A stretch of DNA of 35,103 nt. It comes from Candidatus Iainarchaeum sp. (GTDB lineage: Archaea > Iainarchaeota > Iainarchaeia > Iainarchaeales > DTGL01). Where the stretch lies: contig JAOAJX010000007.1 in the NCBI GenBank assembly GCA_026413945.1, positions 1 to 35,103 of the forward strand. Direction: 5' to 3'. Of the stretch, positions 1 through 35,103 are shown in pieces. Positions within the stretch are counted from its first letter, which is position 1; each line of letters opens with the position of its first letter. Both the position numbers and the translations under genes were made by a program. Under the pieces are notes generated by a model. The model worked only from the letters and a program-made list of their open reading frames with translations. It was not told where the DNA came from and made no database searches.

Positions 1-2
1 TT

Positions 3-1547
3 GTTGAATTTTCAAATGCAGGTTTTCCAGAGGGCCAAAAGTTACAGCGATGTGATGGTTTAGTGGCCTCTGCTGAGAATAATTGCCTCTATGTAAAAAT
101 ATCTCCATTAAAGAAGGTCTCACTGAGGCAACATGGTGGTAATATAGAATTTGATTATGTAAAACCATATGCTTTAATTTTCCATAAATTCGGACAGTTA
201 TTCTTTCATTTTGATTGGAAAGTAGATAAAAATGGATTAGTAGAAGTTGATAAAAATTATCTATCTTGCCCGAATAGAATAGTGGATTTCGAAAAGCTGA
301 TACAAATTGTTTTGACAAATGCTATTCAAAGTAAAGATTTTTGGAAAAACATAAAGAAAGAAATTTTGAATTATGGCCCATTTAGTACTTGGTATAAAAC
401 TTTAGCCAATTATAAAATCAAAGAAAATGTAGAACTTAATACTTCCAGAACAAGATGGGTAACTGATAAGAAAATACTAGAACTCAAAATCAATAGATTT
501 GGACATGCAATGGACCCTGAAAGAGGCATGTTAGCCTTTTATGGTACATTGACTCGCGTTGTCCCAAAGATGCTATTTGACCAAAGAAATGATGCATGGT
601 ATAAAGATATACCAAAAGAATCCGAGATTAGGAATTATATCAAGAAGAATCGATTAATTAAAGGTTATGATTTTCTCTATTGTTTTATGTTAGGTTCTGG
701 TTTATACAATAATAAGGATTTTATTCAAATCGTCTATAAGCACCGTAATGACAAATCTTCAAACATAGGAGTAGACATTACTGATTTTGTAAAGAAGAAC
801 TTTTCAGAAATTAATAAATCAATAAGAACTATCTTAAAATACTCGAACATGTTTATTATTGTAGACGAAAAACAAACACCAAGGGTTATTCTTAGATGGA
901 AAGATGCACACTCAACAAAAGAGTTTGGTAAAAATCCAGAAATAACTTTAATACAAAAAATATCTTCTTTAGACGAAGATGTTGTGACGTATATTACAAT
1001 AAATAATATTTTGAAATTAAACGGTTTTAAGATTCTTGCGGCGAGTTATCCAGGTGCACAAGCAGACAGGGTAATTTTAATTGAGCCTGGTACAGGAAGA
1101 AGACAAAAAAGAAAATATGTAGATATAATAGCATATCTTGAAAAAAAGAATATTACTTCGTTACAGGAAAATAAAGGCCCCTTTTCCATTTCTGCTATAC
1201 AAGAAGACATCAATGAGCTATCTAATTATAAGACTAATAAAAAATATAAAGAAGCACTCAAATATTTTCAAGATAGATTTGAACCAAAATCTGTAAATTC
1301 AATAATAAAAATAGGGGTAGGTTTCTGGTCAAACCCAAACTTTAAAATAAGTAAAATAAAAGATTTGGATTTAAAAGAGTTGGATTATTTTGTTTATATA
1401 ACTCCAAATATGAAAAATTGGAAAATTTGGAGAACAGGAATTAAAAATATGTTTTCAAAAACAAGCGGGGATGTGAAAATACCGTTAATTTATGAAGTTA
1501 TTGAAAATAAATCTAAAGGAATTAAGACGTTATCAAATTTTTATTAA
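3..1547 (+). CDS. Probable restriction endonuclease-like protein, 5'-truncated
   Basis: The reading frame is open to the window edge with no stop before the first internal GTG (63), and the residues upstream (EFSNAGFPEGQ..RCDGLVAS) look coding, so the true start lies outside. Counting from 63, residues 354-371 hold a PD-(D/E)XK-like pattern: Asp354 in YVDIIAYL, then Glu369-x-Lys371 in LQENKG, followed by a helix. An earlier RFGHAMDPERG segment (146-155) recalls the DPxRG-type motifs of some type II restriction enzymes. The gene is much more AT-rich than its neighbours (one 60-base line at 1201 is 25% G+C), which suggests recent acquisition. The role as a DNA-cleaving enzyme is inferred from the motif only. 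A partner methyltransferase would have to lie upstream of the window. Confidence 0.6.
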   Translation, partial: VEFSNAGFPEGQKLQRCDGLVASAENNCLYVKISPLKKVSLRQHGGNIEFDYVKPYALIFHKFGQLFFHFDWKVDKNGLVEVDKNYLSCPNRIVDFEKLIQIVLTNAIQSKDFWKNIKKEILNYGPFSTWYKTLANYKIKENVELNTSRTRWVTDKKILELKINRFGHAMDPERGMLAFYGTLTRVVPKMLFDQRNDAWYKDIPKESEIRNYIKKNRLIKGYDFLYCFMLGSGLYNNKDFIQIVYKHRNDKSSNIGVDITDFVKKNFSEINKSIRTILKYSNMFIIVDEKQTPRVILRWKDAHSTKEFGKNPEITLIQKISSLDEDVVTYITINNILKLNGFKILAASYPGAQADRVILIEPGTGRRQKRKYVDIIAYLEKKNITSLQENKGPFSISAIQEDINELSNYKTNKKYKEALKYFQDRFEPKSVNSIIKIGVGFWSNPNFKISKIKDLDLKELDYFVYITPNMKNWKIWRTGIKNMFSKTSGDVKIPLIYEVIENKSKGIKTLSNFY

Positions 1548-1617
1548 AGAATAATAAGCAAATATTACCTTAAAGGTTCAATAAATAAATTTAAAACACA
1601 ATAATATTGGTGGTAGG

Positions 1618-2532
1618 TTGGCCAACAGAGTTATAGTTACTTGCAAAAGCAATGTGGATATTGCAAAAGAAATTGCAAAATGCATGAAAGCCAAACTCGG
1701 AAAGCTCTCTTTTTCTAAATTCCCTGATTTTGAATCCTACTGCAAGTTTGGAGAGCAACTTTCCGGCAGACATGTTTTTATAGTACAATCAACGTGCTGT
1801 CCGGCAAACGAAAACCTAATGGAGCTTTTAATTGCGATAGACGCTGCAAGAAGCTCCGGTGCGAAAAGGATTACTGCAGTAATACCTTATTATGGTTATG
1901 CAAGGCAGGATAGGCAGTCAAAACCGGGTGAGCCAATAACTGCAGCACTTGTTGCAAAGCTGCTAAAGGCAGCTGGCGCTGATTCTATAATAACTATGGA
2001 CTTGCATTCAAAAGCCGTTGAAAAGGCAATAAAAGTTAATAAAACCCATCTACACGCATACCCTGCAATAGCATCTTATTTCAAAGCAAAAAAAATTAGG
2101 AATTTATGCATAGTGGCACCTGATAAAGGTGCTTTAAAAAATGCTAAGCTTTATGCTAAGGCACTCGGGGCAAAAACTGCTTTTATTGAAAAGAAGCGTA
2201 AAAGTGCAACAGAGGTTGAAGCAATGAGCATAAGCAGTAATATCAACGGCTTAAATTGCCTTATAATTGACGATATAATAAGCACTGCGGGCACTATATG
2301 TGAAAGCGCAGCCATGCTTAAGAAATTAGGTGCGGAGAATATTTATGTTGCTGCAACCCACGGAGTTCTCGCTGGGAAAGCAATTCAGAAACTAAAAAAA
2401 GCACCTATAAAGGAAGTTGTTGTTACAAATACAATACCACAAGAGCAAAATAAAAGAAAATTGAAAAAACTCAAAATCGTGAGCGTTGCAAAGCTTTTTT
2501 GCAAAGCAATACGCAGAGAAAGTGGAAAATAA
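1618..2532 (+). CDS. prs: Ribose-phosphate pyrophosphokinase (PRPP synthetase)
   Basis: Transfers pyrophosphate from ATP to ribose 5-phosphate, giving PRPP for nucleotide, His and Trp synthesis. The 304-residue length suits the family. Visible signatures are the ARQDR..KPGEPITA segment, the TMDLHS metal/ATP motif, and the PRPP-binding loop DDIISTAGT at 218-226. The start is TTG: GGTGGT sits 3 bases upstream, the same spacing seen at several other genes here. An AT-rich TATA-like stretch lies near 1580-1596. It is followed after 30 bases by a gene that has its own TATA box. Family assignment is secure. Confidence 0.95.
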   Translation: MANRVIVTCKSNVDIAKEIAKCMKAKLGKLSFSKFPDFESYCKFGEQLSGRHVFIVQSTCCPANENLMELLIAIDAARSSGAKRITAVIPYYGYARQDRQSKPGEPITAALVAKLLKAAGADSIITMDLHSKAVEKAIKVNKTHLHAYPAIASYFKAKKIRNLCIVAPDKGALKNAKLYAKALGAKTAFIEKKRKSATEVEAMSISSNINGLNCLIIDDIISTAGTICESAAMLKKLGAENIYVAATHGVLAGKAIQKLKKAPIKEVVVTNTIPQEQNKRKLKKLKIVSVAKLFCKAIRRESGK

Positions 2533-2543
2533 AAATATAAATA
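2533..2543 (+). promoter_or_regulatory. TATA box of the helical hypothetical gene
   Basis: AAATATAAATA starts directly after the prs stop codon, centred about 25 bases before the ATG at 2563. This spacing implies a leaderless transcript. Confidence 0.5.
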
Positions 2544-2562
2544 ACAAAATATTACTCTAATT

Positions 2563-3690
2563 ATGCCCTTATCAAAAAGACCGAGTTCGAAGCTAAAAAT
2601 AGAGAGAGCAACTTTTGCAAAACTTAAGCAGCTAGTGAGAACACTAGAAGAAAGATATGGAGTAGTTGATAAAAATCAAAGGCGTGAGATAATTGCAGAC
2701 ATAGAGAAGCAACGCTGGGATGAAAAACAAAAATTCTGGAGCAAAAAAGTGGTTGAGAGGGGTGGCTCTGCAGCATTCAAAAGAACAACTTACAGAGCAT
2801 TAAATAAGCTTCTTGTGTTATCACTGCAATTGGAAATGGCAAACACAAGCTTAAAAAGAAGAAATATAATGTTGCAGATGAGAAGGATTCAGCTACCGAG
2901 TCAAGATCTTGAGGCTAAGTTCTCACAAAAAGCCAGGCTTGACATAGAAGCTGCTAAAAGTGTCCCAATGCACGCTTTATTAAGCTGTTACAGAAATAGA
3001 GCTACTCCATCTTCAGAGAAGATTGAAGCGTTAAGGACAATACAACATCTTTATCCTGTGGGCATAAGAAGAATTATCGTTAGACTATTTGAGGAAAGAC
3101 CGCCGGAGAGAGCAGTAAGAAATGAAATGATAAGGATCCTTTCCTCAAGCAGATCAGCAACATTCCCAGAAGCAATTAAAAAGAGATTCATAGAATCGGG
3201 AAATCTCGATGCAAAAATATTTGGCATAGAGGTCTTAGCTAACACCCCGAGTGTATTTGCTTTGACTACTTTAGCTAATATTGTTAAACCCCAAACACTT
3301 GAGTTACGCTTATTCAAGGAAGAGCTAACAAAACGTGGCCGTGAGGAAATGAAAAGGGTACTTTCAGACAAGAACCTTCTTGAAAATGCGGTAGAAGAAG
3401 CAAAAAATTTCCTTTATGAGATGAGAAACAAAGCTGCAATGGCAGAACATGTAGAAGTATCCTTCTATGCAGGCATATATGTTGTTGGGCTAGCATCAAG
3501 AGGCATAAGGGATTGGCTTAGTGTATATGGAAGGCAACTAGTACAAAAAGAAGCCCTAACAGATATATTAAACAGCTTGCAGAAGCAAAGAACCGAAATC
3601 ATGAAGTTTCATGGAAAGCACAAGGCTGTAAGTTATGCAATAAAAGAAATAGATAAAACAATTAATTTTCTACGGGATTACATCTGGTAG
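2563..3690 (+). CDS. Hypothetical helical, basic cytoplasmic protein
   Basis: 375 residues, not recognised. It has no signal peptide or membrane segment. It is rich in Lys, Arg, Glu, Ala and Leu and predicted by eye to be almost entirely helical. A charged N-terminal region (KIERATFAKLKQLVRTLEERYG..) is followed by repeated helix pairs that could be HEAT-like (about 130-260) and a C-terminal helical bundle. A TATA-like AAATATAAATA at 2533-2543 places transcription initiation within a few bases of the ATG, so the mRNA is probably leaderless. The composition suits a nucleic-acid or protein-binding scaffold, but no function can be assigned. Confidence 0.75.
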   Translation: MPLSKRPSSKLKIERATFAKLKQLVRTLEERYGVVDKNQRREIIADIEKQRWDEKQKFWSKKVVERGGSAAFKRTTYRALNKLLVLSLQLEMANTSLKRRNIMLQMRRIQLPSQDLEAKFSQKARLDIEAAKSVPMHALLSCYRNRATPSSEKIEALRTIQHLYPVGIRRIIVRLFEERPPERAVRNEMIRILSSSRSATFPEAIKKRFIESGNLDAKIFGIEVLANTPSVFALTTLANIVKPQTLELRLFKEELTKRGREEMKRVLSDKNLLENAVEEAKNFLYEMRNKAAMAEHVEVSFYAGIYVVGLASRGIRDWLSVYGRQLVQKEALTDILNSLQKQRTEIMKFHGKHKAVSYAIKEIDKTINFLRDYIW

Positions 3691-3741
3691 GAATAATTTA
3701 TTTAAAAAAATTTGTCACATTTTTTGTATGGGTGATTCATT

Positions 3742-4116
3742 ATGACACTACTAATGGAAGTATACAAATGCGCAATATGTGGTAATATTGTGGAAGTGCT
3801 ACATGCTGGTAAAGGCACACTGGTTTGTTGTGGTCAGCCCATGAACCTGCTCAAAGAAAAAACTGAAGATGTTGGGCAGGAAAAGCATGTACCGGTAATA
3901 GAGAAAAGCAAGGTGGGGGTTATAGTAAAAGTTGGCTCTATCGCGCATCCAATGGAACAAGCGCACTATATAGAATGGATTGCAATATTGACAGATGGTG
4001 GTATTTACAGGAGATTCTTAAATCCTGGTGACAAGCCAGAAGCAGAATTTGTAGTAAAAGGCAAAGTACTAAGTGCAAAAGAGTATTGCAACATACACGG
4101 CCTTTGGAAAAAATAG
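3742..4116 (+). CDS. dfx: Desulfoferrodoxin (2Fe superoxide reductase)
   Basis: Reduces superoxide to peroxide without making oxygen, a typical anaerobe defence in the cytoplasm. The 124 residues contain both iron sites. The N-terminal desulforedoxin centre uses Cys10, Cys13, Cys29 and Cys30. The catalytic centre uses His49 in the EKHVP motif, His69, His75, Cys116 and His119, with the conserved Glu47-Lys48 pair. All ligands are present, so the protein should be active. ATG at 3742 is chosen because GGTGAT at 3731-3736 lies 5 bases upstream; an in-frame ATG at 3754 is less likely. A TATA-like tract TTTATTTAAAA lies near 3698-3708. The gene converges with the response regulator with no gap: the two stop codons are adjacent. 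Confidence 0.93.
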
Positions 4117-4506
4117 CTAACGAACATGTTTCCTCAATGGGCTTTTTCTCCGTAAATCAAAAGAGTATCTCTTAGCTATTGGCTTAAGCCAAAAAAACAA
4201 AGGCCTGGTGTAGGTGTGATGAAGAGCAGTTGAATGCAAAATTAGCTTTCCCTTGTAGCCATTTTTGCGGCACCATCTGCATAAATAAAGGCCAGCTGGT
4301 AATGAAAACGGGCTTTTTGGCGCTCTAAAGAAAAGGTCTGTTAGAACCACATCAAACTTATTTTCTTGCATTAACTTCTTTGCTTCTGATATCGAAGAAG
4401 ATAAAAAAACTTCAAAGCCAATGCATTCGTATTGCTTCTTTAGTGCCATGCGAACAGATAGCTTGTCATCAACAATAAGTATTTTTTGCTTTTTGCAATC
4501 AACCAT
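4117..4506 (-). CDS. Stand-alone response regulator receiver domain
   Basis: A 129-residue single-domain CheY-like receiver. Visible elements are the acidic pair Asp13-Asp14 in ILIVDD, the phospho-acceptor Asp57 in VVLTD, Ser92/Thr93 after beta-4, and Lys108 before Pro. There is no output domain, only a short strongly basic tail (RRKSPLRKHVR). An upstream in-frame ATG at 4605 would overlap the divergent HD gene; ATG at 4506 begins MVDCKKQKILIVDD, as expected of the family, and sits about 27 bases from a TATA box, so the mRNA is probably leaderless. No histidine kinase is in the window. The divergent HD hydrolase may share its regulation. Confidence 0.87.
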   Translation of the reverse strand: MVDCKKQKILIVDDKLSVRMALKKQYECIGFEVFLSSSISEAKKLMQENKFDVVLTDLFFRAPKSPFSLPAGLYLCRWCRKNGYKGKLILHSTALHHTYTRPLFFWLKPIAKRYSFDLRRKSPLRKHVR

Positions 4507-4529
4507 TGTAATTATAATATGAGGGAGTG

Positions 4530-4538
4530 ATTTATATA
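4530..4538. promoter_or_regulatory. Shared bidirectional TATA box between receiver and HD genes
   Basis: ATTTATATA reads as TTTATATA on plus and TATATAAAT on minus. On the minus strand, 27 bases from its centre reaches about 4507, immediately before the receiver ATG (4506). On the plus strand it reaches about 4561, eight bases before the HD ATG (4569). One near-palindromic element could therefore drive both genes. Confidence 0.5.
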
Positions 4539-4568
4539 GGAAACGCAAAAAATCTTGAACCAAAATAT

Positions 4569-5225
4569 ATGAGGCTTTTAAAGTGTGTTGAAAAAGAGCT
4601 TGCATGTTCAGCGCACGATATAGAGCATGTTATGCGTGTCTATAATCTATGCTTGCTTCTCTCCGCGGATGAAGATGACATAGACTTAGATGTATTAAAA
4701 AGCGCTGCAATTTTGCATGATATTGCAAGGGTAAAGGAAGACTCAAATAAGAGTGGCCGCATAGATCATGCCATTCTCGGTGCTAAGGTGGCTAAAAAGC
4801 TGCTTGCAAAAAATGGTTACAGCGAGGAAAAAATAGAAAAAATAGCACATTGCATTGAGGCACACAGATTAAGAGGAACAATAAAGCCAAAAACTAAAGA
4901 GGCCAAAATTCTTTACGATGCTGATAAGGTTGATGTGCTTGGTGCAGTTGGCATTGCAAGATGCTTTGCTCTCGGAGGTAGATATGGCCAAAGATTATAT
5001 GCAAAGGCTAATTTACGCAAATATATCAAAGAAAACACAATTTCTGGGAGTGGTCGCATAAAAGATATAAGTAAGCATACACCTAACCTAGAGTATGAGC
5101 TAAAGCTTAAGCATATACCAAAGATGCTCTATACAAAGAAAGCAAAGAAGATTGCCAGTAAGCGAATGCAGATAATGAAAAAATTCTTCAGTCAGATGAA
5201 GCAAGAGATAGAAGGCAAAATTTAG
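4569..5225 (+). CDS. HD-domain metal-dependent phosphohydrolase
   Basis: The 218 residues contain the HD superfamily pattern: an early His in AHDIEHVMRV (16-25), the His50-Asp51 pair in AAILHDIAR, a later DHAILGAKVA helix, EAHR, and the Asp of LYDADKVD. The family hydrolyses phosphate esters or nucleotides; the substrate is unknown. An in-frame GTG at 4527 would give 14 more residues but would overlap the TATA box, so ATG 4569 with a short leader fits better. The C-terminal 50 residues are Lys-rich and helical. It is divergent from the receiver gene. Confidence 0.87.
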   Translation: MRLLKCVEKELACSAHDIEHVMRVYNLCLLLSADEDDIDLDVLKSAAILHDIARVKEDSNKSGRIDHAILGAKVAKKLLAKNGYSEEKIEKIAHCIEAHRLRGTIKPKTKEAKILYDADKVDVLGAVGIARCFALGGRYGQRLYAKANLRKYIKENTISGSGRIKDISKHTPNLEYELKLKHIPKMLYTKKAKKIASKRMQIMKKFFSQMKQEIEGKI

Positions 5226-5247
5226 AAAAAATGCAAACAACAAATAA

Positions 5248-5255
5248 TTTAAATA
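5248..5255 (+). promoter_or_regulatory. TATA-like element of the small Cys-rich membrane gene
   Basis: TTTAAATA is centred about 30 bases before the ATG at 5282. It argues against the in-frame ATG at 5231, which would place the promoter inside the gene. Confidence 0.4.
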
Positions 5256-5281
5256 CAATTGCATTTTTATTTTTGGTGTGG

Positions 5282-5734
5282 ATGTTGAAAATTGCTCATA
5301 AACCAAATACGGCTGATGAGAGCGGAATGCATGAGCTTATGACCGCTTTTTTCTTAGTTGTGATCGTTATTTCTGTTGTCACTATGTTAATTTATTTCAA
5401 CTACCAGGGTGCAATAAGGCAAAGCATAATGGCTGAACAGATTTATAAAATGAGATATTATACCACATTGAGAAATCAAATAGATAATTGCTTAAAAGCA
5501 TATGAAAAAAACAATACTGCTTTGCTTATATCCGAGTTGGGTAAGTGCATACCGGATGAATCCAAAGGCTACTCGATAGAAAGGATTGCAAACTATGACT
5601 GCAATTATGGCTACTTTGAAGCTGGAGACACAAACAACTGCGAGACACAGCTCATCTTTTATAGCAACATACCACAAGATTTAACAAAAAGCTGTCTTGT
5701 GAAGATGCGTGTCTGCTTACAAGGCAGCATTTAA
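5282..5734 (+). CDS. Small membrane-anchored Cys-containing protein
   Basis: Not recognised. From ATG 5282 it has about 150 residues: a short polar N-terminus (MLKIAHKPNTADESGMHEL), one hydrophobic helix (MTAFFLVVIVISVVTMLIYF), then a soluble domain with six cysteines, enough for three disulfides if exported. An N-terminal anchor with an external domain resembles pilin-like or signal-anchored archaeal proteins, but the canonical pilin cleavage pattern is not clear. An earlier ATG at 5231 is in frame, but a TATA-like TTTAAATA at 5248-5255 lies after it. It sits 56 bases after the HD gene. Confidence 0.65.
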   Translation: MLKIAHKPNTADESGMHELMTAFFLVVIVISVVTMLIYFNYQGAIRQSIMAEQIYKMRYYTTLRNQIDNCLKAYEKNNTALLISELGKCIPDESKGYSIERIANYDCNYGYFEAGDTNNCETQLIFYSNIPQDLTKSCLVKMRVCLQGSI

Positions 5735-5871
5735 GTCATTTCAGGCTTCAGGGTGTTCGCTTTTTTCCTTAACATTTGGTGACTATTAAAAGCAATATCC
5801 TTCAAATCTTTTATTATTACAGCAAACAAAAAAATAAATAGGAGAAAAACAAATAATATGCAGGTGGTATC

Positions 5872-7122
5872 ATGAAAAAACCTTTTAAATTCCTTTTTCT
5901 TGCATTTACAGTGCTACTTTTTTTGTTGGCCTCTTCTGCAACAAAGATGAGCATAATCCCGGGCATAATGCATAGAAATGATTATTATGCAGTTTCCTTT
6001 GATGGCGAAGGAGATGCGATTGTAAGGGCTAAGTTTAGCTTAGTAAATCACGGCAAAGAGTCAATAAACCAGATACGCTTTCAGCTCCCGCAAAACGCAT
6101 TAGTGTATTTTGTTGCTCGATGTCCAGCAACATGGGGAACTTATTACTATGATAAAAGTGATTATTATGATTACAAAAAACTCGATTTTAACATGGAACG
6201 CTATGCCGACTCTCTTAATGTCAGGGTTTTCCTTTCAGAAGAGCTTAAACCAAACACATCGGTTGAAATATTTATGCTTTACAAAGTGTCGGCGCTCGCA
6301 AAGAAGGACTTTTTAGGCAACTTTAATTTTGAGTTTAAGACCGCAATAGACACTGATGCCGTACTGACGGAAGAAGTCAGGGTTGCGGTTAACACACAAC
6401 CTGGTTTTGTGCTTAAGGGTGCGAAAAGCGAGGTAAACTATAAGCAGGACTTCTTCTCAGAAGCTGCGGCAGTGAAAGTAGCCCAGGAGTTCCCAGTAGC
6501 CAAACCAGGATATTATGATAATTATTACAATATAGAATACGTGCAAGGGCTTGTAAAGGAAGCTTATTCACTTGATCAGTATGAATCATTCACCGTTAGG
6601 GGCTCTTACTCTGAGAATGGCCTTATCCTTTACCTTCCGGAAATATTGATAGGCATCTTGGTTCTTGCAATAATTTTCGGTGTCATCGCATTTGCAATCA
6701 AAAGGTTTGCGAAAAAAGCATTGCAGACAAAGGCAAAGGTTAAAGATGATGTGCTGCCAAAGCAGCCAATAAAAGAGCTTATTGTGGAAACTTATAAAAG
6801 CACGTTCGCGACGGTTATTCTCACCGCCTTAGCAATTGCTGGGCTTGTTATAATAACAGTCTTTGTTTCGGCCGCTTTCATGGATGCTATATGGAGAATC
6901 GGGCTTATAGATTATAGTTATAAGGGAGTGCTGTTGCTGATATACATGGTAATTGTTGCATCGTTTGTAATATTGGAGTTTGCCTTGCCTTCATACTTCG
7001 TTTACAAGAAGCACTCATTGATTGCCGGCCTTGCAACCTTTCTGCTTTCCTTGCTATTCATCTTCATAATAGTGTTTGCAATTGGGGTTTTAATGAAGGC
7101 AGGAAGAACTGTTTATTATTAA
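5872..7122 (+). CDS. Exported multi-pass membrane protein of unknown function
   Basis: 416 residues, not recognised. It has a Lys-rich N-terminus and a signal or anchor helix (KFLFLAFTVLLFLLASSA). An external domain of about 220 residues rich in beta-strand and Tyr/Asp follows, then a helix at about 252-275, a Lys-rich cytoplasmic loop, and three more helices (about 312-335, 350-372, 383-407). The start is supported by GGTGGT five bases before the ATG. An AAAATAAATA tract near 5830 may be the TATA box. The fold of the external domain (extended chain with NPNTSVEI-like turns) could be Ig-like, but this is only an impression. Confidence 0.75.
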   Translation: MKKPFKFLFLAFTVLLFLLASSATKMSIIPGIMHRNDYYAVSFDGEGDAIVRAKFSLVNHGKESINQIRFQLPQNALVYFVARCPATWGTYYYDKSDYYDYKKLDFNMERYADSLNVRVFLSEELKPNTSVEIFMLYKVSALAKKDFLGNFNFEFKTAIDTDAVLTEEVRVAVNTQPGFVLKGAKSEVNYKQDFFSEAAAVKVAQEFPVAKPGYYDNYYNIEYVQGLVKEAYSLDQYESFTVRGSYSENGLILYLPEILIGILVLAIIFGVIAFAIKRFAKKALQTKAKVKDDVLPKQPIKELIVETYKSTFATVILTALAIAGLVIITVFVSAAFMDAIWRIGLIDYSYKGVLLLIYMVIVASFVILEFALPSYFVYKKHSLIAGLATFLLSLLFIFIIVFAIGVLMKAGRTVYY

Positions 7123-7231
7123 GCAAAGAATCGCAAAAGAAACATCTTTTTATTTTTAATATGCCTTATTCTATTACTCCGTCAAGACGCACCCTAAAGT
7201 AGCCTGTTCTTTTTAATCAAAGGAGATTATT

Positions 7232-9820
7232 ATGCCTATTGAGTTTGACAAGGAAAAGTTAAGTGATGAGCAGCTTTTTGCAATGCTGCACCCTTTGCTT
7301 TCAGATTGGTTTAAAAATAAATTTGGAAGCTTTACTGAAGCGCAGCGCTATGCGATAAAGAACATATGCTATTTACAAAATACCTTAATAAGCGCCCCCA
7401 CTGGCACAGGAAAAACCCTTTCTGCATTTGCTGCTGTTCTAAGCGAACTTATCACGCTTTCTGAAAGAAAAGAGCTTGAAGACAGGGTTTATTGCATATA
7501 CTGTTCCCCTTTGAAAGCACTGTCAAGGGACATAGAAAGAAACCTCAACGAGCCACTGAATGAGATAAACGAGTCTGCAAAAAAAATAGGCAAAGGTCTT
7601 AACATCAGAGTTGCCGTGAGAACTGGTGACACAAGCACGAGCGAAAGAAGCGCCATGCTTAAAAAGCCGCCGCACATCCTAATAACAACGCCAGAAAGCT
7701 TAGCCATAGTGCTAAATGCACCAAAATTCAGGGAAAATTTGAAGGAAGCAAAGTGGCTAATTATTGACGAAATACATGCGCTTGCAGAAAACAAGCGCGG
7801 AGTGCATCTCTCCCTAACTATGGAACGCATACAGCGCTTAAATCCTGCTGTATGCAGGATAGGCCTCAGCGCAACTATAGCGCCAATCGAGGAGATAGCA
7901 AAGTTTCTTGTGGGTTACGATGGCGGAGAACCAAGAAATTGCAAAATAGTAGATGTAAGTTTCCCTAAAAGCTTAGACATTGCAGTAATAAGCCCAATCA
8001 AAGATCTTGTAAATGTCACTCAAGAAGAAATAAGTGAAAAGCTTTATTCTAAGCTTGATGAGCTAATACAACAGCATAAAACAACCCTTGTTTTTACAAA
8101 CACGAGATCAGCAACTGAGCGTGTGGTAAACCATTTAAAGGAAAAGTTTCCTGGCAAGTATGAAGGTCTTATAGGTGCACATCATTCTTCAGTAAGCAAA
8201 GAAAAACGCTTATCCATAGAAGAGCGCCTCAAACAAGGTAAACTTAGAGCTGTAGTTTGCAGTACTTCTCTAGAACTTGGCATTGATATTGGTTATATTG
8301 ATCTTGTTGCCCTTATAGGATCTCCAAAAAGCATATCAAGGACACTGCAGCGTATAGGCAGAAGTGGTCATAGGCTACATGATGTGATAAAGGGCAGAAT
8401 ACTTGTACTTGACAGAGATGACTTGGTGGAATGCACAATTCTTGCGAAATGCGCAAAGGAAAGGAAGCTTGATAAGATAAGCATTCCCAAAAACTGCCTT
8501 GACGTACTTGCACAACAAATCTTTGGAATTGCAATTGAAGATCGCATACATGTAAACGAACTTTTTGATCTTGTCAGAAAAAGTTACTGCTATAGAAACC
8601 TTGAAAGAAAGGATTTCAATGATGTTATAAGCTACCTTGCAGGTGATTACAGCACATTGGAAACAAGACACGTTTATGGAAAGATATGGTATGACAGAGA
8701 AACAGGACTTATAGGACGCAGAGGTAAAACTGCAAGGGTTATTTACATGACAAACATTGGCACAATTCCGGACGAAGCCAAAGTAAAGGTTAAGCTTGGC
8801 AACATCACAATAGGTTATCTTGACGAAGCTTTTTTAGAAAGACTGCGCAAAGGAGATGTTTTCACTTTAGGTGGGGAAAAATATATGTTCATATATTCCA
8901 GAGGAATGACAATTCAAGTAAAAAGCGCTGAAAAGATGCCACCCACAATACCAACCTGGGTTTCGGAAATGCTGCCATTGAACTTCGACTCAGCAATGGA
9001 AATACAACGCTTCAGGAGACTTGTAGCAGAAAAATTTGAAAACAAAAGAAGCAAAAGTGAAATTATGGATTTCTTAAAAGAATATGGAAAATGCGATGGT
9101 TTTACTGCCGAAACAATTTACAATTACTTTTACCAGCAACAAAGATATGCAAAAATACCACATTTGAATCTTTTGCTTATAGAGCAAATAAAGGATGAGG
9201 AAGGAAATCATGTTGTCTTTCACACTCTTTTTGGAAGGCGTGTTAATGATGCGCTTAGCAGAGCTCTTGCCTGGATAATGTCAAAGCTGACAAGTTTAGA
9301 TATAACGTTAAGCATAAACGACAACGGTTTCATATTAAGTTCCCGGGGCAAGATGCCGGTAGAAAATGCATTTGGAGTTCTTCAGAAAAGTGAGCTTGAA
9401 ATTGTGCTTAAGCAAGCGATTGAAGATTCTGAGATATTAAAAAGGAGGTTTAGGCATTGCGCGACAAGGGCTTTGATGATTCTTAGGCAATACCGTGGTA
9501 GAGAAAAAAGTGTTGCTAAACAGCAAATGAGCTCTGGTCTTCTCATAAACGCTGTTAAGCGCATAGATCCTGATTTCTGCATACTGCGTGAAGCAAGACG
9601 CGAAGTTATGGAAGATGCAATGGATATTGAAAATGCAAAAAAAGTGATAGAAATGCTAAAGACAGGGACAATTAAAATTGTAAAAATTGACCTTCCGTAT
9701 CCAAGTCCTTTTGCATTTAATATATTCGCAATGGGACGCTCTGAGCTTGTTAGAATAGATAGCAGGATTGAGTTCATAAGGCGAATACATGAAAAGGTAA
9801 TGGAGAAAATTAGCAGCTAA
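7232..9820 (+). CDS. lhr: Lhr-type ATP-dependent helicase (Lhr core)
   Basis: Superfamily 2 DNA/RNA helicase of the Lhr family. Motif I APTGTGKT is at 55-62, motif II DEIH at 179-182, motif III SAT at 213-215, then VFTNTRSATERV (motif IV), STSLELGIDIG (motif V) and QRIGRSGHR (motif VI). The C-terminal half contains the winged-helix and Lhr-specific region. The 862 residues match the archaeal core form and lack the long C-terminal extension of E. coli Lhr. The start is firm: AGGAGAT lies 5 bases before the ATG. The Mre11/PdeM-like phosphoesterase 1 kb downstream recalls the bacterial Lhr-PdeM repair association. Lhr proteins unwind branched DNA in repair; the exact role here is inferred. Confidence 0.94.
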   Translation: MPIEFDKEKLSDEQLFAMLHPLLSDWFKNKFGSFTEAQRYAIKNICYLQNTLISAPTGTGKTLSAFAAVLSELITLSERKELEDRVYCIYCSPLKALSRDIERNLNEPLNEINESAKKIGKGLNIRVAVRTGDTSTSERSAMLKKPPHILITTPESLAIVLNAPKFRENLKEAKWLIIDEIHALAENKRGVHLSLTMERIQRLNPAVCRIGLSATIAPIEEIAKFLVGYDGGEPRNCKIVDVSFPKSLDIAVISPIKDLVNVTQEEISEKLYSKLDELIQQHKTTLVFTNTRSATERVVNHLKEKFPGKYEGLIGAHHSSVSKEKRLSIEERLKQGKLRAVVCSTSLELGIDIGYIDLVALIGSPKSISRTLQRIGRSGHRLHDVIKGRILVLDRDDLVECTILAKCAKERKLDKISIPKNCLDVLAQQIFGIAIEDRIHVNELFDLVRKSYCYRNLERKDFNDVISYLAGDYSTLETRHVYGKIWYDRETGLIGRRGKTARVIYMTNIGTIPDEAKVKVKLGNITIGYLDEAFLERLRKGDVFTLGGEKYMFIYSRGMTIQVKSAEKMPPTIPTWVSEMLPLNFDSAMEIQRFRRLVAEKFENKRSKSEIMDFLKEYGKCDGFTAETIYNYFYQQQRYAKIPHLNLLLIEQIKDEEGNHVVFHTLFGRRVNDALSRALAWIMSKLTSLDITLSINDNGFILSSRGKMPVENAFGVLQKSELEIVLKQAIEDSEILKRRFRHCATRALMILRQYRGREKSVAKQQMSSGLLINAVKRIDPDFCILREARREVMEDAMDIENAKKVIEMLKTGTIKIVKIDLPYPSPFAFNIFAMGRSELVRIDSRIEFIRRIHEKVMEKISS

Positions 9821-9848
9821 TTTTGTAAATAGTCAAAAAATGATCGGA

Positions 9849-9867
9849 GCGCCAGCATAGCTGGCGC
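9849..9867. repeat. Perfect 8-bp hairpin with inverted copy at 9942-9953
   Basis: GCGCCAGC-ATA-GCTGGCGC forms a perfect 8-bp stem with a 3-base loop between the convergent lhr and lipoprotein genes. Its first 12 bases (GCGCCAGCATAG) recur in inverse orientation at 9942-9953, exactly the last codons and stop of the lipoprotein gene. No T tract follows, so it is not a typical terminator. Confidence 0.6.
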
Positions 9868-9941
9868 GACTAACAGCTATTCTGATAAGGTTTGTTTTGG
9901 TATGGATATTGGTAAGGTTGCTAGTAAGACTGCTGTGTTTG

Positions 9942-10661
9942 CTATGCTGGCGCAATGCTGGATTTGCGCCTTTTAAATAGCACCAAAATAACAACTAGTA
10001 AGAGCACAACAATAACCACTATAGCAATCGCAATAGCAAATACATTTAGTTCCTGCGACTCTATGTATGCATGCTCTCTATCAACGAGGTCAAAAATGTT
10101 TATGCTTACAATGTTACCCTTAATTTCACCAACTTCTGCCTTTGTTATCTGGCCAGGCATCTCAACATTGTAAGTCATGACAATGCCCATTAATCCAGCA
10201 CTTTGCTTAAGCTGCCTCAAGCTTGCTTCTGAGAAGTTAGTATCTGCACTACCTGAACCCGGCAATCCGTTGAAAATAGCTTTTGCGTCAAACTGGTATG
10301 TAGTATAGGGTATGGAGTGGTTTACCTTGAAAGCTTTGCTAAAAACAGAGTGCTCTGCCATTACGAACTCACCACTTGCAATTACCTTATAATCTGATGT
10401 AACCTCGCACTTTGCATTTTTGAGCTTTCCATCAGAGTTGAAATTTTTGCACATGTTTGCCATATTCGCATCCATTTCGCTTGTATCTCCGCCTTGACTT
10501 TTGGCCATTTCATAGAGACCAGACATGTCATAAACCATTTCAATGCGAGATGTTCCATCACTTCTTATCTGCTGATTGACATTTAGTTTTATACAACCAC
10601 TCACAACTATAAGAAAAATTATGCTAAAAACCAAAATTGCTTTCTTAATTTTTCCAGCCAC
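9942..10661 (-). CDS. Putative lipoprotein with C-terminal membrane anchor
   Basis: The start is GTG at 10661 with a near-perfect GGAGGTG site 6 bases upstream; an in-frame earlier ATG (10688) is upstream of that site and is rejected. From GTG the 239 residues have a Lys-rich N-terminus, a hydrophobic stretch and a lipobox-like VVSGC ending at Cys23. The sequence after it (IKLNVNQQIRSDGTSRIEMVYDMSGL) resembles the start of LppM/DUF3153-type domains. A second hydrophobic helix near the C-terminus (AIAIAIVVIVVLLLVVILVLF) is followed by KRRKSS. The protein is therefore probably external with two membrane attachments. Its function is unknown. Confidence 0.75.
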   Translation of the reverse strand: MAGKIKKAILVFSIIFLIVVSGCIKLNVNQQIRSDGTSRIEMVYDMSGLYEMAKSQGGDTSEMDANMANMCKNFNSDGKLKNAKCEVTSDYKVIASGEFVMAEHSVFSKAFKVNHSIPYTTYQFDAKAIFNGLPGSGSADTNFSEASLRQLKQSAGLMGIVMTYNVEMPGQITKAEVGEIKGNIVSINIFDLVDREHAYIESQELNVFAIAIAIVVIVVLLLVVILVLFKRRKSSIAPA

Positions 10662-10704
10662 AAAAAACACCTCCTTTTTTAGGACCAAATTATTTACTGT
10701 TAAC

Positions 10705-10715
10705 TTATATATAAA
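10705..10715 (-). promoter_or_regulatory. TATA box of the lipoprotein gene
   Basis: The minus strand reads TTTATATATAA here. Transcription would start about 27 bases away near 10683, leaving a leader of about 20 bases that contains the GGAGGTG ribosome-binding site before GTG 10661. Confidence 0.65.
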
Positions 10716-10785
10716 CCTATCGCACTAGCGCAAATCTATTGCCAAAATATATTAACATTTCCAACCTTTTTCTCTATTTGAGAGG

Positions 10786-11517
10786 ATGTCAGAAAGGTTA
10801 AAGATATTCAATGGGGCCAAAATAGAAGGCTTAGGCCTTTTCATTGAGCCAGAAAAAATGCTGATAGTTGCAGATCTTCATCTCGGCATTGAAGAAATGT
10901 ATAACCGACAAGGCATAATGGTTCCGAGGACAAACTATGCAGAGATCAAAAAAAATCTTTGCTGGATGATAGAAAGGACAAAACCAAAGAAAATAGTAAT
11001 AAATGGTGACATAAAGCACGAGTTTGGGGAGATAAGTAAGCAGGAATGGCGCGAAGTGCTTTCAATCATTGATTTTATTTCTACAAATGTCAAAGAATTG
11101 GTGCTTATAAAAGGAAACCATGATAAAATCCTTGGGCCTTTGGCTGAACTGAAAGGTCTGCGCATATTGGATGAATTATACATAAAAGGAGAATCCCTGC
11201 TTATAACCCATGGTCATGAGATAAGCAATAGCAATGAATATGAAAAAGCAAAAACACTAATAATTGCACACGAACATCCAGCAGTTTCTGTAAGAGAAGG
11301 CATGAGGAGTGAACTATACAAATGTTTCTTAAAAGGCAATTTTTTGGGCAAGAAGCTCATCGTAATGCCAAGCATGAATTCTATTGCAATAGGCAGCAAT
11401 GTTTTGAGGGAAAAGACCCTTAGCCCTTATCTTCAGCAGGATTTAGGGAAATTTGAATGCTGGGCAATAGAAGATAAGCCTTACTATTTTGGAAAACTCG
11501 GTGCCTTGAATGAATGA
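10786..11517 (+). CDS. Mre11/PdeM-like metallophosphoesterase (COG1407 type)
   Basis: Calcineurin-fold phosphoesterase with all metal-binding blocks visible: Asp30-x-His32 in VADLHLG, Asp75 in INGDIKHE, Asn111-His112 in IKGNHD, His142 and His144 in ITHGHE, and AHEHP at 161-165. The 243 residues match the single-domain SbcD/Mre11-related family, called PdeM when linked to Lhr and DNA ligase in bacteria. It probably acts on DNA ends or phosphodiesters in repair. A TATA-like AAAATATATTA lies at 10744-10754 and a GAGG just before the ATG. It converges with the tryptophanase gene with a gap of only 3 bases. Confidence 0.88.
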   Translation: MSERLKIFNGAKIEGLGLFIEPEKMLIVADLHLGIEEMYNRQGIMVPRTNYAEIKKNLCWMIERTKPKKIVINGDIKHEFGEISKQEWREVLSIIDFISTNVKELVLIKGNHDKILGPLAELKGLRILDELYIKGESLLITHGHEISNSNEYEKAKTLIIAHEHPAVSVREGMRSELYKCFLKGNFLGKKLIVMPSMNSIAIGSNVLREKTLSPYLQQDLGKFECWAIEDKPYYFGKLGALNE

Positions 11518-11520
11518 ACG

Positions 11521-12885
11521 CTATTTCAAAGGCCTGAACCAAGCATTGAAATGCTTAAGTGGCCCTGAGCCTCTTACAATCTTATACCCACAGACGTTCT
11601 CCTTCCTTTCAGCAATCTTTATGTGGGCGTCTATAACGACAGACAGGTGTGAATTTGTGTAAACCCTCCGCGGTATAGCAAGCCTTGTAAGCTCAAGCTT
11701 TGGGTGCTTCATTTTACCATCAGGGCCTTTTTCAGCAAACATCACGCTGCCTATTTCACAGGAGCGTATGGCTGCTTCCCTGTAAAGCTCAATTGCTAAC
11801 GCATGGCCTGGAAATTCCGCTTGTGGAATATGTGGGAAAAACCTTTTTGCCTCAACATAAACAGCATGGCCGCCTGGAGGCCAGACAACAGGAATGTCTG
11901 CGTCTCTAAGACCTTTTGCAAGGAACCTTGTCTGCGCAATTCTGCTTTCAAGGTAAGCTTCATCAAGCCCTTCAAAAAGCCCTATGGCCATAGCTTCAAG
12001 GTCTCGACCTGCTAGGCCACCATATGTAGGAAAACCTTCCATTAAGATGAGGCGTTCGGTGCATTTTTCAAAGAGCTTCCTGTCATTCATTGCAAGAAAG
12101 CCTCCGATGTTTACAATGGCATCCTTCTTTGCGCTGAAAGTGCAACCATCGGCATAAGAAAATATCTCACGCGCAATTTCCAGCGTTGATTTTCGTTTGT
12201 AACCTCTTTCACGAACTTTTATGAAATATGAATTTTCTGCGTAACGGCAGGCATCAATAAAAAATGGCTTTCCAAAGTCATGTGCAATTTTTGACGCTTT
12301 CTTTATGTTCTTCATTGAAACTGGCTGTCCTCCACCTGAATTGTTTGTAATAGTCATCATAACTAAAGGCACTTTTGCATGGTTCTCTGACAAAAATTTT
12401 CTGAGGGCTTTCGTATCCATGTTGCCTTTGAAAGGCAAATCCTTAAAAGGCATTGAAGCTTCTTTGCATGGAAGATTCAATGGAATGCCACCATTGGCAA
12501 TTATATTTGCGCGCGTTGTATCGAAATGCATGTTGTTTGGAACAATCATGCCTGGCTTTATTACTGACGAAAAAAGTACGTTTTCTGCAGCTCTGCCCTG
12601 ATGTGTCGGCAGGAAAAATCTGAAGCCAAATATCTCAGCAACAGCCTTCTTTAAGCTGAAATAGCTCCTGCAGCTTGCATATGCCTCATCGCCGAGCATT
12701 ATGCCAGCCCATTGGCTTTGGCTCATAGCGCCAGTGCCTGAGTCAGTGAGAAGGTCAATGTAGATGTGCTGAGAGGCAACATTGAATAGGTTGTAATGCG
12801 CTCTTTTAAGTATGCTTTCTCTTTGCTTGCTGGACGGCAAAGCGATTGGCTCAACGACCTTCATCTTATACGGCTCTGCTAGCAC
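11521..12885 (-). CDS. tnaA: Tryptophanase (beta-eliminating lyase family)
   Basis: PLP enzyme that cleaves an aromatic amino acid to an indole or phenol, pyruvate and ammonia. The 454 residues suit the tryptophanase/tyrosine phenol-lyase family. The PLP lysine lies in FSAKKD (about 250-255) before VNIGGFLAMND; other landmarks are THQGRAAE, GGGQPVS, FIDACRYAEN and RLAIPRRVYT. By alignment from memory, three discriminating sites favour tryptophanase: Asp122 in HFDTT (Thr in tyrosine phenol-lyase), Ile378 in EIGS (Arg in the lyase) and His445 in LKHF (Phe in the lyase). The GTG start follows GGTGAT by 3 bases. The gene is G+C-richer than most neighbours (27 of 60 bases at 11941), consistent with transfer from bacteria. 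Confidence 0.88.
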   Translation of the reverse strand: MLAEPYKMKVVEPIALPSSKQRESILKRAHYNLFNVASQHIYIDLLTDSGTGAMSQSQWAGIMLGDEAYASCRSYFSLKKAVAEIFGFRFFLPTHQGRAAENVLFSSVIKPGMIVPNNMHFDTTRANIIANGGIPLNLPCKEASMPFKDLPFKGNMDTKALRKFLSENHAKVPLVMMTITNNSGGGQPVSMKNIKKASKIAHDFGKPFFIDACRYAENSYFIKVRERGYKRKSTLEIAREIFSYADGCTFSAKKDAIVNIGGFLAMNDRKLFEKCTERLILMEGFPTYGGLAGRDLEAMAIGLFEGLDEAYLESRIAQTRFLAKGLRDADIPVVWPPGGHAVYVEAKRFFPHIPQAEFPGHALAIELYREAAIRSCEIGSVMFAEKGPDGKMKHPKLELTRLAIPRRVYTNSHLSVVIDAHIKIAERKENVCGYKIVRGSGPLKHFNAWFRPLK

Positions 12886-12944
12886 TCCATCACCTTTTTA
12901 TTATTTCTTTATTATTTACTTTTTTTAGCGCCATGTTTTAAAAT

Positions 12945-13019
12945 GGGGCTGTGGTGTAGTTTGGCTTAGCATACCAGCTTCGGGAGCTGGCGACCTGGGT
13001 TCGAATCCCAGCAGCCTCA
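12945..13019 (+). tRNA. tRNA-Pro (anticodon CGG)
   Basis: It folds into a full cloverleaf: acceptor GGGGCTG pairs with CAGCCTC (one G-T), D stem GTGT/GCAT, anticodon stem CCAGC/GCTGG with loop TTCGGGA, T stem CTGGG/CCCAG with loop TTCGAAT. Anticodon CGG at 12981-12983 followed by G37 reads proline codon CCG. The discriminator is A and CCA is not encoded. No intron is seen. An AT-rich block (12896-12940) between it and tryptophanase probably holds promoters for both. Confidence 0.95.
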
Positions 13020-13103
13020 TTTTATTCATTTTTTGTAGATTATTTTGCTCTTTAATAGAATTTTTAGCAAAAAAAAAAACGCAAATTAGAATAAGGGAAA
13101 AGC

Positions 13104-13112
13104 TTAAATATA
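13104..13112 (+). promoter_or_regulatory. TATA box of the Kazal-protein pair
   Basis: TTAAATATA is preceded by a purine-rich GGGAAAAGC that could be a BRE. Initiation near 13135 would leave a leader of about 40 bases with GAGGTGAT at 13161-13168 before the GTG at 13174. Confidence 0.5.
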
Positions 13113-13173
13113 GGTTCTTACAAAATATATAGCAAAAATCTATATTCGAAAATGAAAAAAGAGGTGATGATTG

Positions 13174-15054
13174 GTGGCTTATTTTAAAAATGCATTTCTT
13201 TCTTTTTTTGCAGTTCTTTTTTTGGGATTGTTGGTCTCTCAGGCAATGGCTCAAACCTCGGGCAGCGAGGCGGTTGACATAAGGCACATACACATAAGCG
13301 CAAAGGGGTTACTTATAAATGCCGATGATTCCATGGACATACACTCTAGCAAAATAATATCCGCTACATTTAAGCCAAAGGGACCAGAACCACTTAATTC
13401 TGAAAAAAGGCTCGATAGAGGCATAATAATCTTTGACAAAACAAAATACACAATAAAAGAAATAGTTGTAACAAGCACATCATTCTCTGCAAACATATAT
13501 GATAAGAATCTTCTGATAGGTAGCATTTCATTAACTTTTGTTGACACGCCTGATGTCATTGTTTGGGCTGGAAAGGCAACGATAAAAGAGGTGAAATATA
13601 ATGCATATTACTTGCAGTACAGCATGGTTTTCATTCCATTTAAACAGCTTAACCAAGTGCAGGAATACTGCGATAATAACCCAAATGCTGAAGGCTGCTC
13701 AAAAGTAAGAAATTGTGAGCAAAATCCGAGCAGCGAGGGCTGCTTGCCATTATGGAAGGAATACTGCATTAAGAACGTACAAGATGTAAGGTGCAAGTAT
13801 TATTTGAAAAAACTCTGCGAAGAAAACCCAGCATTAGAGTTTTGTGTAGTGCAAACAGACTCAAAAGACGAAACTTTCTTTACAGCAAGGACAGAAGCAA
13901 AAGATGGGTTGAGTGCAAGATTAAATGACTGCAAGAAATGTAAGTTAGATTGTTGGAAAAAATGCATTCCAACAAAAAAAGATACTTACACTCAGCTATC
14001 AGCTGATGAAAGAGATTGCTTACAGAAATGTATCAAAGAATGTGAGCCTTGTTATGTAACAGGAATGCCAATACCTTTTTCTGGGTTCGAAGGTGACCAA
14101 ACTCCGGTATTAGAAGAGGGAAGCTATAGGTTATGCACACCACCTTATAAGTGTATGGAAAAAAATGAGGCAACTGAAAAAGGATGTACTGTAGTTGAAA
14201 ACACAATCGTTGCAGATCAAAAATACATATGTAGTGCAGGCCTAGTATGCGCAAAATGTCCAACAAAGGTTACTTGTCCAAAGGCACCACCAATCGACTC
14301 GGTTTCTTGTAAAGTTGGCAAGGTTGTACCCAAATTCGATAAGAACAAGTGTATAGTTGGCTATGAATGTTTAGTACCAAAAGGTTGTATTTGCGTCGCT
14401 ATTTATGATCCAGTGTGTGGTAAAGACGGGAAGACGTACAGTAATAGCTGTGAGGCCGAGTGTGCTGGTGTTGAGATAGCATACAAAGGTCGTTGTGGCA
14501 GCAAACAAGATGGTGAGAAAGGCAGTGAGTGCGTGATAACTAAAAAGGTTTGTAATGAATATGGTTGTTACGAATATTTTTACAAAACTGAAGATTGTCC
14601 GGATGTCCCTGAAGTGCAACCAAAACCAACACAAGGACCTGGGCATGAACTATTTAAAACACCTACCCCTGGTTATCCAATTCCAAGACCAACAGCCTCG
14701 CCAATTAAGACCCCAATTCCAACCATATCTCCAAAACCAACACCAACATGGGTTTATCCGATTCCTACGGTAACCACAAACCCATCACCGGAATGTAATT
14801 ATTTCTATTGGTTCGACAACAACAATAGGACTTGTGGGTACAAAAAGTTCTGTGGGTTTTATATGTACGAAGGCTTGAGAACATTCACTACATTGAAGGA
14901 GTGTGAACAAGCACTATGTTCGCCATATCAATGCGTTGCAAAGAGCGTTGCTGAGAGATACAAGTGTACTCTAAAAAGCCAGGTTCCATGTAGCTATACA
15001 AATACAAAAGAGGAAAAATATTGCTATAGCTGTGGCTATGTGATACAAGGGTGA
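13174..15054 (+). CDS. Secreted Cys-rich Kazal-domain protein
   Basis: 626 residues with a clear signal peptide (FFAVLFLGLLVSQAMA, cleavage after AMA). An N-terminal beta-rich domain is followed by four tandem C-x2-N-x5-C modules (166-224), a long Cys-rich region with CxxCxxxCxxxC clusters, and a Kazal-like domain (405-441) with CxC..YDPVCGKDGKTYSNSCEAEC. A Thr/Pro linker (about 495-540) and a C-terminal Cys-rich domain end the protein. There is no membrane anchor. Kazal domains inhibit serine proteases; inhibition here is inferred from the family. GAGGTGAT five bases upstream favours GTG 13174 over TTG 13171. The stop overlaps the ribosome-binding site of the next Kazal gene, so the two are co-transcribed. 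Confidence 0.85.
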   Translation: MAYFKNAFLSFFAVLFLGLLVSQAMAQTSGSEAVDIRHIHISAKGLLINADDSMDIHSSKIISATFKPKGPEPLNSEKRLDRGIIIFDKTKYTIKEIVVTSTSFSANIYDKNLLIGSISLTFVDTPDVIVWAGKATIKEVKYNAYYLQYSMVFIPFKQLNQVQEYCDNNPNAEGCSKVRNCEQNPSSEGCLPLWKEYCIKNVQDVRCKYYLKKLCEENPALEFCVVQTDSKDETFFTARTEAKDGLSARLNDCKKCKLDCWKKCIPTKKDTYTQLSADERDCLQKCIKECEPCYVTGMPIPFSGFEGDQTPVLEEGSYRLCTPPYKCMEKNEATEKGCTVVENTIVADQKYICSAGLVCAKCPTKVTCPKAPPIDSVSCKVGKVVPKFDKNKCIVGYECLVPKGCICVAIYDPVCGKDGKTYSNSCEAECAGVEIAYKGRCGSKQDGEKGSECVITKKVCNEYGCYEYFYKTEDCPDVPEVQPKPTQGPGHELFKTPTPGYPIPRPTASPIKTPIPTISPKPTPTWVYPIPTVTTNPSPECNYFYWFDNNNRTCGYKKFCGFYMYEGLRTFTTLKECEQALCSPYQCVAKSVAERYKCTLKSQVPCSYTNTKEEKYCYSCGYVIQG

Positions 15055-15058
15055 TGAT

Positions 15059-15493
15059 GTGCTTAAACTTGAAAATAAGAGTATTTTAATTGTAGTAGTG
15101 GCAGTAGTGATACTATCTTTGATTGTCGTAGTTGCAGTTTTAATGACAGAAGTCAGCAAGAAAAAGCCAACCGACAGTGGAACAACAACAAAAATTGATG
15201 ACAAAATAGTGAAACCAACACCAACAAGTGGTGGCAAAACTGGTGGCGAAAGCAAAACGCCGCCTACTGGATGCTACTGCCCTCAAGTCTATCAGCCAGT
15301 ATGTGGCTCTGATGGCAAGACATATGGGAATTCCTGCGAAGCCAGCTGTGCTGGGATAAAAGTTGCATACGAAGGTGCCTGTGGTACAAAAAATGCGGAG
15401 CAGGAAATGGACAAAGAGCTTGAAAATATGCTTGAAGAGCTTGAAAAAGAAGAAGGCGGCTTAGAGTCGGAGATTCCGGCGCCCCCACAATGA
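15059..15493 (+). CDS. Membrane-anchored Kazal-domain protein
   Basis: 144 residues. An N-terminal signal anchor (ILIVVVAVVILSLIVVVAVL) is followed by a Thr/Gly/Lys linker with PTPT, a complete short Kazal-like domain at 72-108 (CYCPQVYQPVCGSDGKTY..C..C..C) and an acidic helical tail rich in Glu-Leu. The domain therefore sits outside the membrane on a tether. GTG starts 3 bases after GGTGAT, which overlaps the stop of the upstream secreted Kazal gene; the pair forms an operon. Its domain closely matches the upstream Kazal domain (PVCG.DGKTY.NSCEA.CAG), consistent with duplication. A T-rich terminator follows. Confidence 0.87.
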   Translation: MLKLENKSILIVVVAVVILSLIVVVAVLMTEVSKKKPTDSGTTTKIDDKIVKPTPTSGGKTGGESKTPPTGCYCPQVYQPVCGSDGKTYGNSCEASCAGIKVAYEGACGTKNAEQEMDKELENMLEELEKEEGGLESEIPAPPQ

Positions 15494-15498
15494 GCTGC

Positions 15499-15525
15499 TT
15501 TTTTCTTTACTTTTTTTATTTTTTT
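15499..15525 (+). terminator. T-tract terminator after the Kazal pair
   Basis: Runs of T6, T7 and T7 broken by single A or C bases follow the stop codon within 10 bases, the usual form of an archaeal terminator. There is no stem-loop. Confidence 0.55.
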
Positions 15526-15576
15526 AAAACAACAATTCTTTAAAACTATTGCAACCTATTAAGCATAAGTGGTTGT

Positions 15577-17280
15577 GTGCGGGGAGAAAAACTGCTTTGG
15601 GAAGCATCCACAAAAGTGGCTGATGAGTTCTACACGCCCATGCCAAAAGGATACAAAAAAGGCCTTACAAAATACCTCGTAATTACTGGCTCTGTGATGA
15701 GCGGCGTTGGAAAGGGAATGATAACAAGTTCTTTATGCAAGCTTTTTCAGAACAGAGGCATGAATGTTGAGCCACTAAAGCTTGAGGCATACTTAAATGT
15801 TGATGCTGGAACACTAAACCCTTATAGGCATGGGGAAGTTTTTGTGTTGCAGGATGGCACAGAAACAGACATGGATCTTGGAGCATATGAAAGGTTTCTT
15901 GACAAAAACCTTACCAGAGAAAATTTCGTAACGAGCGGCTTTGTTTACAAAACTATAATTGAGAAAGAAAGACGCGGAGAATATCTTGGAAGAGATGTGC
16001 AATTTATACCACATGTAACTGGAGAGATAAAAAGCCTTGTTAGGGCTCTTGCATCAAATAAGAAACCAGATATAATAGTGATCGAAATAGGCGGCACTGT
16101 TGGTGACTACGAAAACATGTTTGCAATAGAAGCAATGCGAGAGTTGATGTACGAGGAAGGAAAAGAGAATGTTTGCTTCTTGAACGTTACATACATAATT
16201 GACCCGCCAACTCTGGGTGAACAAAAGAGCAAGGCAGCACAGTTAGGAATAAGAGGCCTTCTTTCGTTAGGCATACAGCCTGACTTGATAATATGCAGAT
16301 CACATAAGCCACTTTCAAATGGCATAGCTGAAAAGATAAGTATAAATAGCAATGTGCCTATTGACAGGGTAATTGGTCTCGAAGATATAAAAAGAATCTA
16401 TGAGCTACCTCTTCTTTTGAGAAGAAGAGGCACAGATAGAAAAATTTTGGAATCACTCGGAATAGAAAAAAAATTCAACCCAAAAGACAAAGAATTAGCG
16501 GAATGGACTTTAAAGAATACACCACCAAAAGATGCGCCAATAACAAGAATTGCAATTGTTGGAAAGTATGTAAATGTAAAAGACGCTTACATAAGTATAC
16601 TTAAAGCACTTGAGCATTGTGAGGGGCCTCTAAAGACAAAAATTTCTGTAAGCTTTATAGATGCGGTGGCCTTGGAAAATGGCAAAATAAAGAGTTCTGC
16701 TTTAAATGAATACGCTGGAGTAATTGTTCCTGGCGGTTTTGGAAAAAGGGGCATTGAAGGCAAAATAATGGCAGCAAAATACTGCTTAGAGAATCAGAAG
16801 CCGTATTTGGGCTTATGCCTTGGCTTCCAAGTTGCAGCAATAGCTTTTGCAAGAAGTACTTGTGGTCTTAAAGATGCAAATAGCACTGAATTTGAGCCAA
16901 ATTGCAGGCATCCAGTTATAACACTCTTGCCAGACCAACAAAGTGTTGAAAGCTTTGGAGCCTCAATGCGTCTCGGCTCTCAGGAAGTTGAGCTTATAAA
17001 AGGTACATTTGCATATAAAATACATGGGAAGAGCTGCTTGATAAAAAGGCGCTTTAGACATAGATATGAGTTTAATCCCGAATATATTGAAAAATTTGCA
17101 GAAAAAGGTCTTGTTTTTTCAGGTAAAGACCCAAAAAAACCTTTGATGCAATTGCTAGAGCTTCCTAAGCATCCATTCTTCATGGCTTCTCAATATCATC
17201 CTGAATTCACTTCGCGGCCTTTAAAGCCAGATCCTTTATTCCTTCACTTTGTTAAAAAAGCGATGGTGGAAAAATGCTAA
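15577..17280 (+). CDS. pyrG: CTP synthase
   Basis: Makes CTP from UTP, ATP and glutamine. The N-terminal amidoligase domain carries the P-loop GSVMSGVGKG (38-47). The C-terminal class I glutaminase has GGFGKRG, nucleophile Cys414 in LGLCLGFQ, and His541/Glu543 in YHPEF. The 567 residues are slightly longer than usual because of a 20-30 residue N-terminal extension before TKYLVITG. GTG 15577 is used because a TATA-like TTTAAAA near 15540 would put initiation just upstream; ATG 15640 (MPKGYKKG) would also make a complete enzyme. The last 7 bases overlap the next gene, so the lipid and glycosyltransferase genes probably share its transcript. CTP also feeds the CDP-lipid chemistry of the next gene. 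Confidence 0.95.
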   Translation: MRGEKLLWEASTKVADEFYTPMPKGYKKGLTKYLVITGSVMSGVGKGMITSSLCKLFQNRGMNVEPLKLEAYLNVDAGTLNPYRHGEVFVLQDGTETDMDLGAYERFLDKNLTRENFVTSGFVYKTIIEKERRGEYLGRDVQFIPHVTGEIKSLVRALASNKKPDIIVIEIGGTVGDYENMFAIEAMRELMYEEGKENVCFLNVTYIIDPPTLGEQKSKAAQLGIRGLLSLGIQPDLIICRSHKPLSNGIAEKISINSNVPIDRVIGLEDIKRIYELPLLLRRRGTDRKILESLGIEKKFNPKDKELAEWTLKNTPPKDAPITRIAIVGKYVNVKDAYISILKALEHCEGPLKTKISVSFIDAVALENGKIKSSALNEYAGVIVPGGFGKRGIEGKIMAAKYCLENQKPYLGLCLGFQVAAIAFARSTCGLKDANSTEFEPNCRHPVITLLPDQQSVESFGASMRLGSQEVELIKGTFAYKIHGKSCLIKRRFRHRYEFNPEYIEKFAEKGLVFSGKDPKKPLMQLLELPKHPFFMASQYHPEFTSRPLKPDPLFLHFVKKAMVEKC

Positions 17281-17927
17281 GCCAACTTAGAAAAAAAACA
17301 AAGCCTTTGACATACTTGCTTGCAAAGCCGTTTGCAGTTCTTAATCTGCATCCAAATTTTGTGTCTTTTCTTGCCATACCATTAATCATTATTGCAGCAT
17401 ATTTCATATACTCAAAAAATTACCTTATTGCAGCAGCCTTTGTTCTATTAGCAACTTTGATGGATTTTATAGACGGAGCAGTTGCTGAGCTCACAAAAAA
17501 GAAGAGTTATTTTGGCAACTACTTTGAAACAATGATTGACAAATATGTAGATGTTATCCTAATAGCTTCTTTTTCTTTTCATTACCCCGTGTTAAGCGCT
17601 ATTGCTGTAGGGCTTTCTATGATCTCAAGTTATGCAAAGCCAAGGGCTGCACTTGTGATAATAGCAGACAACAGAGATTGGCCAGCAATAGGTGAACATG
17701 CAGATAAGCTTATCATCATAATATTTTTCATGATATTGGCTTCTTTCATGCCAAAGGTAGTTGGCATAGATGTGATTGCGGTTATGCTTTGGGTTCTTAT
17801 CGTTGTTTCCTTAATTGGCGGAATGCAAAGAATCATGTATGCAAAGAAGCTAATAGCTGAAGCAGAAAAAAAAGGAAAAATACTGCCATATCTTCGCAAA
17901 GGCGCTGGGCACAATGCTGTTGAGTAA
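17274..17927 (+). CDS. CDP-alcohol phosphatidyltransferase family protein
   Basis: 217-residue integral membrane enzyme with about six helices. The family joins a CDP-activated lipid to an alcohol such as glycerol phosphate, serine or inositol phosphate. The motif is D64-x2-D67-G68-x2-A71-E72-x8-G81-x3-E85-x3-D89: the usual Arg after Ala is Glu, and the third Asp is Glu. Whether it stays active, or belongs to a subfamily with this variant, cannot be told here. The N-terminal KPFAVLNLHPNFVSFL matches the usual 'P..lT.ls' entry. ATG overlaps the end of pyrG by 7 bases (translational coupling). Confidence 0.83.
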   Translation: MLSQLRKKTKPLTYLLAKPFAVLNLHPNFVSFLAIPLIIIAAYFIYSKNYLIAAAFVLLATLMDFIDGAVAELTKKKSYFGNYFETMIDKYVDVILIASFSFHYPVLSAIAVGLSMISSYAKPRAALVIIADNRDWPAIGEHADKLIIIIFFMILASFMPKVVGIDVIAVMLWVLIVVSLIGGMQRIMYAKKLIAEAEKKGKILPYLRKGAGHNAVE

Positions 17928-17953
17928 ATTGATTGCTAAAAATTGGTGTTGAT

Positions 17954-19534
17954 TTGCATTTGCTTTTTCTTGAAAAGAGCCTAAGAAAAGAAACTTTGGG
18001 TATAGCAGGCATATTTATATTCGCCTTTATTATCCGCGCTTATGATCTCTCTAATATACCAAAAGGCCTCTATTTGGACGAGGCAAGCAACGGTTACAAT
18101 TCTTACAAAATCCTTAAAACAGGCAGAGACGAGTGGGGCGTTCAAATACCCTTATATTTCAAAGCATTTGGAGAATACAAAAATCCTGTTTTTATATATG
18201 GTTCTTTGCCCTTTGTCGCGTTTTTTGGACTAAGCGCATTTTCTGTGCGCTTAGCATCAGCATTTTTTGGGACTCTTGCTGTAATAGCAACATTTTTCCT
18301 TGTAAGAAAAATTTTTGGGTTAAAAGAAGCAGCCATAGCATCATTGCTTCTTGCAGTTTCACCATGGCATTTCGTGTTAAGCAGAATTGCTTTCGAAGTA
18401 ATAACATTGCCAACATTCTTTTTGCTTGGGCTTTTTTTCCTTATAATAGCAGCAGATAACAAAAAACTTTATTTGATACTTTCTGCAGCATGCTTTGCCC
18501 TTGCAGTTTACTCTTACAAGATTGCTTACGCTTTTATACCTTTTTTTCTTCTAAGCTTTTTTATAATTTACAGAAAAAGGTTTTCAATTGGAAAAATTGT
18601 TTTTTTCGCTTCCATTCTTGCGCTTCTCCTTTTGCCGCTTTTTGCTGAATTTGCTTTCAATGAAGAGCACCGCAATGCAACGAACCAAAAAAACATGCAG
18701 TTCTCGATATTTAACGAAAGTTTTACCAAGGAAAAGGAATCAAAAGGCATTTCAAAAGAGCAAGCAATCTTTGAGCTTTATCTTGAAAACTACGCAAGCT
18801 ATTTTTCAATAGATTTTCTTTTTATAAAAGGAGATCGGCTGCCAAGGCATAGCGTCCCTGAAAAAGGGCAGCTCTACTTTTTTTACATACCTTTGTTAGC
18901 TGTTGGATCAATGATATGCATATTTATGAGAACTGAAGCGCATAAGCTAATGCTTTTCTGGCTAATTTCTTGGCCTGTTGTTGCAGCTTTTAGTGCAGAT
19001 TACTCACCACATGCGCTTCGCTCCATAACAGCAATACCTGTTTTCGAGATCATCTGTGCATTGGCTATTGCAGCAATCCTTGATGAACCAAAAAAATGGC
19101 GCTCTGAAAAAATTAAATCATTTGCGCTTTTTGCAATTATCTCTATTTTCGCTATCACTGAGGTGGCATTTTTTATGCACACTTACTTTGTTGAATATCC
19201 ACAAAAGGCTGCTCTCTATTTTAATTGCGGCTATGAAGAAGCATTTATGTTCACTGAGCAGGAAAAGCCGAAGTATGAAAAGGTATACATAGCAAGTGAA
19301 GTTTTTAGCTATAATGCACATATTCTCGCCTTATTTTTCTTGCGCCTTGACTCTGAGAAGCTTTATTATGAAGGAGCGCTTGGAAATGGTTATGAGATGG
19401 CCATAAGTACTGATGAGAATGACCTAGAAAAACCTTCGCTTTTTGTCTTCCGCCACCCAGCAAAAAAAGGTATTCCTGTAAAGACAATAATTTGTGCTGG
19501 AAAACCAGTTCTGGAAATAAGTGAAATTAAATGA
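17954..19534 (+). CDS. GT39/PMT-like membrane glycosyltransferase
   Basis: About 526 residues with roughly ten membrane helices. After the first helix, a loop carries the acidic LYLDEASNGYN motif, followed by PLYFKAFGEYKNPVFIY and SPWHFVLSR, as in dolichyl-phosphate-mannose-type transferases (PMT_2/ArnT-like). Such enzymes move sugars from a lipid-phosphate carrier onto protein or lipid outside the cell, which suits a cell with many secreted Ser/Thr-rich proteins. The start is uncertain: GGTGTTGAT at 17945 favours TTG 17954; TTG 17933 is also open. The C-terminal 130 residues form an external soluble domain. Acceptor and sugar are unknown. Confidence 0.82.
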   Translation: MHLLFLEKSLRKETLGIAGIFIFAFIIRAYDLSNIPKGLYLDEASNGYNSYKILKTGRDEWGVQIPLYFKAFGEYKNPVFIYGSLPFVAFFGLSAFSVRLASAFFGTLAVIATFFLVRKIFGLKEAAIASLLLAVSPWHFVLSRIAFEVITLPTFFLLGLFFLIIAADNKKLYLILSAACFALAVYSYKIAYAFIPFFLLSFFIIYRKRFSIGKIVFFASILALLLLPLFAEFAFNEEHRNATNQKNMQFSIFNESFTKEKESKGISKEQAIFELYLENYASYFSIDFLFIKGDRLPRHSVPEKGQLYFFYIPLLAVGSMICIFMRTEAHKLMLFWLISWPVVAAFSADYSPHALRSITAIPVFEIICALAIAAILDEPKKWRSEKIKSFALFAIISIFAITEVAFFMHTYFVEYPQKAALYFNCGYEEAFMFTEQEKPKYEKVYIASEVFSYNAHILALFFLRLDSEKLYYEGALGNGYEMAISTDENDLEKPSLFVFRHPAKKGIPVKTIICAGKPVLEISEIK

Positions 19535-19579
19535 GATCATAAGGCACTTTTTTATTTCTTTATTATATAGATTATAACT

Positions 19580-19903
19580 ATGATAAGCTACTCTGAGTTT
19601 CAAAAAGTTGAGTTGAGGGTTGCGAAGATTACTGCTGTTGAAGATATTCCAGGCAAAGATAAACTCTATAAGCTAGCGATCGACCTTGGGGCAGAAAAAA
19701 GAGCTATTGTGGCGGGAGTAAAAGAGTTCTACAAAAAAGAAGAGCTTAAGGGCAAAAATGTGATAATTGTTGCAAATCTTGAGCCAAGGACAATTGCCGG
19801 TATAACGAGCCAAGGCATGCTGTTGGCCGCTAAGAACACCCAAGGCGGCTATTCTATTGTTGAGATTAGTGAAAAAGTAGTACCTGGAACAAAAGTAGAG
19901 TAA
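19580..19903 (+). CDS. metG: MetRS beta-subunit-like tRNA-binding protein
   Basis: 107-residue OB-fold of the EMAP-II/Trbp111 type. Signatures are FQKVELRVAKI near the N-terminus, IPGKDKLYKLAIDLG, ANLEPRTIAGITSQGMLLAA and the basic C-terminal half. In archaea and bacteria this domain is the C-terminal or beta part of methionyl-tRNA synthetase and binds tRNA; the catalytic subunit is not in the window. ATG 19580 lies just after an AT-rich TATTATATAGATTATAAC stretch, so the mRNA probably has little or no leader. It converges with the TraB-family gene. Confidence 0.9.
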   Translation: MISYSEFQKVELRVAKITAVEDIPGKDKLYKLAIDLGAEKRAIVAGVKEFYKKEELKGKNVIIVANLEPRTIAGITSQGMLLAAKNTQGGYSIVEISEKVVPGTKVE

Positions 19904-19925
19904 GAACAGCTAACACTATTGATAG

Positions 19926-21074
19926 TCAAAGCATTGAGGCGATAATTGCTAGTGATATGAAAGTAGCTATACTTGAAGCCAAGTTAACTGCAGCTGTAAC
20001 AACCAATATGTGGGTAAACCTATTTCTGTTTAATTCCATTACAGATTCTATTTTCTGTATACTTTCAAGGTCTTCAACTAATGGTGGCCTGATTTTAGCC
20101 TCTACAGCACCAGCGAACCAGCCAGATGCTAAAGCCGGGTGCAATGTTGTGAAAGGTGCTGCTAAAAATGCTGCCAAAACGCTTTTCCAGTGCGCCTTAA
20201 CTATAATAGCGCCAATTGCTGAAAGGGAGCTATTTATAAGGAACCAGACGACAAAAGCGCTCAAAACAAACTGGGGCCCTTTGAAATAGAAGCCAAAAGA
20301 AAGCATTAAAATAAGTATTCCGAGCATGAGAAAGCCAATAATTGATCCATAGTTGTGTTTCTTTGGGGCCTTTTTTAAGGTATTCAAATCAATTTCTTTG
20401 CCAAGGTTTTCGGCTATGCCTTTCATATGGCCTGCGCCAACTACCGCAACAATCTTTTTTGCTTTTATTGCTGAAATTGAGGCTGCAATGTATTGATCAC
20501 GCTCATCAACTATAACTTTCTTAATAGATGGAAATTGCTTTGAAAGTTCCTTAATTACAGCGCTCAAAACATCATCTTTTTTAAGCTCCTCAACTTTTTC
20601 TGGTGTAAGCCTTTCACCAACTCCAAATATGTAAAGGAAAAGCTCGAAAAAAAGGCGCAACTTTTCAAAGAAGCTCATTGTTGCAAATGTTCGTCTCATT
20701 GTGATTTCAATATCGCGATCTACGAAAGCTAAGCGTATATTATGTTCCTTTGCAATCTTTGCTGCCTCAAGCATCTCACTTCCGGGTTTTATACCAAGCT
20801 CACGCCCAATGCGTCTTTGCATTCCAGAGAGAATCAGGTTGAAAAGCAGAAGGTACGCTTTGCCTTGCTTAATTACAGTAAGAACATCTGTCTTTTTCCA
20901 TTTGTGCTCTTCTGATAATTGTGCAAACCTTGCATAGTCAAGCTCAAGCGCAATGCAATCCGGTTTTTCCTCGATTATGGTTTCCTTTACTTCTTTTATG
21001 CTCTCGTTGCTAACGTGGGCCGTGCCTACAAGCACTACAATCTTATCCTTTAAGTCAATTTTTTTTACAACCAT
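19926..21074 (-). CDS. TraB/PrgY family membrane protein
   Basis: 382 residues. The N-terminal half has the TraB/GumN-like fold: VVLVGTAHVS near residue 20, a CIALELDYAR segment, a FVDRDIEITMRR segment and VVGAGHMKGI near 215. The C-terminal third has four membrane helices (about 245-268, 272-295, 305-330, 350-380). The fold is related to EreA/ChaN-like and TIKI proteases; in enterococci PrgY blocks a peptide pheromone, but the archaeal members have no established substrate. It is the last gene of the metK operon, 8 bases after the PHP gene. No Shine-Dalgarno site is evident, so translation may be coupled. Confidence 0.87.
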   Translation of the reverse strand: MVVKKIDLKDKIVVLVGTAHVSNESIKEVKETIIEEKPDCIALELDYARFAQLSEEHKWKKTDVLTVIKQGKAYLLLFNLILSGMQRRIGRELGIKPGSEMLEAAKIAKEHNIRLAFVDRDIEITMRRTFATMSFFEKLRLFFELFLYIFGVGERLTPEKVEELKKDDVLSAVIKELSKQFPSIKKVIVDERDQYIAASISAIKAKKIVAVVGAGHMKGIAENLGKEIDLNTLKKAPKKHNYGSIIGFLMLGILILMLSFGFYFKGPQFVLSAFVVWFLINSSLSAIGAIIVKAHWKSVLAAFLAAPFTTLHPALASGWFAGAVEAKIRPPLVEDLESIQKIESVMELNRNRFTHILVVTAAVNLASSIATFISLAIIASML

Positions 21075-21082
21075 TGGAGACC

Positions 21083-21745
21083 CTACATGAGATGCAATTT
21101 AGCAAGCTTTGTGTAAATCTGTGCTCTCAAAGGGCCTTTCCTGCCGAAATACGTGCATTGCCCTTTTAGAATCTTTTTTCTTGCGGTTTCAAGTGTGTCA
21201 GCATCAACGCACAGATAAGCATTACCAAGCTCACATTTGAAATGGGCATCAGTTCCTGCTGTGAAAGCGAGTTTGTTCCTTTCTGCAAAGGCCTTTGCTT
21301 TTTCATTTGCAGAGCCTAAAAGGCAACGGCTGTTAAAGACTTCTATTGCGTGCACCTCTTTTTTTATTTCCTCAAGCATTCTGAAACCTTGAAAAAAAGG
21401 CCTACGAAGCAAATCAAAAGGATGTGATACTGAAATTATGGCATCTTGATCCTTAAGCTTATCAATAACCTCAAAGATTTCGCCTGGGTTTACATGTGAA
21501 GTCATAAAAAGTCCAAGAAGCTCACCTACCAAAGAGCCATTATTGTAAACTTTTATCTCCTCGCCTTTTATAAATGGAACTGAGTATTTCTTAGATAAAG
21601 AAATTGCCTCAATCCAAGGCCTAGTTGAGTTGTGCTCTGTAAGTGCCGGCACTATGCCTTTTTTGCGATAAAAACAAAATATTTCATCAACACTCAAGTT
21701 TCCGTGGCCGGCAAGCTTAGTATGTATGTGCGTATCTATTAGCAG
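21083..21745 (-). CDS. PHP-domain metallophosphoesterase (CTG start)
   Basis: From CTG at 21745 there are 220 residues carrying the full PHP metal set: His6/His8 in IDTHIHT, His38 in LTEHN, Glu62/Glu63 in KGEEIKV, His108 in VSHP, and Asp166/His168 in GTDAH. The family hydrolyses phosphoesters, often nucleotides. The first ATG, GTG or TTG in this frame is TTG 21697, which would remove the DTHIHT motif. An in-frame TGA lies upstream and no standard start lies between. GGTGAT at 21749-21754 is 3 bases before the CTG. A start at ATA 21739 is also possible. The gene lies 4 bases after the YbaK-like gene in the operon. Confidence 0.8.
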   Translation of the reverse strand: MLIDTHIHTKLAGHGNLSVDEIFCFYRKKGIVPALTEHNSTRPWIEAISLSKKYSVPFIKGEEIKVYNNGSLVGELLGLFMTSHVNPGEIFEVIDKLKDQDAIISVSHPFDLLRRPFFQGFRMLEEIKKEVHAIEVFNSRCLLGSANEKAKAFAERNKLAFTAGTDAHFKCELGNAYLCVDADTLETARKKILKGQCTYFGRKGPLRAQIYTKLAKLHLM

Positions 21746-21749
21746 AAAA

Positions 21750-22163
21750 TCACCTTGTGATATCGCAGATCATGAAATCCTCATTCATTTCTTTTATCTC
21801 ATCGACAGATACTTCGAGTGTGGTAAGTTCACTTACCAGCATATGCAAAAAACCCATCTTTGCTGCTTTTGAATCCAAAACAACAATAACTCCATAAACA
21901 GATATTGGCGGTATAAATCCTTTTTTGTAGCCGGTTACATTGAAGGCTTCTTTTGCACTTGCTTCTCTAAGCTCTGAGCTTGGAAAAAGGCTAGAAAACT
22001 TTTCAAAGTCTATGCGATCCTTTCTCATTAAAATAGCAAGCGCTGGCTTAAGAGCTGCGTTATCTCTAAGGTAGAGAATACATTTTGCAGAGTTTGGGCT
22101 TATTATCGGCTTATTTATTATTGTTGCTTTAAGCTTATTTATCTCTATGAAATCTTCAAGCAT
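21750..22163 (-). CDS. YbaK/ProX-type aminoacyl-tRNA deacylase domain
   Basis: 137-residue single-domain protein. The segment SAKCILYLRD (25-34) matches the region of the YbaK catalytic lysine (Lys27), ILMRKDRIDFEKFSSLF matches the 'gdrrvDl.kla' strand-helix, and TGYKKGFIPPISVYGVIVVLD (77-97) matches the 'TGy..GgvPP' hallmark, though the glycines are partly lost. Such proteins hydrolyse Cys-, Pro- or Ala-mischarged tRNA. It is shorter than the usual 150-160 residues at the N-terminus. GGTG lies 8 bases before the ATG. It follows metK by 25 bases, and its stop overlaps the PHP ribosome-binding site. Confidence 0.78.
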   Translation of the reverse strand: MLEDFIEINKLKATIINKPIISPNSAKCILYLRDNAALKPALAILMRKDRIDFEKFSSLFPSSELREASAKEAFNVTGYKKGFIPPISVYGVIVVLDSKAAKMGFLHMLVSELTTLEVSVDEIKEMNEDFMICDITR

Positions 22164-22188
22164 AGAAGTTACACCTTATAAATCATGA

Positions 22189-23349
22189 TTACAGCCCTGC
22201 TTGTTTTCTCAGGTCGTCGGCAATATCAATTAATTCCCATGTGAATTCTGGTTCATTTCTTCCAAAGTGTCCATAGCAGGATGTTTTTGAGTAAATAGGC
22301 CTTAGCAGGTTGAGGTTTTCTATTATTTTGCTAGGGCTAAGATCAAAGTTCTTCTCTATGAGGGATCTTAGTTTGCTCTCTTGAATTTTGCAAGTGCCAA
22401 AAGTGTCTACGAAAAGAGCTGTTGGCTCGTGCGAACCAATTGCATATGCAACCTGTATTTCGCATTTATCAGCAATTCCTGCCGCCACTATATTCTTCGC
22501 GATATACCTAGCCATATAAGCTGCGCTCCTGTCAACCTTTGTAGGATCCTTTCCGGAGAAAGCTCCGCCGCCGTGCTTGCTCATTCCACCATATGTGTCA
22601 GCGATTATTTTTCTTCCTGTGCAGCCCACATCAGCTACTGGACCACCAATCACAAATCTGCCAGTATTGTTTATGTAATAGGTTGTTTTTTTGTCAATGT
22701 AATCTCCACATACAGGCTCTATAACTTCTTTTGTTATATCTTCACGCAGTTTTTGAAGAGTTACATCTGGGTCATGCTGGGCTGCAATAACAACAGAGTC
22801 AATGCGCTTAACAACAGAGCCATTAAACTCAACCGTAACTTGTGTTTTTCCATCAGGCCTTAAATATGTAAGTTTTTTCTTTTTTCTAACTTCGGCAAGT
22901 TTCAGTGCAAGTTTGTGGGCAAACATTATGGCTGCCGGCATCAATTCTTCAGTTTCAGCTGTTGCGTAGCCACACATCATTCCTTGGTCTCCGGCACCAA
23001 GGCCTTTGCCTTTTTTCGCGTTAACGCCAATTGCAATATCTGGGCTTTGTTCATGGATGCTGGATAAAACACCAACTGTTTTGTATTCAAAGCCATACTC
23101 AACCTTTGTATAGCCGATCTTTTCGAGGACCGCGCGCGCAATTTTTCCAACATCATACTTTGCATTTGTAGTAATTTCTCCACTAACAATAATAAAGCCC
23201 ATTCCTGCCATTGTCTCGCATGCGACTCGCGAGTATTTGTCTTGAGCTATTATTTCATCTAGAACTGCATCTGATACTTGGTCACAAACTTTATCCGGAT
23301 GGCCCTCAGTCATGGATTCCGAAGTAAAAAGATAATGGCCATTTGGCAT
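22189..23349 (-). CDS. metK: S-adenosylmethionine synthetase, bacterial type
   Basis: Makes SAM from methionine and ATP. The 386 residues are colinear with bacterial/eukaryotic Met[24 protein letters not shown] at the N-terminus, [31 protein letters not shown] and the C-terminal GHFGR segment. It is not the archaeal MAT family (COG1812), which is unrelated in these motifs. GAGGTGGAT two bases before ATG supports the start. It is the first gene of the minus-strand metK, ybaK-like, PHP, traB-like operon and is divergent from the surface-protein operon; the 200-base gap between them holds both promoters. Confidence 0.96.
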
Positions 23350-23491
23350 AAATCCACCTCTTTAAGTGATTGTAAACAAAAAATAATAAATAATATTCTT
23401 TTAATAACATAGGAGGTGCCAATTAAGCCAGAAATTATTTGCAAATTAATTTATTACTAACTAAATCACTTCTCGATGTTAAACCGAAAGG

Positions 23492-23528
23492 TTTATATAT
23501 TTCACCAACACATATATTAATGTGAAAT
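23492..23528 (+). promoter_or_regulatory. TATA box with dyad operator for the surface-protein operon
   Basis: TTTATATA (23492-23499), preceded by CCGAAAGG as a likely BRE, puts initiation near 23522-23525. Perfect 7-base inverted repeats ATTTCAC (23499-23505) and GTGAAAT (23522-23528), 23 bases centre to centre, flank the span between TATA box and start site. This layout suits a repressor that blocks initiation. GAGGGGGC before the ATG at 23551 is the ribosome-binding site. Confidence 0.65.
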
Positions 23529-23550
23529 AGTTAATTTTAGAGGGGGCATT

Positions 23551-24075
23551 ATGGGGGCAAAGATTTTAGCATCAGCAATAATTGTTTTGTTTTTTTTAGC
23601 AAATGCATTTTCATACATATCTGGGCCTGAAAACATTTTTATAGATGAGCCAATCAGGGTAATAACATACGAGATTTCAAATTCTTCCAACGAAGCAAAA
23701 GATTTTCAAGCAATGGTTTATTGTCCTAATGAAGTAAAGTGTGAAATATCAAATAGGCCTTCTTCTGTTGCTGCTGGGCAAAAGTCTTATTTCTCTATTT
23801 CATTTATGCCAACAGACGCAGCAATAAGGAACAATTATGCAGTAACTATTTTGGCAAAGCTTGGAACCAACACTATTTACAAGGAAGTAAAAGTGGCAGT
23901 TGGTATTCCAAAAGCGCCTGTTCAGAGACCTGTTGAAGAGCAAAAATCTGGCGAAGAAAATGTAAAAACACCAATGGTCATACAAGAAGCAACAATAATG
24001 AACATACTTTTGGCGTTAATTGCGCTTCTTTTATTTGGAATTTTCATACTCAAATTAACGGGGGGTAAAAGATGA
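23551..24075 (+). CDS. Secreted/anchored Ig-like protein, first gene of surface operon
   Basis: 174 residues, not recognised by name. It has a signal peptide (ILASAIIVLFFLANAFSYI), one Ig-like beta domain of about 100 residues (YEISNSSNEAKDFQAMVYCPNEVKCEIS.., with one Cys pair), a short Pro/Glu linker and a C-terminal helix (IMNILLALIALLLFGIFILKL) ending in GGKR. The domain resembles the NEW3/COG1470-like units of the following genes. It overlaps the next gene by 4 bases (ATGA). Confidence 0.78.
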   Translation: MGAKILASAIIVLFFLANAFSYISGPENIFIDEPIRVITYEISNSSNEAKDFQAMVYCPNEVKCEISNRPSSVAAGQKSYFSISFMPTDAAIRNNYAVTILAKLGTNTIYKEVKVAVGIPKAPVQRPVEEQKSGEENVKTPMVIQEATIMNILLALIALLLFGIFILKLTGGKR

Positions 24076-24923
24076 GTTATGTGAACTTAAAGCTTGCTTT
24101 GGGTATATTGCTCATAATTGTTTCCCTTAATAGGGCAATGGCTGGCTTAGTTGTTGAACCAACAAATCAAGGCAGTTACTATTATGGTGGCTATTATTCT
24201 TATGGTTACTACAGCACTTCTAACGCATACAAGAAGTGTATAGGTAATACAATATACATTGAGAGGACAACTCCACAAGGAACAAGTCTAACTCCACTGT
24301 ATAGTTGCGGAGCAAATGAGCAGTGCATTGATGGCGATTGCATGAAAAAGGCAACAAGAATAAATATTGGATCATGGGAGTTTAGCTTCGGGCCATGGTG
24401 CTCTGAAAAATATGTAAGTCAGTATTGCATTGGAGATGAAGTTTGGGGCTTGTATAGAAATTCAAAATGCGTAACCTCACCACAATTTATACAAACGTGC
24501 CAGTATGGCTGCAGCAATGGAGTATGCAATTCAGCAAAAGTGCCGGTATATTATTATCAATATTATTCATATCAACCACAACAAGTACAGGTGACAACAC
24601 CACCAACAACATACAGCCCAGCAACTTACACTTATACTTATTCATATAGTAGACAACCTGCACAGCAAAGTTGCTCAACAGGATATGTCTGTGTTGATGC
24701 ATCTTATAAAGCATATAGAAGCAATAATTGCGAGATTATCTCAAGCACTTATACATATTGCCAATATGGCTGCAAGGACGGTGTATGCCAACAGCCAAGA
24801 TACACAGTCCCTTCAATAAAATATTATAGGGATTGCGACAATGATGGTGATTGTCCACCGGGATATTATTGCAAACACACATTCGCTTATGATAAATGTA
24901 TACCGATATGGGGCGACCCATAA
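24072..24923 (+). CDS. Secreted Tyr/Cys-rich repeat protein
   Basis: 283 residues. A signal peptide (LALGILLIIVSLNRAMA) is followed by a Tyr/Gly stretch (YYYGGYYSYGYYS) and three related Cys modules of about 50 residues, two of them ending in CQYGCxxGVC (24501-24530 and 24759-24788). A Tyr/Gln/Thr/Pro linker separates the second and third. The end is DCDNDGDCPPGYYCK..DKC, which resembles calcium-binding or EGF-like knots. It has no membrane anchor, so the protein is released or held by its operon partners. It is translationally coupled to the preceding gene. Confidence 0.8.
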   Translation: MSYVNLKLALGILLIIVSLNRAMAGLVVEPTNQGSYYYGGYYSYGYYSTSNAYKKCIGNTIYIERTTPQGTSLTPLYSCGANEQCIDGDCMKKATRINIGSWEFSFGPWCSEKYVSQYCIGDEVWGLYRNSKCVTSPQFIQTCQYGCSNGVCNSAKVPVYYYQYYSYQPQQVQVTTPPTTYSPATYTYTYSYSRQPAQQSCSTGYVCVDASYKAYRSNNCEIISSTYTYCQYGCKDGVCQQPRYTVPSIKYYRDCDNDGDCPPGYYCKHTFAYDKCIPIWGDP

Positions 24924-24953
24924 AAAAGGGGGTTTTAAGTTAAAGGTGGTTTT

Positions 24954-27206
24954 ATGGATAAGAACATTGTGAATAAATCAGGAATTTTATTTTTGCTTTT
25001 CATACTTGCGGGGCTTGCCTATGCATGTACATATGCATGTACAACTTGTCCAAATACGCCTCCAAGCAAACCAAATGTATACATAACACCATCTAACCCA
25101 ACTACAAACGACGACCTTTACTGCTATGCAAACAGCTATGACCCTGAATGCGATACACTAACATATCATTACAGATGGTACAGAGATGGAGTTCTTTATA
25201 CAACACAATCAACTACTTCAAATTACACTTCAATATCAAAAAATAATACAAACTATTCAGAAACATGGAAATGCGTTGTTAAGGCCTTTGATGGCAGAGA
25301 TTACAGCGAAGAAAACAGTGACACAGTAAAAATTGAAGGAGAACCTTGCATAGATTTCGAGATTACAACAGGCGTCGATAGCATAACCATGAAAAGAAAT
25401 GACACTCAAACTTTAAGTTTTTGGTTAAGGAATAAGGGGAATTACTCAATTTGCATAAATTTAAGGACGAGCAACAGCAGCTCTTACCTCGAGTCATGGG
25501 CTTCAAGAGAAAGTGTATGCTTAAATGCATACGAGTCAAAGCAATTGACGCTTACAATAAGGACAAATAATGCTTCAGTTGGTTATTATAGCGTTAAGAT
25601 AAAGGGAGATGGCTGTTACACACGAGAGAAAGAAATAACCGTTAAAGTTGAAGAACCTTGTCAGCCACCTCAGTGCTGCCCATATCCGCCATGTTATACT
25701 CCAACACCAACTCCAAGCTGTGGTTCATATTATTATCCTTGCTATACCCCAACGCCGAGCTGTCAGCCTTATTGTGGCCAGCCAATTGAAATTGTACCTA
25801 TAAGGACTTCAATATGCCAAGAATCAAAAGGGACAATAAGCGTTTTGGTTAAGAATTTGACAAATAATGAGTTAGTGGTGAGGCTGGAATCAAGTTCTGT
25901 TGGCTTTTCGAGCAGTTTTGAGCAAAGCGCTGTAGTTTTGAGTGCCGGCCAAGAGAAATATGTGAACCTCAATGTTTACACACAATGCCAAATTGGTGAG
26001 CAATATGTTACAATATATGGCAAAGTTGATGGCTACACGCTGCAGCGAAAGGCAAACTTTACAGTTATAAGTTGCCCTAAGCCAGAAACAAAGAATTTTT
26101 CTATAGAAGTTCCAGTGGCATGCACCTCGATGCAGAAGATGCAAACTGCCAATATTGCTTTCACGGTAAAAAACCTTACAAGATATTCTCAAACTGTAAA
26201 CTTACAAGCAGTTTCTTCAATAGTCAGCGAAGTTGATCAAACAAGCGTAAATCTTGGACCTTATGAGAGTAAGACATTATATGTAAGGGCGTATGCCAGA
26301 GAGACTGATAAGCCAGGCAAACAATATATAACACTCTATGGCTGGCAGGACAGCTATAAAGAAAAGAAAGAATTGTGTGTAGAAATACAGCAGATGCATA
26401 AAACACTTGTTACTTTAGCAAATAATGACCTTAAGATACCACAGTGTAGCTATGGTGTTTTTACCCTGACTGTGCATAATGCTGGAGACACTGTGCAAAA
26501 CTATAAAGTAAGTACCAATAATGCCACAAAAGCAACAATTAAATTTTCTGAAAGCTCGTTTTCCCTATATCCAGGCGAAGCAAAAGAAGTTTTCATAACA
26601 GTTAACGTACCCGTGGATATGCAATTAGCAAAATATAGCACAGACATTGTTGTTGAAAACAGCAGTGTTTGGGTAAGGACAATATACTTTGATGTCATTA
26701 AAAGCACAGAGGAGCCAAGTACAACCCCTATTGAAGGGGAAAGACCAATAATACTTTCTTATCCGGTAAATATTGCAATTGCACCAGGTACTGAGAAGCA
26801 GTTCTCTATTGTGCTACATAACCCGACATCTAGAGCAATAAATATTGCAATAGATTTCGGGCTCCCACAGGGTTTTTACTCTCAAACAAAGAGTATTTAT
26901 CTCGCACCAGGAGCTACTGAAGCTGTAGTGGCTTCTATTGGCATTGACGCTAAAGTTACGCCTGAAAGGCATTACGATGGCATTCTCAGGCTAAGGTTTG
27001 AAAACACGGAAATATCAAAGCCGATTAGCGTTTATGTTGAAGTAATGCCAACAAGACCAGAAGGCACCGGTAGTGGTCTTTTCACCCTGGAGAATCCCTG
27101 GGTGATTGGCCTAATAATTGTCGTTGCTTTTATAGCAATAGTGCTAATACTAAACGCCTTTGGCGGGCGACAAAAAAAAGCAGAGTTTATGCTTTATAGG
27201 AGGTAG
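24954..27206 (+). CDS. Large anchored surface protein with Ig/NEW3-like repeats
   Basis: 750 residues. A signal peptide (ILFLLFILAGLAYA) is followed by an Ig-like/PKD-like domain (about 38-128), one NEW3-like domain (130-230), and a Cys/Pro/Thr linker with two CYTPTP repeats (232-278). Four more beta domains of about 100 residues (279-705) follow, most opening with a Cys and a 'VxNxT...VxL' strand. A membrane helix (VIGLIIVVAFIAIVLIL) and a basic tail (RRQKKAEFMLYRR) end it. The layout is a type I surface stalk. N-glycosylation sequons (NxS/T) are frequent. Its stop is directly followed by the next gene. Confidence 0.8.
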   Translation: MDKNIVNKSGILFLLFILAGLAYACTYACTTCPNTPPSKPNVYITPSNPTTNDDLYCYANSYDPECDTLTYHYRWYRDGVLYTTQSTTSNYTSISKNNTNYSETWKCVVKAFDGRDYSEENSDTVKIEGEPCIDFEITTGVDSITMKRNDTQTLSFWLRNKGNYSICINLRTSNSSSYLESWASRESVCLNAYESKQLTLTIRTNNASVGYYSVKIKGDGCYTREKEITVKVEEPCQPPQCCPYPPCYTPTPTPSCGSYYYPCYTPTPSCQPYCGQPIEIVPIRTSICQESKGTISVLVKNLTNNELVVRLESSSVGFSSSFEQSAVVLSAGQEKYVNLNVYTQCQIGEQYVTIYGKVDGYTLQRKANFTVISCPKPETKNFSIEVPVACTSMQKMQTANIAFTVKNLTRYSQTVNLQAVSSIVSEVDQTSVNLGPYESKTLYVRAYARETDKPGKQYITLYGWQDSYKEKKELCVEIQQMHKTLVTLANNDLKIPQCSYGVFTLTVHNAGDTVQNYKVSTNNATKATIKFSESSFSLYPGEAKEVFITVNVPVDMQLAKYSTDIVVENSSVWVRTIYFDVIKSTEEPSTTPIEGERPIILSYPVNIAIAPGTEKQFSIVLHNPTSRAINIAIDFGLPQGFYSQTKSIYLAPGATEAVVASIGIDAKVTPERHYDGILRLRFENTEISKPISVYVEVMPTRPEGTGSGLFTLENPWVIGLIIVVAFIAIVLILNAFGGRQKKAEFMLYRR

Positions 27207-27209
27207 GTG

Positions 27210-29414
27210 ATGATGAAGAAATTAATTGTTGCTTTGGCTTTTTTAATAATTGTGGCAAGCACTTTTGCTGCAATAGAAGGTGAGGGAAAACTAACTGCGA
27301 GTTGTTTTTCTGACCCTGCCATGCCAGTATATAAAATAACTAATGATTTCTCTGAAAGAACCGAGTTTACAATAAGCATTGATTATAAGCCAGATGTCTT
27401 TGACATAAAAACAATACCACAATTGCCGTATAAATTAACTCTCAATTCTGGCGAAAGCGCAGATCTTAGGCTATTTATTAAGCCTTGCTGCTGCGGCGAG
27501 CCAGGCAATTATGTAATAACAATAAAAGCAACATCTTCAAAAGGCGACTTTGTAAAAAAGGTTGATTTCACGGTACAAGAAGCTGGAAAAATAAAGGTTT
27601 CTATAGAGCCATCGGAAACGCAGTTAGGCCAGTGTGATGAGAGAACAGCGATAGTTACAATTGAAAATGCTAGTCCAGCAATCACAAATTTAGTGCTAAG
27701 CCTTAACACTGATTCGCCTCAGCTTTTCGAGTTAAGCACAAAAGAAATGCGCCTTGAGGCAAACTCAAAGAAAACAGTCAACCTAAAGATAAAGGCGCCC
27801 TGCCAATTAACACCAACAAAGAAAAGTGTTGAAGTTATTGCAAAAACAGTTGAAGGCGATTGCCCAAAGCTCTCTGGCAGCGCTTCATTTATTGCGGGGC
27901 TTGTTGATAGACAGAACATTGAGATAGAAAAAAAGACATTTGATGTCTGCAATGATATAGAGCAAACAACAACAATAAGGATAAAGAATCTAGGTTCCAG
28001 AACAGATGAGCTTAATCTGAGTTTGGAAGGACCGGAATGGGTAATATTACAGCAAAAAACTCTTACTATAGAGGGTGGTAAAGAAGGGGAGGTAGCTATA
28101 AAGTTCCTAAAGAGCACATCAGAAGGTAAGTTCAGTTTCACTATAAAAGCCAATTCAAAGAAATATAACAAAGACACCATTCAGCAGTTTGAAATAATGC
28201 TAAGGGACTGTTACAAAGTAGACATAGAAAAGTTTTCAGGAAAGGAAAGAGCTTGTATAGAAGACAAAACATTGGAATATAGCTTTGATCTCAAGAATAC
28301 AAAGAACACGGAAATAACATTCGAGCTCTCACTTGCAGGTATGAAAGGCAGTTTGAGCACTACAAAATTAACTTTAAAACCTGGGGAGAGGAAGGAGGTA
28401 AAAGCAACGATTGATGTCAGCGCAGAAAAAGAAGGCAAGAAAAGTTTCACCATAAGCATCAATGCACCACAGTTCAGCGACTCGTTTAAGGTTAACTTTG
28501 AGTTAGAAGACTGCTATGCTTTGAGCGTAGATTCAAAAGCAATAGAAAAAGATATAAAAATGGAAGTCTCACCTGAGTTATGCCCACAGAGTGTTTTGCT
28601 TGAGCTAAAAGTTACAAATACAGGAACAAAGGAACAAAACGTTAAGCTTTCGCTCACTGGCACAAAATGGGTTTACCTTGAGCCAACAAGCTTGAAGCTT
28701 GCTCCAAAAGAAACAAAGCCTTTTTACGTATATGTAGGACCACCGATAACAGAGACGGCTGGAAATTACACGGCAACACTTTGGATTGAGGCAAACGACT
28801 ACAAGAAGGAATTTCCTATAAGGATAAACCTTGCCTCAGTTACACTACCACAGAAGATAGGCATTGAGACATCAGCGCAGATTGAAGAAACAATAGTTCA
28901 GCAGGAAAAAACGATAAAGGCAAAGGTAAGGATTGTGAATACAAGCGATTGCCTGCTTGAGGTCAGCGATGTTAAAGCAGAAAAATACAGCGTGACATTT
29001 AGCCCCACCAAATTCACTCTTGACAAGAACGGCTTTGTTGAGCTAACAGCAACCGTTGCTTTAGGTAAGCTTGATGTGAACTCATTAGAAGTACCGATTT
29101 CAGTTACAACCGACCGTGGAATAATAAGAAAATCCGTTGTAATAGACCTTGTTAAGAAAGAGGTGTCAGAGGTTCCCGTAAAAGTAACACCAACACCAAA
29201 AGCAACAGCAATGGCAACAGCGACAGTTGATAAAAACGCAACGGTATCACCAGCAGCACCAGTAGGGCAAGCAGTTTCAGAGCCGATGACTAACATAATA
29301 GTATTGCTATTCTTAGCGGTTGTTGCAATAGTGATAGTTATTCTAGCGTACTATGCCTATAAGAAAGAGAAAGGCGAAGAAACAGGCATGAAGAACGAGA
29401 AAAAAAGCAAATAA
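27210..29414 (+). CDS. Large anchored surface protein with NEW3-like repeats
   Basis: About 734 residues. A signal peptide (LIVALAFLIIVASTFA) is followed by six or so beta domains of 90-110 residues, each opening near a Cys (QCDERTAIVTIEN, VCNDIEQTTTIRIKN, ACIEDKTLEYSFDLKN, LCPQSVLLELKVTN) and holding a 'ltLkpgekkev' strand, as in COG1470/NEW3 proteins. A Thr/Pro/Ala linker (PTPKATAMATATVDKNATVSP), a membrane helix (IIVLLFLAVVAIVIVILAYYAY) and a KK-rich tail follow. GTG 27207, ATG 27210 and ATG 27213 are all open; GGAGGT at 27199 favours 27210. It is the last gene of the operon and is followed by a strong T-tract terminator. Confidence 0.82.
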   Translation: MMKKLIVALAFLIIVASTFAAIEGEGKLTASCFSDPAMPVYKITNDFSERTEFTISIDYKPDVFDIKTIPQLPYKLTLNSGESADLRLFIKPCCCGEPGNYVITIKATSSKGDFVKKVDFTVQEAGKIKVSIEPSETQLGQCDERTAIVTIENASPAITNLVLSLNTDSPQLFELSTKEMRLEANSKKTVNLKIKAPCQLTPTKKSVEVIAKTVEGDCPKLSGSASFIAGLVDRQNIEIEKKTFDVCNDIEQTTTIRIKNLGSRTDELNLSLEGPEWVILQQKTLTIEGGKEGEVAIKFLKSTSEGKFSFTIKANSKKYNKDTIQQFEIMLRDCYKVDIEKFSGKERACIEDKTLEYSFDLKNTKNTEITFELSLAGMKGSLSTTKLTLKPGERKEVKATIDVSAEKEGKKSFTISINAPQFSDSFKVNFELEDCYALSVDSKAIEKDIKMEVSPELCPQSVLLELKVTNTGTKEQNVKLSLTGTKWVYLEPTSLKLAPKETKPFYVYVGPPITETAGNYTATLWIEANDYKKEFPIRINLASVTLPQKIGIETSAQIEETIVQQEKTIKAKVRIVNTSDCLLEVSDVKAEKYSVTFSPTKFTLDKNGFVELTATVALGKLDVNSLEVPISVTTDRGIIRKSVVIDLVKKEVSEVPVKVTPTPKATAMATATVDKNATVSPAAPVGQAVSEPMTNIIVLLFLAVVAIVIVILAYYAYKKEKGEETGMKNEKKSK

Positions 29415-29416
29415 GC

Positions 29417-29450
29417 TTTTCTCTATTTTTTTTCTTTTTTATTTTTTTTT
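29417..29450 (+). terminator. T-tract terminator of the surface-protein operon
   Basis: T8, T6 and T9 runs broken by single bases lie within 36 bases of the stop codon. It is the strongest T tract in an intergenic gap of this window and ends the plus-strand operon. The minus strand here is A-rich and would not end the convergent gene. Confidence 0.65.
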
Positions 29451-29490
29451 GGTTAATTCCTATTTCTATTATTTTAATTCTATTTTTTAT

Positions 29491-30342
29491 TTACCAAACC
29501 CTTTTGAGTGAGCTGACAAAATTATACTGTAAGCATGCAAGGCACTGTATTATTGAAGCACATGAGCTGCAGTCAGTTGGAAGCACAACTTCTGGCTTTT
29601 GTGGTGGTTGTGTAGGCCCATTAGTATCTCCTGTTGGGCCAGTATCCCCGGGCTTTTTTGGCAAACCTGTAGCATAAGCATTGATCTGCTCTTGCGTGCT
29701 GAACCATGGTGTAAAAGTACCACCTGCACCAGTGCCTTCATCGATCCTGAACCTAACATCGAAGTCAATCACAATTTCAGGATTTTGAGTATCTTTCCAG
29801 ACATAACGAAAACTTTTGTCAGCAGCAGTAGTTTCCAACATCGTTGGCTGTTTTATATTGTTAATCCTGTACTCAATACGGCCATCTTTTCCGCAATTAT
29901 TAGCTTTTGGTCCTCCATCACATCTTTGGGTTTCACCGGCTTTATGAAAGCTTATAGAACCTATTCCGTGTAAGCAATCCAGTGTGTAGCTTGTTGTTCC
30001 TCTATCAAAATATTTTACTTCAAAGCTTACCTTCGGTCTGTCCTTTTGTAATAGCGTAAGATCACCACCGGTAATGCTTTCGTTTATAAATGGAATTAAC
30101 TCGTATGGATATATGTAATATATTCCGTTGTGACAAGGGTAAGTTTTAGCCAATGCAGTGCTATCTATTTTAGCAAAGAAATCAGCCCGTTGCAGAGATA
30201 TTGGGTGAGATGGATTGTAAATTGTTTTTGTTGCTGGTTTTGTTGTTATCGTAAAAGCAAAAGAGGAATGAGGCAATAATACCAAAAATAAAAATAGAAA
30301 TATTAGTTTCTTTGCCAACTTATAACAATTATGGCGGTTCAT
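29491..30342 (-). CDS. Secreted hypothetical protein
   Basis: 283 residues, not recognised. A signal peptide (LIFLFLFLVLLPHSSFA) is followed by a beta-rich domain of about 200 residues with scattered Cys (PCHNG, DCLHG, RCDGG, NNCG), an acidic DFDVRFRIDEGTG segment that may bind a cation, and a Gly/Pro/Thr linker. The Cys-rich end (TDCSSCASIIQCLACLQYNF) resembles the end of a processed or disulfide-linked surface protein. It lacks the C-terminal helix of its neighbours. GGGATTTTGA before the ATG and two TATA-like stretches (30388-30398 and 30407-30416) lie upstream. It is oriented against the neighbouring surface genes. Confidence 0.75.
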   Translation of the reverse strand: MNRHNCYKLAKKLIFLFLFLVLLPHSSFAFTITTKPATKTIYNPSHPISLQRADFFAKIDSTALAKTYPCHNGIYYIYPYELIPFINESITGGDLTLLQKDRPKVSFEVKYFDRGTTSYTLDCLHGIGSISFHKAGETQRCDGGPKANNCGKDGRIEYRINNIKQPTMLETTAADKSFRYVWKDTQNPEIVIDFDVRFRIDEGTGAGGTFTPWFSTQEQINAYATGLPKKPGDTGPTGDTNGPTQPPQKPEVVLPTDCSSCASIIQCLACLQYNFVSSLKRVW

Positions 30343-30503
30343 TCAAAATCCCTTTTATCCATTTTCGAATCATTTCTATACCAGAATGAATATATAATAT
30401 TTTTTACATATAAAAACCTTTGCTTAAAGTTATTGGCATTGGTTATTTTAATTGAAAGTTTAAGCTAAAATTAAAAAAAATTGGAATAAAAGCAAGCATA
30501 AGA

Positions 30504-30513
30504 TTTAAATATT
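30504..30513 (+). promoter_or_regulatory. TATA box of the CARDB-like surface gene
   Basis: TTTAAATATT is centred about 27 bases before a likely start near 30535. The transcript would carry GAGGTGGT three bases before the GTG at 30561 and probably also covers the two PKD paralogues. Confidence 0.55.
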
Positions 30514-30560
30514 AGGTGAGATATAAGTTTACAATAGTTTAAAGCTTTTGAGGTGGTGTT

Positions 30561-32057
30561 GTGGATAATAAAAAGATTCTAGCAGCATTTTTTGTTTTTT
30601 TTTATTTGTCTATTTGCCTCTCGACTAGCGTCAATATTGGTGATAAACAAGAAGGCGGAGAAGATACCATAAATATCAGTGTTGGTGGCAGGAATGTTGA
30701 AGCTACCGGTGTTGATTGCTTTGATTACTATCACTTTGGCTTAGTTGAGTTTGATTATCCACGGCCAGAAAAAACTGTTTACAAAACTGGTGAAACTGCC
30801 AGCATTGTAACAACTATAATAAACAATAATGAATATGCAATTGTGCAAGGCAATGTAATTGCACAAGTATACTACACAAACAAAGAAAGTGGGAATTACC
30901 AAGGAGACCATCTTTTGGCAGAATTTATTGCTTTTGATGGTTTGGCTTTAGCGCCAAAGCAGGCATATGATCTTGCTGTGGAATGGCAGATTCCAAAAGA
31001 TGCACCAAAAGGCAGATATGATGTTGCTCTTTATTTCCAAGAGTTGCACACATATAATATGTCTGGCCTGCCATTCATAACTAACTATTATGGCGGCCTT
31101 GCAAGCTTTGATGTTGAGAGCGCAAATGAAAATTTGCCATTTTACTTTGATAGAAATGCTGTTTTGTTAAACGGTGAGAAACAGCTTTTGAGACATTTCT
31201 CAAAAAACTTTGAAAAAGGCGAAAAAATCACATATGAAGTGCCGATAGTAAATCCAACGACAAAAAGCCAAAGTGTTTCAGTTACCTATCAGCTTTACTC
31301 ATGGGACCAAAGCGATGAGAAAAACCTTTTGGTCAAATACTCAAAGAATGAAAACATGGAAATAGGCGCAAAATCTAGCAAAAAGGCATCAATAAACTTT
31401 AATGACCTTGAGGCCGGAGCATATGAATTAAAGATAACTGCTAGCAACAATGCTTGGAACAGCATATTATTGCTTAGGTTTACAGTAAAAGGTGCAAAAG
31501 GAAGATTCATACACACTGGCTTGACAGCATTTCCTCTATTAAAAGGAGATAATTTTACAATGTTCGCATGCTTTTCAAATACGACTGATTGGTTTACAAA
31601 TTTCAATGGAGAGGTTGTATTGGAACTCAAAGATAACAAAGGCAATATATTGGGTACGGAAACTTTCAGGGGAGAGATCACTCCAAAAATTATGGCAATA
31701 AAGAAAGACTTGAAAGCAACCGAATGCTATGATGAGCTTCACCTTACTGCGAGAATTAAAGATTCTGGCACTGGGAAAATTCATCAAGAAATAACAAAAG
31801 TTTATAGGTTGGCGGATTTCAGAGACGCTAATCTTATAGACAAATTCTACGAAGAAAAAGCAAAGATTGAAGCTAAACCAACACCAACAAAAACAGTTGA
31901 AGAGACAAGAACCCAAGTGCCTGTAAAAACACAAGAACCAACGAAAACGCCTTTGCCAAAGGAGGAATTTCCGTCCGGAATTTTATTGGTTACGGCAGTA
32001 GCAGCAATAATTATTGTTGGTGGTGCATTATATTACATCAAAAAGGTAAGAAAGTAA
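30561..32057 (+). CDS. Anchored surface protein with CARDB/Ig-like domains
   Basis: 498 residues. The GTG start follows GAGGTGGT by 3 bases. A signal peptide (ILAAFFVFFYLSICLSTS) contains a T9 run in frame. Three beta domains follow (about 65-185, 200-320, 325-425), with CARDB-like 'VYKTGETASIVTTIINNNEY' and 'VPIVNPTTKSQSVSVTYQL' strands. A Thr/Pro/Lys linker leads to EEFPSG, a helix (ILLVTAVAAIIIVGGALYYI) and KKVRK. This ending has a PEF-CTERM-like look, but no archaeosortase gene is in the window. It lies close upstream of the two PKD paralogues and probably shares a transcript with them. Confidence 0.82.
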   Translation: MDNKKILAAFFVFFYLSICLSTSVNIGDKQEGGEDTINISVGGRNVEATGVDCFDYYHFGLVEFDYPRPEKTVYKTGETASIVTTIINNNEYAIVQGNVIAQVYYTNKESGNYQGDHLLAEFIAFDGLALAPKQAYDLAVEWQIPKDAPKGRYDVALYFQELHTYNMSGLPFITNYYGGLASFDVESANENLPFYFDRNAVLLNGEKQLLRHFSKNFEKGEKITYEVPIVNPTTKSQSVSVTYQLYSWDQSDEKNLLVKYSKNENMEIGAKSSKKASINFNDLEAGAYELKITASNNAWNSILLLRFTVKGAKGRFIHTGLTAFPLLKGDNFTMFACFSNTTDWFTNFNGEVVLELKDNKGNILGTETFRGEITPKIMAIKKDLKATECYDELHLTARIKDSGTGKIHQEITKVYRLADFRDANLIDKFYEEKAKIEAKPTPTKTVEETRTQVPVKTQEPTKTPLPKEEFPSGILLVTAVAAIIIVGGALYYIKKVRK

Positions 32058-32102
32058 TTGGGTTGGTTGATGTTATGAAGTTGGGTTTTCAGTTCTCTTT
32101 TA

Positions 32103-33401
32103 TTGTTACTATTGTTTTTTTGCTTTTTTTTTGCACCCAAAGCGCTTTCATCTGCTTCATGCCAAGGCGGCATAAATGCAACGGAGTTAGCTTATGGGTC
32201 AGGGTACCAAATAGGCCAAATATATGGTTATGCAAATGATATTATAAAAACATTTAGACTCCCTTTGAGCTGGGGTGGTTACAATGCTTTCCAGAGGATC
32301 TGTGTTGGCGGTGAAATGGCCTTCAGCGATGCCGAAACCGGCTTTAAAATAACATTTTTCCAAAATGATGTGCCTACACAACAGATACCAAGCAGCTTAA
32401 CGCTTGCGTATGGTATTGCAATTGAGCCACCGACAGGTGAAGATCAGCCACAGCCGGGCCAAGATGAAAACAAGTTTAGAAAAAATGAATGGATAAACGA
32501 AGGTGCTTCCCAAGATAGTCCACCAATAATAAATGTATCAACCTCTTTCATAACTAAGCTATGCGATGAAGGACAAAAGAAATATAATTGCTCAAACTAT
32601 GGTAACAATAAGCTATGTACAAAAACGAGTGGCGATTACAGCACACCTAATTCCTTCAAAACTAAGGTTGAGAAAGTTTCAAGTATTCCAAGCACTTACG
32701 TTGCGAGTAATGGTTATGATACATACGTTATTCCTTTTGGCGGACTTAATACAGTCGCTCTCGGTGGAACACAGCTATTAAGGGCTATTGAGATTGCTTT
32801 GGACTGCAAGGTTTCCTGCAATGGTCCGCTTGAGCCAAAGAAAGCAGACGCTAAAGTGTATAACTTAACTTTGCATAAAGAAGATAAGCAAAAAGATTCC
32901 TACTATATTGACCTTGATGAAGCAGCCCAAAAGTGTGCTGGAGGAGCCGACATTTATGTTGGCTGTTACAGCAATCCTGGCGCACATTTCCTTTATGTTG
33001 ATAAGATATTTTTCCCTGACACAATGGAATCTGCAGAGGCAAACTGGCTTATAAGAATGTATCCATCAAATCAAGCTGGTTCCAATCAGCCAAAGCTTCT
33101 ATTCCAACTCCCACTTGTTGCTGCTGCGGGAAATCCACCTGTTGCTGACTTTGCCTATGAGGTTGACAGTGCAACTGGAGAAGAGACTTTGCTAAAATTT
33201 ACACCAACAGTTTCAGATTCAGACGGCACAGTAAAATCTCTGACATGGAACTTCGGCGATGGGCAAAAACATGTGATGAAACAGGAGCCGATCCCTGTGA
33301 CTTACGGCTTTAAGCCTGGTTATTACACAGTTTCGCTAACAGTTTATGACAATGATGGCCTCAAAGTGAAAAAGGTAAGAACAATAAAAGTTGAAGATTG
33401 A
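32103..33401 (+). CDS. Secreted PKD-domain protein, first of tandem pair, signal-peptide frame broken
   Basis: The uninterrupted frame begins at TTG 32103 (432 residues, MLLLFFCFFFAPKALSSASC..), which lacks the usual charged N-terminus. ATG at 32075, which follows GGTTGATGTT, encodes MKLGFQFSFIVTIVFLLFF in the neighbouring frame. Removing one T from the T7 or T9 tract would join the two into an ideal signal peptide. The mature part has an IEPPTGEDQPQPG linker, KNEWINEGASQDSPP, several Cys, a domain ending in FPDTMESAEANWLIRMYPSN, and a C-terminal PKD domain (about 350-430) with ESDGTVKSLTWNFGDG-like features and GYYTVSLTVYDNDG. There is no membrane anchor. It is closely related to the next gene. 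Confidence 0.78.
   Translation: MLLLFFCFFFAPKALSSASCQGGINATELAYGSGYQIGQIYGYANDIIKTFRLPLSWGGYNAFQRICVGGEMAFSDAETGFKITFFQNDVPTQQIPSSLTLAYGIAIEPPTGEDQPQPGQDENKFRKNEWINEGASQDSPPIINVSTSFITKLCDEGQKKYNCSNYGNNKLCTKTSGDYSTPNSFKTKVEKVSSIPSTYVASNGYDTYVIPFGGLNTVALGGTQLLRAIEIALDCKVSCNGPLEPKKADAKVYNLTLHKEDKQKDSYYIDLDEAAQKCAGGADIYVGCYSNPGAHFLYVDKIFFPDTMESAEANWLIRMYPSNQAGSNQPKLLFQLPLVAAAGNPPVADFAYEVDSATGEETLLKFTPTVSDSDGTVKSLTWNFGDGQKHVMKQEPIPVTYGFKPGYYTVSLTVYDNDGLKVKKVRTIKVED
32115..32132 (+). other. T7 and T9 tracts where the signal-peptide frame shifts
   Basis: T7 (32115-32121) and T9 (32124-32132), separated by GC, lie where the ATG 32075 frame must move by +1 to meet the PKD frame. With one T fewer the two join without any other change. 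Confidence 0.7.
32409..32449 (+). repeat. 41-base direct repeat, copy 1
   Basis: Identical over 41 bases to 33888-33928 in the adjacent paralogue. It encodes YGIAIEPPTGEDQP, at the same place in both proteins. Flanking codons differ, so identity at synonymous positions exceeds what the rest of the pair shows. Confidence 0.85.
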
Positions 33402-33413
33402 GGGTGGTTAGAA

Positions 33414-35103
33414 ATGGAAAATATAGGTTATAGAAAAATTTATATTTTTTTATTTATGGCCATTATGTTATCAATTTTTTGTGGCCCTATCAGTTCACAG
33501 TCAATATCTGACTCTGTAAAAGGTTACACTGAATTAAGCCTTGTTTTTATTTCTTCCTATTGTGTCCTTGATCAAAATTGCTATAAGATGTGTGTCCAAA
33601 AAATTGGCTCAACTATTAAATGTCGCGCTCAATGTAGCCAGACTAGAGAAGAGTTCTCACCTGTTGTAAAAGAGTACGAAAGCAAAATCTTAGACTACTT
33701 TCGCTTTCCCTCACAAAAAAAAGTTTATATAGAGAGCATGTATTTTGATGATAACGATTTTTTGAATGCAGCCAGGGTAGTAGTAGGTATGGAAGTTGCT
33801 TTGGGGGGTGCTGACTCTGGCTATAGAATAAACTTCATCAAAAATGATGTTTCTACTGAGAAAGCACCAAACCCATTGACTTTAGATTATGGTATTGCAA
33901 TTGAGCCACCGACAGGTGAAGATCAGCCGCAGCCTGGAAAGGAGCCACAGCCCAGGAAAAATGAATGGATAAATGAGGGGGGCGAAGCTGATTCTCCACC
34001 AATGATAAATGTTTCTAAGGAGTTTATTTCAAAGCTTTGTGATAAAGGTCAGAAAAGATACTGGCATTCTGTATACTTTGCACGGTATTATCCATTACCT
34101 TTAATAAGAGTTCGATTGTATGATATGAGTAAGGGTTCAAGAATTATTTCTGATAAATACTGCAAAAAAATAGATAATAAAGGTTATATATCTTATTTTA
34201 ATATAAACAAGTGTGCAAAAGAAGATTACAATAAATTTGAAACAGAGGTTGAAAAGATAAGCACCATACCAAATATTTATACGGCAAGAAATGGTTATGA
34301 AGCTTATGTAATTCCGTTAGATGGCCTAAAAACACAGGCATATGGGGGTGTTCAGCTTTTTAGGGCTGTTGATGCTTCAATAAGGTGTTTTATTTCCTGC
34401 AATGGTAGATTAGACGAGAATATAGATTCAAATAAAATTAATGTCTACGAGATACCTTTTTATAGAAAAGTAGTAGATGGCAAAGAAAGATTTTATCTTG
34501 ATCTTGACCAAGCAGCAGAAAAATGCAAAAATGTGCAAAGAGCAGAGCCTTACATTGGATGCTATGATGTTGGCAGCGCTTATTTTGCATATGTTGACAA
34601 GATTTTCTTCCCTGATACTATGGAATCAGTGCAGGCTGACTGGCTTATAAGGTTATACAAGCCTCTGCCTAAGGAGATCGTAAAAGCATATTATAATGGC
34701 AGCATCTCAGAACTACCTCTAGAGAATCCAAAGCTGATATTCCAAGTTCCATTGCAGCTTGCCTCAGGAACGCCGCCTGAGATAAGTTTTGAGTATCAGT
34801 TGGTTGCCATTACTGGTGAAGAAGTGCTTGTGTCATTTAAGCCAAAAGCAAGTGATTCTGATGGCAGAGTAGAGAGCATAACCTGGGACTTCGGCAATGG
34901 AAAGCAGTATGTTGCAAAGCCAAATGAAGAGGTTACATATAGCTTTGCTCCAGGTTATTATAGTGTTTCCGCATTGGCTTATGATAATGAAGGTTTGAAA
35001 TCAAAGAAAGTGAGAACATTGAACCTTTCACTTGAAACTAGCAAACCTTTATTTTCAGTTACTATTCCTGAACTGCCTCCTGAGTTGCCTCCAACTATGC
35101 CAG
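33414..35103 (+). CDS. Secreted PKD-domain protein, second of tandem pair, 3'-truncated
   Basis: ATG 33414, preceded by GGGTGGTTA, opens a frame that runs to the window end without a stop (at least 563 residues). A signal peptide (IYIFLFMAIMLSIFCGPISS) leads to a mature protein parallel to the upstream one: Cys-containing N-terminal domain, YGIAIEPPTGEDQPQPG linker, RKNEWINEGGEADSPP, YVDKIFFPDTMESVQADWLIRLY, and a PKD domain with SDSDGRVESITWDFGNG and APGYYSVSALAYDNEG. After it comes a Pro-rich linker (IPELPPELPPTMP) that the upstream copy lacks. Insertions in the middle (about 215-290) also differ. It is probably a surface adhesin-like protein. Confidence 0.85.
   Translation, partial: MENIGYRKIYIFLFMAIMLSIFCGPISSQSISDSVKGYTELSLVFISSYCVLDQNCYKMCVQKIGSTIKCRAQCSQTREEFSPVVKEYESKILDYFRFPSQKKVYIESMYFDDNDFLNAARVVVGMEVALGGADSGYRINFIKNDVSTEKAPNPLTLDYGIAIEPPTGEDQPQPGKEPQPRKNEWINEGGEADSPPMINVSKEFISKLCDKGQKRYWHSVYFARYYPLPLIRVRLYDMSKGSRIISDKYCKKIDNKGYISYFNINKCAKEDYNKFETEVEKISTIPNIYTARNGYEAYVIPLDGLKTQAYGGVQLFRAVDASIRCFISCNGRLDENIDSNKINVYEIPFYRKVVDGKERFYLDLDQAAEKCKNVQRAEPYIGCYDVGSAYFAYVDKIFFPDTMESVQADWLIRLYKPLPKEIVKAYYNGSISELPLENPKLIFQVPLQLASGTPPEISFEYQLVAITGEEVLVSFKPKASDSDGRVESITWDFGNGKQYVAKPNEEVTYSFAPGYYSVSALAYDNEGLKSKKVRTLNLSLETSKPLFSVTIPELPPELPPTMP
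33888..33928 (+). repeat. 41-base direct repeat, copy 2
   Basis: Second copy of the 41-base identity described at 32409-32449, in the tandem paralogue. The exact match suggests recent duplication or gene conversion across this linker. Confidence 0.85.

Follow-up and report, generated by a model that had tools for sequence, protein, structure and literature searches.

Gene layout

Four tightly packed ORFs, all on the + strand, occupy positions 23551-29414 of the window, by which we mean the whole 35,103-nt stretch of DNA analyzed here, and the initial annotation had placed them at exactly these coordinates. ORF1 (23551-24075, 174 aa) encodes a protein with a signal-like helix, a single Ig-like domain and a C-terminal TM helix, and ORF2 (24072-24923, 283 aa) encodes a Tyr/Cys-rich secreted protein with no TM anchor. 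ORF3 (24954-27206, 750 aa) has six Ig-like domains followed by a TM helix (residues 715-736) and a short tail, and ORF4 (27207-29414, 735 aa) has six such domains, a TM helix (residues 696-720) and a basic, predicted cytoplasmic tail. The genes had been described as overlapping or abutting, which is true of ORF1 and ORF2, which share 4 bp (ATGA), and of ORF3 and ORF4, which abut, but ORF2 and ORF3 are 30 bp apart. The divergent metK gene lies upstream of ORF1 (22189-23349, minus strand). By reading of the sequence, a BRE/TATA-like element (CCGAAAGGTTTATATA, 23484-23499, + strand) stands before ORF1, a G-rich SD-like site lies ahead of each of the four genes, and a T-rich tract that could be an archaeal terminator follows ORF4 (29415-29450, + strand). 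These elements make it likely that ORF1 to ORF4 form one transcript. The ORF3-ORF4 junction, AGGAGGTAGGTGATGATG, points to ATG 27210 or 27213, rather than GTG 27207, as the probable start of ORF4.

Behind the T-rich tract, a convergent gene on the minus strand (29491-30342) encodes a secreted protein of 283 aa, relatives of which adjoin the cluster in other genomes. It ends in a four-Cys tag, CSSCASIIQCLAC, encoded at 29533-29571 on the minus strand (residues 258-270, 13 aa short of the C-terminus). Ig-/PKD-like surface proteins are also encoded at 30561-35102 of the window.

Domain architecture and predicted folds

A hydropathy script, the source of all our TM and signal helix calls, placed an N-terminal signal-like helix and a C-terminal TM helix in each of ORF1, ORF3 and ORF4, and an N-terminal hydrophobic helix only in ORF2, which contains 20 Cys and 39 Tyr (13.8%). 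The small anchored Ig-like protein and the free Tyr/Cys-rich protein of the initial annotation were thus borne out, and the C-terminal TM helix is conserved in an alignment of ORF1 relatives. The AlphaFold models consist of six Ig-like sandwiches and then a TM helix for both ORF3 (mean pLDDT 81, pTM 0.35) and ORF4 (mean pLDDT 72, pTM 0.43), with the domains of ORF3 predicted at approximately residues 41-126, 135-232, 278-372, 382-479, 484-582 and 599-695. Because of the low pTM values, these models give the single domains and not their arrangement or the geometry of an extended stalk.

The two long proteins had been annotated as stalks of NEW3/Ig-like repeats with membrane tails. Six Ig-like domains and a TM helix were found in each, but NEW3 (PF10633) remained under the Pfam gathering cut-off in ORF4 (19.6 vs 24.4 bits) and had no match in ORF3. 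FixG_C (PF11614) passed its gathering cut-off of 25.6 bits in ORF3 (27.1) and in ORF4 (54.2), a domain match only, and choice-of-anchor T (NF041740) was below its curated cut-off in ORF4 (56.5 vs 70 bits). The repeats of the two proteins, which had been called matched, are related, but distantly so, with 19-25% identity and a best E of 3e-6.

Searching the PDB by fold and by sequence with ORF3 and ORF4 returned generic Ig arrays only, and the query-normalised whole-chain TM-scores among the 50 matches listed were at most 0.27 for ORF4 and 0.23 for ORF3. Of the profiles run against PDB sequences, A1 matched 2qsv alone (E 0.003) and A2 matched none, with no likeness to solved S-layer proteins. 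A ciliary identity (Pfam Cep192, HYDIN and CFAP65; Foldseek matches to the ciliary central apparatus) was rejected, as were Foldseek matches to titin and complement, all of these being generic Ig folds.

ORF4-type proteins exceed ORF1 and ORF3 in the length and basic character of their tails, a terminal hexamer with at least three K/R being present in 42 of 47 ORF4 proteins, 11 of 45 ORF1 proteins and 9 of 51 ORF3 proteins. Eight Cys columns are kept among ORF4 relatives (33, 95, 143, 199, 248, 335, 350 and 436), an even number that would be compatible with internal disulfides.

Conservation and gene order

Loci were collected from about 60 genomes and their genes labeled by profiles; many of the compared genomes are fragmented, and the window's own, from a tiny uncultured member of the Diapherotrites (Iainarchaeota in GTDB), measures 0.95 Mb at 92% completeness. 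At E <= 1e-10, 58 of the order's 75 genomes had an ORF4 match, the weaker ones perhaps reflecting Ig cross-hits to ORF3; one match (C94:1260-2813, E 9.7e-101) is identical for G027 and G087. A locus search with the ORF4 sequence alone found no relative. Relatives of ORF1 were present in 57 of the 87 genomes of the phylum, and in 21 of the 25 best among them.

The gene directly upstream of ORF4 was ORF3 in all genomes with both positions on the contig (48/48). ORF1 heads the unit across the order, and the next core gene was ORF3 wherever ORF1 was called, with the exception of G022, the sole locus in which the gene following ORF1 could not be recognised as ORF3; by coordinates, ORF1 also lies immediately upstream of ORF3 in G024 and G028, though absent from the ORF calls. 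ORF1 is followed directly by ORF3 in all families but f1, the window's own, in which the two are separated by one to three genes for Cys-rich secreted proteins (ORF2 and its analogues). Our search for ORF2 relatives found none outside f1, so ORF2 is an accessory of that family and stands outside the conserved unit. Conservation extends to the trio ORF1-ORF3-ORF4 rather than to four genes, and the gene order anticipated for the whole operon was therefore observed for the three core subunits but not for ORF2. A 4-bp overlap of ORF1 and ORF3 is frequent among relatives, which, together with the conserved order, fits co-translation of parts of one assembly.

In some genomes of f3, f7, f8, f11 and f20, ORF1-ORF3 is retained but ORF4 cannot be recognised after it; in G034 (f20), a basic-tailed TM protein of 582 aa occupies the ORF4 position. 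From the phylum to which a Micrarchaeota record belongs, 97 genomes were sampled; 4 of them matched the ORF4 profile, with an ORF3-like gene directly upstream of the match in both of the two inspected. The neighbors on both sides of the core change while the core order persists across many families. Many families have an HTH-CBS gene in the interval from metK to ORF1, for which the window's genome gave no match, and a TrmB-family gene is found behind ORF4 in f2, f6, f14, f16 and f18 and in the other-order genome G086.

A probable convergent partner with a C-terminal tag

In relatives, the cluster is accompanied by genes for secreted proteins of 183-1539 aa whose ends match the tail of the convergent partner, with the consensus C-x2-C-x5-C-L-[AG]-C-[ILV]-[DN] located 9-27 aa from the protein end. 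The bodies of these proteins are related within f1 (24-30% identity), and between families essentially the tail alone is common to them; their size and sequence vary greatly even among close relatives, and their alignment is very gappy. The tag first drew attention close to the cluster, and a genome-wide count served as an independent check of its location. A DNA pattern for the tag gave 24 matches in 20 of the 87 genomes searched, which after translation came to 19 C-terminal tags in 17 genomes, one internal tag and four spurious matches. Sixteen of the 19 tags were located at most 5.1 kb from ORF1, ORF3 or ORF4 (families f1, f2, f8 and f15), for which random placement gives a binomial probability of ~1e-25, related genomes not being independent. 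In G000, the pattern matches once in the whole genome, in the partner. Variants missed by the pattern also adjoin the cluster in G001, G055 and G034 (f20).

The cluster had no tagged protein next to it in f6, f14, f16 and f18, so this partner is not universal. Neighbors of the cluster in f8 and f11 (L177, L182-L184 and L241) have a similar tail without some or all of the Cys, L177 alone scoring clearly with the tag profile (E 8e-6) and the others being recognized by inspection, and the tail may work as a docking helix rather than through Cys alone. A general sorting signal carried by many proteins was rejected as an identity for the tag, which occurs about once per genome. Among 279 genomes of another DPANN phylum the pattern matched six times, never as the C-terminal tag of a secreted protein, and wide occurrence of the tag in DPANN was rejected for this one sampled phylum. 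The rarity of the tag, its location within 5.1 kb of the core in 16 of 19 cases, the diversity of the bodies that carry it and its absence from the C-termini of secreted proteins in those 279 genomes point to the convergent protein as a likely partner of the cluster, and as a component missing from the operon as initially annotated.

A proposed membrane-anchored Ig-array scaffold

The conserved order, the frequent overlaps and the shared architecture of ORF1, ORF3 and ORF4, each with a signal helix, a C-terminal TM helix and Ig-like domains, argue for a joint surface assembly, whose parts would be in contact. Judging from sequences and models, the cluster could encode one membrane-anchored Ig-array envelope scaffold or stalk of the Diapherotrites, displaying a tagged, variable protein; we regard the chances of this reading as evenly balanced. 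A single transcript would yield ORF1, ORF3 and ORF4 jointly, and after export their C-terminal TM helices would hold them in place. ORF3 and ORF4 would project as six-Ig arrays that make up the envelope scaffold or stalk, and the small ORF1 would be its base subunit. The convergent partner would dock through its Cys-rich tag and become the displayed head, and Cys-rich proteins such as ORF2 would be added on in the window's family. The failure to recognize ORF4 in some genomes that keep ORF1-ORF3 speaks against this scaffold, as do the families whose clusters have no tagged neighbor (f6, f14, f16 and f18). The four-gene surface complex proposed initially survives as a joint assembly, which we favor, with ORF1-ORF3-ORF4 as its core, but ORF2 is an accessory and the tagged partner had been overlooked.

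More tentatively, and with the balance against it, the trio may be a receptor for one or two dedicated, fast-diversifying secreted proteins that dock by the previously undescribed tag C-x2-C-x5-C-L-[AG]-C. If true, the Diapherotrites would have a surface-display system of their own, with a species-specific exposed head on a common stalk. With the tag, a loosely defined surface operon becomes a testable receptor-cargo hypothesis with three candidate receptors (ORF1, ORF3 and ORF4). A literature search found no account of Diapherotrites surface proteins, and the cluster, which most of the order retains in a constant gene arrangement and whose folds have been predicted, offers a specific protein set for that surface.

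Comparison with known systems and alternative readings

The layout most closely resembles Ig-array S-layer proteins such as Haloferax volcanii csg, which is secreted and has six Ig-like domains and a C-terminal membrane anchor (PMC8640222). ORF3 and/or ORF4 might, like csg, tile the cell in a covering lattice anchored by the C-terminal TM helices, with the tagged protein as a lattice accessory. The predicted six-Ig array, the secretion and the C-terminal anchor that ORF3 and ORF4 share with csg would suit such a lattice, as would the conservation of the cluster in most of the order, expected of an envelope, and the 14 N-glycosylation sequons of ORF3 (7.8 expected by shuffling). However, ORF3 and ORF4 have no detectable sequence likeness to csg or to the other solved S-layer proteins, and the C-termini of their relatives are TM helices with no PGF motif before them and no archaeosortase-type end. 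Two different six-Ig proteins with a small third one in the same operon would also be unusual in a lattice, and we consider this reading unlikely.

Like the two-component S-layer SlaA/SlaB of the Sulfolobales (PMC5744192), the cluster would combine neighboring, co-transcribed surface genes with a membrane-anchored stalk part made of beta-sandwich domains. In contrast to SlaB, ORF3 and ORF4 have no coiled-coil stalk, their models, apart from signal and TM helices, being composed of strands with only a few short helical turns; an anchor is present on each of the two long proteins, and a SlaA-like lattice protein was not identified. The passage of a recent review that lists predicted novel S-layer proteins, in Aenigmatarchaeota, Altiarchaeota and Undinarchaeota, does not mention the Diapherotrites (PMC12175726). 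Individual Ig-like domains of ORF3 and ORF4 score with the FixG_C, NEW3 (NPCBM_assoc) and choice-of-anchor models, a single-domain likeness, but none of these families describes the whole architecture and operon. The tag recalls PGF-CTERM and sortase-type signals in that it, too, is a brief conserved stretch at the C-terminus of secreted proteins whose bodies differ widely. Unlike them, the four-Cys tail has no separate TM helix or basic end after it, and there is usually one tagged protein per genome, beside the presumed receptor genes.

The tagged protein might instead be an adhesin on an Ig stalk, holding another cell or a polymer, which we find doubtful. Its large differences in size and sequence among close relatives are adhesin-like, TrmB-type regulators adjoin the cluster in several families, and cultivated DPANN archaea are ectosymbionts (PMC11291902). 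On the other hand, no binding domain was recognized in the window's partner with Pfam, a host-bound or attached life would have to be assumed for these genomes, and the core is more widely kept than the tagged protein. Sequence alone fits tiling, sparse stalks and the holding of cells, and cannot decide among the three.

Even less probable is an extracytoplasmic machine for processing, folding or export with the tagged proteins as substrates rather than heads: a fixed set encoded alongside variable tagged clients would agree with it, and the long basic tails of ORF4 could bind ribosomes or the membrane, but profile searches found no enzymatic domain in ORF1, ORF3 or ORF4, and one client per genome, the usual number, is few for a machine. 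That the genes encode unrelated surface proteins kept together merely by descent is highly improbable, for although the window is rich in Ig-/PKD-like surface proteins (30561-35102) and adjacency can persist through inheritance, the core order is constant across many families with variable flanking genes on both sides, and neighboring core genes frequently overlap by 4 bp.

Regulators and metK beside the cluster

The core formed by ORF1, ORF3 and ORF4, which encode membrane-anchored Ig-like proteins, is bordered by metK in most families. In the window, the metK product (22189-23349, minus strand) matches the Pfam S-AdoMet_synt N, M and C models, a mark of the bacterial/eukaryal rather than the archaeal metK type. 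A conserved regulator of ~185 aa, combining an HTH with two CBS domains, lies between metK and ORF1 in relatives (loci L044, L045, L049-L052, L057-L059 and others). No match to it was found in the window's genome, from which it has apparently been lost. In several families, a TrmB-family transcription regulator adjoins the cluster on the opposite strand, directly or one gene after ORF4 (L056, L058, L059, L185, L186, L189-L193, L195 and L203).

Secreted and Ig proteins at the cluster

The secreted protein adjoining the cluster carries a C-terminal four-Cys tag (C-x2-C-x5-C-L-[AG]-C; 29533-29571, minus strand), as do cluster-side secreted proteins of relatives (L042-L044, L046-L048, L053, L055, L056, L058, L178, L203, L242 and L245). 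A pair of secreted proteins of ~200 aa and 590-1000 aa, with a signal-like helix, also recurs beside the cluster (L044:12911-15738, L046:12593-15345, L043:5211-7783, L049:11879-14219, L200:1090-4025 and L241:8833-12455), in some loci immediately ahead of the tagged gene. The members tested matched no Pfam family; the pair could possibly represent further components.

In families f14 and f16, ORF1 is preceded by a gene for a long Ig protein that contains Cys and has a TM helix at its C-terminus (L186:203-3694, L188:11540-14263, L185:1-2718, L059:12400-15519 and L061:2069-5542), and no tagged protein was seen at these loci.

ORF3/ORF4-like pairs in another phylum

ORF3-like/ORF4-like pairs with basic ORF4 tails were found in two of the 97 genomes sampled from the phylum of a Micrarchaeota record (L237:7731-14533 and L238:8171-15890). 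Their presence there suggests an older origin of the pair or a transfer between DPANN phyla.

Other genes in the window

Downstream of the cluster, 30561-35102 (plus strand) encodes three more secreted proteins, two of them with PKD domains. Unusually for an archaeon, the window also encodes a secreted protein (13171-15054, plus strand; 627 aa) that has a Kazal-type inhibitor domain along with 46 Cys.
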